64,000 nucleotides of DNA from Billgrantia antri (lineage in GTDB: Bacteria; Pseudomonadota; Gammaproteobacteria; Pseudomonadales; Halomonadaceae): NCBI RefSeq assembly GCF_019430905.1, contig NZ_JAHYCA010000001.1, forward strand, positions 233,095 to 297,094. Direction: 5' to 3'. The notes beneath the pieces were generated by a model. It was not told where the DNA came from and did not search any database. It saw only the letters and a program-made list of their open reading frames with translations. The position numbers and the translations under genes are program-made. This document shows positions 1 to 64,000 of this stretch, piece after piece (position 1 is the stretch's first letter; every line of letters starts with the position of its first letter).

Positions 1-123
1 CGACAGCGCCACGACCACCAAGGACTCGGCCGTCGAGATCGCCGTGCTGGCCAACGACAGCGACCCGGACGGCGATCCGCTGGCGGTGGGCAGCTTTACC
101 CAGCCGACCAACGGCAGCGTCAC
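1..123 (+). repeat. 123-bp direct repeat, copy 1 (copy 2 at 856-978)
   Basis: Bases 1-123 are identical to 856-978, base for base, an offset of 855 nt (285 codons). They encode the N-terminal half of each Big_9-like domain. The sequences diverge abruptly at base 124/979 although the protein homology continues. The repeat may extend left of the window. Confidence 0.95.
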
Positions 124-2341
124 CCAGAATGACAACGGCAACCTCATCTACACGCCGAACCAAGGCTTCGTTGGGAGCGACACTTTCACCTATCACGCCT
201 CGGACGGCGAGCTGGTCAGTGATGATCCCGCCACCGTAACCGTCACGGTCGAGGAAGACGAACCACCGCCAGCATCCGGCACGCTGCAGTTCCAGCAGGG
301 CCTCGACGGCTATGCGGGTGTCGTCGATACCTACCTCCACGGGGGCTCCAAGGCCACCAGCCGGGCCGGGGTGACCACGCTCAACGTCGACAGCGACGAC
401 AAGGGCAACGCGGTACAGACGCTACTGCGCTTCGAGCAGATATTCGGCAGCGGATCCGGGCAGATCCCGCTGGGCGCCACCATCGTCTCCGCCACCCTGG
501 AGCTCAACACCACCGGCAAGGGTGACGGCGCCCGGCTGCACCGCATGCTGATGCCGTGGAACGATACCGATACCTGGAACACCTTCACCGATGGCCTCCA
601 GGCCGACGGCGTCGAAGCCCATGCCAGCGCCGACCTGACCACCGGCTTCGTGCCCGCCGGCACTACCCGGCTCGACGTCACCGCCAGCCTGCAGGCCTGG
701 GCCGACGGCACGCCCAACTACGGCTGGGCGTTCCTGCCGACGGGCCCCAACGGCTGGGACTTCCACTCGGCGGAGGGCAGTACGCCACCGCGGCTGATCG
801 TCGAGTACACCACCGACGGCAGCGAGCCCGGCAATAACCCGCCGGTGGCCAACGACGACAGCGCCACGACCACCAAGGACTCGGCCGTCGAGATCGCCGT
901 GCTGGCCAACGACAGCGACCCGGACGGCGATCCGCTGGCGGTGGGCAGCTTTACCCAGCCGACCAACGGCAGCGTCACGCTGAACCCCAGCGGCACCCTC
1001 ACCTACTCGCCGAACCAAGGGTTCATCGGCAGCGACAGCTTCACCTATCGCGCCTCGGACGGAAGTCTCCAGAGCGATTCGGCCACGGTCATCGTTTCCG
1101 TCGAATCCGGCATGCCCCCGCCTATTCCGCTGGAAACCTCTTATATTGCGACCGAATTCGGCACCGACCACCGACGCAATTTCGAGCACACCAATGCCAA
1201 CAAGAGTTTCTTCCATGCCGGTACCTGGTGGGCCGTGCTACCGGAGCAAAGCGGCTGGCACGTGTATCGCTTCGACGGCACCCTACCCGAACCAGGCACG
1301 ATGGGCGGGTGGTCGATAGCGAGCCCGACCATGATGACCAGCGGCCGCCGAGCCGACATCGCCTGGAATGACGCGACCGATACGCTGTACGTGCTCAATT
1401 TCGGACCCACCGAATCGACGCCGCATCTCTACGCCATGACATATGACACCCAGGCCGAGTCGTTCGCCGTGTCAGCGGAGATCAAGCTAGCCGGTTCGGG
1501 CGGCAAGCTGCCGGGGGTGGAATGGCAGCGCAATCCCGACATGGCGCTGGGAATGGATCAGAACGGCAATCCGCTGGTGGCCATTATCGGCCCCTCTGAA
1601 GCGGGCGGCGAACAGGGCTTGAAGCTGGCCTACCCGACCTCGAGCGACCTCTCGGCCTGGAGCGTGGTGGACATCGATGATGGCCCCACCACCGTCTCGG
1701 CCAGTAACGGCGACAACAAGGTCGACTTCGTGTCCTTCCAGTTGAACGGCGTCGACCATGTCGGTCTCGTCTACGGCGACAGCACCGCGAACGCCTGGAA
1801 GTTCGCCTCCCAGCCAACCTCCGCGACGCCGAGTGACTACGCCGACGGCTGGACCATAGAGCAGATCACCGACCGCGTGCCCCTGGACGATCATCTCGCC
1901 GTGGTATGGACCGGCAGCACCCTCGTCATGACCATGAAAGACGACACGGATGCGATCTGGTTGGTCAAGGGCCTGCCCGGCGCCTGGGAGGAGCCGGTAC
2001 TGGTGCATGCCGCCTCCCACAAGGCCAGCCGGCCGACCCTGGCCTATGACGAAGACAATGACTTCATCTATGTCTTCTACCAGGAGAACGCCGTTAGCCC
2101 GTATGGTGATATTCACTTCAAGGTCTCGCAGGTCGCCGAGCTATCTTTCGACACCGCCTCCCCCGGTACGCGAATCCTGACCAGCGGCAGCAGCGACGAG
2201 AACATGATCGACCCGCAGACCCCCACACATGCCGTCGGAGAAGCGACCGGCGACAAGTTCTTTCTGTTCGCCCGCAACGCCGAGGCCAAGGAGATCTGGT
2301 ACAACGACTTCCAGCTTGACGACGACATCTTCCTCGCCTGA
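1..2341 (+). CDS. Large modular secreted/surface protein, 3' part (5' end outside window)
   Basis: The reading frame is open from base 2, so the gene begins upstream; at least 779 residues are visible. Domains in order: a cadherin/Big_9-like Ig domain (about 1-85, motif VLANDSDPDGDPL), a DNRLRE/CBM96-like beta domain (about 95-270), a second Big_9-like domain (about 275-365), then about 400 residues that look like a beta-propeller (recurring W/Y-rich blades, e.g. ending IYVFYQEN and KFFLFARN). No RTX nonapeptides are seen in this part. The extreme C-terminus is DDDIFLA, an acidic stretch followed by hydrophobic residues, which resembles the terminal type I secretion signal of PrtB/HasA-type substrates. 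It converges on a type I exporter operon, so it is a plausible substrate (inference). Adhesion or polysaccharide binding is likely but unproven. Confidence 0.75.
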   Translation, partial: DSATTTKDSAVEIAVLANDSDPDGDPLAVGSFTQPTNGSVTQNDNGNLIYTPNQGFVGSDTFTYHASDGELVSDDPATVTVTVEEDEPPPASGTLQFQQGLDGYAGVVDTYLHGGSKATSRAGVTTLNVDSDDKGNAVQTLLRFEQIFGSGSGQIPLGATIVSATLELNTTGKGDGARLHRMLMPWNDTDTWNTFTDGLQADGVEAHASADLTTGFVPAGTTRLDVTASLQAWADGTPNYGWAFLPTGPNGWDFHSAEGSTPPRLIVEYTTDGSEPGNNPPVANDDSATTTKDSAVEIAVLANDSDPDGDPLAVGSFTQPTNGSVTLNPSGTLTYSPNQGFIGSDSFTYRASDGSLQSDSATVIVSVESGMPPPIPLETSYIATEFGTDHRRNFEHTNANKSFFHAGTWWAVLPEQSGWHVYRFDGTLPEPGTMGGWSIASPTMMTSGRRADIAWNDATDTLYVLNFGPTESTPHLYAMTYDTQAESFAVSAEIKLAGSGGKLPGVEWQRNPDMALGMDQNGNPLVAIIGPSEAGGEQGLKLAYPTSSDLSAWSVVDIDDGPTTVSASNGDNKVDFVSFQLNGVDHVGLVYGDSTANAWKFASQPTSATPSDYADGWTIEQITDRVPLDDHLAVVWTGSTLVMTMKDDTDAIWLVKGLPGAWEEPVLVHAASHKASRPTLAYDEDNDFIYVFYQENAVSPYGDIHFKVSQVAELSFDTASPGTRILTSGSSDENMIDPQTPTHAVGEATGDKFFLFARNAEAKEIWYNDFQLDDDIFLA
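856..978 (+). repeat. 123-bp direct repeat, copy 2
   Basis: Perfect copy of 1-123, starting within the second Big_9-like domain (from the residues DSATTTKDSAVEI). It implies recent duplication or gene conversion of a 285-residue module composed of one Ig-like and one DNRLRE-like domain. Confidence 0.95.
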
Positions 2342-2353
2342 GCACCGAGCTCG

Positions 2354-3709
2354 TCATGCCTCGCGCACTGCCCGGGCAAACATGTCGGTGAGCGGCTTGA
2401 GCAGATAGCTGGCGAAGGTACGCTCACCGGTGCGGATCATGACTTCCGCCGGCATCCCCGCCAGCAGCTGCATGTGGCTGTCCAAGGCCTGTCGCCCCGT
2501 GTCGGACACTTTCAGCCGAACGCGATAGAACCGCGCATCGGTCGCCTCGTCGACCTGGCTGTCGGCACTGACATAGACCACTTCAGCCAGGCTCGAATAG
2601 GTCTGGCGCTGGTTGAAGGCGGTAAAGCGGATCTCGGCCGCTTGCCCCGGGTACAGTCGGTCGACATCGCGTCCGGGCACGCGCGCTTCGATGATGAAGC
2701 CATCGCCTGCCGGTACCAGGTCGAGCAGCGAATCGCCCGGACGCACCACGTCGCCATTGGAATGCACGCGGCGTTCCACCACCGTACCGGCCACGGGTGC
2801 CCTTACCGTGGTTCGCAGAACCTGATCCGACAGCGAGATGATGCGCTCCTCGGCTTCCGATACCCGCGCCTGGACGTCGCGCAGCTGCTCGCCCACTTCT
2901 TTATGAAATTCCTGAATTCGAACCTCGCGCAGCATGCGGTTCTCGCTCAGTTGGGAGCCCAACCGACCGATCTCGGCACGCCGGCCGGCCACCTCGCCTT
3001 CGAGTTGCAGCAAGTCGCGCTCGACCTCCCGCAGGCGCAGGTTATCGACGAGTCCCCTGGCATAGAGCCCGCGCAAATCGTTCTCCTCGGCGCTTAGCGA
3101 GGCTAGGTGACGCTCTCCCAGCCTTACCGTCTCCTCCAGCCCTTCGATCTGTCGTCTTAGTTGTATGACCTGCTCGTCCAAGGCGTTCAGGGCACCGCGA
3201 TGGGATTCCCGCCGCGCGACGAACAGTGCCTGTTGCAGGGCCAGCACCTCTTGAACCCTCGGCAGGTCGCTCGTTGCAAGTTCTTCGGGAATCGACAGCG
3301 TTGCATTTCCTTGCTGCTCGGCCAGCAGACGCAGTTCCGTGGCCCGGTGAATGAGGTATTGAGAGCGCATGATCTGCAATTGGCTGCGCGCCTGGGTGTC
3401 GTCGAGCACGACCAGGGGCTGGCCTGCCGTCACGCTGTCGCCATCCTCCACCAGAATCTCCCGCACGATACCGCCTTCGAGATGCTGAACCGTGCGCCGA
3501 TAAGACTCCGCCGCCACGTACCCCGGCGCCACCACCGATACCGAGAGTTCCGCGGTAAAGGCCCAGCCACCGAAGCCCCCCAACCCCAGCAGCAGCACCA
3601 ACAGGCCAAGGCGGTGATAGCGTCTCTCGTCGAGGGGAACGTGCGGTGGGGCCAATGCCGGCGCCGAGCCTGTCCCCCCGTATGGCTGGTCGTCTCGTGC
3701 CGTCGTCAT
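2354..3709 (-). CDS. Type I secretion membrane fusion protein, HlyD/PrtE family
   Basis: The 451-residue adaptor links an inner-membrane ABC exporter to an outer-membrane TolC channel in one-step secretion. A short cytoplasmic N-terminus is followed by one membrane segment (about 31-50, rich in L/G/F), a lipoyl/barrel-sandwich half (GYVAAESYRRTVQHLEGG), a long coiled coil (about 115-290) and the second lipoyl half plus beta barrel (TVRAPVAGTVVERRVHSNGD). Length and order match the PrtE/LipC/HlyD group. Its ATG overlaps the stop of the exporter gene by four bases (ATGA), so the two are translationally coupled. No tolC lies in this operon; the tolC-type gene at 20844-22301 is a possible partner. 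Confidence 0.93.
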   Translation of the reverse strand: MTTARDDQPYGGTGSAPALAPPHVPLDERRYHRLGLLVLLLGLGGFGGWAFTAELSVSVVAPGYVAAESYRRTVQHLEGGIVREILVEDGDSVTAGQPLVVLDDTQARSQLQIMRSQYLIHRATELRLLAEQQGNATLSIPEELATSDLPRVQEVLALQQALFVARRESHRGALNALDEQVIQLRRQIEGLEETVRLGERHLASLSAEENDLRGLYARGLVDNLRLREVERDLLQLEGEVAGRRAEIGRLGSQLSENRMLREVRIQEFHKEVGEQLRDVQARVSEAEERIISLSDQVLRTTVRAPVAGTVVERRVHSNGDVVRPGDSLLDLVPAGDGFIIEARVPGRDVDRLYPGQAAEIRFTAFNQRQTYSSLAEVVYVSADSQVDEATDARFYRVRLKVSDTGRQALDSHMQLLAGMPAEVMIRTGERTFASYLLKPLTDMFARAVREA

Positions 3710-5448
3710 CTTCGCCTCTCCACGGGTGGCGCCGCCTGGCGCGGCTGCGCCTCGGCGGCCGCACTGGGCACCGGCTTGATTGTCAGGCTTGCCATTACCT
3801 CTTCACGCCGGCCGAAGCGCTGCATCTCACCATCGCGCAACAGCAGCAGCCGGTCCATTCCCTTCAGCACGCTGATGCGATGGCTGATCACGCACAGGGT
3901 GACGCCCTCCTGCTTGAGCGCCGACATCGCCGCCGCCAGGGCCTTCTCTCCACGGTCGTCGAGGTTGGCATTCGGCTCGTCCAACACCACCAGCACGGGG
4001 TCTCCATAGAGTGCGCGCGCCAAGGCAAGGCGCTGACGCTGCCCCCCTGAGAGGCCGCTGCCGGAAGCGATGAGGGTGTCGTAGCCATCGGGGAGGGCCA
4101 GGATCATCTCGTGGACGCCCGCCTTGCGCGCCGCTGCCACGACCCGGATCGAATCGACCTCGCCGAAGCGGGCGATGTTCTCGGCAATGGTGCCATCGAA
4201 CAGCTCGATGTCCTGGGGCAGGTAGCCAATGCACGGGCCCAAGGCGTCACGCTGCCAGCTTGCTATATCGGCTCCGTCGAGTCGCACCGTACCCGCCGAC
4301 ACGGGCCAGATGCCCAGCATGACCCGAGCCAGGGAGGATTTGCCGGCGGCACTCGGCCCGATGATGCCGAGGTGCTCGCCGGGTCCCAGCTCGAAGTGGA
4401 TGTTGCTCAGCACCGCAACTCGGCCTCCCGGCACGCTTGCGGTCACGCCCTCCAGGCGCAGCCGGCCGCTTGGCCGTGGCAAGGGCATCCGCTCGGGCTC
4501 CATCGGTACCCTGAGCAGCAACTCCTCGAGACGGCGGTAGGCGCCACGAGCGGAAATGAAGCCCCTCCAGGTACCGATCATACGGTCGATAGGGGCCAGC
4601 GCTCGCCCCATGACGATGGAGCCGGCGATCATCATCCCCGGTGTCAGTTCTTCGCGCAGCACCAGCCAGGCGCCCAGTCCCAGGATCAGGGATTGGGCCA
4701 GCAGGCGCAGCACCCGTGCACTGCTGGCCAGCGCCTCGCCGCGATCGCTGGCCCGGGACTGCCCCGCCAGGTAGCGCCGGTGCCGCTGCGACCAGCGCGC
4801 CAGAATGCCCGGCAGCATGCCCATGGCATGCAGCGCCTCGGCGTTGCGCAGGTTGGCGTCGACCAGTTCGTTCGCCTTGATCTGTTCGATGGCAGCCCCG
4901 CTCAGCAGCGGCTGGGTCAGCTTCTCCCCCACTGCGGTCAGCGTCAGCAATACCAGGCCGGACAGCGTGGCGAACAGGCCAAGCCATGGATGGAAGAGAA
5001 AGAGCACTGCCAGGTAGACCGGTACCCAAGGGGCATCGAAGAAGACCAGCAGCCCGTTGCCGGCAAGGAACTGGCGCAGGGTAGCCAGGTCGGTGAGCGG
5101 CTGAGCCGACTGCCGGCTGCCCGTCAGCAGGCTGTGCCGAAACATGGCCTGGCACAACCTCCCGCTGAGCTGAAGGTCCAGGCGATTGCCGATACGCACC
5201 AAGATGCGCGAACGCACCAGCTCGAGCAGCCCCATGATGAGGAACAGGAAAACCACCACCAAGGTGAGCATCAGGAGGGTCTCGCCGCTCAGGGTAGTCA
5301 ACACGCGGTCGTATACCTGCAGCATGTAGATGGCCGGCACCAGCATCAGCAGGTTGACGAAGAGGCTGAAGAGCCCCACCGAGGCAAAGGAACCCCGACA
5401 GGAATGCAGGGCATGGTGAAGCTCCGAGGCTTGAGGTATCCGGACCAT
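3706..5448 (-). CDS. Type I secretion ABC exporter, PrtD family
   Basis: A 580-residue fused permease/ATPase powers substrate export across the inner membrane. The N-terminal half holds the transmembrane domain (segments near 22-42, 55-75, about 130-170 and 245-275). The ATPase has Walker A GPSAAGKSS, signature LSGGQRQRLALARAL and Walker B VLVVLDEPNANLDD. There is no C39 peptidase and no long N-terminal regulatory domain, which fits the PrtD/HasD/LipB group that exports substrates with uncleaved C-terminal signals. It is first in the operon with the HlyD-type gene and converges on the large modular protein gene ending at 2341. Confidence 0.93.
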   Translation of the reverse strand: MVRIPQASELHHALHSCRGSFASVGLFSLFVNLLMLVPAIYMLQVYDRVLTTLSGETLLMLTLVVVFLFLIMGLLELVRSRILVRIGNRLDLQLSGRLCQAMFRHSLLTGSRQSAQPLTDLATLRQFLAGNGLLVFFDAPWVPVYLAVLFLFHPWLGLFATLSGLVLLTLTAVGEKLTQPLLSGAAIEQIKANELVDANLRNAEALHAMGMLPGILARWSQRHRRYLAGQSRASDRGEALASSARVLRLLAQSLILGLGAWLVLREELTPGMMIAGSIVMGRALAPIDRMIGTWRGFISARGAYRRLEELLLRVPMEPERMPLPRPSGRLRLEGVTASVPGGRVAVLSNIHFELGPGEHLGIIGPSAAGKSSLARVMLGIWPVSAGTVRLDGADIASWQRDALGPCIGYLPQDIELFDGTIAENIARFGEVDSIRVVAAARKAGVHEMILALPDGYDTLIASGSGLSGGQRQRLALARALYGDPVLVVLDEPNANLDDRGEKALAAAMSALKQEGVTLCVISHRISVLKGMDRLLLLRDGEMQRFGRREEVMASLTIKPVPSAAAEAQPRQAAPPVERRR

Positions 5449-5630
5449 TGCGGGTCACCGAATGAAGAAGACGCCAACCCAACCTTCATTACAAAAAAGA
5501 TACATACCGTTTCAATCACGGTAGCACGCCACGCGCACGTCACCACCAAGCGTGCAGGAAAATGAACCTAAAAGGTTGATGACGCTAAGCCTTTAGGCTG
5601 AGCAACCGAGGCATCGGACCGCCTACCTCA

Positions 5631-5670
5631 AAAACGACGACGCCTCGTGCCGTCACCGGCACGAGGCGTC
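5631..5670 (-). terminator. Rho-independent terminator of glyA
   Basis: A perfect 14-bp stem (5639-5652 with 5657-5670) around a 4-base loop is followed, reading on the minus strand, by GTCGTTTTTG. It lies just past the glyA stop codon. Confidence 0.9.
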
Positions 5671-5690
5671 GGGATGCGTTACCGCCGGAT

Positions 5691-6956
5691 TCAGCGATAG
5701 ACCGGGAAGCGGGCGCAGACGGCCTCGACCTTGCCCTTCACCTCGGCTTCGATGGAGGCGCTATCGTCACCCTTGGCCATGGCGTCGAGGATGTCGCAGA
5801 TCCAGCCGGCCAGTTCGCGGCACTCGCCCTCGCCGAAGCCGCGGGTGGTTACCGCCGGGGTGCCGATGCGCAGGCCGGAGGTGACGAACGGGCTCTGCGG
5901 GTCGCCGGGCACGGCGTTCTTGTTGACGGTGATGTGAGCGCGACCCAGGGCGGCATCTGCATCCTTGCCGGTCAAGCCCTGCTTGATCAGCGAGAGCAGG
6001 AACAGGTGGTCTTCGGTGCCACCGGAAACCACGTCGTAGCCGCGCTCGATGAACACCCCGGCCATGGTCTGGGCGTTCTTCACCACCTGCTGCTGGTAGG
6101 CCTTGAACTCGGGCGCCATGGCCTCCTTGAAGCACACTGCCTTGGCGGCGATGACGTGCTCGAGCGGGCCGCCCTGGATGCCGGGGAAGACAGCGGACTG
6201 CAGCTTCTTCTCGATCTCGGCATCGTCTTCGGCAGAGAGAATCAGGCCACCGCGCGGGCCGCGCAGGGTCTTGTGGGTGGTAGTGGTCACCACGTGGGCA
6301 TGGGGAAGCGGGCTCGGGTAGATACCGGCGGCCACCAGGCCGGCAATGTGGGCCATGTCGACCAGCAGGTACGCTCCCACGTCATCGGCGATCTCGCGGA
6401 ACTTCGCCCAGTCGATGACCTGAGAGTAGGCAGAGAAGCCGGCGATGATCATCTTGGGCTGATGTTCGCGGGCCAGACGCGCCACTTCCTCGTAGTCGAT
6501 GCGCCCCGTGTCGTCGATGCCGTACTGCACGGCATTGTAGTGCTTGCCGGAGAAGTTGGGCTTGGCGCCGTGAGTCAGGTGACCACCCGCGTCGAGGCTC
6601 ATGCCCAACACGGTGTCGCCCGGCTTGACCAGCGCCTGGAATACGGCACCGTTGGCCTGGGAGCCGGAGTGGGGCTGAACGTTGGCGTAGGAGGCACCGA
6701 ACAGCTGCTTGGCATAGTCGATGGCCAGCTGCTCGACGATGTCGACGTACTCGCAGCCGCCGTAGTAGCGCTTGCCGGGGTAGCCTTCCGCATACTTGTT
6801 GGTCAACTGGCTGCCCTGGGCCTCCATCACCCGGGGGCTGGCGTAGTTCTCGGAGGCGATCAGCTCGATGTGTGCTTCCTGACGGGCGAGCTCTTTCTGC
6901 ATCGCATCGAACAGGGCGTCATCGAAACCGGCAATCGTCATGTCACGGCTGAACAT
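5691..6956 (-). CDS. glyA: Serine hydroxymethyltransferase
   Basis: PLP enzyme that interconverts serine and glycine and charges tetrahydrofolate with a one-carbon unit in the cytoplasm. Recognisable family blocks are the N-terminal [22 protein letters not shown], the QPHSGSQAN cofactor segment, [12 protein letters not shown] and the Schiff-base lysine in [14 protein letters not shown]. The chosen start ([11 protein letters not shown], 421 aa) matches the family length and has GAGG 10 bases upstream; in-frame codons seven residues earlier (GTG-ATG) lack a ribosome site. It is a single-gene unit with its own terminator. The upstream region holds an inverted repeat and a MITE-like element. Confidence 0.97.
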
Positions 6957-7010
6957 CGGCGGGAAACCTCGCATCACGGGGAGAATCGGGATGCGCCATG
7001 ATACCCCAGG

Positions 7011-7043
7011 CCATGACGGCTTTCACATGAAAGGCCGTCATGG
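7011..7043. promoter_or_regulatory. Inverted repeat upstream of glyA
   Basis: CCATGACGGC (7011-7020) pairs with GCCGTCATGG (7034-7043) around a loop containing the palindrome TTTCACATGAAA. It lies 54 bases before the glyA start and downstream of the gene ending at 7235. No T-run follows on either strand, so it could be an operator, an mRNA leader hairpin or a weak terminator. Confidence 0.5.
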
Positions 7044-7077
7044 CATCGTGCAGAAATTCTCATGCTGGGTTTAGTTA

Positions 7078-7234
7078 GGAAACGCTAGACAAATCGACGA
7101 GCGAGATGAAGCGCAAGGCGCACGGAGCACAAGAACCGGAACATATGGGGAATATGTGAGGATTCTGACCGGGCTGGCGCTCCAGCACCGCGCAACGCAG
7201 CGATTCGCTCGCGCAGGCATTTGTAAGTGTTTCC
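7078..7234. mobile_element. MITE-like palindromic element, 157 bp
   Basis: The block starts GGAAACGCTAGACAAAT and ends in the near-complement (reading inward from the right: GGAAACACTTACAAAT), giving imperfect 16-17-bp terminal inverted repeats. The trinucleotide TTA occurs directly on both sides (7075-7077 and 7235-7237), like a target duplication. A small central palindrome ACATATGGGGAATATGT lies inside. It has no coding capacity. The right-hand TTA is the complement of the TAA stop codon of the neighbouring gene. Only one copy was seen in this window; a genome-wide family is inferred from its structure. Confidence 0.65.
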
Positions 7235-8650
7235 TTAGCGTGTCTCGACCTTTACGTTGAGCTTGTCGACCACCCCCAGCGGATCGGTTTGGTAGCTGGC
7301 CACGCTGCTCTCGGCGGGCAGGTTTAAGCGAACTTCCAACTCCTCGGCGGAACCCTCCAGCAGTTCGACCAGCCCCAGCAAGACCGCTTGCGCCTCCGGG
7401 CCGAACATCATGCCGAGCCCCTGGGCCTGGGTGCGCGCCTGCTCGACGTACTGTGCCTCGGTCATCCCTTCCATGGCTGCACCCAGGGTTGCCAGACGAG
7501 CAAACAAGCCCGCGTCGGTGAGGCTCAGCCGCATGTCTCCCCCCAGCAAGGTCGCACGCTCCAGCCAGTCGGGGTCGGCGAAAGCATCGGCCGGCGTCAC
7601 CCCGGCCGGCAGTCGCACCGGCAGATTGACGTCGAACAGCAGACGCAACGCGTCCTGAACATCGATCTGGCTATCGCTGACCAGCACGCTGTGCTCGCCC
7701 TTCTCCTGCCAACTACCGAGAAGGGCGGCGTCGAGCCGTAGTTCGCCGCTGCCGTCGGTCAGCACGTTGCTAACCATGCGCAGCTGGGTACGCTCCTCTT
7801 CGGGCGCCAGCTCGATCATGCGCGCCAGATCGAGCTGAAGCCCCTCGAGGCGCATGCCGCCCTTGCCATCATTGAAATCACCATCGACGTCGAGCATGGC
7901 CAGGCTGCCGACCAGTTCGCTGGCATCGACGTCGAGATCGCGCAGCAGCAACGACGCCAGCGTTTCTTCACCTTCGGTATCGAGCCCGGTCAGTTCCTCG
8001 AGACGCAGCGAGGCCAGGGTGAAGGAGCCCGAGCCAATCTCGTCCAGATTTTCCGCCGCCCCCGCCACGCCGGTGATCTCGAGCATGCCGATGGCGTCGT
8101 GGGTCAGCGATTCGCCGCGCACCCGCTCGATGGTCATGCGCCCTTGGCCGTCCTGCAAGGGCGTGTCGAAGAAGAGTTCCTCGCCCAACTCCGAGGCCAG
8201 TTCGAGCACGATGCCGTCGATGGCCAGGCTGCCGAGACGTACCTCATCGGGAGCCAGTTCCGCATGCAGCGGGAAGACCGCGTGCGAAGGTTCTCCCAGC
8301 ACGATTCGCTCCGCACTCATCAGCGTCAGCTCGGTGAGGCTGTCCTCGATGCGCAATCCTTCCAGCGTCACCTCGTCGGGGGCGTCGTAGTCGCCGCTGA
8401 CGATATAGCGATCGATCACCAGACGCTCGCCCTCCTCGGCCTCGAAGACGATCTCCTCGGCGGTCACACGGGATCGCAGCATCCCGCTCGAAACCTCGCC
8501 CAGCGAGAGGTTGCCGCCTGCGCCGAACAGCGCCCGCAGGTCGGCCTCGAGCCGCTCTGCATCGGCGGCTACGGTAGTACTGCCGCCCATGAGCGCCACG
8601 CAGGTCAGCAACTGGCCCAGGCGAGTCACCGAGGAGTTAAAGGCTTGCAT
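7235..8650 (-). CDS. Exported protein of unknown function
   Basis: The 471-residue product is not recognised. The start at 8650 is chosen because AGGAGGTG lies 8 bases before it; a longer in-frame extension has no ribosome site. An N-terminal signal peptide ends about residue 27 (GGSTTVAADA). The remainder is acidic and rich in short alternating leucine/valine strands (e.g. VTLEGLRIEDSLTELTL, LRLEELTGLDTEG), suggesting a long beta-sheet or solenoid fold facing the periplasm, somewhat like AsmA/YdgA-type proteins, though no diagnostic motif supports that assignment. It ends exactly at the border of the 157-bp repeat element. A 13-bp palindrome lies 60 bases upstream. It is downstream of ybbP but separated by 154 bp. 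Confidence 0.75.
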   Translation of the reverse strand: MQAFNSSVTRLGQLLTCVALMGGSTTVAADAERLEADLRALFGAGGNLSLGEVSSGMLRSRVTAEEIVFEAEEGERLVIDRYIVSGDYDAPDEVTLEGLRIEDSLTELTLMSAERIVLGEPSHAVFPLHAELAPDEVRLGSLAIDGIVLELASELGEELFFDTPLQDGQGRMTIERVRGESLTHDAIGMLEITGVAGAAENLDEIGSGSFTLASLRLEELTGLDTEGEETLASLLLRDLDVDASELVGSLAMLDVDGDFNDGKGGMRLEGLQLDLARMIELAPEEERTQLRMVSNVLTDGSGELRLDAALLGSWQEKGEHSVLVSDSQIDVQDALRLLFDVNLPVRLPAGVTPADAFADPDWLERATLLGGDMRLSLTDAGLFARLATLGAAMEGMTEAQYVEQARTQAQGLGMMFGPEAQAVLLGLVELLEGSAEELEVRLNLPAESSVASYQTDPLGVVDKLNVKVETR

Positions 8651-8709
8651 GAACATCACCTCCTGTGAATGCATAGAAACCGGAGTGGCGATGTCAGCCA
8701 GCGCCACGC

Positions 8710-8722
8710 TTACACAGTGTAA
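8710..8722. promoter_or_regulatory. Candidate operator palindrome
   Basis: TTACACAGTGTAA is a perfect palindrome about a central A, 60 bases upstream of the exported protein start at 8650. Size and symmetry suit a dimeric repressor, but its regulator is unknown. Confidence 0.4.
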
Positions 8723-8804
8723 CCTTATCGGTAGTGCAGTTGTGGCCTCGTGCAAGTCGCTAGCCAATGCCGGTTCAACGCATTGGCCAGCGCCGCCGGT
8801 CAGG

Positions 8805-11405
8805 TCAGGCCTCCCCCAGCAGACCGAGACTGGCCGCCGGCGCCTCCCGGCGCAGTCCACGCGACAAGGCGTGGCCGATGGCTCCGATCAGCAGCGCGCC
8901 GCCCAGCGGCAGCACCAACCACAGCCACGGATGCAGCCGCGGAGCCAGATCGAGCCAGGCCACGTAGATGCCGGCAACGGCCAGCTCGGCCAGCAGTGCG
9001 CCCATCAGGCCGCTGGCCAGGCCGAGAATGGCGAACTCGGCCCCCTGCACGCGGGAGATCAGGCCACCGCCGGCGCCGAACACCCGCAGCAGGCCGCTCT
9101 CATGCGCGCGCGCCGGACGGCTCACGGTCAGTGCCGCGTAGAGCACACTCACCCCGGCCAGCAGCACAAAGGCCAGCACCAGCTCCACCGCTCGGGTGAC
9201 CTGGGTCACCACGTCGCGTACCTGGGCCAGGATAGCGTCGATGTTGAGCAGCGATACGCCTGGGAAGCCCTGCACCAGTCGGCGCAGTGTCTCGCCCTGC
9301 CCCGCCTCGAGGTGGAAGGCGGTGATGAAACTGTGGCCGAAGCGCTCCAGCACCCCGGGTGGGAAGATGACGAAGAAATTGGGGCGGAAACTGTCCCAGT
9401 CCAGGTTGCGCAGACTCGTCACCTCGCCGACCACCTCCTCACTGCCGATAGTGAAGGTCATCTGGTCGCCGAGAGCCAGCCCCAGGCGTTCGGCCAAGCC
9501 GTCCTCGAGCGAGATCGGCACCGTGACCTCCCGGGGCTCGGCATCCACTGCTCCGAGCCAGCCAGTCCCTGCCTGTGCGCTCTCCAGGTCATCGAACCAG
9601 CGGCCGGCCACCACCCGGTTGCCCTCCGGCAGTTCGGCCTGCCAGGTGAGGTTGAGTTCACGGCGCAGCGAGCCGTCACCGCGGGATTCCACCGGCACCG
9701 CTTCGCGTGCCGGCTCGCCGTTGATCGCAGTGAGGCGTCCGCGCACCATGGGATAGAGCGCCGTGCGGTCGTCGGCATTGGCGTCGAGGGCGTCGATGAA
9801 TGCCTCGCGCTCGCCGGGCTGGATGTTGATGGCAAAGTAGTTGGGCGTGTCCTCGGGGAGCTGGGCCTGCCAGGTGGTAAGCAGATCCCCGCGCACCAGG
9901 GCAATCATCGCCATGGCGAAGAAGGTCACCGCAAAGGCGAGCAGCTGGCCCAGGCTGGCGCTACGTCTCCTGGCCAGCTGACGCCCTCCCAGGCGCACGG
10001 CCTGGGACAGCTCGCTGCTACTGCGCCCCTGCGGCAGGCGAGACGCGAGGCGCAGCACCAGGCCGAGCAGCAACGCCCCCAGGCCCCACAGCACTACCAG
10101 CATGACCAGGCCGCCGACCAGCAACGAGGCCGCCAGGTCGATATCGCCGGAATAGAGCCACAGCAGGCCGCCGAAGACCAAGCTGGCCACCAGCACGACC
10201 AGCCAGGCCGAGGCCGGCAGCGGATCGAGCTCGCGACGCAGCACCTTGAGCGCGCTGACACGCTTGAGCCTCAGCAGCGTCGGCCCGGCGAAGCCGACCA
10301 GCACCGCCAGCGCCGTCAATATGCCGAGCCACAGCGGCAGCCAGCCCGGCGGCGGTAGGCTGAGCGGCAGGAACGCCGTCAGCAGAGCCAGCAGCGCGGC
10401 CTGACCTGCCAGGCCCAGCAGTGCACCCAGAAACGACGCCGCCAAGGCCAGCCACAGCAGCTGCAGGGCAAACAGCCAGGTCAGGTCGCGCTGGGAGGCA
10501 CCGAAGCAGCGCAACAGCGCCGCGGTGTCTAGATGTCGCTCGACGTAGCGCCGCGTTGCCATGGCCACCGCCACACCGGCCAGCAGCACGGCGGCGAGCC
10601 CGGCCAGGCTGAGGTACTTCTCGGCGCGTTCCAGAGCGTTGCCAAGCCCCGGGCGGTCGCGCCTGACATCGCGCACATCGACCCCTTCACGGCGCAGCCG
10701 CTCGATCAGCGGACCCAGTTGCTCCAGCGCCTGGGGTGGGCCGGCAGCAAGCAGCTCGAACTCCACCCGCGCCCCGGGTTGCACCAGGTTGGTGGCGTCT
10801 AGATCATCGAGATGCATCATCAGACGCGGGTTGAAATTGGCGAAGCCAGCGGACTGATCCGGCTCGCGCTCGACCAGGCCGGTCACCGTCAGCTCGCCTT
10901 CGCCGACCTGGATGCGATCGCCCAGCTCGGCCTCGATCAGCAGCGCCAGGCGCGGCGCCAACCAGGCTTCGCCGGGAGCGGGTCCGTGGGCCAGGGTCTC
11001 GATGCCCTCGCCGCGGTCGACGTAGATCTGGCCGTAGTGGGGATAGATGCTATCGATCACCTTGAGGCTGGCCGGCTGGAAGGCGTCACCGAGACTGACC
11101 ATGGTCACCATGTCGACCTGGTCGCTCAGCGTCATGCCAGCTTCCTCCAGGGTGCGACGTAGCTCGTCATCGAAGGGACGCCCCTGCTCCAGCACCAGAT
11201 CGCCCCCGAGCAGCTGCCCAGCCTGGCGGGTCAAGCCCCGGTCCAGACGATCGAGGAAGAAGCCGATCATGGTCGAGGCAGCCACCGCGAGGGCCAGGGC
11301 GACGAACAGCGCACGCACGTCGCTGGCACGCAGGTCGCGCAGCAACCCGCGGGCGGAGAGCCGCAGCAGGTTGGTACCGGCTGAGCGGTTCGGCGTCCGG
11401 CTCAT
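8805..11405 (-). CDS. ybbP: ABC transporter permease, FtsX/YbbP family
   Basis: The 866-residue inner-membrane protein has the YbbP layout: an N-terminal membrane helix (about 32-52), a large periplasmic MacB-type domain, a first FtsX block of several helices (about 270-450), a second periplasmic domain and a final FtsX block at the C-terminus (about 720-855). Such proteins pair with YbbA-type ATPases as mechanotransmission complexes rather than ordinary importers. Its ATG overlaps the ybbA stop by four bases, and tesA lies divergently beyond ybbA, the same trio as in E. coli. Role is inferred from that conserved context; the substrate is unknown, with lipid or lysophospholipid handling a guess. 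Confidence 0.93.
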   Translation of the reverse strand: MSRTPNRSAGTNLLRLSARGLLRDLRASDVRALFVALALAVAASTMIGFFLDRLDRGLTRQAGQLLGGDLVLEQGRPFDDELRRTLEEAGMTLSDQVDMVTMVSLGDAFQPASLKVIDSIYPHYGQIYVDRGEGIETLAHGPAPGEAWLAPRLALLIEAELGDRIQVGEGELTVTGLVEREPDQSAGFANFNPRLMMHLDDLDATNLVQPGARVEFELLAAGPPQALEQLGPLIERLRREGVDVRDVRRDRPGLGNALERAEKYLSLAGLAAVLLAGVAVAMATRRYVERHLDTAALLRCFGASQRDLTWLFALQLLWLALAASFLGALLGLAGQAALLALLTAFLPLSLPPPGWLPLWLGILTALAVLVGFAGPTLLRLKRVSALKVLRRELDPLPASAWLVVLVASLVFGGLLWLYSGDIDLAASLLVGGLVMLVVLWGLGALLLGLVLRLASRLPQGRSSSELSQAVRLGGRQLARRRSASLGQLLAFAVTFFAMAMIALVRGDLLTTWQAQLPEDTPNYFAINIQPGEREAFIDALDANADDRTALYPMVRGRLTAINGEPAREAVPVESRGDGSLRRELNLTWQAELPEGNRVVAGRWFDDLESAQAGTGWLGAVDAEPREVTVPISLEDGLAERLGLALGDQMTFTIGSEEVVGEVTSLRNLDWDSFRPNFFVIFPPGVLERFGHSFITAFHLEAGQGETLRRLVQGFPGVSLLNIDAILAQVRDVVTQVTRAVELVLAFVLLAGVSVLYAALTVSRPARAHESGLLRVFGAGGGLISRVQGAEFAILGLASGLMGALLAELAVAGIYVAWLDLAPRLHPWLWLVLPLGGALLIGAIGHALSRGLRREAPAASLGLLGEA

Positions 11406-12157
11406 GCGCCCACCTCGTCGCGCACGAGCTCGACCAGCCGCCCCTCCTCCAGGCGCAGGCAGCGATCGCAGCGCGCCGCCAGGGCGTGATCGTGAGTCAC
11501 CAGTACCAGGGTGGTGCCGGCCTCGCGATTGAGCTGGAACAGCAGCTCGATGATGCGCCCCCCGGTGGCCTGGTCCAAGTTGCCGGTAGGCTCGTCGGCA
11601 AAGACAAGTTCGGCGCCGGTGACGAAGGCCCGCGCCAGCGCCACGCGCTGCTGTTCGCCGCCGGAAAGCTGCTTGGGCAAATGATCCAGGCGTTCGCCGA
11701 GCCCAACACGAGCCAGCCAGTCGCGCGCCCGCGCCGCGGCATCGGGTAGCGGCGAAAGCTCCAGAGGAAGCAGCACGTTCTCGAGCGCCGTAAGGGTCGG
11801 CAGCAGCTGGAAGTTCTGGAATACGAAACCGACCCGGCCGGCGCGCAGCCGGGCACGACCGTCCTCGTCGAGCTGACCCAATGTCTCGCCAAACAGCTCG
11901 AGCTCGCCGCCACTCGGTTCGTCGAGCCCCGCCAGCAACCCCAGCAGGGTCGACTTGCCCGCCCCGCTCTGCCCGAGGATCGCCACGCTCTCGCCGGGGA
12001 ACACTTCGAGCGTCAAGCCACTCAGAATGGTGAGCCGCCGCTCTCCGCTCACGACCTGCTTGCTCAGCTGCCGAGCATGTAGAATCGGTGTGGCATCACG
12101 CCTTGAGCCGGACGTCGTGGCGGGTGCTACAGCATCTCGAGTCGAGGAGTCGGACAT
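11402..12157 (-). CDS. ybbA: ABC transporter ATP-binding protein YbbA
   Basis: LolD/MacB-class ATPase of about 251 residues that energises YbbP. It shows Walker A GQSGAGKST, Q-loop VFQNFQLLPTLTALENV, signature LSGGEQQRVALARAF and Walker B LVFADEPTGNLD. The start MSDSSTRD is chosen because it gives the usual length; the frame stays open further upstream into the tesA region, and the ribosome site (GGGAAAC) is weak, so the start is uncertain. With this start its ATG (12155-12157 on the minus strand) shares the tetranucleotide CATG with the tesA start on the plus strand. Confidence 0.93.
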   Translation of the reverse strand: MSDSSTRDAVAPATTSGSRRDATPILHARQLSKQVVSGERRLTILSGLTLEVFPGESVAILGQSGAGKSTLLGLLAGLDEPSGGELELFGETLGQLDEDGRARLRAGRVGFVFQNFQLLPTLTALENVLLPLELSPLPDAAARARDWLARVGLGERLDHLPKQLSGGEQQRVALARAFVTGAELVFADEPTGNLDQATGGRIIELLFQLNREAGTTLVLVTHDHALAARCDRCLRLEEGRLVELVRDEVGA

Positions 12158-12869
12158 GGTGAAAGGTTTCCCCATTGGTGTGAACGGAGTGTGCCGAGCC
12201 AGGCAAGCCCAGCGGCGATTAAGCTTCGCTGGCTCAGCCTGCGTCATACTGCTCGCCTTGATGCTGGCGGCCTCGGCGGCCCTGGCTGCAGAGCGGCCAA
12301 TCGTGCTGGTCATGGGCGACAGCCTGAGTACCGCCTATGGCATCGAACGGGAAACAGGCTGGGTCCGCCTGCTGGAAGAGCGGCTCGACGGACACGCACG
12401 GGTGGTCAATGCCAGCATCAGCGGCGAGACCAGCAGTGGCGGTGCGAGCCGTCTCCCCGAGCTAATCGGACAGCACGACCCCGACATCGTTCTGCTAGAG
12501 CTGGGCGGCAACGACGGCCTGCGCGGCCTGCCGCCGAGCCAACTGGAGGCCAACCTGGCCGGCATGATCGAGGCCAGCCAGAGCGCCGGAGCAGAAGTCC
12601 TGCTGCTCGGCATCGACATTCCGCCTAACTACGGGCCGGCCTACCGCCGCGCCTTCACCGACGTATTCGCCCGCCTGGCCGATAACTACAATACACCGCT
12701 GGTGCCCTTCCTGCTCGAAGGGGTAGCGCTCGAGGAGGGCATGATGCAGGACGACGGCATTCACCCCACCAGCGACGCCCAGCCGATCATTCTCGACAAC
12801 GTGTGGCCGGAACTGGCGCCGCTGCTGGAAGGCAATGGAGTGGAGCTGGCCGAAGCGGATCGGGAATGA
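12156..12869 (+). CDS. tesA: Arylesterase / multifunctional acyl-CoA thioesterase I (TesA)
   Basis: SGNH-family hydrolase of 237 residues, periplasmic, acting on acyl-CoA, aryl esters and lysophospholipids. The signal peptide has an unusually long basic leader before the hydrophobic core (FAGSACVILLALMLAASAALA). Catalytic blocks are GDSLSTAYG (Ser), LELGGNDGL (Asn) and DGIHPTSDAQ (Asp/His). GAGGAG six bases before the ATG at 12156 supports this start; a GTG nearer the hydrophobic core is an alternative. It is divergent from ybbA with overlapping start codons, so each promoter must lie inside the other gene's coding DNA or be shared in an unusual way. Confidence 0.95.
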   Translation: MVKGFPIGVNGVCRARQAQRRLSFAGSACVILLALMLAASAALAAERPIVLVMGDSLSTAYGIERETGWVRLLEERLDGHARVVNASISGETSSGGASRLPELIGQHDPDIVLLELGGNDGLRGLPPSQLEANLAGMIEASQSAGAEVLLLGIDIPPNYGPAYRRAFTDVFARLADNYNTPLVPFLLEGVALEEGMMQDDGIHPTSDAQPIILDNVWPELAPLLEGNGVELAEADRE

Positions 12870-12911
12870 CACCACCAGTGCCAGAGGAATGAGTTCAACT
12901 CTTTTCGAGCA

Positions 12912-13838
12912 TCAGCTGCTCTCCTGAGCCGCAGTCACCGGCGCCTTCTGCCACTGCTGCAGGCCGAGCCCGCCGAGGATCAGCACCAGTCCGACCAGGG
13001 TGGAGACGAGGATCGGCTCGCCCACCACCAGGTGGAGCAGCAGCAGCGACACCGGCGGCGACAGGAAGATCAGGTTCGAGACCTTGGCCGTGCGCGACAC
13101 ACGATGCACGGCCAGTTGCCACAGCACGAAGGCGATACCCATCTCGAACAGGCCGACATACACCCCGGCGCCCAAGGTCGCCCAGCCGTGCCAGGCAAAG
13201 CCGGGACCCAGCAGCATCAACAAGGTGAGTACCGGCAGGCCGACGCCGAAGTTCTGCCACTGGGCGACCAATGGCGGGCGGGCGTCGCGCACGTTGAGCA
13301 GCCAGTAGAGTGCCCACAGCAGGGTGGAAGCCAGCGCCAGCCCTACCCCCAAGGGGTCGGCAAAGTCTACGTTCAGCACCTGTCCCCGCGTGGCTATCAC
13401 CCATACGCCCGAGTAGGCGACCAGCCCCGCCAGCACATCGATGCGGGTGAGCCGCTGCCCCAGAATAGGCACCGCGAGAAAGGCCATGGCAAGGGCCCAG
13501 GTGTAGTTGAGCGCCATGGCTTCCTGGCCCGGCAGGCGGTCGTAGGCACCGAACAGCACCAGGTAGTAGGCTACCGGGTTCATCAGGCCGGCCCAGGCCG
13601 CGGTGCGCCAGCCTTTACGCAATGCCTCGCCGAGCAGGCCCTGGCGAACCACCAGTGCGCCCATCAACAGCCACGACACCAGCGACGCCAGCCACATCAA
13701 TTCCAGCGGCGACATGTCGACCAGGGCCACCTTGAAGGCAGTGGCCACGGTCGACCATAGCGCCACAGCGCCCAACCCGAAGAGCATGGCCTGGCGATCC
13801 TGGCTCGATACCTCCGTGCTCGTCGCTGCCATCTTCAT
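12912..13838 (-). CDS. EamA/DMT-family transporter
   Basis: A 308-residue inner-membrane protein with ten predicted hydrophobic segments in two EamA repeats (about 15-145 and 155-295). The first repeat contains GAVALWSTVATAFKVAL, typical of the drug/metabolite exporter family. Its ATG overlaps the stop of the SelW-like gene by four bases, so the two are probably made together. The substrate cannot be deduced. It converges on tesA with a 42-bp gap. Confidence 0.9.
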   Translation of the reverse strand: MKMAATSTEVSSQDRQAMLFGLGAVALWSTVATAFKVALVDMSPLELMWLASLVSWLLMGALVVRQGLLGEALRKGWRTAAWAGLMNPVAYYLVLFGAYDRLPGQEAMALNYTWALAMAFLAVPILGQRLTRIDVLAGLVAYSGVWVIATRGQVLNVDFADPLGVGLALASTLLWALYWLLNVRDARPPLVAQWQNFGVGLPVLTLLMLLGPGFAWHGWATLGAGVYVGLFEMGIAFVLWQLAVHRVSRTAKVSNLIFLSPPVSLLLLHLVVGEPILVSTLVGLVLILGGLGLQQWQKAPVTAAQESS

Positions 13839-14104
13839 CGGTCAATGTGTCCCAGGTCCCGCTCGGGATCGAGCCGGTCGCGCACGCGCTGCTTGAGCTG
13901 CTTGCTGTCGGGGAAGCCGCCGTCGCGCTTGCGCTCCCACAGCGATTCATCGTCGTAGAAGATTTCGAAGTAGCCCCCATGGGATGGCACCAGCGCGACC
14001 TCTTCCAGCTCCTCGCCGAAGGTGGAAAGCAGCTCCTGGGCCAGCCAGGCGCTGCGCAGCAGCCACTGGCATTGGGTGCAGTAGTGAATGCGGATGCGTG
14101 ACAT
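13835..14104 (-). CDS. SelT/SelW/SelH (Rdx) family thioredoxin-like protein
   Basis: This 89-residue cytoplasmic protein has the family's N-terminal CxxC in IHYCTQCQW (Cys9, Cys12) and the GGYFEIFYDDESLWERK block that follows in bacterial SelW-like proteins. The redox position is cysteine, not selenocysteine. The family is presumed to act in thiol redox chemistry, but no bacterial substrate is established. The start at 14104 has AGGGTG upstream; longer in-frame extensions give atypical N-termini. It is translationally coupled to the DMT transporter downstream and divergent from the MFS gene at 14159. Confidence 0.9.
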   Translation of the reverse strand: MSRIRIHYCTQCQWLLRSAWLAQELLSTFGEELEEVALVPSHGGYFEIFYDDESLWERKRDGGFPDSKQLKQRVRDRLDPERDLGHIDR

Positions 14105-14158
14105 GCGGACACCCTGTCGCAACAATGGAGTGGTGATGATAGCAGCCAAGGAGCCTGA

Positions 14159-15472
14159 ATGGCCGAACGCGAGATCAGCCAGTCGCGTCTCTACGAGTGG
14201 TTGACGGGCGACGACGACAGCCGCATGTGCCAGGACATCCCCGACGCAGCCTGTCGCGAGCAGCCGCATAACTTTTTTCTTCATCTGTCCGCCGCCTTGG
14301 GCAACAAGCTGGCCGACGAACTCTCCAGCGCCAGGTTGGTGCTGCCTTGGCTGCTCGGCGTAATCGGCGCTCCGCTATGGATGATTGGTCTGCTGGTACC
14401 GATTCGAGAGTCGGGCGCGCTGCTGCCGCAGCTGTTCGTCGCCGGCTTGATTCGCCTCAAGCCGCAGCGCAAGTGGGCCTGGGTGGTCGGCGGGGTCGTC
14501 CAGGCACTGGCCGCCGCGATTCTCGCGCTGCTCGCGCTGTATGGACAGGGCGGGCTCGGCGGTACCCTGGTGCTGGCCACGCTGATCGTTCTGTCGCTGG
14601 CCCGCGGGCTCTCCTCCATCGCCACCAAGGACGTGTTGGGCAAGACCATCGCCAAGGGTCGGCGCGGCAACCTGATGGGCTGGAGCGGCAGCGTCGCCGG
14701 TGCCATGACGCTGGTTGCCGGCGGCACCCTGATGCTGTTCCAGGATCGTCCTGGCGAGCTGGCCCTCGCAGCCCTCCTGGGCATTGCCGCACTGGGCTGG
14801 CTACTCAACGCGGCATGTGCGGCACGCATCAAGGAGGAGCCCGGCGCCGTGGAGGGAGGCGAGAACGCCTGGAGCAGCATCAAGCTGGGGCTGCGCCTGC
14901 TGCGTGACGATCGCGACTTCCTGCACTTCAATCTGTCGCGCTCGCTGCTGCTGGCCAGCGCCTTGTCGCTACCCTACGTCGCCCTGCTCGGCCAGCAGCA
15001 GAGTGGCACCGAGCTGGGCGGCCTGGGTGTGCTCATCGTGGTGTCGGGGGTGGCGGGCATGCTGGCCAACCCGTTGTGGGGCAAACGCGCCGACGCCTCG
15101 AGCCGTACCGTGCTGCGCGACACCGGCCTGGGGGCCGCAGCCTGCTGCCTGCTCGGTGCCGGTATCGCCTGGCTGCCGGGCGAGTGGACGCAAACGGTGT
15201 GGCCCTATGCCAGCGTCTATGCTCTGCTCGTCATCGTCCACGCCGGCGTGCGTCTGGGGCGCAAGACCTATCTGGTCGACATGGCGGGTCACGCTAGGCG
15301 CGCCCTCTATGTGGCACTCTCTAACACCCTGACCGGAGTGATCATGCTGCTGGTCGGCGGTGCGACCGGACTGCTGGCGCAATGGCTCGGCACCGACTGG
15401 CTGCTGGTGGTCCTGGCCGCCATGGGCCTGGCCGCTGCCGTCTCGGCCGCACGCATGCCGGAAGTTGAGTAG
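14159..15472 (+). CDS. MFS transporter
   Basis: A 437-residue membrane protein with about eleven or twelve hydrophobic segments beginning near residue 60 and a long hydrophilic N-terminal tail of about 55 residues. Segments such as LVLPWLLGVIGAPLWMIGLL and the cytoplasmic loop RGNLMGWSGSVAGAM suit the major facilitator superfamily. AAGGAG five bases upstream supports the start. The substrate is not predictable. It is divergent from the SelW-like/DMT pair with only 54 bp between start codons. Confidence 0.85.
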   Translation: MAEREISQSRLYEWLTGDDDSRMCQDIPDAACREQPHNFFLHLSAALGNKLADELSSARLVLPWLLGVIGAPLWMIGLLVPIRESGALLPQLFVAGLIRLKPQRKWAWVVGGVVQALAAAILALLALYGQGGLGGTLVLATLIVLSLARGLSSIATKDVLGKTIAKGRRGNLMGWSGSVAGAMTLVAGGTLMLFQDRPGELALAALLGIAALGWLLNAACAARIKEEPGAVEGGENAWSSIKLGLRLLRDDRDFLHFNLSRSLLLASALSLPYVALLGQQQSGTELGGLGVLIVVSGVAGMLANPLWGKRADASSRTVLRDTGLGAAACCLLGAGIAWLPGEWTQTVWPYASVYALLVIVHAGVRLGRKTYLVDMAGHARRALYVALSNTLTGVIMLLVGGATGLLAQWLGTDWLLVVLAAMGLAAAVSAARMPEVE

Positions 15473-15559
15473 CCCCTGCGTTGTCAACGTGGCGCAGGCT
15501 AGCCATGATGTAGCATAGTCACGTTGTGTTACCGCCACGTCTCAGCCAGGAATGCTTGA

Positions 15560-15994
15560 ATGAAACGCGCCCCATTGATCAGCCCGGAACTGCTCGAACG
15601 CATCGTCGATGCCTCGGAAGACGGTATCGTGGTCGCCGAGCAGGAAGGTGACGAGAACATCCTCATCTACGTCAACCAGGGCTTCGAGCGACTCACCGGC
15701 TACAGCACCGACGAGATCCTCTATCAGGACTGCCGCTTCCTGCAGGGCGACGATCGCGACCAGCCAGCGCTGGCCACTATCCGCAAGGCCCTGAGCGAGG
15801 GGCGCCCGTGCCGCGAAATCCTGCGCAACTACCGCAAGGACGGCACGATGTTCTGGAACGAGCTGTCGATTACCCCCGTCTTCGATGCCGACGACAACCT
15901 GACCTATTACATCGGTGTGCAAAAGGACGTCACCGAGCGCATCGAGGCCCAGATGGAGCTGGAGCGGCTCAAGGCCGAGCATGGGCTGCCCTGA
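15560..15994 (+). CDS. Short LOV-domain blue-light photoreceptor
   Basis: The 144-residue protein is a single LOV (PAS) core with short helical caps and no effector domain, very like the Pseudomonas putida short LOV proteins PpSB1/PpSB2. The flavin-binding motif reads YQDCRFLQGDDRDQ with the photoactive cysteine at position 58; it is followed by LRNYRKDGTMFWNELSITPV and YYIGVQKDVTERIE, the conserved FMN-contact strands. Family members bind FMN, form a cysteinyl adduct in blue light and dimerise through the terminal helices; the downstream partner is unknown. It appears monocistronic, with no kinase or regulator next to it. Confidence 0.95.
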   Translation: MKRAPLISPELLERIVDASEDGIVVAEQEGDENILIYVNQGFERLTGYSTDEILYQDCRFLQGDDRDQPALATIRKALSEGRPCREILRNYRKDGTMFWNELSITPVFDADDNLTYYIGVQKDVTERIEAQMELERLKAEHGLP

Positions 15995-16180
15995 CAAGGC
16001 CGGACACGGCAAAAAAAACATCGCGGAGGGGTTGCTCTCGAGGCCTAGCGGAGATATACAGCCGTCAGGTGCCAGCCATTGGCGCCGATGGCGCTTCAGG
16101 TCCGTCGCTTCGGACGCGAAGCGAATGTGCGATACGTCGATCGCCGAGCGGTCGACACTGGGCCATGGGAGGATTTTCGC

Positions 16181-16396
16181 ATGAGCCATGAACCCCTTGT
16201 CAGCGACACTCACGACGACGACCAGGACTTCCTCGAAGCGGTAAACGACGACGAGTACGTACGCCCCCGCGCCTCCAGCCGCGCCGACACCCTGCGCGCA
16301 CGACGCCGCGTCGAGGCCCTGCTGGAAGAGCGACGCCTGCAGCGTGCCATCGAAGACGACTGGATGCTGATCGGCGAAGAGGAAGAGGAAGAGTAG
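16181..16396 (+). CDS. Small acidic/basic protein, PA3496-like
   Basis: A 71-residue protein starting at an ATG with GGGAGG eight bases upstream. The N-terminal half is acidic (DTHDDDQDFLEAVNDDE), then a basic helix (RARRRVEALLEERRLQRAI) and a glutamate tail. The helix pattern resembles the short PA3496-type proteins annotated as putative envelope-integrity factors in Pseudomonas and relatives; that assignment is from memory of the family and is tentative. No signal peptide or membrane segment is visible. A terminator follows at once. Confidence 0.6.
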   Translation: MSHEPLVSDTHDDDQDFLEAVNDDEYVRPRASSRADTLRARRRVEALLEERRLQRAIEDDWMLIGEEEEEE

Positions 16397-16412
16397 GCAG
16401 CACTCCCCCGAC

Positions 16413-16436
16413 ACGAGGCATCCACGGATGCCTCGT
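16413..16436 (+). terminator. Terminator after the small PA3496-like gene
   Basis: An 11-bp perfect stem (16413-16423 with 16426-16436) with a 2-base apparent loop lies 17 bases past the stop codon. The trailing T-run is poor (TCAGTATGTC). Confidence 0.6.
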
Positions 16437-16564
16437 TCAGTATGTCAATCCTCACAGCACGCCATGCCGCGCCACATGTGGCGTCAAGCACGGCAGCACT
16501 GGCCTTTGCCCCGCCCGGCCACTATCATCGGGGCCACTGAAACCCTCAACTCCAGTGGAATTCC

Positions 16565-18226
<1,662 letters not shown>

Positions 18227-18249
18227 CCGCTGCTATCGGGTCAAGCGAC

Positions 18250-18276
18250 GAGGCCTCGCCACTCTGGCGAGGCCTC
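18250..18276 (+). terminator. Terminator of ettA
   Basis: A perfect 12-bp stem GAGGCCTCGCCA / TGGCGAGGCCTC with loop CTC lies 23 bases past the ettA stop; TCTCGTTA follows. Confidence 0.75.
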
Positions 18277-18342
18277 TCTCGTTACGGGTTCATGGGTCGC
18301 TGCAGGATCGTCAGCGCAGTTCGTACCTCTCGCCTCGTCGCG

Positions 18343-18501
18343 TCAAGGGCGTCGGCCGGTGACCAGCGAGACGATGAACAGCACGATAAAAAGAAAGAAC
18401 AAGATCTGCGCGATGGTGGTGGCCGCCCCGGCGATACCGGAAAAACCCAGCACCCCGGCGATGATCGCAATGATCAGGAACAGCATGGCATTACCGAGCA
18501 T
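18343..18501 (-). CDS. DUF1328 (YtjA-like) small membrane protein
   Basis: This 52-residue gene reads [20 protein letters not shown] onward and ends VSLVTGRRP. It has two hydrophobic helices separated by a glycine/alanine turn (SGIAGAATT), the hallmark of the DUF1328/YtjA family. AAGGAGG five bases before the ATG is a strong ribosome site. Members are often stress-induced in proteobacteria, but function is unknown. It stands alone between convergent ettA and the acyltransferase gene. Confidence 0.9.
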
Positions 18502-18634
18502 AGGAACCTCCTTGGTTCATCCAGGCGCCATCCTTCGGCACCGCGTCCATGGTCCTCTTAAGCCTTGCGTGAGCCCGGGGAAGCGTCAAGTTACCATCGG
18601 TGAGTCGTTGTAACTCAATCCCGCTCAACCGACC

Positions 18635-19549
18635 TCAGTAGAAGCCCGGCTCGCCCCGCGGACGAGTCTTGAAGCGACGGTGCAGCCATAGATACTGCTC
18701 CGGATGCTTGCGTATCGCCTCCTCGATGAAGGCGTTGACACGTGCGGCATCGGCTACCTCGTCGCCACTGGGAAAGTCCTCCAGCGGTGGCCGCCACTCG
18801 ATGGTGTAAGTGCGGTCATCAGGATTGCGATGGAACATCAGCGGTACCACCGGAGCCCCCGTCATGCGCGCGATCTTGGCCGTGAGGCGGATCGAGGCCG
18901 CATCGACGCCGAAAAATGAAGCGAACACGCTGGCGTCACGACCGAAATCCTGGTCGGGCGAATACCAGACGCTGTGGCCCGCCTTGATCCGCCGCACCAC
19001 GCCGCGCAGATCGTGACGGTCGATCGCCTCACCGAAGATGCGGCTGCGCGCCCGGGTCATGAAACGGTCGAATAGCGGGTTGTTGTGGGGCCGATAGACC
19101 ACGTCGGCAGGAAAGAAGAGCGAGTGGAAGGCGCCGCCGAGGTCGAGGGTCGAGAAGTGGATACCGATGATGAGCACCCCCTTGCCTTGCGCCTGGGCCT
19201 GGGCCAGGTAGTGGCCGTTCTTGCTGGCGACTCGATGGCGTAGGTGGAGGGGATCGCGACACCAGGCGGTGGCGGTCTCGAGCAGGCCGATGCCGTTGGC
19301 GGCGAAGGTTTCCTTCACCAGCCGGGCGCGCTGAGCCGCATTCAGCTCGGGAAAGCACAAGCGCAGGTTGGTCTCGACGATGTGACGACGACGCGGGATC
19401 AAGCGCCAGGCCAGCAGCCCGATACCGCGTCCGAGGGCGAGCTTCACGCGCCATGGCAGCCAGGCCCCCAGCCACATGCTGCCGATGGCCAGCCATGCTG
19501 GCCAGAACCGGGGGTGGGCGAAGGAGGCGGGCCAGTTTCGCTTGGACAT
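18635..19549 (-). CDS. Lipid A biosynthesis acyltransferase (LpxL/HtrB family)
   Basis: A 304-residue inner-membrane acyltransferase adding a secondary acyl chain to Kdo2-lipid IVA from acyl-ACP. One N-terminal membrane segment (about 15-35) is followed by the catalytic HX4D motif in GIHFSTLDLGG and by the conserved YRPHNNPLFD and YSPDQDFGRDASVFASFFG blocks. The C-terminus YLWLHRRFKTRP is typical. The LpxL and LpxM paralogues are hard to separate by eye; LpxL/HtrB is favoured. It follows alr on the same strand after 43 bp and may be co-transcribed with it. Confidence 0.93.
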   Translation of the reverse strand: MSKRNWPASFAHPRFWPAWLAIGSMWLGAWLPWRVKLALGRGIGLLAWRLIPRRRHIVETNLRLCFPELNAAQRARLVKETFAANGIGLLETATAWCRDPLHLRHRVASKNGHYLAQAQAQGKGVLIIGIHFSTLDLGGAFHSLFFPADVVYRPHNNPLFDRFMTRARSRIFGEAIDRHDLRGVVRRIKAGHSVWYSPDQDFGRDASVFASFFGVDAASIRLTAKIARMTGAPVVPLMFHRNPDDRTYTIEWRPPLEDFPSGDEVADAARVNAFIEEAIRKHPEQYLWLHRRFKTRPRGEPGFY

Positions 19550-19592
19550 ACAGAATTCCGTTCGGTCTAATTCGGGCAGCGATCGCCCACCC

Positions 19593-20711
19593 TCAGGCAG
19601 GCGGCGTATAGCGTCTGGGAACTCGTGGCAGGATGCCGGTCAGCAGCGTGTAGCTGATGGTGTCGCAATGCCTTGCGACCTCGTCGACGGAGAGCACCGC
19701 TCCATGACGAGACCTGCCCCACAGCACCACTTCGGTGCCGATGTCAGCCTCGGGGATATCGGTGAGGTCGACCGTCAGCATGTCCATCGAGACCTTGCCG
19801 GCGATCGCCGTTCGTTGCCCCGCCACCAGCACCGGCGTACCGTCCGCGGCATGCCGATCATAGCCGTCACCGTAGCCGCAGGCCACCACCCCGATGCGCG
19901 ACGGCCGGGACGCCTGCCAGCGACCCGCATAGCCCACCGGCTCGCCTGCCGCCAGGTCGCGCACGGCGATGATCTCGGAGCGCAGGGTCATCACCGGCTC
20001 GAGTCGGTGGCTCGCCTCGTTGGCCCGCTCGAGGGGATCGCTGCCATATAGCATCACCCCTGGGCGAACCCATGCACCATGCGCTTCTGGCCATGCCAGG
20101 GTCGCCGGGGAATTGGCCAGGCACAACGGCGCATCGAGTCGCCTCGCCAGGGCCTGCATGCAGTCGAGCTGACGCTGGAAGTACTTTGAGTCAACGGCAT
20201 CGGCCGTGGCAAAGTGACTCATCAACAATAGGCCAGTGGCACACGTCGGCGCGGCGGCCAGGCGCTCCCAGACTGCCGCCGCCTGGTCAGGAGGAAAGCC
20301 CAGCCGATGCATGCCGGAATCGACCTTGAGCCAAACGGGAATGGGCTTGGCCGGTCGGTAGGCCAACAGCGCGCTCACCTGCCACTCGCTATGGACCGCC
20401 ATCCACAGCCCCAGCGCCTCGACGCGAGCCAGCTCGTGCGGCTCGAAAATGCCTTCGAGCAATACGATCGATGATTCGATGCCTCCTTCGCGCAGGGCTT
20501 CCGCCTCTTCCAGGCAGGCGACGGCGAAGGCAGGCGGCCGCCGCTCGGCAGGTAGAGACTCCAGCGCAGCGGCACAAGCGACGGCACCATGACCGTAGGC
20601 GTCGGCCTTGATCACGGCCACCGCCCGGCTGTCACCGGCCAATTCACGCGCCAGCGAATAGTTGTGACGCAGGGCGCCGAGATCGATCTCGGCGAGCAAG
20701 GGCCTGGCCAT
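19593..20711 (-). CDS. alr: Alanine racemase
   Basis: PLP-dependent racemase of 372 residues supplying D-alanine for peptidoglycan. The cofactor lysine is Lys35 in AVIKADAYGHGA; other family blocks are KVDSGMHRLGF, NSPATLAWP, RPGVMLYGSDP and the C-terminal domain GKVSMDMLTVDLTD. Whether it is the biosynthetic Alr or catabolic DadX type is not clear; no dadA lies beside it. It has no close upstream gene and is preceded by the tolC terminator. Confidence 0.96.
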   Translation of the reverse strand: MARPLLAEIDLGALRHNYSLARELAGDSRAVAVIKADAYGHGAVACAAALESLPAERRPPAFAVACLEEAEALREGGIESSIVLLEGIFEPHELARVEALGLWMAVHSEWQVSALLAYRPAKPIPVWLKVDSGMHRLGFPPDQAAAVWERLAAAPTCATGLLLMSHFATADAVDSKYFQRQLDCMQALARRLDAPLCLANSPATLAWPEAHGAWVRPGVMLYGSDPLERANEASHRLEPVMTLRSEIIAVRDLAAGEPVGYAGRWQASRPSRIGVVACGYGDGYDRHAADGTPVLVAGQRTAIAGKVSMDMLTVDLTDIPEADIGTEVVLWGRSRHGAVLSVDEVARHCDTISYTLLTGILPRVPRRYTPPA

Positions 20712-20775
20712 GACATTCTCTCCACTTGGCGAAATAGCGCAAAATTATGTTTCAAACTCCTCGCTATTACACGAA

Positions 20776-20803
20776 GAAAACCACCGACTTATCGGTGGTT
20801 TTC
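20776..20803 (-). terminator. Terminator of tolC
   Basis: GAAAACCACCGA pairs perfectly with TCGGTGGTTTTC across loop CTTA (12-bp stem with A/T-rich base). It lies 41-68 bases past the tolC stop and could work on both strands. Confidence 0.85.
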
Positions 20804-20843
20804 GATATAAGAAACTCAAATCAACTCTATATTCAGCAAATCA

Positions 20844-22301
20844 TCAGGAAGGCGCCTGGGGCCGCTCGCCAATGTTCATGACGGGATCGGGGTTGGCCTC
20901 GTCGGGCAGATCCAGCAGAACACGCTCCTCCTCGGAGAGCCAGGCATTGACGGCCTGGATCGAGTCCGGCCCGAGCAGCCCCGCCTGCTGCTGAAGCTGC
21001 AGCAGCCCAAGAATGTAGTCGTAGCGCGCTTCGGCATGTTCGGCAATAGCGTTGAACAAGTTCTGCTCGGCGTTGAGAACGTCGACGATGTTGCGCGTCC
21101 CCACTTCATATCCCGAACGCGTCGCTTCCAGCGCGCTCTGATTGGAAACGATCGCCTGGCGACGGGCCTCGACGGTTTCGACATCGTTATTGACGCGGGT
21201 AAACAGGGAGCGCACCTGCTGTATGGTGTCACGCCGCTGTGCCTCGAAATCGTACTGGCTGGCCTCCAGCAGGAAGCCGTTCTGGCGAATCTGTGCCTGG
21301 GTCGAGCCGCCGGTGTAGAGCGGCAGACTGGCACGCAGGCCGACCTGGCTTTCCGACTGATGATTCGTGCCCGTGCGATCGCTGTCCGACCAACCGTAGT
21401 TGGCGAAGGCCGACACCACCGGCTGCTGACCGGCCCTGGCGATGTCGACATTGCTGCGCGCTACCTCGATACCGGCCTCTGCCGCCAGCACGAGGGGATT
21501 GTTGGCCAGGGCCAGCGCCACCCACTCCTCACGATCCGCCGGCTCGGGAGGCGCAATCGGCACCTCGTTCTCCAGCGCTTCGATGCTGTCGTAGCGATGT
21601 CCGGTCAGGCGCTCCAGGGCCTCGAAGCTGACCTGCATGGCCCCTTCCGCCGCGAGGCGCTGGGCGCGCGCCAAGTCATAGGTGGCCTGCGCCTCGTGAA
21701 CATCGGTGATTGCAATCAGCCCCACCTCGAAGCGCTCCTGCGCCTGCTCCAGCTGACGCTCGATGGCAGTCTCCTGGGCACGCCGTGCGCTCAGGACATC
21801 GTGAGCCCGAAGGATCTCGAAGTAGGCATCGGCCACGTCGAACAGCAGCTGCTGGGTTGCCGCGTCGACCCCCAGGGCATCGCGATCGATCTCGCGCTCG
21901 GCTCGCTCCAGCTGGGCACGGCGGCTAGGGTCGTACAGCGCCTGCTCGGCATCGAGGTTAAGGCCCGCGCTGTTGACATTATCGTCCTGTTCGGCCAGCC
22001 CCGGTATGGCCGCTTGCCCTCCACCCTGCCCGAACGCCGAGCCCGTGGCGCTCGAGTAAGTGCGGGTATGCGCCACGTTGCCACCCACCGAAACCTGGGG
22101 AAGCAGCGCACCGCGCTGTACGTCCCGCGCGGCTTCGGTGGCGCGGAAACTCGCCTGGGTGGACGACAGCTCGGCATCATTGGCCAGGGCATCCCGGGCG
22201 ATGGTCCAGAGATCGGCAGCCTGTGCCTGACCGATCATGAGGCAACTGATGACAGCGGCCAGTCCCCGTGGGAAGCGGCGTGCGAAAGGTGGGCGAAGCA
22301 T
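20844..22301 (-). CDS. tolC: TolC-family outer membrane efflux channel
   Basis: The 485-residue outer-membrane trimer serves as exit duct for tripartite efflux pumps and type I secretion. A signal peptide ends near residue 29 (SCLMIGQAQAADLW). Two OEP repeats follow, each opening with the LW.IA..AL.ND / EEWVALALANNPLVLAAE pattern and containing long coiled-coil helices; GYEVGTRNIVDVLNAEQNLF is the classic second-repeat signature. The start at 22301 has AGGGGA upstream; an earlier ATG lacks one. It is monocistronic, close to rpoS, and might serve the type I exporter at 3706-5448. Confidence 0.93.
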   Translation of the reverse strand: MLRPPFARRFPRGLAAVISCLMIGQAQAADLWTIARDALANDAELSSTQASFRATEAARDVQRGALLPQVSVGGNVAHTRTYSSATGSAFGQGGGQAAIPGLAEQDDNVNSAGLNLDAEQALYDPSRRAQLERAEREIDRDALGVDAATQQLLFDVADAYFEILRAHDVLSARRAQETAIERQLEQAQERFEVGLIAITDVHEAQATYDLARAQRLAAEGAMQVSFEALERLTGHRYDSIEALENEVPIAPPEPADREEWVALALANNPLVLAAEAGIEVARSNVDIARAGQQPVVSAFANYGWSDSDRTGTNHQSESQVGLRASLPLYTGGSTQAQIRQNGFLLEASQYDFEAQRRDTIQQVRSLFTRVNNDVETVEARRQAIVSNQSALEATRSGYEVGTRNIVDVLNAEQNLFNAIAEHAEARYDYILGLLQLQQQAGLLGPDSIQAVNAWLSEEERVLLDLPDEANPDPVMNIGERPQAPS

Positions 22302-22372
22302 GTGTTCTTTTCCCCTTTTCATCCCTGCATGGTAAGGAGGCTAATGATATCCTATCAGCATGCAGAAAATAT

Positions 22373-22396
22373 GCAGCCGACCCTTGGGTCGGCTGC
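22373..22396 (-). terminator. Terminator of rpoS
   Basis: GCAGCCGACCC pairs with GGGTCGGCTGC around TT (11-bp stem). On the minus strand the stem is followed by ATATTTTCTG, a modest T-run, 20 bases past the rpoS stop. Confidence 0.8.
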
Positions 22397-22415
22397 CATT
22401 TCTTCGTCGTAGGGC

Positions 22416-23402
22416 CTACTCGTTGAAGATGTTGTCCATCGAGAGCCCTTGCTTCTCGAGTACCCGGCGCAGCTTCTTGAGCGCCTCCACCTGGATCTGG
22501 CGAACCCGCTCCCGGGTCAGGCCGATCTCGTCGCCGACCTCCTCCAGGGTGGCCGCCTCGTGGCCGCGCAGCCCGAACCGGCGTACCACTACCTCCATCT
22601 GCTTCTCAGTCAGTTCCGCCAACCACTCGTCGACGTGCTGCTTGACGTCGACGTCGACCAGCGACGACTCGGGGCCCTGCTCATTGTCGTCGGCCAGGGT
22701 CTCGATCAGTGGCTTGTCGCTATCGCCACCCATGGGGTAGTCCACCGAAGAGACCCGTTCGTTGAGCCCCATCATCTTCTTCACCGCCTCGACCGGCTTG
22801 TCGAGATGATCGGCGATCTCTTCCGGCGTGGCCTCGTGATCCAGCTTCTGGGTCAGCTCGCGCGCTGCCCGCAGATAGATGTTGAGCTCCTTCACCACGT
22901 GGATCGGCAGACGGATGGTGCGGGTCTGGTTCATCAGCGCCCGCTCGATGGTCTGGCGGATCCACCAGGTGGCGTAAGTGGAAAAGCGGAAACCGCGCTC
23001 GGGGTCGAATTTCTCCACGGCACGGATCAGGCCGAGATTTCCCTCCTCGATCAGGTCGAGCAGGGTCAGCCCGCGGTTGAGATAGCGCCGGGCGATCTTC
23101 ACCACCAGGCGCAGGTTGGACTCGATCATTCTCGCCCGGCCCGCCGGGTCACCCTTCTGCGCCAGGCGGCCGTAGTAGACCTCCTCTTCGGGCGTCAGCA
23201 GAGGCGAGAAACCGATCTCGTTGAGATAGATCTGGGTGGCGTCGAGGCTATGGTGGTAATGCTTGTCTTCACGACTCAACGCTTTCTCGAAGGCGGCGTC
23301 ATCGTCACTGGTTGCAGTGTCCGAATCCGTTTCGAGGTCCTGGTCGGCCTCGGTGACGTCATCGAGATCAACATCCTGAAGGTCCCGTTCAAGCATGCTC
23401 AT
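22416..23402 (-). CDS. rpoS: RNA polymerase sigma factor RpoS
   Basis: Stationary-phase/general stress sigma factor of 328 residues. Regions are clear: 1.2 ([21 protein letters not shown]), 2 ([40 protein letters not shown]), 3 ([15 protein letters not shown]) and 4 ([17 protein letters not shown]). The N-terminal 40 residues are acidic. It sits directly downstream of nlpD with 146 bp between, the standard gammaproteobacterial arrangement in which a main rpoS promoter lies inside nlpD; post-transcriptional control of the leader is likely but not visible here. It probably governs stress genes such as the usp at the window end (inference). Confidence 0.98.
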
Positions 23403-23548
23403 CGGTTGCTACCCCGTGGTTTCGTCCTGAAATGCCTGTTGCTCTGGCATGGCTCACAGCACGCAGAGTTCTATTTGTTATGACTCCTCACGGTGCCCAT
23501 CGGCACCCATGCCCACCTGTGACGCTCCGACGGCAACCGCGATATTGA

Positions 23549-24607
23549 CTAGCGTTCCGGCAGGAACTTCAGGGGGTCCTGAGGCTGGCCATCCTTGCGC
23601 ACCTCGAAGTGCAGCCTGGCGCTTTCGGCATCGCTATCACCCATCGTGGCGATCACCTGACCGGCTTCGACCACATCGTTCTCCGTCACCCGGAGGCTGT
23701 CGTTGTGGGCATAGGCGCTCAGGTACTGGTCATTGTGCTTGAGCAGGATGAGGTTGCCATAGCCCCGCACCCCGCTGCCGGCATAGACCACGATACCAGG
23801 TCCGGCTGCTCTGACAGGTTGCCCCTTTTGCCCGGCGATATCAATGCCGGCGGTTATGCTGCCGCCTTCACCGAAGCGACCGACCAGCTCACCGTCTGCG
23901 GGCCACTGCCAGGGGACCTCTGCTACCGGTGTATAGCCGCGACCATTGCTCTCGGGCTGGCGTTCAGGCTCCCCCGCCACCTCGGTGCCCGCATCCTGCG
24001 GTTGAGCTTCCGGTTGCGGCTCGGGCTCGGGCTCGGGTTGCACGGCGGTGGCTGCTTCGGGCTCGACGCTGGGCTCCGGCGGAGTCTGCGGCTGGCTTTC
24101 AGGCTGAGTCGGGCCCTCGGCAATGCTCTGCGCCCCGGCTATGGCAGTATCACTGGGAACGCCCTCCTCCGCGGAGAGTGGCTCGGCCGTCAACCTCCGG
24201 TTACGCTCGATGGCTTCTTCGTCGGGCAGCAGCCAGTCGTCATCCCCCGTTTGAGCCGCCGTGCCGCCGCCGAGAGCCGTCGCCGTCGCGACCTGGCCTT
24301 GCCCCAGCTCACCCGAGCGAGACTCCCCGGACGACGCCGCCGCAGCGTCGCTCAGACGTAGCTGCTGGCCGGGTTGGATACGGTAGGGCGGGCCGATCTG
24401 GTTGAGCCTGGCCAGATCGCGATAGTCCATGTCATGGCGCCAGGCGATACCGTACAAGGTATCGCCGGCCTCGACCGTATAGTGGCTGGCCGGAGTACTT
24501 TCGCGGCTCACCGACAGGTCGCGGACCTGGGGAGTGGAATACTCCTGTTGAGCGGCACAGCCAGCCACTGCCATGGCAACGGCCGAGACGAGAAATACCT
24601 TACGCAT
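23549..24607 (-). CDS. nlpD: Murein hydrolase activator NlpD
   Basis: Outer-membrane lipoprotein of 352 residues that activates AmiC-type amidases at the division site. The signal peptide ends in lipobox VAGC (Cys17). A LysM domain follows (about 39-85, HYTVEAGDTLYGIAW), then a long Q/P/E-rich linker (about 100-235), then a C-terminal LytM domain. The LytM metal-site histidine is replaced (TAGIDIAGQKG) as in E. coli NlpD, so it is a regulator and not an active endopeptidase. The start overlaps the DUF368 gene by 8 bases, placing it in the pcm cluster. Confidence 0.96.
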   Translation of the reverse strand: MRKVFLVSAVAMAVAGCAAQQEYSTPQVRDLSVSRESTPASHYTVEAGDTLYGIAWRHDMDYRDLARLNQIGPPYRIQPGQQLRLSDAAAASSGESRSGELGQGQVATATALGGGTAAQTGDDDWLLPDEEAIERNRRLTAEPLSAEEGVPSDTAIAGAQSIAEGPTQPESQPQTPPEPSVEPEAATAVQPEPEPEPQPEAQPQDAGTEVAGEPERQPESNGRGYTPVAEVPWQWPADGELVGRFGEGGSITAGIDIAGQKGQPVRAAGPGIVVYAGSGVRGYGNLILLKHNDQYLSAYAHNDSLRVTENDVVEAGQVIATMGDSDAESARLHFEVRKDGQPQDPLKFLPER

Positions 24608-25586
24608 TGGAGCCCTCCTTCTTGTCAGACGATTTGCGAGAGCCGTTGTCGGCCTTGCCAGACTCCCCGCCCCGCGAATGGCGACCCAACGCCAGGACCA
24701 GCACGCCACCGGCCGCCATGGCGATCACCACGGGAACCAGCAGAGCAGGCTCCCCGGTCAGGTTGGCGTAGTCGCCGGGTGTCAGATAGCGGTACTCGAG
24801 CGGGATCACCTGCGACTCGGGCCCGAGCTGGTAGCGTATCAGCTCCCGCCAGGGCCACAGTACCGGCAGCGAGCCGACGATGAAGCCAATCAACAGCTGC
24901 AGTGTTGCGGTGTGGTGGTAGCGCAGCAGCCAGGAAAGCAGCCGCGAGAAACCGAAAAGACCAATCAGGCAACCCACCGCGAAAGTCGAGAGCAGCGCCA
25001 GATCGAAGCTCCGGATCCCCTGCATCACGGTGCCGTAAAGCCCCATGGTCAACAGCAGGAAACTGCCGGATACGCCGGGCAGCAACAAGGCGCTGATGGC
25101 TATGGCACCGCCGACAATCAACACCAGCGAGGGACTACCCAGCTGTGTGACCAGCGGCATCAGCGACGGCAGTCCATGAGCCAGCAACAGGCCCAGAACC
25201 AGCGGGATCAGGTGCCAGAGCTTCCAGTCGGCGGGATGACGGCTCACCACGATGGCCGAGGCCGCCACCAGGCCGAAGAAGAAGCCGTTGAGCAGCAACG
25301 GGTAATCGTCCATGAGCCAGACGACCAGATGCGCCACGCTGACCAGACTGGCCCCGATACCGAGCAGCAGCGGAATGGCAAAGGCCAGATTGAGATGGGC
25401 GAAGAGCGCCGCCAGGCCACCGCGTCGCCAGGCCGTGAAAGCACTAGGACCGAACTGCTTGATGGTATGAATGAGTTCCTCGTAGATGCCCGTGACGAAG
25501 GCTATGGTGCCACCGGAGACTCCGGGCACGGCATCGGCCGCCCCCATCCCGGCCCCCTTGAGAAAGGTACTGAATTGTCGCTTCAA
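24600..25586 (-). CDS. DUF368 (PopT-like) polyprenyl-phosphate transporter
   Basis: A 328-residue inner-membrane protein with about nine hydrophobic segments. The N-terminal GAGMGAADAVPGVSGGTIAFVTGIYEE and internal ISALLLPGVSGSFLLLTMGLY are the two inverted-repeat signatures of DUF368. Members were shown to return undecaprenyl phosphate across the membrane for cell-wall lipid recycling (PopT). The C-terminal tail is charged. It overlaps pcm upstream by four bases and nlpD downstream by eight, so its expression is tied to the envelope/stress cluster. Confidence 0.93.
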   Translation of the reverse strand: MKRQFSTFLKGAGMGAADAVPGVSGGTIAFVTGIYEELIHTIKQFGPSAFTAWRRGGLAALFAHLNLAFAIPLLLGIGASLVSVAHLVVWLMDDYPLLLNGFFFGLVAASAIVVSRHPADWKLWHLIPLVLGLLLAHGLPSLMPLVTQLGSPSLVLIVGGAIAISALLLPGVSGSFLLLTMGLYGTVMQGIRSFDLALLSTFAVGCLIGLFGFSRLLSWLLRYHHTATLQLLIGFIVGSLPVLWPWRELIRYQLGPESQVIPLEYRYLTPGDYANLTGEPALLVPVVIAMAAGGVLVLALGRHSRGGESGKADNGSRKSSDKKEGSNA

Positions 25587-26263
25587 CGAATCACTCCTTG
25601 CAGCAGCGGCACGAAGCGTACGCGCTCGAGCCGCTGAACCTCATGTTGAGCCCCCATTCGGCGCACCCGGGTCAGCCACTGTTCGCCGTCGGGGTCGGCC
25701 AAGGGCAGAATCATCACACCCGCTTCACTGAGCTGCGAAATCAGCAGCTCGGGCAACTCGTGGGCGCAGGCGGTGAGCAGCACGACATCGAACGGCGCCG
25801 CCTCCTGCCAGCCGTGTCCGCCATCGGCCAGGCGCAGGCGCGCGTTATGCGCCTGCAACAGGCGCAACCGCTTCGCCGCCCGGTGATGCAAGGCATTGAT
25901 TCGTTCGACAGACCAGAGTTCCGGCACCAGGCGGGACAGGATCAGCGTCTGGTAGCCGGAGCCGGTACCGATCTCCAGCACCCGCCCCGGGTTTTCCTGC
26001 ATCACCAGCTCCGTCATCCGCGCCACCATCCACGGCTGGGACAAGGTCTGGCCGTGGCCGATGGGCAACGAGGTATCCTCGTAGGCGCGGTGAGCCAATG
26101 CCTCGTCGAGAAAGAAATGACGTGGCTCTGCGGCCATCACCCGGAGGACTCGTTCGTCGGCGACCCCTTGCCTTGCCAGGCGCGCCACCATGCGGTCGCG
26201 GGTTCGCTGCGACGTCATGCCGACGCCGCGCAGCAGTTCGGGTAATCGTTCAGGTGAATGCAT
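25583..26263 (-). CDS. pcm: Protein-L-isoaspartate O-methyltransferase
   Basis: Repairs isoaspartyl damage in aged proteins using SAM. The 226-residue product has the PIMT motif [20 protein letters not shown] (substrate site) and SAM loop [12 protein letters not shown]. The start at 26263 (MHSPERL) gives the usual length with a short N-terminal extension; it overlaps the surE stop by 14 bases. The pair surE-pcm is conserved next to nlpD-rpoS and is linked to stationary-phase survival. Confidence 0.97.
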
Positions 26264-26996
26264 CCAGCCAGCCCTGCACATCTTCGATGGCCGCACGCTG
26301 CGTCAAGTCAGTCTGCAGCGGCGTGATCGAAACATAGCCCGCCTCGATGGCGGCAAAGTCGGTATCGGGACCATCATCGGCATTCTCTCCCACTGCCGCA
26401 ATCCAGTAGCGCAGGCGGCCGCGAGGGTCACGCACCTCCATGGGCCGCTCTGCCGGGCCGCGGTAGCCCATCCGAGTGACGCGAAAGCCCTGGATCTCCT
26501 CCCAAGGCAGGTCCGGCACGTTGACGTTGAGCAGGCTGCGAGGAGGCAGCGAGAGCTGGTCGGCCGCCCCTACCAGGCTCGCCGCCACGCGTCCGGCGGT
26601 ATCGAAGTAACGTGAACCCACCAGCGACATGGCGATCGCCGGCATGCCCAGGTTACGCCCCTCCATGGCCGCCGCCACGGTGCCGGAGTAGAGTACGTCG
26701 TCACCCAGGTTGCCACCGTGGTTGATGCCGGAGATCACCAGATCGGGGCGCTCGTCCCACACGCCGTTGACCCCCAGGTAGACGCAATCGGCCGGGGTGC
26801 CATCGACACAATGAAAGCCGTTGTCCAGCGACGTGAGCGCCAGGGGCCGATTGAGGGTGAGTGAATTGCTGGCACCGCTTCGGTCGCGGTCAGGCGCCAC
26901 CACGCGCAGCCGGGCATGGGGCGCCAGGGCGTCGTACAGAGCGTGCAGGCCCGGAGCATGCACACCGTCATCATTGGAAAGCAGAAGTCGGCGCAT
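26250..26996 (-). CDS. surE: 5'/3'-nucleotidase SurE
   Basis: Metal-dependent survival phosphatase of 248 residues. The N-terminal [12 protein letters not shown] holds the metal-binding Asp pair, and [27 protein letters not shown] the catalytic Asn/Ser region. Length is typical. It lies 4 bp after truD and overlaps pcm, within the ispD-ispF-truD-surE-pcm run. Confidence 0.98.
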
Positions 26997-27000
26997 CCGA

Positions 27001-28071
27001 TCAGGCCTCCGTGGAAAGCGTCAGAGTGGGGTGGTCGATGAGTTCACGCAGCACTGCCGTGGCGAAACTGCCGCGCGGCAAGAGGAAGTCGAGCCGAGCC
27101 TCCCTCCCATCCCTCTCGAGCCGCGGCTGATCCAGGCGCATGCGCAGGGCACGCCGAGCCATGCGGACCCCGGCCCGCTCCAGGCCTTGGCAGAGCACAG
27201 CATGACGCTCGGCAATGGCGTTCTCGTAGTACAGCGCATCGCCCCTGGCGAGGGACGTGCCCACGCCCCACAGCACACCGGACGGATGCAAATCTAGCCT
27301 TGCGGCCCGCTCGCCAAGCTCGGCATCCACGGCATCCACGGCATCCACAGCGAACTGGCTCGCGGTGCCGTCGAGTATCGCCACGTCACCCGACACCAAG
27401 TGCCGCCAGCTGCCGTCCGACACCCGCAAGGCCGTGAGCTCATTGAACAGGTAGCTGCGCGCGGCCGAGAGCAGCATGCCCTCACGATCGTCACGCTTGC
27501 GCCAGCCTCGCGCCAGCAGCGACCGGGCACGTATCAGGTTACGGCCTGCCGGACCAAAGCGCTGGGGGCCAAACAGATTGGGTACGCCATGTCGACACAG
27601 CCAGGCCCAGCGCGCCTCGAGTTCGTCGTTTATGGCCGCCCCCGAAAGACGCAGCTGGAAGCGGTTGGCCCGATGTACGCCACGCTTGAGCTTGCGCGGA
27701 TGGCGAACCTGCTCCAAGACTCTCACGCCGAGAGCGTCAAGCCGCGCCGCCAGGTCTTCCGGCGCCTGCTGGCCCGGCAAGTGTACCGAAAGCCACTGAC
27801 GGGTCACGGCAATGCGATCCTTCATGCCCGCATAGCCGATGGCGCGCGGCGTCACGCCACAGGCCCGTGCCAGATGGCGCACGACCTCCAGCGTGGTGAG
27901 CCCACGCTTCTCGATCCATAGCCAGAGATGCTCGCCCTGCCCCTCGGGGGCGAAGCCAAGGACCTCTTCCACCACGAAGTCCTCTGGGGTGGCGCGAAAC
28001 TCCCCGCTGCGCGGAGGGCCGAACTCGGCTTCGCTGACGAGGGGCCAGCAACTCGGCAGCGAGTCACTCAC
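27001..28071 (-). CDS. truD: tRNA pseudouridine(13) synthase TruD
   Basis: Converts U13 of tRNA-Glu to pseudouridine. The catalytic Asp lies in [15 protein letters not shown], and the family-typical [16 protein letters not shown] block follows. The start is the GTG at 28071 (VSDSLPSCW) because GGGGGAAA precedes it; another GTG six codons earlier is in frame. The gene overlaps ispF by eight bases. Near the middle a 9-bp unit is repeated three times (27322-27348), adding VDAVDAVDA before [11 protein letters not shown], a small in-frame repeat within the insertion domain. Confidence 0.96.
27322..27348. repeat. In-frame 9-bp tandem repeat, three copies, inside truD
   Basis: GGCATCCAC occurs three times without a mismatch and a partial fourth copy (AGC...) follows. 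Each copy codes for Val-Asp-Ala on the truD strand, so copy number can change without a frameshift. Confidence 0.9.
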
Positions 28072-28558
28072 GCGACATTTCCCCCGCACGGGTCAGCAGC
28101 ACTACGGCCTCGGCGGCAACGCCTTCGCCACGACCGGTGAAGCCTAGCCGCTCGCTGGTGGTCGCCTTGACGTTGACCGCATCCAAGGCAAGCTCGAGAT
28201 CCTCGGCGATACGCTCACGCATGGCCGAGATGTGGGGTGCCAGCTTGGGTGCCTGAGCGATCACCGTGGCATCGACGTTGCCAACGCGATAGCCCGCCTC
28301 GCGCACCAGCGACAGCACATGACGCAGCAGGCCGCGACTGTCGGCACCGGCCCAGGCGGGGTCGGTATCGGGAAAGTGGCGGCCGATATCGCCCAGCGCA
28401 CAGGCGCCAAGCAACGCATCGCTGATGGCGTGCAGCAGCACGTCGCCATCGGAGTGGGCAACGAAGCCGTGATCGAAGGGGACGGCAACGCCACCAATCA
28501 TCAGATGGTCGCCCTCACCGAAGCGGTGAACGTCGAACCCATGGCCGATGCGCAGCAT
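28064..28558 (-). CDS. ispF: 2-C-methyl-D-erythritol 2,4-cyclodiphosphate synthase
   Basis: MEP-pathway enzyme of 164 residues forming the cyclic diphosphate from CDP-ME 2-phosphate. Metal and substrate motifs are [27 protein letters not shown] and the C-terminal [19 protein letters not shown]. Its ATG shares one base with the ispD stop (TGATG), so the genes are coupled. Downstream it overlaps truD. Confidence 0.98.
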
Positions 28559-29289
28559 CAGGGCGCCTCCTCGTGGGAATGATTGAGCGGGGACATGCCC
28601 TGCTGAGCGGCCAGGATGTGCTCCGCCAGCGCGAGGTCCTCCGGGTGGGTAATCTTGATATTGTCGCGTCTGCCCGGCACCAGTCGCGGTGCGAGGCCCA
28701 GCGCCTCCACCGCCGACGCCTCGTCGGTCACCACGAGGCCGTTCACCGCGGCCTCGTCCAGTGCCCGGCGCAGCAGGCCGTAGCGAAACCCTTGCGGGGT
28801 CTGCGCCTGCCAGAGGCCGCATCGCGACTCCGTCCGAGCCACGCGACCATGGCTGTCGTCGCGCTTCATGGTGTCGGCGACCGGCGCGGCAAGCAGGCCG
28901 CCCACCTCGTCCTCGCAAAGCGCGATATACAGGCGTTCGAGGTCCGTCTGCGTCACGCAAGGGCGCGCCACGTCATGAACCATCACCAGATCGCTGTCCG
29001 CGGCGCTATCGGCCATGGCAGCCAGGGCGTAGCGCACCGAGTCGACCCGCTCGCTGCCTCCCGGGGTGCGCCGCCAGTGAGAAAAAGGCACCCAGGCGGG
29101 ATCGAAGTGGTCGTCGTCGACGTCGAGACACAGGCAGAGCCGTGCCGCCGGAAAGGCCCGGTGCAGCCGCGCCAGGGTATGAGCGAGCACCGGGCGCTCG
29201 CGCAGGGGCAGGTACTGCTTGGGCACATCCGAGCCCATGCGCCGACCACGGCCCGCCGCCGGCACCACCAGCCACAGGTTTTTACTCAT
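28558..29289 (-). CDS. ispD: 2-C-methyl-D-erythritol 4-phosphate cytidylyltransferase
   Basis: MEP-pathway enzyme of 243 residues joining CTP and MEP. The nucleotide-binding motif is [18 protein letters not shown], followed by [11 protein letters not shown] and [11 protein letters not shown]. The start MSKNLWLV at 29289 is preferred over an upstream in-frame codon because it gives the family N-terminus. It overlaps ftsB by eight bases, giving the conserved ftsB-ispD-ispF order. Confidence 0.98.
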
Positions 29290-29620
29290 TCGGGTGCCCC
29301 GCCCGTGCATCCGTCACGCCGCGCCCTCCTGTACCGCTCTCGGCCCCCACGCCCGGTACCCAATAGAACTGTTCGTCGGTGCGCACCATGCCGATATCAC
29401 TGCGCGCGCGCTCCTCGATGGCATCGAGGCCCGTCTTGAGATCCACCACCTCGGCGGCCAGCCGCTCGTTGCGGTCGCGCAGCGGCTTGTTGGCCGCGTC
29501 GAGCATGGCCACACGCTTGTCTATCTCGCGCAATTCGTGAATGCCGCCGTCGCCGAGCCACAGGCGATACTGCAGCAGCGCCAGCAACAGCAGCAGGGCG
29601 ATGGCAAGCCACTTGAGCAT
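29282..29620 (-). CDS. ftsB: Cell division protein FtsB
   Basis: Small bitopic septation protein of 112 residues that forms a complex with FtsL and FtsQ. A membrane helix (about 3-20, LAIALLLLLALLQYRLWLG) is followed by a coiled coil (about 28-75) and the conserved ARSDIGMVRTDEQFYWV region. The C-terminal tail of about 20 residues is longer than in E. coli and glycine-rich. It heads the ispD-ispF-truD run. Confidence 0.95.
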   Translation of the reverse strand: MLKWLAIALLLLLALLQYRLWLGDGGIHELREIDKRVAMLDAANKPLRDRNERLAAEVVDLKTGLDAIEERARSDIGMVRTDEQFYWVPGVGAESGTGGRGVTDARAGHPNE

Positions 29621-29694
29621 CGACTGACGTCCTCATGATTCTGAATGGCCGGCATTATGCCATCATCGCCTGCCCGGCTCACGCGCTGAACGTC

Positions 29695-30828
29695 TCAGCA
29701 GCGGTAGGGCAAGGCTCGCTCGGCGGCCCGGCAGTAGGCCTCGACGTGGCGGCGCTCCTCGTCACAGAAGCCGGCCAGGGCATCACGCAGCCTCGGGTCG
29801 GCGATGTGATGCAGCGAGCGTAGCCGGCGGGGGGCAAAACCGCGCGTGAGCTTGTGCTCGCCCTGGGTGCCGGGATCGAAGCAGGTCAGGCCGTGAGCCA
29901 GGCAGTGCTCGATTCCCTGGTAATAGCAGGCCTCGAAATGCAGGCAGTCGGCCATCACCTCGCTGCCCCAGTAGCGCCCGAAGAGGGTACGACTGCCCTG
30001 CAGGCAGAGGGCAGCGGCGACCGGCTGGTCATCGAGGCGTGCCTGAATCAGCACCAGCGCATCGGCCATGGTGCGACGCAAGCGTCGGAAGAAGTCCAGA
30101 TTCAGGTAGCCATGACGGCCACGCTCGAGATAGGTGATCTCGTAGCAGCGGAAGAAGTGCTCGAGCTCGCGCTCGCCGATCGCCTCGCCGGTCAAGCGAT
30201 GCAGGGTCAGGCCCTGCTCGGCCACCCGGCGGCGCTCACGGCGAATCGTCTTGCGCCGCTTCGCCGTAAGTGCACTCAAAAAACCCTCGAAGTCGCCGTA
30301 ACCGCGATCCTGCCACTGGAACTGCACGCCGTGACGCACCAGCAGGTCGGGGCGTGCAGTGAGCCAGGCCTCGACTTCGTCATCTTGGGCGAACAGCAGG
30401 TGCCAGCTCGATAGCGCGCTCTCCTCCCACGCCGCGGCCAGAAGCTCCCGGGCCGCCAGGGGGTCGACGTCAGCGGCCAGGGCCAACCGCGGTCCTGGTA
30501 CCGGAGAGAACGGGATCGCCGTGAGTCCCTTGGGATAATAGCGTCCACCCGCCCCCTCCCAGGCATCGGCCCACGCCCAGTCGAACACGTATTCGCCATA
30601 GGAATGGTACTTGTGGTAGTGCGGCATCGCGCCGACCAGGGCATCGCCCCGCCATAGCGTAAGGTGGTTCGGCACCCAGCCGGTGGCCCGTCCCACCGCC
30701 CCGCTCGCCTCAAGCGCATGGAGAAATTCATGGCGCAGGAAGGGGTGGTCCTCATCGACCAGCGCGTTCCATTGCGTCGCCGCCACCGCCTCGATGGCTG
30801 GCAGCCGCTTGAGAATCAGCTCGGACAT
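29695..30828 (-). CDS. DUF482/FemAB-like GNAT-fold acyltransferase
   Basis: The 377-residue cytoplasmic protein has family features HPFLRHEFLHALEASGAVG, YVFDWAWADAWEGAGGRYYPKGLTAIPF near the N-terminus and FDPGTQGEHKLTRGF near the C-terminus. DUF482 proteins have two GNAT-like folds and are annotated as possible peptidoglycan-related acyltransferases, but the substrate is not proven. The start at 30828 is backed by GGA six bases upstream. It is divergent from edd across a 199-bp region with HexR-like sites, and might share that promoter region. Confidence 0.85.
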   Translation of the reverse strand: MSELILKRLPAIEAVAATQWNALVDEDHPFLRHEFLHALEASGAVGRATGWVPNHLTLWRGDALVGAMPHYHKYHSYGEYVFDWAWADAWEGAGGRYYPKGLTAIPFSPVPGPRLALAADVDPLAARELLAAAWEESALSSWHLLFAQDDEVEAWLTARPDLLVRHGVQFQWQDRGYGDFEGFLSALTAKRRKTIRRERRRVAEQGLTLHRLTGEAIGERELEHFFRCYEITYLERGRHGYLNLDFFRRLRRTMADALVLIQARLDDQPVAAALCLQGSRTLFGRYWGSEVMADCLHFEACYYQGIEHCLAHGLTCFDPGTQGEHKLTRGFAPRRLRSLHHIADPRLRDALAGFCDEERRHVEAYCRAAERALPYRC

Positions 30829-30923
30829 GGTGTTTCCGTGAGGCAGGTGACCGAAGCGCCGGCTGACAACTGACCGACAGCCGCCTACATTGTGCCCAGA
30901 CCTACCCAACCTTTTCCATCGCT

Positions 30924-30938
30924 GTAATAAAACTACAT
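30924..30938. promoter_or_regulatory. HexR-like operator 1 upstream of edd
   Basis: TGTAATAAAACTACA fits the gammaproteobacterial HexR pattern (TGTAAT-spacer-TACA arms). It lies 90 bases before edd; hexR itself is at 48619-49476. Confidence 0.65.
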
Positions 30939-30986
30939 AGTTTCGGCCAGACACCTTCAAATCTGCCACGCGATGGGACACAATTG

Positions 30987-30998
30987 TGTAAATTTACA
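30987..30998. promoter_or_regulatory. HexR-like operator 2 upstream of edd
   Basis: TGTAAATTTACA is a perfect 12-bp palindrome 29 bases before the edd start, well placed to block transcription initiation or elongation. Confidence 0.65.
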
Positions 30999-31027
30999 TC
31001 TATCACCCAACGACGCGAGGTGCTCTT

Positions 31028-32910
<1,883 letters not shown>

Positions 32911-32914
<4 letters not shown>

Positions 32915-33879
32915 CCCGACCGGCCCTGATCGGCGACATCGGCGGCACCAACGCCCGCTTCGCCCTGGTGACCCCGGGCGAGCACGTGCCGCGAGAGATC
33001 CTCGCCCTGCCCTGTGCCGACTATCCCGGTCTGGTGGAGGCGGTGCGCGACTACCTTGAACGGGTCGGGCTGGCCGCCGAGGTTGCACCGCGGGAGGCCT
33101 GCCTGGCCTTCGCCTGCCCCATCGGCGACGATCGGGTCACCATGACCAACAATCACTGGTCGTTCTCCCGCCGCGACGTGCAAGCCGCACTCGGTCTTGA
33201 GCGGCTCAAGGTGATCAACGACTTTACGGCCCAGGCGCTGGGTGTGCCGCACGTGGCGGCCGACGAGCTGGTCGAGATTCACCCGGGCGTAGCGCGCGAG
33301 CATGCCGCCTGCCTGGTGATCGGGCCAGGAACCGGCCTCGGCGTTGGCGGCATCTTTCCCGGCCGGCATGCCTGGATCCCGCTGCCCACCGAAGGCGGCC
33401 ACGTCACCTTCGCCCCCACCGACGAGCGCGAACAGAACCTGCTGCGACATTTCCGCAACCGCTATGGCCGGGTGTCCGTGGAGCGTATCCTGTGCGGCCA
33501 GGGACTGCTCGACCTCTATCTCGCCCACTGCTCGCTTAAAGGTGCCAATCCCGGTTGCCGGACGCCGGCCGAGGTCACCGCCGCGGCCGCAAGCGGCGAC
33601 GGCATCGCCCGTGATACCCTGCTGAGGTTTCTCAAGATCCTCGGTGACGTCTGCGGCGACGCCGCCCTGACCATGGGGGCACGCGGCGGGGTCTTCCTGT
33701 GCGGCGGCATCCTGCCGCGCCTGCTCGACTGGCTGCCCCAAAGCCGTTTCGTCGAAGCCTTCACCGCCAAGGGGCGCATGAGCGACTACACGCGCACCAT
33801 CCCGGTACGCGTCGTTACCGCTCCCTGGCCGGGATTGCTGGGCGCTGCCGAGGCCCTGCACAACGAAGAAGTGGAATGA
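32911..33879 (+). CDS. glk: Glucokinase
   Basis: ATP-dependent glucose phosphorylation, feeding zwf. The 322-residue protein belongs to the proteobacterial Glk group (not ROK): ATP loop [13 protein letters not shown], substrate region [11 protein letters not shown] and [15 protein letters not shown] overlap with edd shows translational coupling. Co-location with edd means internal glucose goes to the Entner-Doudoroff route. Confidence 0.97.
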
Positions 33880-33891
33880 TAGGGAGAGCGA

Positions 33892-34827
33892 ATGATTCCG
33901 CAAAGCCTGCGAGCCCTGCTCGACGACACTGACGGTCAGCGTGAATGCGAGTGGCGAGACCGCCGCGTCTGGCTGGCACGTGAACCTTGGGGCGAGCTGG
34001 CCGTCTGTCTGCAAGGCGCTCAGGTGCTTCACTTTTTCCCCGCGGCCACCGCTGCGCGAGCAGGCGTGGTCGAGGCCACGGGCGAGGGAGAAGAGGCGCT
34101 GGTGCCCGGCGGCTGGCTATGGGTCACGCCTACGCCCCAGGCGCTGCCCGGCGCCATCCGCGGCGGCATCCCGCTGTGCTGGCCTTGGTTCGCCGACGAG
34201 CGCGGCGCCGACGAGAGCCCGGATCGTTCCGGCCCCATGCACGGCCCGGCGCGCAAGGCCCAATGGCGCCTCGACGCGGTGGACGAGCACGAGGGCGGCG
34301 TAGAACTGCACCTCTCCCCCACCGAACGCCTGCATAGCCAGCTGGTGCCGCGCACGGTGATCCAGGCCAACGCCCGACGGCTGCACGTGGAGCTGATCAC
34401 CGAGCACGTCGGCGAGACCCCGGTGAAACTGAGCGGTGCCCTGCACAGCTACCTGGCCGTGACCGACAGCTTCGCCTGTCGCGTCGAGGGCCTGGCCGGC
34501 GCCCGCTACCTGGACAAGCTGGCGGGTTTTGCCGAGCGCGAGCAGCAGGGCGAGCTCGCCGTGCGCGGAGGACTCGATCGCATCTATCACAGCAACGCCG
34601 AGGTGGTGCTCGACGACGGCAACCGTCGCCTGCGCGTCGCCCGCCAGGGCAGCGACTCGGCGGTGGTGTGGCATCCGGGCGAGACACCGCCCGATGACAC
34701 ATCGGTCGAAGCCGCCAGCCACTTCCTCTGCGTGGAATCGGCCAATACCCGTCTCGATCCGGTATGGCTGGTTCCCGGCGCCCAGCACCTGCTGGGCACC
34801 ACCCTGTCGTGCGAGGCCGGTTCGTGA
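33892..34827 (+). CDS. D-hexose-6-phosphate mutarotase (YeaD-like)
   Basis: Epimerises the anomers of glucose-6-phosphate and related sugars. The 311-residue aldose-1-epimerase-like beta-sandwich has GGIPLCWPWF with the catalytic region MHGPARKAQW, and FLCVESANT near the C-terminus. It sits 12 bp after glk and overlaps the next gene by GTGA, so it probably supplies the beta anomer to Zwf. Confidence 0.93.
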   Translation: MIPQSLRALLDDTDGQRECEWRDRRVWLAREPWGELAVCLQGAQVLHFFPAATAARAGVVEATGEGEEALVPGGWLWVTPTPQALPGAIRGGIPLCWPWFADERGADESPDRSGPMHGPARKAQWRLDAVDEHEGGVELHLSPTERLHSQLVPRTVIQANARRLHVELITEHVGETPVKLSGALHSYLAVTDSFACRVEGLAGARYLDKLAGFAEREQQGELAVRGGLDRIYHSNAEVVLDDGNRRLRVARQGSDSAVVWHPGETPPDDTSVEAASHFLCVESANTRLDPVWLVPGAQHLLGTTLSCEAGS

Positions 34828-35699
34828 AGCCCGCCGGATCGCTGGAGACGCCTTTCCTGCTGGGCATGATGCGCCTGCACGAGGTGACCGACCTGCACCC
34901 GCCGGCGCGCCTGGCAGCCTGGGTCGAGGCCCGCCTCGACGAGGGGCTCGAATGGTTCGATCATGCCGACATCTACGGCGACACCCAGGGCGAGGCTCTG
35001 TTCGGCAACGCCCTGCGCACGCGCCCCGGACTCGCATCACGCGTCGGGGTCGTGACCAAGGCCAGCATCGTCAACCCGGTGCGCGACGCCTCGCCGTTTC
35101 GCGTCAAGCACTACGACAGCTCGCCGACGTACCTCGCCCGCAGCATCGAGGCCTCGCTGGCCCGCCTGGGCGTCGAGCGTCTCGACCATTTCCTGCTGCA
35201 TCGACCCAGCCCGCTGATGGACGCCGAGGCCACCGGCCGCGCACTGGATGACGCCATCGATGCCGGCAAGGTCGGCGCCGTCGGGGTCTCGAATTTCCTT
35301 CCAGACCAGTGGAGGCGCCTGCAGGCGGCGATGCACCACCGCCTGGCGGCTCATCAATTGCAGCTTTCGCTGGAGCATCATCAACCGCTGTTCGATGGCA
35401 GCTACGATGCGCTGGTCGGCGACGGCCTGATACCGCTCGTATGGTCGCCCCTGGGCGGCGGGCGAGTCTTCCAGGGTCCGGCCGAACGGCTGCTGATCCG
35501 CCTCGCCGAGGAGCTCGGCATGACACCAGCCGGGTTGGCTCTGGCCTGGCTGCGCGCCTTGCCGGGTCGCCCACGACCGGTGATCGGCAGTCTGCGTACA
35601 GAGCGCATTGCCGCTTTGCAGGCGGATGCCGAATGCAAACTGGATTCCCCCACCTGGTATGCCCTGCTCGAGGCTGCACGGGGGCACGAGGTGGCGTGA
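34824..35699 (+). CDS. Aldo/keto reductase, YdhF-like
   Basis: NADPH-dependent oxidoreductase of about 291 residues with an eight-stranded barrel fold. Catalytic tetrad elements are visible: Asp/Tyr in FDHADIYGD, Lys in GVVTKASIV and His in DHFLLHRPSP; the cofactor-binding end is PRPVIGSLRTERI. The start is taken as the GTG at 34824, overlapping the mutarotase stop (GTGA). A role in the sugar-phosphate operon is not established; it could reduce an aldose or detoxify a reactive aldehyde such as glyceraldehyde (inference). Confidence 0.88.
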   Translation: MKPAGSLETPFLLGMMRLHEVTDLHPPARLAAWVEARLDEGLEWFDHADIYGDTQGEALFGNALRTRPGLASRVGVVTKASIVNPVRDASPFRVKHYDSSPTYLARSIEASLARLGVERLDHFLLHRPSPLMDAEATGRALDDAIDAGKVGAVGVSNFLPDQWRRLQAAMHHRLAAHQLQLSLEHHQPLFDGSYDALVGDGLIPLVWSPLGGGRVFQGPAERLLIRLAEELGMTPAGLALAWLRALPGRPRPVIGSLRTERIAALQADAECKLDSPTWYALLEAARGHEVA

Positions 35700-35741
35700 A
35701 TGCACGCCCACCCGCAACAACGATACATCGTGAGGACACGC

Positions 35742-36704
35742 ATGACGCCCGTGATCGCCTTCGGCGAAGCTCTCGTCGACATGCTTTCCAGCCGCCTCGG
35801 CGAGGCGGCCGGCAATGCCCCGGAAACCTTTACCCCCTATGCCGGCGGCGCCCCGGCCAACGTCGCCGTGGCCTGCGCGCGACTAGGGGTGCCCAGCCGC
35901 TTCCTCGGCATGCTCGGCGAGGACCATTTCGGCGACTTCCTCGCCGCGGAACTTGCCTCGCATGGCGTCGACCTCTCCGGCGTGGTCCGCACCCGCGAGG
36001 CGCGCACGGCGCTGGCCTTCGTCTCCCGCGATGCCTACGGCGAGCGCACCTTCGACTTCTACCGCCCGCCCGCCGCCGACCTGCTCTACCGCCTCGAGCA
36101 CCTGCCGGCCGGCGTGTTCGCCAATCCCGCCATCGTGCACTTCTGCAGCAACAGCCTGACCGAGGCGGAAATCGCCGAGACGACCCTGTCCATGGCCGAC
36201 ATGGCCGGCCGCGCCGGCTGCCTGGTCAGCGTCGATGCCAACCTGCGACACAACCTGTGGGCCAGTGGTAGCGCCGACATCGCCCTGGTCACCCAACTGA
36301 TCGACCGCGCCGAGCTGGCCAAACTCTCGACCGAGGAACTCGACTACCTGCGTGCCGACCACCCGGCCGACGCCTGGCTGGCCGAACGGCTCGCTGCGGG
36401 CGTAAAGCTGTTGGTGATCACCAACGGCCCCGGCGATGTGCGTGCCGTGGGCGTAGGCAGAGAGCTGCGCCATGCACCTCCTGCGGTCGAAGCGGTGGAC
36501 ACCACCGCCGGCGGCGACGCCTTCATTGGTGGGTTGCTCGCCGAACTGGCCGAGCATGGTATCGACAATGCCTGGTATCACGACGAGGCGTTCCTGCAGC
36601 GTGCCCTTGGCACCGCCGCCAACTGCGGCGCTCACGCCGTGACCCGCCCCGGGGCCTACGCCGCGCTGCCCGACCGCCATGATCTGGCCGGATTGAGAGG
36701 GTAA
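35742..36704 (+). CDS. Fructokinase / PfkB-family sugar kinase
   Basis: A 320-residue ribokinase-fold kinase. The N-terminal AFGEALVDMLS and YAGGAPANVAVACARLG and the C-terminal anion hole with catalytic Asp, DTTAGGDAFIGGLLAEL, match bacterial fructokinases (ScrK/Mak-like). GAGGA precedes the ATG at 35742; an in-frame ATG directly after the previous stop lacks a ribosome site. As the last gene of the edd operon it would give fructose-6-phosphate from free fructose, e.g. after sucrose cleavage, complementing the PTS route. It converges on fruR with a 4-bp gap. Confidence 0.92.
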   Translation: MTPVIAFGEALVDMLSSRLGEAAGNAPETFTPYAGGAPANVAVACARLGVPSRFLGMLGEDHFGDFLAAELASHGVDLSGVVRTREARTALAFVSRDAYGERTFDFYRPPAADLLYRLEHLPAGVFANPAIVHFCSNSLTEAEIAETTLSMADMAGRAGCLVSVDANLRHNLWASGSADIALVTQLIDRAELAKLSTEELDYLRADHPADAWLAERLAAGVKLLVITNGPGDVRAVGVGRELRHAPPAVEAVDTTAGGDAFIGGLLAELAEHGIDNAWYHDEAFLQRALGTAANCGAHAVTRPGAYAALPDRHDLAGLRG

Positions 36705-36708
36705 GGCT

Positions 36709-37707
36709 TCAAGAAGCGAACCTGACCGGCAGCCGTCGCCGCAAGGTTCGTGGCACGACCTGCTGCCCTACGCGGTAGTCGCCTTGCGCAGCCGCCAGGG
36801 CGCAAGCCAGCGCCATCGCCGCCATGCGGTCGTGGTCCTGCACCGCCGAGTTGACCGGCAGCGGCAGGAAGTCGAGCAGCCGGCTGTCGCCGAAGGTCGC
36901 CAGGCGCAACGCCTGCGGCAGCCCGCCCTCCTCGAGCAGCACATCGAAGACCCCGTCGAGCAGCGTGTAGGAGGCCGTGACCAGAGCATCCGGCAGGCCG
37001 TCACGCTCGAGCAGCTCGCGCATCAGCCGGGCACCATCGGCGCGGTCGTAGCGCTCGGCGCCGAGCATAAGCGGCTCACCGTCGCGTCCCGCCAATGCCT
37101 GCTGGAAACCGGCCCGTCGCTCGCGGCTGATGGAGAGCGCCGGCACCGCATCCAGCCAGGCGATACGCTGTATCGAATCGTCGAGCAGCGAGCGCGTCAG
37201 CTGCTCGGCGGCTGCGCGATCGTTGCTCACCACGCTGGCGAAGCGCTGCGGGTCGAACCCACGGTCGACCGCCACCACCGGCAGGCCTGCCTGCAGCAGT
37301 TCGCCATAGAAAGGATCGTCCATCGGCAGGCAACTGGCCGTGATCAACACCTCGCAGCGCTGGGCACGCAGCGACAGTGCTAGATCGCGCTCGGCATCCG
37401 GCTGATCGTCGGAGCCGACGATCAGCAGCTGGTAGCCCTGTTCACGAGCGCCGCGCTCGAGCCGCTTGGCCAGGCGCGCGTAGCTGACGTTCTCCAGATC
37501 GGGCACGATCAGGCCCAGCGTGCGGCTCGAGCCGCGCCTTAGCGCTGCAGCCTGAGCATCGACGCGATAGCGATGCTCACGCACCACCGCCATGACCCGC
37601 TCGACGGTGTCCTGGCTGATGCGCCGTTCGGTGGCCTTGCCGTTGATGACGTAGCTGGCGGTGGTACGCGATACCCCGGCCAGTCGGGCGATTTCAGCGA
37701 GTGTCAT
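36709..37707 (-). CDS. fruR: LacI-family fructose repressor FruR (Cra-like)
   Basis: The 332-residue regulator has an N-terminal helix-turn-helix (MTLAEIARLAGVSRTTASYVINGKATERRIS) of the FruR/Cra type and a periplasmic-binding-like effector domain (TLGLIVPDLENVSYARLAKRLE onward). The effector is expected to be fructose-1-phosphate. It is divergent from fruBKA, and two Cra-like operators lie in the 210-bp intergenic region, so it probably represses the operon and perhaps itself. Confidence 0.95.
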   Translation of the reverse strand: MTLAEIARLAGVSRTTASYVINGKATERRISQDTVERVMAVVREHRYRVDAQAAALRRGSSRTLGLIVPDLENVSYARLAKRLERGAREQGYQLLIVGSDDQPDAERDLALSLRAQRCEVLITASCLPMDDPFYGELLQAGLPVVAVDRGFDPQRFASVVSNDRAAAEQLTRSLLDDSIQRIAWLDAVPALSISRERRAGFQQALAGRDGEPLMLGAERYDRADGARLMRELLERDGLPDALVTASYTLLDGVFDVLLEEGGLPQALRLATFGDSRLLDFLPLPVNSAVQDHDRMAAMALACALAAAQGDYRVGQQVVPRTLRRRLPVRFAS

Positions 37708-37798
37708 GGGCTTCCTCTATCTGCGGGCATCGATTCTACGCCATGCATGGCCTCTCCGCCCCCTGCGAAAGTCTAAGAAAAGGCGCCTTGCGAAACGA

Positions 37799-37814
37799 GT
37801 TGAATCGTTCCAGC
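37799..37814. promoter_or_regulatory. FruR/Cra-like operator 1
   Basis: GTTGAATCGTTCCAGC matches the Cra core TGAAWCGNTNHH. It is in the fruR-fruB gap, 104 bases before fruB. Confidence 0.7.
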
Positions 37815-37832
37815 ATGATAAACACGATAGGT

Positions 37833-37847
37833 GACACGATTCAGCTT
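37833..37847. promoter_or_regulatory. FruR/Cra-like operator 2
   Basis: On the minus strand it reads GCTGAATCGTGTC, the same core (GCTGAATCG) in the opposite orientation, 19 bases after site 1. The pair likely embraces the fruB promoter. Confidence 0.7.
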
Positions 37848-37917
37848 AACCTCTAGACATCAAGCGCAGAATGAAATCGCAGGCTTTTGCATGTCGCCTA
37901 GGCCATCAGGAGATTCG

Positions 37918-40803
37918 ATGATGCTCACGCTACGCCCCGAGGACATCCGCCTCGGCTGTCAGGCCCCCGACTGGCGCGTCGCGCTGGAGCAGGCTGCCGA
38001 GTCGCTGCACCAGGCGGGGCTGACCGCTCCCGCCTATCGCGACGGCCTGTTCCAGCGCGAGTCGCAGTCATCCACCTATCTCGGCAATGCCATTGCCATT
38101 CCTCACGGGACGCCCGAGAGTCGTGAACACGTGCACACGACCGGCGTGCGCGTGCTGCAGTTTCCCGGCGGCGTCGAGTGGCACGACGGCCAGCGCGTCC
38201 ATGTGCTGGTCAGCATTGCCGCCCAGAGCGACGAGCATCTCGGCATCCTGCGTCAGCTCACCCATGTGCTGGATGACGATAGCGTCGGTGAGCGCCTGGC
38301 CGCCGCAGGCTCCGCTACCGAGGTCGCTGCGCTGCTGTCGAAAGCTGTGGTCGAGGCACGCCTGGACGCCGAGACCCTGTGCCTCGGCTTTCCTGCTCGC
38401 GACACCCACGAGCTGGCCCTGGCCGGCGCCGCGCGCCTGCGTCAGCTCGGCTGCGTGGGTAGCGACTTCATGACCGACGTGGCCGAACGCACCTTGGCAC
38501 CAATGGGCCAAGGGCTGTGGCTGATCCACGGCGAGCGTAGCGTCGAGGTGCCGGCACTGGCCCTGGCAACGCCGGAAGAGCGCCTGGAGCGCGACGGCGA
38601 AGCGGTGAAGGGAGTGTTCTGCCTGGCGGCTCAGGGCGACGCCCATCGCGGCCTGCTGGAGCGCATCCTGGCGCTGCTCGACAGCGGTGCCGCAGCCGAG
38701 CTGCCCAATGCCGATGCGGCTACCGTGCTGGCCCGGCTGGCGGGCGAGTCGGCCACGGCCCATACCCGTCTCGCCCGGGTACTCAACGCTCACGGCCTGC
38801 ATGCCCGTCCGGCCAAGCAGCTGGTTCAGATCGCCCGGCAGCAGGGGCTCCCCATCCACGTGCGCCTGGCCGAAGGCGGCGGCGCCGCGGTGCCGGCCAC
38901 CAGCCTGACCAAGGTGATCAACCTCGGCGCCCGGCGCGGCCAGCAGTTGACCTTCTCCGCCGAGGGAGACAACGCCCAGGCGGCGCTCGACGCCGTCTGC
39001 CGGGCCGTGGCGGACGGCCTCGGCGAACAGGTATTGCCCTTCGATGAGAGCCGCGAGCGCATCACGCCCTCAGCGGATACCGCACCTCCGGAACCGCTGC
39101 CCGACGACACGCCTCATCAGGGCGTGGCAGCCTCGCCGGGACTCGCCATTGCCCCGGTGTTCGTGCTGCAGACCCCACGCTTCGACTATCCCGAGCGCGC
39201 CGCCGATCCCGCCGAGCAGCAGCGGCGCCTGCACAGCGCCATCGACGAGGGCGCGGCACAGCTCGAGGCGCTGGAGCGCGAGGCCCGCGGCGGCGAGGTG
39301 GCCCAGATCCTTTCCATGCACGAGGAGATGTTGCGCGACCCGGAGCTTTTTGAAGCGGCCCGCGAGGGCATCCAGGACGGCCGCTCCGCCGAAGCTGCCT
39401 GGTGGGAAGCGATCGAGACTGCCGCCCACGCCCAGGAGATGCTCGCCGATCGCCTGCTGGCCGAACGCGCCGCCGACCTGCGCGACGTCGGCCGCCGCGT
39501 GCTCGGCATCCTGTGTCAGGTGAGCCGACCGGAGCCGCCGGAAACGCCCTATATCCTGGTCACGGATGACATCGGCCCCTCCGACGTGGCACGGCTCGAT
39601 ACACGCCGGGTGCGCGGCCTGCTCACCGCTCGCGGCGGCGCCACCGCGCACAGCGCGATCCTGGCCCGGGCACTGGGCATTCCCGCCGTGGTGGGCGCCG
39701 GCGAGCGTGTGCTGACACTGGCGGGAGGCTGCGAGCTGATCCTCGACGGTGAGCGTGGCCGGGTGATCCCGGCCCCCTCCGCCGCACGCCGCGCCACCGC
39801 CGAGCAGCGCCTGGCAGAGCGCCAGCAACGCGAAGCCGAGGCATGGGAAGCACGCTTCGAGGAGGCACGTACCCGCGACGGCCACCGCGTCGAAGTCGCC
39901 GCCAACCTGGGCAATACCGCCCACGCTGTCGATGCCGTGGAGCGCGGCGCCGAAGGCGTCGGCCTGCTGCGCACCGAATTCCTGTTCATGGCGCATGCCC
40001 AGGAACCGGACCTCGAGACTCAGGTCGCGGAATATCGTGAGGCGCTCGATGCTCTCGACGGCCGTCCGCTGGTAGCCCGCACCCTCGACGTGGGTGGCGA
40101 CAAGCCGCTGCCCTACTGGCCGGTGCCGAAAGAAGACAACCCCTTCCTCGGCCTGCGCGGCATTCGCCTGACCCTGACCCGCCCCGAGGTGCTCGAGACC
40201 CAGCTGCGTGCACTGTTGATGGCGGCCGCTCCCGCAGCGGAGCAGGCGCCGAGGCCACTGCGCATCATGCTGCCGATGGTCAAGGATATCGCCGAGTTCC
40301 GCGCGGCACGGGCCATCCTCGATCGCCTACTCGACGAGATTCCCGCGGCCGAGCGGGCCACCGACGTGCAGCTCGGCGTGATGATCGAGGTGCCCTCGGC
40401 CGCCCTGCTGGCACCGACGCTGGCCGCCGAGGTGGACTTCTTCTCGGTGGGCACCAACGACCTGACCCAGTACACCCTGGCCATCGACCGCGATCACCCC
40501 GCGCTCTCTGCCCAGGCCGACGGCCTGCACCCGGCGGTGCTGCGCCTGATCGAGATGACCGTAGCGGCGGCCCATGCCCACGGCAAGTGGGTCGGTGTGT
40601 GCGGCGAGCTGGCCAGCGACGCCTTGGCGGTGCCGGTACTGGTCGGGCTCGGCGTCGACGAGCTTTCAGTGAGCGCGCGGCAGGTGCCGCTGGTCAAGGC
40701 GCGGCTGCGCGAGTTCGACCTCGCCGAAGCCCGGGTCCAGGCCGAGCTGGCGCTGGCCCAGGCCACGAGCGAGGCGGTCCGCGACGCCCTGGAGGTGCGC
40801 TGA
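37918..40803 (+). CDS. fruB: Fructose PTS multiphosphoryl transfer protein (EIIA-HPr-EI)
   Basis: A 961-residue fusion carries the phosphate from PEP to FruA. EIIA-Fru is N-terminal (His63 in AIPHGTPES), HPr is central (His295 in NAHGLHARPAK), and enzyme I forms the C-terminal 570 residues (His578 in GGATAHSAILARALGIPAVVG; LGVMIEVPSA and GTNDLTQYTLAIDRDHP near the end). AGGAG lies five bases before the ATG at 37918 and eight before the next ATG, so either may be used. It is first in the fruBKA operon, with TGATG coupling to fruK. Because EI and HPr are fused here, no separate ptsHI is needed for fructose uptake. Confidence 0.97.
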   Translation: MMLTLRPEDIRLGCQAPDWRVALEQAAESLHQAGLTAPAYRDGLFQRESQSSTYLGNAIAIPHGTPESREHVHTTGVRVLQFPGGVEWHDGQRVHVLVSIAAQSDEHLGILRQLTHVLDDDSVGERLAAAGSATEVAALLSKAVVEARLDAETLCLGFPARDTHELALAGAARLRQLGCVGSDFMTDVAERTLAPMGQGLWLIHGERSVEVPALALATPEERLERDGEAVKGVFCLAAQGDAHRGLLERILALLDSGAAAELPNADAATVLARLAGESATAHTRLARVLNAHGLHARPAKQLVQIARQQGLPIHVRLAEGGGAAVPATSLTKVINLGARRGQQLTFSAEGDNAQAALDAVCRAVADGLGEQVLPFDESRERITPSADTAPPEPLPDDTPHQGVAASPGLAIAPVFVLQTPRFDYPERAADPAEQQRRLHSAIDEGAAQLEALEREARGGEVAQILSMHEEMLRDPELFEAAREGIQDGRSAEAAWWEAIETAAHAQEMLADRLLAERAADLRDVGRRVLGILCQVSRPEPPETPYILVTDDIGPSDVARLDTRRVRGLLTARGGATAHSAILARALGIPAVVGAGERVLTLAGGCELILDGERGRVIPAPSAARRATAEQRLAERQQREAEAWEARFEEARTRDGHRVEVAANLGNTAHAVDAVERGAEGVGLLRTEFLFMAHAQEPDLETQVAEYREALDALDGRPLVARTLDVGGDKPLPYWPVPKEDNPFLGLRGIRLTLTRPEVLETQLRALLMAAAPAAEQAPRPLRIMLPMVKDIAEFRAARAILDRLLDEIPAAERATDVQLGVMIEVPSAALLAPTLAAEVDFFSVGTNDLTQYTLAIDRDHPALSAQADGLHPAVLRLIEMTVAAAHAHGKWVGVCGELASDALAVPVLVGLGVDELSVSARQVPLVKARLREFDLAEARVQAELALAQATSEAVRDALEVR

Positions 40804-41777
40804 TGGCCCGCGTGCTCACCCTGACGCTCAATCCCGCACTGGATCTCTCCGTAAGCCTGGAGCGACTGACGCCGGGGACGGTCAACCGCACCCGCGAGAC
40901 CCACCTGACGGCAGCCGGCAAGGGCGTCAACGTGGCCCGGGTGCTGGCCGACCTCGGCCACGACGTCACCGTGTCGGGCTTTCTCGGCGCCGACAACGAC
41001 GGCCCCTTCCTGCGCGCCTTCGAGGCCATGGGCGTGGAGGACGCCTTCCTGCGCGCGCCCGGCGAGACGCGTATCAACGCCAAGCTCGCCGAGGCCGACG
41101 GCCGGGTCACGGATATCAACGGCCCCGGCGCCGCCATCGACGCCGCCGCCTGGCAGCGCCTGCTCGACGGTCTCGCTACGCGTATCGGCGACCCACGGCG
41201 CCGGCCCGACGCCGTGGTCATCGCCGGCAGCCTGCCGCCTGGCGTGGCGCCGACCGATCTCGCCGAGCTTATCGCCCGCCTGCGGGCAGCCGGGCTGCCG
41301 GTATGGGTCGATACCAGCGGCGAGGCATTGACCCGCACCATCGAGGCCCGAGCCACGGCGGTCAAGCCCAACGAGCAGGAGCTCGCCGCCTGGGCCGGCG
41401 AGAGCCTCGAGAGCGCCGAAGCACGACTCAAGGCGGCGCTGCGCCTGTATGCCGCCGGCATCGAGGAAGCCGTCGTCTCCGCCGGCCCCGCCGGCGTGCT
41501 GTGGATCAGCCGCCGCGGTGCCTGGCAGGCCATGCCGCCGCGCCTGACGGTCGCCAGCACCGTCGGGGCCGGCGATACCCTGCTGGCCGCCCTGCTGCAT
41601 GGCGTACTCGCGGGTCATCCGCCCGATCAGGCCCTGCGCCTGGCTACCGCCCTTTCCGCCGAATCGGTTCGTCACGTCGGCGTGGGTAACCTCCACGCCG
41701 ACGACTTCCCGCAACTCCAACAACAGACCCGCGTTCGGCGTCTCAACGACGTCGACGCAGGGGGAGCCCTCGCATGA
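40803..41777 (+). CDS. fruK: 1-phosphofructokinase
   Basis: Phosphorylates fructose-1-phosphate to fructose-1,6-bisphosphate. The 324-residue PfkB-family kinase has TLNPALDLSV at the N-terminus, the GKGVNVARVLADLG sugar site and the catalytic TVGAGDTLLAALLHG. It overlaps fruB (TGATG) and fruA (ATGA). It provides a glycolytic entry point that bypasses phosphofructokinase. Confidence 0.97.
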   Translation: MARVLTLTLNPALDLSVSLERLTPGTVNRTRETHLTAAGKGVNVARVLADLGHDVTVSGFLGADNDGPFLRAFEAMGVEDAFLRAPGETRINAKLAEADGRVTDINGPGAAIDAAAWQRLLDGLATRIGDPRRRPDAVVIAGSLPPGVAPTDLAELIARLRAAGLPVWVDTSGEALTRTIEARATAVKPNEQELAAWAGESLESAEARLKAALRLYAAGIEEAVVSAGPAGVLWISRRGAWQAMPPRLTVASTVGAGDTLLAALLHGVLAGHPPDQALRLATALSAESVRHVGVGNLHADDFPQLQQQTRVRRLNDVDAGGALA

Positions 41778-43519
41778 ACGTGATCATCGTTACCGCCTGC
41801 CCCAGCGGCATGGCCACCACCTTCCTCGCGGCTCGCCGACTCGAGCAGGCGGCGCAGCGACTGGGCTGGCAGCCCAGCGTCGAGATGCACAGTCAGCTCG
41901 AGGCCGTCCAGCCCGTTTCAGCCGACGCCATTGCCGATGCCGAGCTGGTCGTGGTCGCCGCCGACCATCTTCCCGCCGCCGAACGCTTTGCCGGCAAGCG
42001 CCTGTTCCAGGCCTCAGCCAGCGAGGCACTGCCCGACCCCGAGGCATTCCTGCAGCGTGCCCGGCGCGAGGCCAGCGACTACACACCACCCGCCTTGAGC
42101 GCGACCGCGAGCCCCTCGCCCAAGGCCGGCGCCAGCAGCATCATTGCCGTCACCGCATGCCCCACCGGCGTGGCCCATACCTTCATGGCCGCCGAAGCGC
42201 TGAGCGAAGCGGGCAAGAGCCTGGGCCATGCAATTCGCGTCGAGACCCAGGGCTCGGTCGGCGCCCAGGACAAGCTCACCGACGAGGAGATCGCCGCGGC
42301 CGACGTGGTGATTCTCGCCTGCGATATCGAGGTCGATCCGACCCGCTTCGCCGGCAAGCGCATCTACCGCACCTCTACCGGCAATGCACTCAAGAAGCCG
42401 CGCCCCACCATCGAGGCGGCGCTGGCCGAAGCCGAGGTCGAGGATGCTGCCAACGCTCCGCGCCGCAATGAGGCGAAGAAGAGCCTGAAGGAGAAGGGCG
42501 TCTACAAGCACCTGCTCACCGGCGTCTCGTTCATGCTGCCCATGGTGGTGGCCGGAGGCCTGCTGATCGCACTCTCCTTCGTCTTCGGCATCGAGGCGTT
42601 CCAGGAGGAGGGCACGCTGGCCGCGGCGCTGATGCAGATCGGCGGCGGCACCGCCTTCGCCCTGATGATCCCGGTGCTGGCCGGCTACATTGCCTACTCC
42701 ATCGCCGACCGTCCAGGCATAGCCCCGGGCATGATCGGGGGCATGCTCGCCAGCGAGATCGGCGCCGGCTTCATCGGCGGCATTCTCGCCGGCTTCCTCG
42801 CCGGCTACGTAGCACTGGCGGTGACCCGCCATGTCAAACTTCCGGCGAGCGTCGAGTCGCTCAAACCAATCCTGATCATTCCGCTGATCGCGAGCCTGGT
42901 CACCGGCCTGACCATGATCTACGTGATCGGCGAGCCGGTGGCAGCCATCCTCTCCGCGCTGACCGCGTTTCTCGAGAACATGGGCTCAGCCAACGCCGTG
43001 CTGCTCGGCATCCTGCTCGGCGCCATGATGTGCTTCGACCTGGGCGGGCCGGTCAACAAGGCCGCCTATACCTTCGGCGTCGGCCTGCTCTCCACCCAGA
43101 CCTACGCGCCGATGGCTGCCATCATGGCCGCCGGTATGGTGCCGGCCATCGGCATGGGCATCGCCAGCTTCGTCGCGCGTCCCAAGTTCTCCGAGCCGGA
43201 GCGCGAGGCAGGCAAGGCGTCGTTCGTGCTGGGGCTGTGCTTCATCAGCGAGGGCGCCATTCCCTTCGCCGCCAAGGATCCGCTGCGGGTGATCCCGGCC
43301 TGCATGCTGGGCGGCGCCGCCACCGGCGCGCTTTCCATGTTGGTTGGCGCACAGCTGATGGCTCCCCACGGCGGTATCTTCGTGCTGCTGATTCCCAACG
43401 CCATCACACCGGCACTGTTGTATCTCGGAGCCATCGTCGCCGGCTCGCTGATCACCGGGCTGGGCTACGCCGCGATCAAGCGCGGTGCCGCCCCGGTAGC
43501 GGTCACCGCCAACGCCTGA
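41774..43519 (+). CDS. fruA: Fructose PTS EIIB'BC component
   Basis: The 581-residue fructose permease phosphorylates fructose at C1 during import. There are two tandem EIIB modules, with cysteines in TACPSGMATTF (Cys9) and TACPTGVAHTF (Cys129); the second is the usual phosphorylation site. The EIIC domain (about 235-570) has roughly nine hydrophobic segments and the FDLGGPVNKAAYTFG and SEGAIPFAAKDP motifs of the Fru family. It closes the fruBKA operon; a hairpin follows. Confidence 0.97.
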   Translation: MNVIIVTACPSGMATTFLAARRLEQAAQRLGWQPSVEMHSQLEAVQPVSADAIADAELVVVAADHLPAAERFAGKRLFQASASEALPDPEAFLQRARREASDYTPPALSATASPSPKAGASSIIAVTACPTGVAHTFMAAEALSEAGKSLGHAIRVETQGSVGAQDKLTDEEIAAADVVILACDIEVDPTRFAGKRIYRTSTGNALKKPRPTIEAALAEAEVEDAANAPRRNEAKKSLKEKGVYKHLLTGVSFMLPMVVAGGLLIALSFVFGIEAFQEEGTLAAALMQIGGGTAFALMIPVLAGYIAYSIADRPGIAPGMIGGMLASEIGAGFIGGILAGFLAGYVALAVTRHVKLPASVESLKPILIIPLIASLVTGLTMIYVIGEPVAAILSALTAFLENMGSANAVLLGILLGAMMCFDLGGPVNKAAYTFGVGLLSTQTYAPMAAIMAAGMVPAIGMGIASFVARPKFSEPEREAGKASFVLGLCFISEGAIPFAAKDPLRVIPACMLGGAATGALSMLVGAQLMAPHGGIFVLLIPNAITPALLYLGAIVAGSLITGLGYAAIKRGAAPVAVTANA

Positions 43520-43581
43520 TGTCAAAATGACAGCCCCGGCACCTGCCCTCAAGGCCGCCAGCACCATCCAAGATGACATTT

Positions 43582-43601
43582 GACCCGGCATATGCCGGGT
43601 C
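43582..43601 (+). terminator. Terminator of fruBKA
   Basis: GACCCGGC pairs with GCCGGGTC around ATAT, 63 bases past the fruA stop. The following CGCTTGCCTTCGATTCC is only weakly T-rich. Confidence 0.6.
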
Positions 43602-43771
43602 GCTTGCCTTCGATTCCCTTCCACCGAGTTTTCTGCTCGTGTTGGCGATATACGACCAGCGATAGTGCAATGCAATATTTTCTATACATAAGATATACAA
43701 ATATTGTATAAGAAACCCCAGGAGCAAGTGACGACAAGGACACAAGCAGCCTTCTACCGCGAGGAAGCGCC

Positions 43772-45466
43772 ATGCGCTATAACGGGCCGGTAACACACAA
43801 CGAGTATGTCCTCAGCGATGGTGACGTGCTCATCTCCAAGACGGACCCACAAAGCCATATCACCTACGCCAACCAGCGCTTTATCGAGGTAAGCGGCTTC
43901 AGCTACGAGGAGCTGAAGGACTCACCGCACAACATTGTTCGTCACCCCGACATGCCCGAGAGCGTGTTTGCCGACATGTGGCACGATCTGCAAGGCGGCC
44001 AGTTCTGGTCGGGGCTGGTCAAGAACCGACGCAAGAACGGTGATCACTACTGGGTCCGGGCCAACGTGGTGCCCATACGCGAAAATGGCCAGCTCAAGGG
44101 CTATGCCTCCATTCGCGTCAAGCCAAGCGCCGCGGAAACGGCACACGCCGAAGCGGTGTATCGTGACATTCGCGAGCAAGGGGGGCGCTACGTCGTCAGG
44201 CATGGTCAGGCCTATCGTCGCGGCATCCTGCATGCCGTACGGCGTATCGACTGGCGCAGCCTGGCTGTACGCAACTTGGTTGCCAGCCTGACCATCACTG
44301 CATTGCCAGCAACTCTGGGGCTGACGGCTTGGAACTTGATGCCGGAGACGGCCTCGCTCGCCGACGAAAGCCTGCTGGCAGGTGGGGTATTGTGTGGAGC
44401 CCTGCTGGGCTGGCTGAACTGGCGAGGCACTGCCCGCCTGAGTCGCACGCTGCACAAGGCCCACGACTTCGCCTTGCAGGTGGCCGCCGGCAACCTCAAG
44501 GCCGACTTGCCCAGTCAGGGTAGCGATGAGCTGGGCCAGATGCTCAAAGCTCTGGCGTTCATGCGTCAGTCGCTTGGCGCACTCATCGGTGATGTCGAGA
44601 GGCGCATCGGCGTGGTCGAGCCGGCGGTGACTGAGCTGGTAAGCAACAACGAGGCCATGGCCAGCCGGCTCGAGCAGCAAGCGTCATCGGTGCAACAAAC
44701 GGCTGCCAGTACCGAACAGATCAGCGCCACGGTCAGTCAAAGCGCAGAGCATGCCCAGCAGGCCGGCAAGGCGACGCTGGGCAATGTCGAGGCGGTCGAC
44801 GCTGCCGCTCAGGTCATGCAGGCACTCGCCAGCTCGATGCAAGAGATCACACGACAGGCCGACAACATGGCCGGCATCGTTGGCACCATCGACAGCATCG
44901 CCTTTCAAACCAACATACTGGCGCTAAATGCCTCGGTAGAAGCCGCTCGGGCCGGTGATCATGGGCGCGGCTTCGCCGTGGTGGCACAAGAGGTGCGCAA
45001 GCTTGCCAGCGAATCGGCAACTGCCGCCCATCGTGTACAGGTCTTGATCCATTCGGCTCGCAGCGAGATCGAAACGGGCCGCGCCCATGCCGGCAAGGCA
45101 GAAGACGCCATGACAGCCATAAAGGCGGCCAGCTACGAGGTCAACGAACTGATGCAGGAAATCAGCGCGGCCACGGCAGAGCAGAGCCAGGGCATCGAAC
45201 AGATCAGCCAGGCCATCGGCGAGATCGACCGGGCCACGCAGACCAGTGCTGGCAGCATGCAGCGCTACCAGGCCGCCACGGCCTCACTCGACCACGAAGT
45301 GCGTGCACTGGCGCACAGCGCGGGCGCCTTCGGCGACGACCAGCCTCGCTCCGGGAAATTAGCAACCGTAAGCTCAGCGATAACTACCATGATCCATGAA
45401 CGGAATGGATTGTCACGTGGTACAGGCCGGCAGATGGTAGCCTCGGAAGAATTGATATCCTGTTGA
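43772..45466 (+). CDS. Aer-like methyl-accepting chemotaxis protein with PAS sensor
   Basis: A 564-residue energy-taxis receptor. A cytoplasmic N-terminal PAS domain (about 15-120; [48 protein letters not shown]) resembles the FAD-binding PAS of Aer. Two adjacent membrane segments (about 167-190 and 201-220) have almost no periplasmic loop, then a HAMP-like region and a signalling hairpin with [21 protein letters not shown]. No typical C-terminal CheR-tethering pentapeptide is seen. It is unlinked to other chemotaxis genes; an AT-rich 100-bp region precedes it. Confidence 0.93.
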
Positions 45467-45472
45467 AATAGA

Positions 45473-45499
45473 ATAAAAAAACCCGGCCATGAGGCCGGG
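45473..45499 (-). terminator. Terminator of zwf-pgl-eda
   Basis: CCCGGCC (45482-45488) pairs with GGCCGGG (45493-45499) and, on the minus strand, is followed by TTTTTTTATTC, a strong T-run. It sits past the eda stop codon. Confidence 0.9.
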
Positions 45500-45555
45500 C
45501 GCAATGACAGCTACTGGCTGCCGAGAGAGCACAAGAAAGAGGTCAGCGAGGCCGC

Positions 45556-46218
45556 TCAGTGATGAAAGCGCTGGGCGGCCTCCTTGGCGAGCTGGCGGAT
45601 GCCGTTCCAGTCTTCGGCATCGACCAGCGATTTCGGCGTCAGCCAGGAGCCGCCCACGCACATCACGTTCTTCAGCGCCAGGTAGTCCTCGGCGTTGTCG
45701 AGGCTGATGCCGCCGGTGGGACAGAAACGCGCTTCGGGAATCGGGCCGGCAAAGGCCTTAAGCGCCTTGACGCCGCCGCTGGCCTCGGCGGGGAAGAACT
45801 TGAAGCGGCGGTAACCGTACTGCCAGCCGGTCATCAGCTCGGACACGGTGGCCACGCCGGGCAACATCGGCACCGGGCTGGTGATGCCATAGCGGTAAAG
45901 CGCCTCGGTGGTACCCGGCGTGACCACGAAATCGGCACCCACCTGCTCGCTCTGACGGTACTGGGCCGGCGTCAGCACGGTGCCCACGCCGATGCTGGCC
46001 TGGGGCAGGGCTTCCTTGAGGCGGCGAATCGCCTCCAGGGCGCAATCGGTGCGCAGGGTCACCTCCAGCACGGTGAGCCCACCTTCGACCAGGGCACGGC
46101 CCAGCGGCACGGCATCTTCCACCCGCTCGATGGCCAGCACCGGGATGACCTCGGCCTTGAGGCAGATGCTGTCGAGTTCGGTGATACGCGTGGACGGCAG
46201 CTGTTTGTCGATGGTCAT
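45556..46218 (-). CDS. eda: KDPG/KHG aldolase
   Basis: Cleaves 2-keto-3-deoxy-6-phosphogluconate to pyruvate and glyceraldehyde-3-phosphate. The 220-residue class I aldolase has the acid/base Glu in VLEVTLRTDCAL, the Schiff-base lysine in FKFFPAEASGG and GVGTVLTPAQY. GGAG eight bases before the ATG at 46218 supports this start. It is last in zwf-pgl-eda, 16 bp after pgl. Confidence 0.98.
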   Translation of the reverse strand: MTIDKQLPSTRITELDSICLKAEVIPVLAIERVEDAVPLGRALVEGGLTVLEVTLRTDCALEAIRRLKEALPQASIGVGTVLTPAQYRQSEQVGADFVVTPGTTEALYRYGITSPVPMLPGVATVSELMTGWQYGYRRFKFFPAEASGGVKALKAFAGPIPEARFCPTGGISLDNAEDYLALKNVMCVGGSWLTPKSLVDAEDWNGIRQLAKEAAQRFHH

Positions 46219-46234
46219 GAGCAAGACTCCAGTT

Positions 46235-46912
46235 TCAGGGGGCCCAGTAAACGGCCAGCGGGCAGGAAAGAAAGGCGCGGATCGGCAGTTCACGCAAGTC
46301 GTCGCCGGACAGGGCCCGGGCCAGCACGCTGCGCTTGTCGTCACCGGTGATGTGCAGTACGTGGCGTCGCGCCTGATGCAGGCGGTCGGCGCTGAGGGTG
46401 ATCCGCGCTTGGGGCTGACTGGGCGTGCGCGCGGCCAGTACCGGGGCATCGGTGGTGAGCCCCAGCTCCAGCTCGCGGCTATCGGGAAACAGCGAGGCGG
46501 TGTGACCGTCGCCGCCCATGCCCAGCACCACCACGCTGGCCGGCCAGGTCAACGCCTCGATGCGCCGGGTCACCTCCTCTACGCCCTGTTCCGGCGTCCC
46601 GTCGTCGGTGGTCAACGAAACGAAGCTGGCAGCGGCCGCCTCGCCTTGCAGCAGGTGGCGGCGCACCAGGTGGGCATTGCTGGCCTCGTCGGTCTCGCTC
46701 ACCCAGCGCTCGTCGGCCAGGGTCACATCGATCCGCTCCCAGGGCAACGCCTGGGACGACAGGGCCTGAAAGAAGGGTACCGGCGTCGAGCCGCCGGAAA
46801 CTACCAGCAGAGCCCGCTCCTGCTGGGCCAGATCCTGGCGCAGTGCTTCACAAGTGGCTTCGGCGAGCTGCACGGCGAGCTGTTCGCGCGGCCCGGCGGC
46901 GAGATGCGTCAT
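46235..46912 (-). CDS. pgl: 6-phosphogluconolactonase
   Basis: Hydrolyses 6-phosphogluconolactone. The 225-residue DevB/SOL-type enzyme shows LVVSGGSTPVPFF, TLADERWVSETDEASNAHLV and GMGGDGHTASLFPD, as in glucosamine-6-phosphate isomerase relatives. GAGG eight bases before the chosen start supports MTHLAAG. It follows the zwf stop directly, so it is translationally coupled. Confidence 0.97.
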   Translation of the reverse strand: MTHLAAGPREQLAVQLAEATCEALRQDLAQQERALLVVSGGSTPVPFFQALSSQALPWERIDVTLADERWVSETDEASNAHLVRRHLLQGEAAAASFVSLTTDDGTPEQGVEEVTRRIEALTWPASVVVLGMGGDGHTASLFPDSRELELGLTTDAPVLAARTPSQPQARITLSADRLHQARRHVLHITGDDKRSVLARALSGDDLRELPIRAFLSCPLAVYWAP

Positions 46913-46913
46913 G

Positions 46914-48422
<1,509 letters not shown>

Positions 48423-48489
48423 GTCCGCCCCCATCTGGTTAATTTACACAAAAAATACGCAAAAAAGCCCTTAGCATCAACCAATATTT

Positions 48490-48501
48490 TGTAATATTAC
48501 A
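48490..48501. promoter_or_regulatory. HexR-like operator in the zwf-hexR gap
   Basis: TGTAATATTACA is a perfect palindrome in the sequence TTTTGTAATATTACACTC, 68 bases upstream of zwf and 118 upstream of hexR. Confidence 0.75.
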
Positions 48502-48575
48502 CTCATCATAGCGATTTTCGATACCTCGATTCGCGCCCGGCCGATGCTCCGCGATAGGATAGCCGGTGACCATGT

Positions 48576-48590
48576 TGTTAAATCACTACA
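48576..48590. promoter_or_regulatory. Second, weaker HexR-like site before hexR
   Basis: TGTTAAATCACTACA retains the TGT..A / TACA arms and 15-bp spacing seen at the edd site (30924). It lies 29 bases before hexR and may mediate autoregulation. Confidence 0.45.
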
Positions 48591-48618
48591 TTATCAGCTT
48601 GAGAGAGTCCCTTCAGCC

Positions 48619-49476
48619 ATGGCCCATCACGATCTGCTGCAACGAATCCGTCAACGCCTCGACGAGCTCAATCGTTCCGAGCGCAAGGTAGCAGATGTCA
48701 TCCTGGCCGACCCAGCCCGTGCCACCGGCCTGAGCATCGCCAGCCTGGCCCAGGCGGCCTCGGTCAGCGAACCCACGGTGAACCGCTTCTGTCGCAGCTT
48801 CCATGCGAAGGGCTACCCCGACTTCAAGATCAAGCTGGCCCAGAGCCTGGCCGGCGGCACGCCCTATGTCAGCCAGTCGGTGGAGCCAGGCGACGTTGCC
48901 GCGGACTACACGCGCAAGATCTTCGGCGCCACCATTGCCGCCCTGGACGAAGCCAGCCGCACCCTCGATCCGGCCCGCATCGAGCGGGTGGTGGACTACC
49001 TGATCCAGGCCAAGCAGATCCACTTCTTCGGTCTCGGCGCGTCCGGTGCCGTGGCGCAGGACGCCCAGCACAAGTTCTTCCGCTTCAATCTTCCGGTCAC
49101 GTCTTATGTCGACGTGCTGATGCAGCGCATGGTCGCGTCGGCCTGTCATACCGGCGATGTGGTGGTGGTGATCTCCTGGACCGGTCGCACCCGCGAGCTG
49201 GTCGAGATCGCCCAGCTGGCACGCGAGAGCGGTGCCGTGGTACTGGGCATCACCGCTCCCGGCTCGCCGTTGGCGGTGGAGTGCACCGAGACGCTCGAGG
49301 TACCCACGCCGGAAGACACCGACGTCTACATGCCGATGACCTCGCGCATGATTCAGCTCACCCTGATTGACGTGTTGGCGACCGGTGTGACCCTGCGCCG
49401 CGGCGAGGACTTCCTGCCCCACCTGAAGAAGATCAAGGACAGCCTGCGCGATACCCGCTACCCGCCTCGCGGCTGA
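48619..49476 (+). CDS. hexR: RpiR-family transcriptional regulator HexR
   Basis: The 285-residue repressor has an N-terminal RpiR helix-turn-helix ([23 protein letters not shown]) and a C-terminal SIS domain (about 125-260, [38 protein letters not shown]) that binds KDPG. The C-terminus [18 protein letters not shown] is close to Pseudomonas HexR. The start [10 protein letters not shown] is chosen by family alignment; the ribosome site is weak. Divergent placement from zwf-pgl-eda and the palindromes upstream fit autogenous control of the Entner-Doudoroff genes. Confidence 0.97.
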
Positions 49477-49506
49477 GCGCAGCCGCAGGGCCGCCCTGCG
49501 CCTGGC

Positions 49507-50118
49507 CTACGCTTCGCCATCGGCGGCACGCCAGGCCGCGACCAGCGCGCGTGCCTGTTCACCCACCTGCTCGGGCGACTGTCCGGGGCGATAGAGCGCA
49601 CCGCCCAGGCCGGCGCCATCCACGCCGGCGGCACGCCAGGCGGCGAACTCCGCCGCACCGATGCCGCCCACGGCATAGAGCCGTGTGCCATTCGGCAGTA
49701 CCGCCCGCAAGGCCCTCATGCCCTCCACCCCCACCTGCACGGCGGGAAACAGCTTCAGCCCCGTGGCCCCGGCGTCCAGCGCATCGAAGGCTTCCGTCGG
49801 CGTCAGCACGCCTGGCCAGCTCTGCATGCCGAGGCGTCGCGTCTCCTCGATCACGTCCGGACGGCAGTTGGGAGACACCACCAGACGACCCCCGACGGCA
49901 TGCACGGCACGCACCTCATCCACGCCGAGCACGGTGCCGGCGCCCACTAGGGCTCGATCGCCCAAGGCTTCGACCAGACACCGAATGCTTTCCAGCGGGT
50001 CGGGAGAGTTGAGCGGAACCTCCAAGGTAGAGATACCTGCGGCGATGGCGGCTTCGCCCACCGCCACCGCCTCGCCGGGGGTAACGCCGCGCAGGATACC
50101 GATCAGTGGCAGTCTCAT
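49507..50118 (-). CDS. dgoA: 2-dehydro-3-deoxy-6-phosphogalactonate aldolase
   Basis: Splits KDPGal into pyruvate and glyceraldehyde-3-phosphate, ending the De Ley-Doudoroff pathway. The 203-residue KDPG-aldolase-family protein has PLIGILRGVTPGEA, the TLEVPLNSPDP Glu and the lysine in TGLKLFPAVQVGVEG. GGTGGAG before 50118 supports the start. It is last in dgoR-dgoD-dgoK-dgoA. The neighbouring eda (45556-46218) is a paralogue with different substrate stereochemistry. Confidence 0.95.
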   Translation of the reverse strand: MRLPLIGILRGVTPGEAVAVGEAAIAAGISTLEVPLNSPDPLESIRCLVEALGDRALVGAGTVLGVDEVRAVHAVGGRLVVSPNCRPDVIEETRRLGMQSWPGVLTPTEAFDALDAGATGLKLFPAVQVGVEGMRALRAVLPNGTRLYAVGGIGAAEFAAWRAAGVDGAGLGGALYRPGQSPEQVGEQARALVAAWRAADGEA

Positions 50119-50151
50119 GTGCGTCTCCACCAAGGTTGTCAGTTAGGGTTG

Positions 50152-51111
50152 TCAAGTACCGGCCCGTGCCAGCCCAAGGCCGGCCAGTACCGCCGCCTCG
50201 CCCTCGACACGCCGGCTGGCATGGCCGAGCGCCTCGAGGGCCAGCGCATAGCGTTCGCACAGCGCCTCGCCGCCGACCAGGGTGACGGAAGACGCTGAGA
50301 GGTCGTGACGAACGCCACTGAGCTCGAGGCCAATGGCGAGCCCCGAGAGACGCGCCCCCAGCCGGGTTTGCCGCGCTTCCCCGGCAGGCAAAGAAGCGTC
50401 GAGCAGGTCGGCGGCACGCAGGCCGAACAGCAACCTAGCGAACTCACCGGGTCGGGCGCTCGCCTCGCGTACCGCGGCGACGAACGCCTCGCGACAGCCG
50501 GGTTCGGTGAGGCCGTCGTCGGCCACGGAGTGTCTGAGCACCGACTGGCCGGCCAACAGGCCATAGAGCTCGCCGGTCAGGTAGGTGGCGAAGCGCTTGA
50601 CCTCTCCGCGCTCCAGCCACGCCCACTTGGCATGGGTACCCGGCAGGCAGACCAGCCCCGAGAATCCCGGCTCACGGGCCACCAGCCCAGCCAGCTGGGT
50701 CTCCTCCCCGCGCATCACATCGAAGTCGCACCCGGTGACATCCGCGAACTGGCACAGCCCCGGCAACAGGAGAACGTCAAGGCGCGTATCGCTTACCGTC
50801 GGCATGACGGCGCCTTGGGCCAGGTCGTCCAGGCGTGTCGGCACCGGCAGGTAAGCCGCCTCGCGCCAGCCCTGGCGGGCGCCGGCCATGCCACAGACCC
50901 ACACTCCCACGCGCCCGGACGCCGGCAGCCAATCGCCGACGACCTCGAGCAGTGCGATCTCGTAATCCTCAGGCCTCAGGGTCAGCATGCCCTTGTCACT
51001 GCCGCCCCGCACCAGCACCTCGCCGCTCTCGTCCAGGCCCCAGACGCGCAGCTGACTCGAGCCCCAGTCCACCGCGACCCAGGCCAGTCGCTCGCGTATC
51101 GCATCGCTCAT
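50152..51111 (-). CDS. dgoK: 2-dehydro-3-deoxygalactonokinase
   Basis: ATP-dependent phosphorylation of 2-keto-3-deoxygalactonate. The 319-residue protein has WVAVDWGSSQLRVWGL at the N-terminus, then CGMAGARQGW and FSGLVCLPGTHAKWAW, all typical DgoK signatures. It starts 11 bp after dgoD ends. It belongs to the dgo operon. Confidence 0.95.
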   Translation of the reverse strand: MSDAIRERLAWVAVDWGSSQLRVWGLDESGEVLVRGGSDKGMLTLRPEDYEIALLEVVGDWLPASGRVGVWVCGMAGARQGWREAAYLPVPTRLDDLAQGAVMPTVSDTRLDVLLLPGLCQFADVTGCDFDVMRGEETQLAGLVAREPGFSGLVCLPGTHAKWAWLERGEVKRFATYLTGELYGLLAGQSVLRHSVADDGLTEPGCREAFVAAVREASARPGEFARLLFGLRAADLLDASLPAGEARQTRLGARLSGLAIGLELSGVRHDLSASSVTLVGGEALCERYALALEALGHASRRVEGEAAVLAGLGLARAGT

Positions 51112-51121
51112 GAAGATCTCC

Positions 51122-52270
51122 TCACCACTCGGCGATGGAGCCGTCCTCGTGGCTCCATACGGGGTTGCGCCAACGATGCCCGACCTTGGCCCGCTCCTCG
51201 ACGAACGCCTCGTCGATCTCCACGCCGAGCCCCGGCCCCTGGGGAATGGCACAGAAGCCCTGCTCGATGGCCAGCGCCGACTTGTCGACCAGGTAGTCGA
51301 GCACGTCGTTGTCGCGGTTGTAGTGGATGCCCATGCTCTGCTCCTGGATGAAAGCGTTATGGCTCACCGCATCCAGGTGGAGCGAAGCGGCCAGGGTCAG
51401 CGGACCGAGCGGACAATGCGGTGCCAGGGCGACGTCGTGGGCCGAGGCCAGCGCGGCAATCTTCAGCCCCTCGCTGATGCCGCCGCAATGGGAGAGGTCG
51501 GGCTGGATGATATCGATCATGCCGTCGGCGAGCAGGTCGCGAAATTCGAACCGGGTGTGCAGCCGCTCGCCGGTGGCCAGCGGATAGCCCAGGCCGCCGG
51601 CGATGTGCTTCAGGCTGGGCAGGTGCTCGGGTGCCACCGGCTCCTCGACGAACATCGGATGGAACGGCTCCAGCTCACGCAGCAGCGCCTTGGCCATGGG
51701 CCGATGCACCCGGCCGTGAAAATCGATGGCAATGCCCACCTCGGGCCCCACCGCCTCGCGGGCCTCGGCGACGCGAGCCACCGCCTCGTCGATCTTGCGG
51801 TGCGAGTCGACGATCTGCATCTCGGCAGTACCGTTCATCTTGAACGCGGTGAAGCCACGCTCCACCAGCTCCCTGGCGCCCGCCCCCACGTCGTTCGGCC
51901 GGTCGCCGCCGGTCCAGGCGTACATGCGCATGCGCTCGCGCACCGCGCCGCCCAGCAGTTGGTGCACCGGCACGCCCAGGTCGCGTCCCTTGAGATCCCA
52001 CAGCGCCTGGTCGATACCGGCGATGGCGCTCATCAGGATCGGGCCGCCGCGATAGAAGCCGGCTCGGTAAAGCGTGTTCCACAGGTGCTCGATGCGGTGC
52101 GGGTCCTGGCCGATCAGGTAGTCGGCAAGCTCGTGCACTGCAGCCTCCACGGTGGCGGCGCGGCCCTCGATGACCGGCTCGCCCCAGCCGTAGCAACCCT
52201 CGTCGGTCTCGATCTTGAGGAACAGCCAGCGCGGCGGCACCTGCCAGGTCTTGAGTCGAGTGATCTTCAT
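51122..52270 (-). CDS. dgoD: D-galactonate dehydratase
   Basis: Enolase-superfamily enzyme (mandelate racemase group) of 382 residues, removing water from galactonate to give 2-keto-3-deoxygalactonate. Metal ligands and acid/base residues fit: [50 protein letters not shown] and [11 protein letters not shown]-terminus [24 protein letters not shown] is close to E. coli DgoD. Its ATG overlaps the dgoR stop by four bases. Confidence 0.96.
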
Positions 52271-53067
52271 GGTGAGCGCTCCTTGGCATGAATGATGGAT
52301 TCGGCTGACGGCGCCTGGACGGACTCGGCTTGTGCGTCGGCGACGATACCCAGATCGACAGCGGTGCGTCGCAGCACATCGACAGCGGCCGCTTCAGCTG
52401 CATCCGCATCCCGGGAGCGGATCGCCTCGAGCAGGCGGCCATGACGCGCCAGGCTGTCATCCAGGCCGGCATCAAGAGGCTGGAGGTGGGCCTGGGAGCG
52501 CTGGATCAGGGCAATGATCGAGGGACGCAGCAAATGCCCCATCTGGCGCCACACCAGATTATGGCTGGTGCGATAGATGGCATCGTGGAAGGCCACGTCG
52601 TACTCCGCATGCCGCGCACTGGCCTCCGGCATGCCGGCGGTACGCTGCATGCCCAGGAAGGCCGCCTCCAGGCGCTCGAGATCCTCCGCTTCGGCCGCCC
52701 GGGCTGCCAGGCGGGCGACAGCCGGCTCCGCCGAATAGCGAAAGGCAAAGATCTCGCGCAGCAGCTGAGCATCGGGCGTTTCGATATCGGCCATCCACGC
52801 GCTCACCAGCGGATCGAGCAGATGCCATTCGCCAATGTTGCAGACCACGCTGCCGCGCCCCGCGGTGCGCTCGATCAGACCAAGGGCGACCAGAGTCGCC
52901 AGGGCGTTGCGCACCTGGTTGCGGCTGACCTCGAAGTGCTGGCAGAGGTCGCGTTCACGAGGAAAGGTTTCGCCGGGGCGCCAGCGCCCGGCCAGCAACG
53001 CCTGCCCCAGCAGCCGCGCCAGGCCGTCGGCACCGCCGTGATGGCGTGGCAGCGAAGTCAGTGTCAT
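52267..53067 (-). CDS. dgoR: FadR-type GntR regulator of galactonate genes (DgoR-like)
   Basis: The 266-residue repressor has an N-terminal winged helix ([39 protein letters not shown]) and a C-terminal FCD domain (about 85-235) with metal-binding histidines in the [12 protein letters not shown] and RHGRLLEAI helices. GGAGGG before the ATG at 53067 supports the start. It heads the dgo operon; the ligand is probably galactonate (inference). An AAATGTCAGACATTT palindrome precedes it by 65 bases. Confidence 0.92.
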
Positions 53068-53131
53068 GACGCCCTCCAGATGAGCACTGCTCAAGTTGGC
53101 GAAGTGCAACGAATATAGAGCATGCCGCCAC

Positions 53132-53146
53132 AAATGTCAGACATTT
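53132..53146. promoter_or_regulatory. DgoR-like operator upstream of dgoR
   Basis: AAATGTCAGACATTT is a perfect 15-bp palindrome about a central A. Its near copy lies before the symporter at 54841. Confidence 0.75.
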
Positions 53147-53155
53147 ACCCTTGCC

Positions 53156-53185
53156 CAAAAAGAGGCGAGCCTGGCGGCCCGCCTC
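53156..53185 (-). terminator. Terminator of the symporter gene
   Basis: GAGGCGAGCC (53162-53171) pairs with GGCCCGCCTC (53176-53185) with one G-T wobble and loop TGGC; on the minus strand TTTTT follows. It separates the symporter from dgoR. Confidence 0.9.
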
Positions 53186-53196
53186 CGTGTGCATCT

Positions 53197-54795
53197 TCAA
53201 CCACCGGCGAAGGTCGCGTAGATGATGACCACCAGAGCCACCAGCAAGAGGCCCACGGGCACGGCGCCGCGCCAGGGCGTGAGATCGACCGCACCGCTGT
53301 CCTCGTGAACCCAGTCGGTCTCGCGCGGGCGCAGCTTGCCGATCACCAGCATCAAGGCCACCAACAGCACGAACACGCCGGCCACAAAGTGGAACTCATG
53401 CATGACCAGCGGCAGCCGGTCGAACGGCGGCACGAAATAGCCGGCGGCAATCAGCAGGCAGCCGCCCACCAGTGCGATCTTGGCCGCCATGGGCGGTACG
53501 CGCTTGGTCAGCAGGCCGACGATCACTACCGCGAGGATAGGGATGAAATAGATGGCGTTCATCTTCTGCAGGTAGCCGAACAGGCTCTCCTGACCGGCCA
53601 GCAGCGGCGCGATGGTCATGGTGACGAAGGCCATGATCCAGCCGAACACCTTGCCCGACTTCACCACCTGCTCTTCGCTGGCCTCCTTGTTGAGCACGCC
53701 TTTATAGAGGCCCAGGCTGAAGATGGTGGTGGTGCTGTTGAGCGCCGAGTTGAACGACGACAGGATGGCACCCACCATCACCGCGGCGAAAAAGCCGGTC
53801 AGATAGGGCGGCAGCACATTGAACACCAGGTGACCGTAGGCCTCGTCGGCCTGAATGCCCTGGTCGGCATAGAGGTGGTAGGCGATGATCCCCGGCAGCA
53901 CCAGGTAGAGCGGGCCCAACAGCTTGAAGAAGCCGGTCAGCAGAACCCCCTTCTGGCCCTCGGCGAGGTTCTTGGCGGCGAAGGTACGCTGGATGATCTG
54001 CTGGTTGGTCGTCCAGTAGAAGAGGTTGATCAAGAACACACCGGTAAAGAGCGTGGAGAATGGCACCTGCTGATCGGAGCCGCCCAGTGAGTTGAGCTTG
54101 TCCGGATCGCTCTGCTTGAGGATGTTCCAGCCCTCGAGCAGGCCACCGTCGTTGCTGACCGCCTGCAGGCCGAAGTAGACGATGACGAAGCCGCCAACCA
54201 ATAGCCCGATGCCGTTCAGCGTGTCCGATACGGCCACGGTGCGCAGCCCGCCGAACAGGGCGTAGATGGAGCCGATGAGGCCTACCACCCAGACCGTGAG
54301 CCACAGCAGCAGCGTCTGCGACTCGATCCCGGTCAGGCCGGAGAGATCGAGCATGCCCTGCAACCCCATGGCGCCGGAGTAAAGGATGATCGGCAGCAGA
54401 ATCACCGCATAGGCGATCAGGAAGATGACGTTGCAGATCAGCTGGGTGCCGGCGTCGAAGCGGATCAACAGCATCTGCGGCAGGGTGGCGATACCGCTGC
54501 GCAGGAAGCGTGGCAGGAAGAACAGCGCCAGCGCCACCAGCGCAATGACCGCCACCACCTCCCAGGCCATCACGCTCAGGCCATCGCTGAAGGCCGCCCC
54601 GTTGAGCCCCACCATCTGCTCGGTGGAGAGGTTGGTCATCAGCAGCGAGCCGGCGATCAGCGGGAAGGTCAATGAGCGGCCGGCGAGGAAGTAGCCGCTG
54701 GTACTGGCATGATCGTCGCGACGGGTCAGGCGCCAGGTGATGAAGGCCACCAGGCCGGTAAAGAACAGGAACGATAGCAGGGTCAAGGCATGCAT
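53197..54795 (-). CDS. SSS-family sodium/solute symporter, probable sugar or sugar-acid uptake
   Basis: The 532-residue inner-membrane protein has about 14 hydrophobic segments. SLC5/SSS features are the N-terminal [30 protein letters not shown] and the central [24 protein letters not shown] loop, seen in galactose/glucose SglT-like symporters. GGGAG nine bases before the ATG supports the start at 54795. It is its own transcription unit directly upstream of the dgo operon. Both a DgoR-like and a HexR-like palindrome lie in its promoter region, so it probably imports galactonate, galactose or another Entner-Doudoroff feedstock. Confidence 0.9.
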
Positions 54796-54840
54796 GCGGA
54801 TACACTCCCTTGCAAGCGATTGGCAGTCCGTTGGGCCAGA

Positions 54841-54854
54841 AAATGTCTGACATT
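54841..54854. promoter_or_regulatory. DgoR-like operator upstream of the symporter
   Basis: AAATGTCTGACATT matches 13 of 14 bases of the palindrome at 53132 (central base differs). It lies 46 bases before the symporter start. Confidence 0.75.
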
Positions 54855-54929
54855 GATGAATTGACAAAATTCTAAGCGGAAAAGGCGCGCCTCGCATGCG
54901 CCTTTAGTCGCAAAAAAACGTTAAATTTT

Positions 54930-54941
54930 TGTAATATTACG
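54930..54941. promoter_or_regulatory. HexR-like operator upstream of the symporter / SBP gene
   Basis: TGTAATATTACG, within TTTTTGTAATATTACG, differs from the zwf-hexR site by one base. It lies 135 bases before the symporter and 118 before the divergent binding-protein gene. Confidence 0.65.
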
Positions 54942-55058
54942 CACTATTCCATGTGACCTATCGACCGACCCGGCTGCGTCTTGCCTACAGGGTTGTCAGA
55001 CAGGCTAGGCGGCACAACAATAGCCTCTCTCTCGAACTCACTCTCATGGACCTTCTTC

Positions 55059-55931
55059 ATGCGCCGGATCGCCCTTTCTTCCATTTTCCTGCCCACCATC
55101 GCCCTCGCCTTGTTCGCTCAAGGGGCCGCCGCCGAGACCTTCCGCTTCACCGCCATTCCCGACGAGGACCAGGCGCGCCTGGTGGAGCGCTTCGCCAAGG
55201 TGGCCGACTATCTGGAGGAGCGCCTCGGCGTCGAAGTGGAGTACGTGCCGGTGAAGTCCTACAGCGCCGCGGTCACCGCCTTCCGCAACGATCAGGTGCA
55301 ACTGGCCTGGTTCGGCGGGCTCTCCGGGGTGCAGGCACGCCGCCTGGTGCCGGGCTCCCAGGCGCTGGCCCAGGGCAGCGAGGATAATGCCTTCGTCAGC
55401 TACTTCATCGCCCATGAGTCCACCGGCCTCGAGCGTGCCGACGAGCTGCCCGACGAGATCGAAGGCATGAGCCTGACGTTCGGCTCGCGCACCTCTACCT
55501 CCGGCCGACTGATGCCGGAGCACTTCCTGCGCCAGCGTTTCGATGACGCCAACCCTGAGGACCTCTTCTCGCGGGTCGGGTACTCCGGCGATCACTCACG
55601 CACCATCGCCCTGGTGGAAGCCGGCACCTACGACATCGGGGCGGTCAACTACACGGTGTGGGAAGCCGCCGTGGAGGACGGCCGGGTGGATACCGACAAG
55701 GTTGGCGTGATCTGGGCCACGCCCTCTTACCCTGACTACAACTGGACTCTGCGCGGCGACGCCGACGAGCGTTTCGGCGAGGGCTTCAGCGACAAGGTAC
55801 AGGCCGCGTTCCTCGAGATGGAGGATCCGGAGCTGCTCGCCACTTTCCCCCGCGAGGCGTTCATCCCTGCCGACAACGACCTCTATGCCCCCATCGAGGA
55901 GGTGGCCGAGGAGCTCGGCCTGCTGCGCTGA
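55059..55931 (+). CDS. PhnD-like substrate-binding protein, putative selenate/oxyanion ABC transporter
   Basis: A 290-residue periplasmic binding protein with a signal peptide ending near residue 22 (FAQGAAAETF). The motifs TAIPDEDQARLVERF, VPVKSYSAAVTAFRNDQVQLAWFGGLSGVQARRL and GYSGDHSRTIALVEAGTYDIGAVNY match the binding proteins annotated as putative selenate transporters, close to PhnD of phosphonate uptake. Substrate is from family memory, not proof; phosphonate or phosphite remain possible. The ATG at 55059 is chosen for the signal peptide. It is coupled to the ATPase gene (TGATG). Confidence 0.85.
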   Translation: MRRIALSSIFLPTIALALFAQGAAAETFRFTAIPDEDQARLVERFAKVADYLEERLGVEVEYVPVKSYSAAVTAFRNDQVQLAWFGGLSGVQARRLVPGSQALAQGSEDNAFVSYFIAHESTGLERADELPDEIEGMSLTFGSRTSTSGRLMPEHFLRQRFDDANPEDLFSRVGYSGDHSRTIALVEAGTYDIGAVNYTVWEAAVEDGRVDTDKVGVIWATPSYPDYNWTLRGDADERFGEGFSDKVQAAFLEMEDPELLATFPREAFIPADNDLYAPIEEVAEELGLLR

Positions 55932-56695
55932 TGGAGGATGAGCAACGTCGCCTGCTGGTTCGCTTCGACGGAGAGGCTCTCGGGCATGGCGCACAGGTCG
56001 TCCTGCCCCGCCTGACCCTCGCCCTGCACGAGGGCGAGCGAGTCGCGTTGCTCGGCCAAAGCGGCGCCGGCAAGTCGACGCTGCTCGGTGAACTGCGCCA
56101 GCGGCTCGAGCACCAGGCGGCTTGGTGTCCGCAGCATCACGGCCTGGTGCCGCAGCTCGCGGTGTATCACAACGTCTTCATGGGGCGTCTGTCGGAGCAT
56201 TCGGCGCTGGCCAACCTGTGGAACCTCATCCGCCCCCTGCGCCGCCCCTGGCGGGAAGTGGCCGCGCTGTGCGACGAGCTGGGTCTGGCCGGCCTGCTGC
56301 GGCGCCCGGTGGGCCAGCTCTCCGGCGGCCAGCGCCAGCGGGTGGCCATCGCCCGCGCCCTCTACCAGGCCCGGCCGCTGTTTCTCGGCGACGAGCCGGT
56401 AGCCAGCGTCGACCCCCACCAGGCGCTGCGCCTGCTGAACCTGATCGATTCTCGTCACACGACCTCGGTGATCGCCCTGCACCAGCGCGAACTGGCACTG
56501 ACGCACTTCGACCGCGTCTGGGGATTACGTGACGGTCGCCTGGTAATCGATGCGCCGGCCACTTCGCTCACCCTGGCCGAGCTGGACGCGCTCTACCCCG
56601 ACGCCGATGCCACGAGACACAGCCCGGATACGCGCGATGCCAATGTCGGCGCGCTGGACGTCAACGCTCTCCCCTGCCCCCGGGGGCGGCCGTGA
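55931..56695 (+). CDS. ABC transporter ATP-binding protein, PhnC-like
   Basis: A 254-residue ATPase for the preceding binding protein. Walker A is GQSGAGKST, signature LSGGQRQRVAIARAL, Walker B PLFLGDEPVASVDP; the Q-loop region reads CPQHHGLVPQLAVYHNVFMG. The about 40-residue C-terminal tail is poorly conserved. It overlaps the permease gene by four bases (GTGA). Confidence 0.92.
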   Translation: MEDEQRRLLVRFDGEALGHGAQVVLPRLTLALHEGERVALLGQSGAGKSTLLGELRQRLEHQAAWCPQHHGLVPQLAVYHNVFMGRLSEHSALANLWNLIRPLRRPWREVAALCDELGLAGLLRRPVGQLSGGQRQRVAIARALYQARPLFLGDEPVASVDPHQALRLLNLIDSRHTTSVIALHQRELALTHFDRVWGLRDGRLVIDAPATSLTLAELDALYPDADATRHSPDTRDANVGALDVNALPCPRGRP

Positions 56696-58215
56696 ACGAC
56701 AGCTCATCGACCCTACCCCCATCAGGGTGGAAAGCGTGGTGGCGAGGGAGCTCGCCTGGCCTGCGCTTGGCCCGGCACAGCCTGGGCCTGGTGGCACTGG
56801 CGGTGCTGCTGGTGCCTTTCGCCGATCTTGCCGTGCATACCCGCGACCCGTGGGGAGAACTCGGTCGCATGGCGGCCGGCCTGGCCTGGCCCGCCTGGGG
56901 GGCACTGGAGTCACCCTTCTCGGCATTGGGTCTCACCGTGGCGGTGGCGCTGTGGGGCACACTGGCCGGAGTCGTATTGGGTTTGCCGCTGGCGCTGCTC
57001 TTTGCACGCTCGCGCCTGGTGCGTGCCGGCTGCGCCTTCGTGCGTGCCATCCACGAGCTGTTCTGGGCGCTGCTGTTCATGCAGGTATTCGGGCTCTCGG
57101 CGCTCACCGCCCTGGCCGCCCTGGCAATTCCCTATGCCGGCATCTTCGCCAAGGTCTACGCCGAGATCCTCGAGCAGACCCCACGTGCACCGCGCGACGC
57201 CCTGCCACCCGGCAGCGGGCGGCTGGCACGCTTCGTCTACACCGAACTGCCGCTGGCCTGGTCCCAGCTCGCCGCCTATACCCGCTACCGTTTCGAGTGC
57301 GGCCTGCGCGCCAGCGTGCTGCTCGGCTTCGTCGGCCTACCGACGCTGGGATTCCATCTCGAGACGGCGTTTCGCGAAGGGCGCTACCCTGAGGCCGGTG
57401 CCCTGCTGTGGCTGTTCTACCTGTTGATCGCCAGCCTGCCGTGGTGGGGCCACAAGCGCTTGATACCGCTGCTGCTGGTAGGCGGCGCATGGCTGCTCGG
57501 CCCCTGGCCGAACGTTGACGGCGGCTTGCTGTGGCGCTTCGTCTCTCAGGACATCTGGCCGGCGGCGCTGCTGGCCGGCGACTGGGCGGCCTTGATGGAG
57601 TGGCTGGCGCGCATCCCGTCGCTGGGACCGGCCATCGGCAATACCCTGCTGCTGGGCCTGCTCGGTACCGTGGGTGCGCTCGCGGTGGCACTGGCGCTGT
57701 GGCCGCTGGCCAGTCGCCATTTCGGCAATCGCGCCACCCGCCTGACCGGACACGGCGTGCTGATCTTCCTGCGCTCGACGCCGGAGCTGATGCTGGCGTT
57801 CGTCTTCCTGCTGCTGCTCGGCCCCTCGCTGCTGCCCGCCTGGCTGGCTCTGGCACTGCACAACGGCGCGCTGATCGCCTTTCTGGCGGCGCGCCACGCC
57901 GACGCCATCACCCCGGGCATGCCAGGGCTGCCTGCCAGCGGGCGACTGGCCTACGAACTGCTGCCGCGGGTCTATCCAGGGCTGCTGGCCCTGCTCTACT
58001 ACCGCGCCGAGGTGATCCTGCGCGAGACCGCCATCCTCGGCATGCTGGGGGTCGCCACCCTGGGGTTCTACATCGAGGAGGGCTTCGATTACCTGATGTT
58101 CGACGTCGCCTTCTTCCTGTTGCTGGTTACCGCGACGCTCAATATCGCCGTGGATGCCCTCTCGCGGCGGCTTCGGCCACGAGAGGCGCCATTGGATGAC
58201 CCCTGCGCGAGATAA
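56692..58215 (+). CDS. ABC transporter permease, duplicated PhnE-like
   Basis: A 507-residue membrane protein with two permease halves (about 70-255 and 295-495), each with its EAA-type loop (EILEQTPRAPRDALPPGSG; GMPGLPASGRLAYELLPRVYPG). A fused two-domain permease is typical of the putative selenate systems, whereas phosphonate PhnE is usually a single domain. The start is the GTG overlapping the ATPase stop. It ends 7 bp before the convergent RidA gene. Confidence 0.9.
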   Translation: MNDSSSTLPPSGWKAWWRGSSPGLRLARHSLGLVALAVLLVPFADLAVHTRDPWGELGRMAAGLAWPAWGALESPFSALGLTVAVALWGTLAGVVLGLPLALLFARSRLVRAGCAFVRAIHELFWALLFMQVFGLSALTALAALAIPYAGIFAKVYAEILEQTPRAPRDALPPGSGRLARFVYTELPLAWSQLAAYTRYRFECGLRASVLLGFVGLPTLGFHLETAFREGRYPEAGALLWLFYLLIASLPWWGHKRLIPLLLVGGAWLLGPWPNVDGGLLWRFVSQDIWPAALLAGDWAALMEWLARIPSLGPAIGNTLLLGLLGTVGALAVALALWPLASRHFGNRATRLTGHGVLIFLRSTPELMLAFVFLLLLGPSLLPAWLALALHNGALIAFLAARHADAITPGMPGLPASGRLAYELLPRVYPGLLALLYYRAEVILRETAILGMLGVATLGFYIEEGFDYLMFDVAFFLLLVTATLNIAVDALSRRLRPREAPLDDPCAR

Positions 58216-58222
58216 GGGCGTC

Positions 58223-58600
58223 TCAGTAGGGGTAATCGCCACCGGCCACCACGGCAGCCGTCACGGTAATCTCTACCTTGAGCTCATCGGCAGGCATGGG
58301 CGCACAGACGCAGGTGCGCGCCGGAGCATGGCCGGTGGGCACCCAGGCGTCCCACACCGCGTTCATGGCGGCGAAGTCGTGGCCGTCCTTGAGGTAGACC
58401 GTCGCCGTCAACAAATGCTCACGATCGGAGCCGATCTCGGCCAGCAGCGCATCCACTCGGGCCAGCATGCTCTCGGTCTGCTCGGTGATGTCGCCGTGAC
58501 GCGCCTCGGGTCCGGCCACCTGGCCACATAGGTAAGCGATGCCGTTATGAATCACGGCGCGGCTCATGCGCGCCTTGGTGTCGTGACGAACGATGGTCAT
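58223..58600 (-). CDS. RidA-family protein
   Basis: A 125-residue trimeric chorismate-mutase-like protein. RidA members hydrolyse reactive enamine/imine intermediates. The family arginine is in [22 protein letters not shown], and YLCGQVAG is present near residue 24. GGAG seven bases upstream supports the start. This subgroup (short, with the CVCAPMP block) is often near amino-acid or ABC transport genes; its exact substrate is unknown. It is divergent from modA. Confidence 0.92.
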
Positions 58601-58698
58601 TGATGGTCTCCGCTGACGATGAAAAGCTGAAATGACTGTTGCTAAAGGCTACCTCTCTTCACCGAGGATGAGTACTCCCACGACGGTATGGTGCGATT

Positions 58699-58736
58699 AT
58701 CGTTATATATGGCAGTATACGGCGAATCGCTATATC
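58699..58736. promoter_or_regulatory. ModE-like operator region upstream of modA
   Basis: ATCGTTATATA (58699-58709) and ATCGCTATATC (58726-58736) are direct repeats of the ModE half-site (ATCGNTATAT), 27 bases apart. Between them TATACGGCGA resembles an inverted half-site six bases after the first. The region ends 58 bases before modA and probably overlaps its promoter. Confidence 0.65.
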
Positions 58737-58794
58737 CGAACGAACATGACGACCTGAGCCGCAGCGGCATCCACTCGACAGCGGGAGCAGCACC

Positions 58795-59574
58795 GTGCAA
58801 GCCATTTTCAAACGCCTTTTGATGAGTGTGGCTGCCCTCGGGATGAGCCTCGCCTTGACCATGGCCCAGGCCGAGCAGGAGCCGACCCGCATCGCGGCGG
58901 CAGCCAGCCTGCGGGCCGTGATGGATGAGCTCGTTGCCACCTATCGGACGCAACATCCCGCGGCGAGCCTCGAGGCGGTGTATGGCGCTTCGGGCAGCCT
59001 GCGAGCCCAGATCGAGAACGGTGCCCCCTTCGACCTGTTCTTCTCTGCCGACATGGCTTTTCCCCAGGCTCTGGAGGCGGGTGGCCACGCCGCGGGAGAC
59101 GTCACTCCATATGCCGAGGGTCGCCTGGTGCTGTGGAGCGAGGATATCGACGCTTCGACACTGACGCTGGGCGAGCTCGCCGATGCGCGTTTCCGGCGTA
59201 TCGCCATCGCCAATCCCCGCCATGCCCCCTACGGCGCGCGCGCCGAGGAGGCACTGCGCGCCAGCGGCCTATGGCAAACGCTGGAGCCAAAACTGGTATT
59301 CGGTGAGAATATCGGCCAGGCGCTGCAGATGGTGCATAGCGGTGCGGCAAACGTGGGAATCCTGGCACTGGCCCAGATGCACGCATCGTCCATGCGGGGA
59401 TCGACCTTCCACCTCATCGACTCTAGCCTGCATCAGCCGCTGGAGAACGGCTTCATCATTACCCGCCGGGGCGGTGACGACCCCACCGCCAGGGGCTTCG
59501 CCGACTTCATGCAAAGCCCCGAGGCGCAACGGATCCTCGAAGCCTACGGATTCTCCATGCCACGTGGCGACTGA
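58795..59574 (+). CDS. modA: Molybdate-binding protein ModA
   Basis: A 259-residue periplasmic binding protein with a signal peptide ending near residue 26 (ALTMAQAEQ). It has the ModA blocks AAAASLRAVMDELVATY, VYGASGSLRAQIENGAPFDLFFSADM and YAEGRLVLW. The start is GTG with GGGAG nine bases before; an ATG nine codons downstream is possible. It is first in modABC. Regulation by the convergent ModE through upstream half-sites is expected. Confidence 0.95.
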   Translation: MQAIFKRLLMSVAALGMSLALTMAQAEQEPTRIAAAASLRAVMDELVATYRTQHPAASLEAVYGASGSLRAQIENGAPFDLFFSADMAFPQALEAGGHAAGDVTPYAEGRLVLWSEDIDASTLTLGELADARFRRIAIANPRHAPYGARAEEALRASGLWQTLEPKLVFGENIGQALQMVHSGAANVGILALAQMHASSMRGSTFHLIDSSLHQPLENGFIITRRGGDDPTARGFADFMQSPEAQRILEAYGFSMPRGD

Positions 59575-59600
59575 GGCCCCGTGAAGACTGAGAGGTCACG

Positions 59601-60293
59601 ATGTTAGGCTTGACGTCCTCCGACTGGGAGGCTCTGCGACTGACCCTACGCCTGGCCCTGATCAGCACTGGCCTGCTGCTGGTGCTGTGCCTGCCGCTGG
59701 CCTGGTGGCTGGCCCATACCCAGCGGCGCATCAAGGTGGTCATAGAAGCCCTGGTGGCCTTGCCGCTGGTGCTGCCGCCGACGGTGATCGGCTTCTACCT
59801 GCTGATCCTGCTTGGGCCTCGCGGCGTCGTGGGCGGCACCCTGGAGCGCCTGGGCGTGGGCCATCTGGCCTTCACCTTTACCGGGTTGGTGATCGGTTCG
59901 ATGATCTATTCGCTGCCCTTCGTGGTGCAGCCGCTGCAGAACGCCTTCCAGGCCATGGGGCGCCGCCCCCTGGAGGTGGCCGCGACCCTGCGGGCCGGGC
60001 CCTTCGATCGCCTGCTGTCGGTGGTGCTGCCGCTGTCGCGGCAGGGCCTGCTTACCGCGGCGGTGCTTTCCTTTGCGCATACGCTGGGTGAATTCGGCGT
60101 ACTGCTGATGATCGGCGGCGGCATTCCGGGCCAGACCCAGGTGGCCTCGATTGCCATCTACAGCCATGTCGAAGCCTTGGACTACGCCTCGGCGCACCGC
60201 CTGTCGCTGTTCCTAATGCTGGTGGCCTTTACGCTGCTGACCTGCATCTACGCCCTCAACCGGCGCTTCAAGGTCGTGGGGGTGATGCCATGA
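59601..60293 (+). CDS. modB: Molybdate ABC permease ModB
   Basis: A 230-residue inner-membrane permease with five or six hydrophobic segments. It contains LPLVLPPTVIGFYLLILLG and the EAA loop EVAATLRAGPFDRLLSVVLPLSRQGLL, followed by FAHTLGEFGVLLMIGGGIPG, all ModB/CysT signatures. GAGG precedes the ATG. It overlaps modC by four bases. Confidence 0.96.
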   Translation: MLGLTSSDWEALRLTLRLALISTGLLLVLCLPLAWWLAHTQRRIKVVIEALVALPLVLPPTVIGFYLLILLGPRGVVGGTLERLGVGHLAFTFTGLVIGSMIYSLPFVVQPLQNAFQAMGRRPLEVAATLRAGPFDRLLSVVLPLSRQGLLTAAVLSFAHTLGEFGVLLMIGGGIPGQTQVASIAIYSHVEALDYASAHRLSLFLMLVAFTLLTCIYALNRRFKVVGVMP

Positions 60294-61354
60294 GTGTATC
60301 GGGTACCTTGCGGTTGAAGCGCGGCGACTTCGAACTCGAGGCCGAACTGGAACTTCCCGAGCGCGGGGTCACCGCGCTGTTCGGCCGCTCCGGCTCGGGC
60401 AAGACCACCCTATTGCGCTGCCTGGCCGGGCTCGAGCGTGGTGAGGGTTGGCTTTCGGTCAATGGCTGCCGCTGGCAGCATGGCCGGCACTTTCTGCCGG
60501 TGCACCGCCGCCCCCTGGGCTACGTGTTCCAGGAAGCCAGCCTGTTTCCCCATCTGCGGGTACGCGACAACCTGCGCTACGGCTACCGGCGGGTTGCTGC
60601 CGGCCAGCGCCGCGTCGACTTCGACGAGACCGTGCACCTGCTCGGCGTCGAGGCGCTGCTCGACCGGCACCCGCACGCGCTCTCCGGCGGCCAGCGCCAG
60701 CGCGTGGCCATCGCCCGGGCGCTGCTCGCCAGCCCCCGCCTGCTGCTGATGGACGAGCCCATGGCCTCACTCGATGCAGCCAGCAAGGCGGAGATCCTGC
60801 CCTACCTAGAGCGGCTGCACACGCACCTGGAAATCCCGGTGGTCTACGTCAGCCATGCCTTGGAGGAGGTGGCTCGGCTGGCCGATTACCTGGTACTGCT
60901 GGAGGCGGGCCGGGTGCTGGCCGCGGGCCCCCTGCACGAACTGCTGGTGCGCAGCGACCTGCCGCTGTCGCATGCCGATAATGCCGCCGCCGTGCTGGAG
61001 GCACGGGTCCTGGAATGCGATGCCGTGCAGCAGGTGATAGCGCTGGAGTGTGGCGCGGGGCGGTTATGGCTCTCCCACCCACCGGCCCCCACTGGCACGC
61101 CACTGCGGGTCAGCGTCAAGGCTCGGGATGTGGTGATCTCCCTCACCCCACCCCAGGATTCGAGCGTGCTCAACTGCCTGCCGGCACGTATCAGCGAGAT
61201 TGCCGACGATCCCCATCCGGGTCATCTGCTGGTGCGCCTGACGATCGGCGACCAGACCCTGATCTCCCGCATTACCCGCGAAGCGGCAAAACGCCTGGCA
61301 CTGGTCGTCGGTCAGCCGGTCTACGCCCAACTACGAGGAGCTGCCCTGTCGTGA
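60290..61354 (+). CDS. modC: Molybdate ABC ATPase ModC
   Basis: A 354-residue ATPase: Walker A GRSGSGKTT, signature LSGGQRQRVAIARALL, Walker B LLLMDEPMASLD, then a C-terminal TOBE/molbindin-like domain (about 285-350, NCLPARISEIADDPHPGHLLVRLTIG) that senses oxyanion. Length and order are typical. It ends 54 bp before the convergent modE. Confidence 0.96.
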   Translation: MSVSGTLRLKRGDFELEAELELPERGVTALFGRSGSGKTTLLRCLAGLERGEGWLSVNGCRWQHGRHFLPVHRRPLGYVFQEASLFPHLRVRDNLRYGYRRVAAGQRRVDFDETVHLLGVEALLDRHPHALSGGQRQRVAIARALLASPRLLLMDEPMASLDAASKAEILPYLERLHTHLEIPVVYVSHALEEVARLADYLVLLEAGRVLAAGPLHELLVRSDLPLSHADNAAAVLEARVLECDAVQQVIALECGAGRLWLSHPPAPTGTPLRVSVKARDVVISLTPPQDSSVLNCLPARISEIADDPHPGHLLVRLTIGDQTLISRITREAAKRLALVVGQPVYAQLRGAALS

Positions 61355-61408
61355 CGCCTCCGTTGTCGGGCTCGCCCGCGGCTTACCAGGGCGCAGGTGA
61401 GAAAATGT

Positions 61409-61777
61409 TCAATCCGATGGTGGCGAGGGGGCAAGCAGCGAGGCGAAGTCCTCCATCTCTTTCGCCACCGCCTCACTGGCGATGCGCTGCATGCGTTGAT
61501 AACGCGCCAGGACCTCTTCGCCGAACGGAGTGATCCTGGCGCCGCCACCGCCCTTGCCACCGGTGGCGGTATTGACCAGCGGTGCCTTGAAGCACTGATT
61601 CATGGTATCCACCAGCAGCCAGGCACGCCGGTAGCTCATCCCCATCTGGCGGGCCGCCGCGGAGATCGAACCGGTCTCGGCGATGGCCTCGAGCAACTGC
61701 ACCTTGCCTGGGCCCATGGCGATAGCATGGCCCAATTGAATGCGCAGGCGAGGGGTCATCGGGTCGTGGGCGGCCAC
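61409..61777 (-). CDS. modE: ModE-type molybdate regulator, DNA-binding domain only
   Basis: This 122-residue protein is the LysR-like winged helix of ModE (LRIQLGHAIAMGPGKVQLLEAIAETGSISAAARQMGMSYRRAWLLVDTMN) with the TGGKGGGGARITPFG wing. The two TOBE/Mop domains that bind molybdate in E. coli ModE are absent. The GTG start at 61777 has GGAG seven bases upstream; an ATG six codons later is possible. It converges on modC. How molybdate is sensed is unclear; other short ModE proteins may rely on a separate partner. Confidence 0.9.
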   Translation of the reverse strand: MAAHDPMTPRLRIQLGHAIAMGPGKVQLLEAIAETGSISAAARQMGMSYRRAWLLVDTMNQCFKAPLVNTATGGKGGGGARITPFGEEVLARYQRMQRIASEAVAKEMEDFASLLAPSPPSD

Positions 61778-61976
61778 GGTGCGACTCCATAGGGCAATTT
61801 CCGCTGGATGGTAGCATCACTCACCGATAACGGCATGGCCGTGGCGCTTGCCGCCGCTACCTGGTGTGGCGGCACTAGACTCCGATGGACGTCGGCCTCG
61901 CTGCCATACCGCAAACTGCTATCATGCCGGCTTCCACTTTCTGCCTTTTCACTTGCCATCGCTCAGGGAGGGCGCA

Positions 61977-63171
61977 ATGGGCTATCGTACCCTGCTGCGG
62001 GACCACCGGGGATTGCTGGGAATCTGCTTCCTGGCCATGTTCACCTCGAGTCTCGGCCAGAGCTTCTTCATCGGCCTGTTCCAGGCGCCAATCAGCGAGC
62101 GACTCGGGTTCACCCAGGGGGCAATTCGGCACTGCCTATGCGCTGGTCACGCTGATTTCCGGTTTCGCCGTGCTGCGCCTGGGGCCGAGCATCGACTGGG
62201 TATCACCGCGGCGCTTCGCCCTCCTGGTCATGGCGGCACTGGCCGCAGGCGTGCTGCTGCTGACGCTTTCGCCCTGGTGGGGCCTGGGGCTGTTGGGGCT
62301 GGGGCTGGTGCGCTTTTGCGGTCAGGGTATGATGACGCACCTGGGCAACACTCTGGCCGGACGCGAGTTCGTCAGCATGCGTGGGCGTGCTCTGGGCCTC
62401 GTCAGCATGGGCATGATGCTCGGCGAGACGCTGCTGCCGCCGCTGATCGCGGCGCTGCTGGTATGGCTCGGCTGGCGCGAGCTATGGTGGCTGTTCGGCC
62501 TGGTGCTGGCGGCCTTATGGCTGCCGCTGCTGCTGCGCGGCCCCTGGCCCGCGGCGCCCGGGCAGCGCCCCGCCCGCGGCCATCGACCCAGCGGCCCCCG
62601 CCCTTTTCGCGACGTCCGCTTCTGGCGTCTGCTGCCGCTGCTGATGACACTGCCGATCACCATGACCGGGCTGTTCATCTACCAGGCAGCGATGACCCGC
62701 GACCTGGGAAGCACCCTCGCCGTCTATGCCCTCGCCTTGACCGGCATGGGCCTGGCCAAGCTGCCCGGCGCGCTGCTCGGTGGCCGCTGGGTCGATCGCC
62801 TGGGCCCGGTGCGCCTGGCGCGCCTCTACCTGCTGCCCTACGCCCTGGCGCTAGGTCTCGCCATCACTTTCGGTGGCCATCTCGGCGTGTGGGCGCTGAT
62901 GGTAGGCGGCGGGCTCGCCATGGGCTCACAGGAGTCGATCGCCACCAGCCTGCTGGTGCGTATCTGGGGGGCCGAGCACCTCGGTACGGTGCGCGCTACG
63001 CTGAGCGCCGCCATGGTCTTTGCCACCGGTCTGGCCCCGGCGTTGCTGGGTATCGCGCTCGATCTCGGCGCGCACTTCTCGTTCATTCTGGCCGGCATGC
63101 TGGCCTTTCTCGTTTTCGGCTGGTGGCTCGCCCAGGGCGTCCTACGCAGCCCCGAGGCGCGCGGAGAGTGA
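61977..63171 (+). pseudogene. MFS transporter interrupted by a frameshift
   Basis: GGGAGG precedes an ATG at 61977 that starts MGYRTLLRDHRGLLGICFLAM; this frame holds the first membrane segments and reaches ERLGFTQGAI near 62125. The homologous protein then continues in another frame from FGTAYALVTLISGFAVL to the stop at 63171, with about ten more hydrophobic segments. Removing one G from the five-G run at 62117-62121 gives FTQGQFGTAYAL, so a single inserted base splits the gene. It could be a true pseudogene, phase variation or an assembly error. An intact product would be about 397 residues; the substrate is unknown. Confidence 0.88.
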
Positions 63172-63175
63172 CACG

Positions 63176-63202
63176 ACGACGCCGGCTCCAGGCCGGCGTC
63201 GT
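63176..63202. terminator. Hairpin between convergent MFS and usp genes
   Basis: ACGACGCCGGC pairs with GCCGGCGTCGT around TCCAG (11-bp stem). Neither side has a strong T-run, so it is terminator-like only; placement between convergent genes suggests shared use. Confidence 0.6.
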
Positions 63203-63221
63203 GAGGGATTGATAAATCTGC

Positions 63222-64000
63222 CTAGCGCAACAGCAGCACCGGTACCTTGGCCCGTCGCAGCATGGCGGTAGTGGTACTGCCCACCAGCAGGTGACGAATG
63301 CGCGAGTGGCCGTAGGCACCCATCACCAGCAGGTCGATGGCATTTTCCTCCTGGTAGACGCGCAGGGTCTCCTCCACCTCGCCGGCGCGAATTGCGCCTT
63401 CTGCCTCGTGGCCGGCCTCGCGCAGTGCGGCCAGTGCCCAGTCGAGCTGCGAGCGGTTGTCTCCGGTCTCGGCGCCGACGATTACCACGTGCACCGGGAT
63501 ACCGTTGAACAGCGGGCTCTTGGCTAGCATCTCGACGCCCTTGCGGGTGGTCTTGCTGCCGTCGAAGGCAAGCATCACCCGTTCGGGACGCTTGAAGGTC
63601 TCCGGCGCCATCAGGATCGGCCGGTGCATGGTGCGCACTACCCGCTCCAGGTTGGAGCCCAGGTGCTCGCTGGCCCGATGGGCGGTCTCGCCGCGCTTGC
63701 CCAGCACCAGCAGGCGAATCTCGTCCTCCAGTTCGGCCAGGGTCTCGACCAGGGTGCCGTTGCGCTGGCGCGTACCCGGCTCAGCCACGCCGTCCTCGAC
63801 TGCACGTTCCCGGGCCGCCTGGAGCATCAGTCGGCCCTGCTCCTGGGCCACCTTGGCGCGCTGTTCGTCGAGCTGCGAGAGCTCCTCGAGCAGGTGCTCG
63901 CGGGAGCCCAGGCCGATGTTGCCGGAGAGGTCCGCCTCGGCGGTCTGCGGGTGGTTGTCCACCACGTGCAGGAAGGTCAGCGGCGCACCCAGCGCCAGGC
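63222..64000 (-). CDS. Universal stress protein, tandem UspA domains (5' end outside window)
   Basis: The frame stays open to the window edge, so the N-terminus is missing; at least 259 residues are visible. The visible part is the end of a first Usp domain (LTFLHVVDNHPQ, LLVLGKRGETAHRASEHLGSNLERVVRTMHRPIL) and a complete second one (RVMLAFDGSKTTRKGVEMLA, LLVMGAYGHSRIRHLLVGSTTTAML) with the GX2GX9GST-type ATP loop. Tandem Usp proteins are typically RpoS- or starvation-induced; that is inference here. Confidence 0.93.
   Translation of the reverse strand, partial: LALGAPLTFLHVVDNHPQTAEADLSGNIGLGSREHLLEELSQLDEQRAKVAQEQGRLMLQAARERAVEDGVAEPGTRQRNGTLVETLAELEDEIRLLVLGKRGETAHRASEHLGSNLERVVRTMHRPILMAPETFKRPERVMLAFDGSKTTRKGVEMLAKSPLFNGIPVHVVIVGAETGDNRSQLDWALAALREAGHEAEGAIRAGEVEETLRVYQEENAIDLLVMGAYGHSRIRHLLVGSTTTAMLRRAKVPVLLLR

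Follow-up and report, generated by a model that had tools for sequence, protein, structure and literature searches.

The 64,000-nucleotide stretch of Billgrantia antri DNA analysed here (the window, whose numbering is used throughout) carries, between glyA and a gene for a 471-residue protein, a 157-bp block with inverted ends whose right flank holds the stop codon of the neighbouring gene. What is this block, how did it come to lie directly at a stop codon, and has it altered either of the genes beside it? A preliminary description, based on the letters alone, had taken it for a small non-autonomous element with TTA direct flanks, which might have trimmed or re-ended the adjacent gene and whose left end approached the upstream region of glyA.

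The element and its ends

The features of the locus are the following:

5691..6956, minus strand: glyA (serine hydroxymethyltransferase), which follows the element when the minus strand is read
7075..7078, no strand: left target duplication, TTA at 7075-7077, or TTAG, which then shares the element's first G
7078..7234, plus strand: MITE of 157 bp (7079-7234 with TTAG as the duplication), from its copies and inverted ends
7078..7094, plus strand: left terminal inverted repeat, 15/17 to the family pattern GGAARCRCTGMACAAAT
7108..7187, plus strand: conserved structured core, the sole match of model R1 in the 64-kb window (30.4 bits, E 5.8e-6)
7142..7156, plus strand: inner hairpin CATAT-GGGGA-ATATG (CCTAT/ATAGG, TTTAC/GTAAA and TGTAC/GTACA in other copies)
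7173..7186, plus strand: hairpin GCTGG-CGCT-CCAGC, within a stretch of about 16 bp missing from the 142-bp copies (70/128)
7218..7234, minus strand: right terminal inverted repeat, 12/17 ungapped, one base short, adjoining the stop codon
7235..7238, no strand: right target duplication TTAG, whose TTA (7235-7237) gives the minus-strand gene its TAA stop
7235..8650, minus strand: neighbouring gene of 471 aa, with its stop codon inside the duplication and no Pfam or NCBIfam match

By sequence inspection, the element (7078-7234) carries GGAAACGCT at 7078-7086 and AGTGTTTCC at 7226-7234, and its plus orientation is defined by GAAGCGCAAGG near the left end. The 10-nt terminal arms (7077-7086 and 7226-7235) are 90% complementary, and the element folds better than 200 of 200 dinucleotide shuffles on both strands (z -3.6 and -3.9). 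The TTA flanks described earlier are present at 7075-7077 and 7235-7237. The ends of this copy are imperfect and its duplication length is ambiguous, both a 3-bp and a 4-bp parse being compatible with it; because 4 bp is the duplication length of the family, the duplication is better read as TTAG (7075-7078 and 7235-7238), with a left end that then starts with GAAAC.

Copies in the genome and genus

A search of the genome and its relatives, as the preliminary description had proposed, revealed that the element is not a single copy. BLAST found 20 pieces of it, spread over 15 places of its own genome; 48 of 60 same-genus relatives also have matches, as against 0 of 36 genomes belonging to the order's other families. 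An exact 34-base pattern of the element occurs at 40 loci in GTDB contigs, every one with a Billgrantia or Halomonas title, in a search from which records close to the window's own genome were possibly excluded. No match to the window element was found in a search of plasmids and phages.

For the family counts, copies were required to have both ends (at least 28/34 in total and at least 13 each) and a length of 120-175, an end threshold that excludes the window copy with its end score of 27. After orthologous insertions had been collapsed, 98 + 55 = 153 copies were reduced to 88 (set 1) and 40 (set 2), that is, 128; both sets consist of copies among the matches listed, and set 2, which was fetched later, was picked by an intact right end. 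Complete copies are 142-144 bp long in 89/128 cases and 157-159 bp in 28/128, and the longer form, to which the window copy belongs, has the extra hairpin. Besides these, there are micro-elements consisting of scarcely more than two ends, including two of 59 bp in the window's own genome (G000, C1:308052-308110 and C5:162939-162997) and one of 30 bp (L084:1695-1724, G040), as well as a nested MITE, L083:170-459 (G116:C3, 209769-210058), which encloses an inner MITE (L083:239-381) of the same end type.

Target duplication and autonomous partners

An exact 4-bp duplication flanks 54 of the 128 independent listed copies, against a mean of 7.2 and a maximum of 17 over 2000 shuffled pairings; duplications of 3 bp were found in 4 (shuffled 4.6) and of 5 bp in 1 (shuffled 0.2). 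The flanks are YTAR in the first 98 copies, and YTAR is printed as the IS5 target duplication in PMC10359306.

Autonomous partners were sought by pattern, as ends without the MITE interior behind them, and matches were obtained in 19 of 90 genomes. Insertion sequences (IS) of 1225-1230 bp in L066, L067, L079 and L159 carry GGAAACGCTGCAYAAAT at one end and a sequence of the GGAAYCRCTGAWYAAWT kind at the other, with flanks CTAG/CTAG in L066 and TTAG/TTAG in L079; in the IS of L158 and L160 the first end (GGAAACGCTGCAYAAAT) is present and the second has diverged further. The transposase of L066 belongs to NF033581 (IS5 family, E 2.2e-94). A relative on a Halopseudomonas plasmid has a GGAAACGCTGCACAAAT end and TTAG/TTAG flanks, and the plasmid relatives L418 to L422 share the same kind of ends, four of the five with YTAR duplications and L422 with CTCG. 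In the 12 contigs of the window's own genome, profile searches found no NF033581 or PF01609 transposase, and the end search returned no convincing IS-sized pair, the one 1.77-kb pair on C5 (partner with 3 mismatches) being at noise level. Since the NF033581 cut-off is passed by only 3 of the 23 genomes searched, own included (G008, G044 and G102), the transposase partner is mostly absent today. Autonomous partners with the ends of the MITE have been identified elsewhere in the genus and not in the window's own genome.

The block is short and repeated, has no transposase gene, and possesses inverted ends, a target duplication and an autonomous transposon with the same ends; the empty sites discussed below are a sign of insertion or loss and do not identify the enzyme. 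The reading as a small non-autonomous element was borne out, and the window element is very probably an IS5-type MITE that moved as follows. An IS5-family transposase of the NF033581 group, not found in the genome today, would have acted in trans on the 17-bp ends and joined the element into a CTAA site that served the upstream gene as its stop codon. Through the duplication, a stop codon would have remained on the gene side, with the protein unchanged.

The neighbouring gene and the upstream region of glyA

As had been described, the right flank supplies the TAA of the minus-strand 471-aa gene, namely the complement of 7235-7237 (the start codon at 8650 is our choice). A homologue of this gene is present in 85/90 genus genomes, and the alignments of most full-length homologues reach residues 468-471 of 471; at the 30 best loci, the window's own among them, glyA lies next to the homologue in 27. 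No element occupies the site in the four closest relatives (G058, G042, G115 and G030, with proteins 83-88% identical). Their empty sites read GAGAC(A/C)CG CTAA ACCC and their proteins end in KVETR followed by TAA, while the filled site of the window reads CGCTAA, the element, and then TAACTAAACCC. Because the empty-site relatives share both the KVETR end and the TAA, the stop codon is the target's own, which was duplicated. The TAA does sit in the flank of the element, from which it had been supposed that the insertion trimmed or re-ended the gene; given an identical end in the empty-site relatives and the reach of most full-length homologues, such trimming is extremely improbable. The gene is intact and its protein unchanged. 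Since YTAR always holds a TAR stop triplet, which is kept by the duplication, dense genomes may be populated in this way without gene damage.

In G097 and G102 the orthologous gene likewise has an element of the family at its stop codon, oriented as in the window, and G008 has a decayed one there; the corresponding proteins are 70-75% identical to that of the window. These elements represent either repeated insertions or one old insertion with losses. In the G097 element behind the orthologous gene (L138), a stretch with short hairpins (CCTTCGGCTTCTCGCCCCTTCGGGG...) is found within the MITE core. The region upstream of glyA has been repeatedly occupied, as two other MITE types are found in the same intergenic region, one in G009 (L141:1345-1486) and one in G028 (L146:1341-1480).

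On the other side of the element, the left end does come near the upstream region of glyA; 121 bp remain up to the glyA ATG (6956), and they hold the upstream region that is common to relatives. A structured block at this position could be taken for a conserved leader or regulatory element of glyA. However, conservation at this locus in every relative was not observed, the four closest relatives being without the block; moreover, the element occupies 15 places in the genome, and the palindrome and TATCAT that relatives share upstream of glyA lie outside it. The chance that it is a glyA leader is next to nil, and the empty sites led us to reject this reading together with gene trimming.

The palindrome at 7010-7044 is near-perfect, with 14-bp arms that are 93% complementary. 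It carries TTTCATGTGAAA on the glyA strand, is followed by TATCAT, and is kept with variation where relatives have glyA next; it is a candidate operator or terminator.

A structured core between different ends

When the family consensus was aligned with the G028 element, the score was 61, compared with a mean of 23.7 and a maximum of 39 among 500 dinucleotide shuffles; the reversed G009 element scored 46 (shuffles: mean 23.2, maximum 40), and in both cases the ends differ. Used as a query, the G028 element has matches in 45 of 274 class genomes, own included, and in 39 of 222 genera, many of the matching rows being limited to about its positions 33-110. The structure model R1 was built from 28 aligned cores recovered with this same-genus query, none of them from the window's family of bacteria; the alignment excludes two of 30 loci, namely L349 from the window's own genome and L353, which nearly duplicates L354. 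Among the 23 predicted pairs, 16 changed on both sides. Pairing reached 94.5% of cells (shuffled 80.6, slid 35-45) and covariation 0.442 versus 0.169, figures that are favoured because the structure was derived from the same alignment.

Within the window's MITE family, R1 gave a match at 25 of 28 loci, two of these matches being partial; at the 6 genus IS loci it gave none. Genome-wide, with 150 of 444 candidates scored in the window's own genome, it identified 11 further cores at other places, and the window copy and its family were not among the cores found; therefore, the R1 match, which is unique in the 64-kb window, is weak at genome scale. Across the phylum, R1 matches were found in 105 of 398 genomes, own included, and 45 of 212 genera (E up to 1e-4, strict filters). 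The ends of the class-wide core copies are of several types, such as CAGGCTGTTGAAAAA, TCCTRCTGTGWCACAAAG and GGAGCCTCTGATTAATTC. An exact 4-bp repeat lies at the boundary in 20 of 40 of these copies, in a boundary search that rewards such repeats; persuasive boundaries, with CTAG or TTAG and at least 12/14 matching end bases, number 7 of 40, and one copy has 13/14 matching end bases yet GTGC.

The core outlasts its ends, whether the ends were swapped or diverged along with the transposases. The folded core, not seen in the autonomous elements tested, is common to MITEs with other ends across the phylum; ends would follow the transposase that is available, and the core would be retained, perhaps for some action of the folded strand, although complementary arms can persist without selection on the fold. 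That a folded DNA or RNA module, phylum-wide, rides as the core of many MITE families, between IS5-type ends that differ from lineage to lineage, and is selected as a folded strand is a possibility that we put forward tentatively.

Rfam searches gave no family at gathering score, with sub-threshold matches only and these outside the cores. A printed name for the core was found neither in Rfam nor among the papers listed by literature text searches with core strings, each of which holds the shortest string only, or with GTAAATGAG and "repeat", and a search with GGAAGCGCTG and "insertion sequence" returned an unrelated match only. The repeats R178 and R200 of P. fluorescens SBW25 are presumably worth considering as possible counterparts.

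Placement at stop codons

With genes called by a codon model trained on the window, a boundary of the element lies directly behind a stop codon in 28 of the 88 copies of set 1, compared with 21 native stops among 190 control YTAR sites outside genes (Fisher 6.7e-5). Taken by itself, the proportion in set 2 (7/40) is not above the control (p 0.29), and that of both sets is 35/128 (p 2.7e-4).

This placement appears to have a polarity. Boundaries on a stop codon (distance 0) belong to the right end in 30 cases and to the left end in 7, and for single-sided cases the counts are 28 versus 5 (p 6.6e-5; set 1 22:4, p 5e-4; set 2 6:1, p 0.125). When an end faces the 3' end of a gene, it lies at most 2 bp from the stop in 44 of 60 cases if it is the right end and in 10 of 54 if it is the left. 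A test that is free of gene calling, using ORFs of at least 100 codons that end on the boundary, gave 42 right versus 15 left ends (p 4.6e-4), or 32:8 in set 1 and 10:7 in set 2 (p 0.63). Replication in the 40 copies of set 2 thus has the same direction and is not significant, and the polarity, strong in the first 88 copies and weakly repeated in the second 40, is likely and leans on set 1.

Farther from the stop, at 11-150 bp, the preference is inverted (left 35 versus right 10), and ORFs ending 5-40 bp before the boundary number 32 at the left end and 22 at the right. Among 22 co-directional copies at 11-150 bp from the stop, the right end lies 17-42 bp ahead of the next gene in 16. All three frames are open right-end-first across the entire element in 56/128 copies, compared with 1/128 on the other strand and 0/128 after shuffling.

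Such a polarity could arise if the MITE had been domesticated as a 3'-end element, a reading compatible with its origin as a MITE: depending on its orientation, the transcribed element would affect the mRNA through cleavage, protection or termination, and right-end-first copies behind stops would be selected. The excess of right ends on stop codons, the ORF test and the covarying core point in this direction, as do the orientation-dependent effects of ERIC, as in Yersinia (excerpts of PMC2229807 and PMC3049150). However, set 2 alone is weak, the polarity is not clearly stronger in older copies (young versus old, no significant difference, Fisher p 0.32), and a terminator would be harmful where the next gene begins at most 56 bp away, as it does in 10 of the 21 co-directional copies whose right end coincides with the stop. 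Inspection by eye found neither a promoter at the right end nor a Rho-type terminator on the right-end-first strand. On balance, we regard domestication as improbable.

Alternatively, the transposase may favour the right end toward coding DNA, which would make the polarity a property of integration and leave the element otherwise inert. The right end is indeed the one closer to coding sequence in 84 copies versus 37 for the left (2 ties; in 5 copies no gene was called on one of the sides), and the flanks differ slightly in G+C (0.63 versus 0.58 at 5-14 bp, p 0.03). Against this, YTAR is symmetric, no strong asymmetric flank motif is present outside stops, and the proximity counts are 60:22 in set 1 and 24:15 (p 0.20) in set 2 alone. 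Such an asymmetry of the target site seems rather doubtful, though it deserves consideration. If the folded module proposed above is under selection, it could also explain why copies park directly at gene ends in one polarity.

Comparison with known systems

ERIC, BOX, RUP and Correia elements resemble the MITE in being intergenic, 100-200 bp long and the source of structured transcripts, and differ from it in sequence, hosts and partner transposases (excerpts of PMC2229807, PMC3049150 and PMC10969869). According to the same excerpts, 36 BOX copies supply a gene's stop codon and the evidence for truncation is not strong; one core common to families with different ends is not mentioned there for any of the four. 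ERIC is a 127-bp repeat with TA at its ends (table of PMC2229807). Membership of the window element in ERIC was rejected on length, ends and duplication.

Other close likenesses are found among IS5-type elements. MITEPsy1 of Pseudomonas syringae, whose movement has been demonstrated, has ends GGAAGGTCTGAAAAAGCC, the designation "IS5?" and, like the window's MITE family, a 4-nt duplication (CTAG or YTAA); it is 100 bp long and its ends, on which rather than on the interior the comparison was made, are related to but different from those of the window MITE (excerpts of PMC3189936). ISPsy19, of the IS5 family, has the printed end GAGGGTGTAGACAAAAT and a 3-nt duplication (excerpts of PMC3189936), both of which resemble those of the core-bearing G028 element; it is autonomous, and its end type is unlike that of the window element. 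The G028 element (L146) has ends GAGGGTGTTTACAAAA, 14/16 to ISPsy19, with TAA/TAA flanks. The NF033581 IS5-family IS (L066, L159 and L418) share the 17-bp end kind and the YTAR duplication with the window MITE, whereas they are autonomous and about 1.23 kb long, and the six genus IS loci tested have no R1 match. MITEs are usually viewed as internally deleted copies of one transposon (introduction of PMC3189936). The MITE of the window is itself ordinary; what is unusual is that elements with different ends share a covarying core and, with less certainty, that copies are parked at stop codons in one polarity. Since one covarying core occurs between several ends and none of the autonomous elements tested contains it, the purpose of a MITE interior becomes directly testable.
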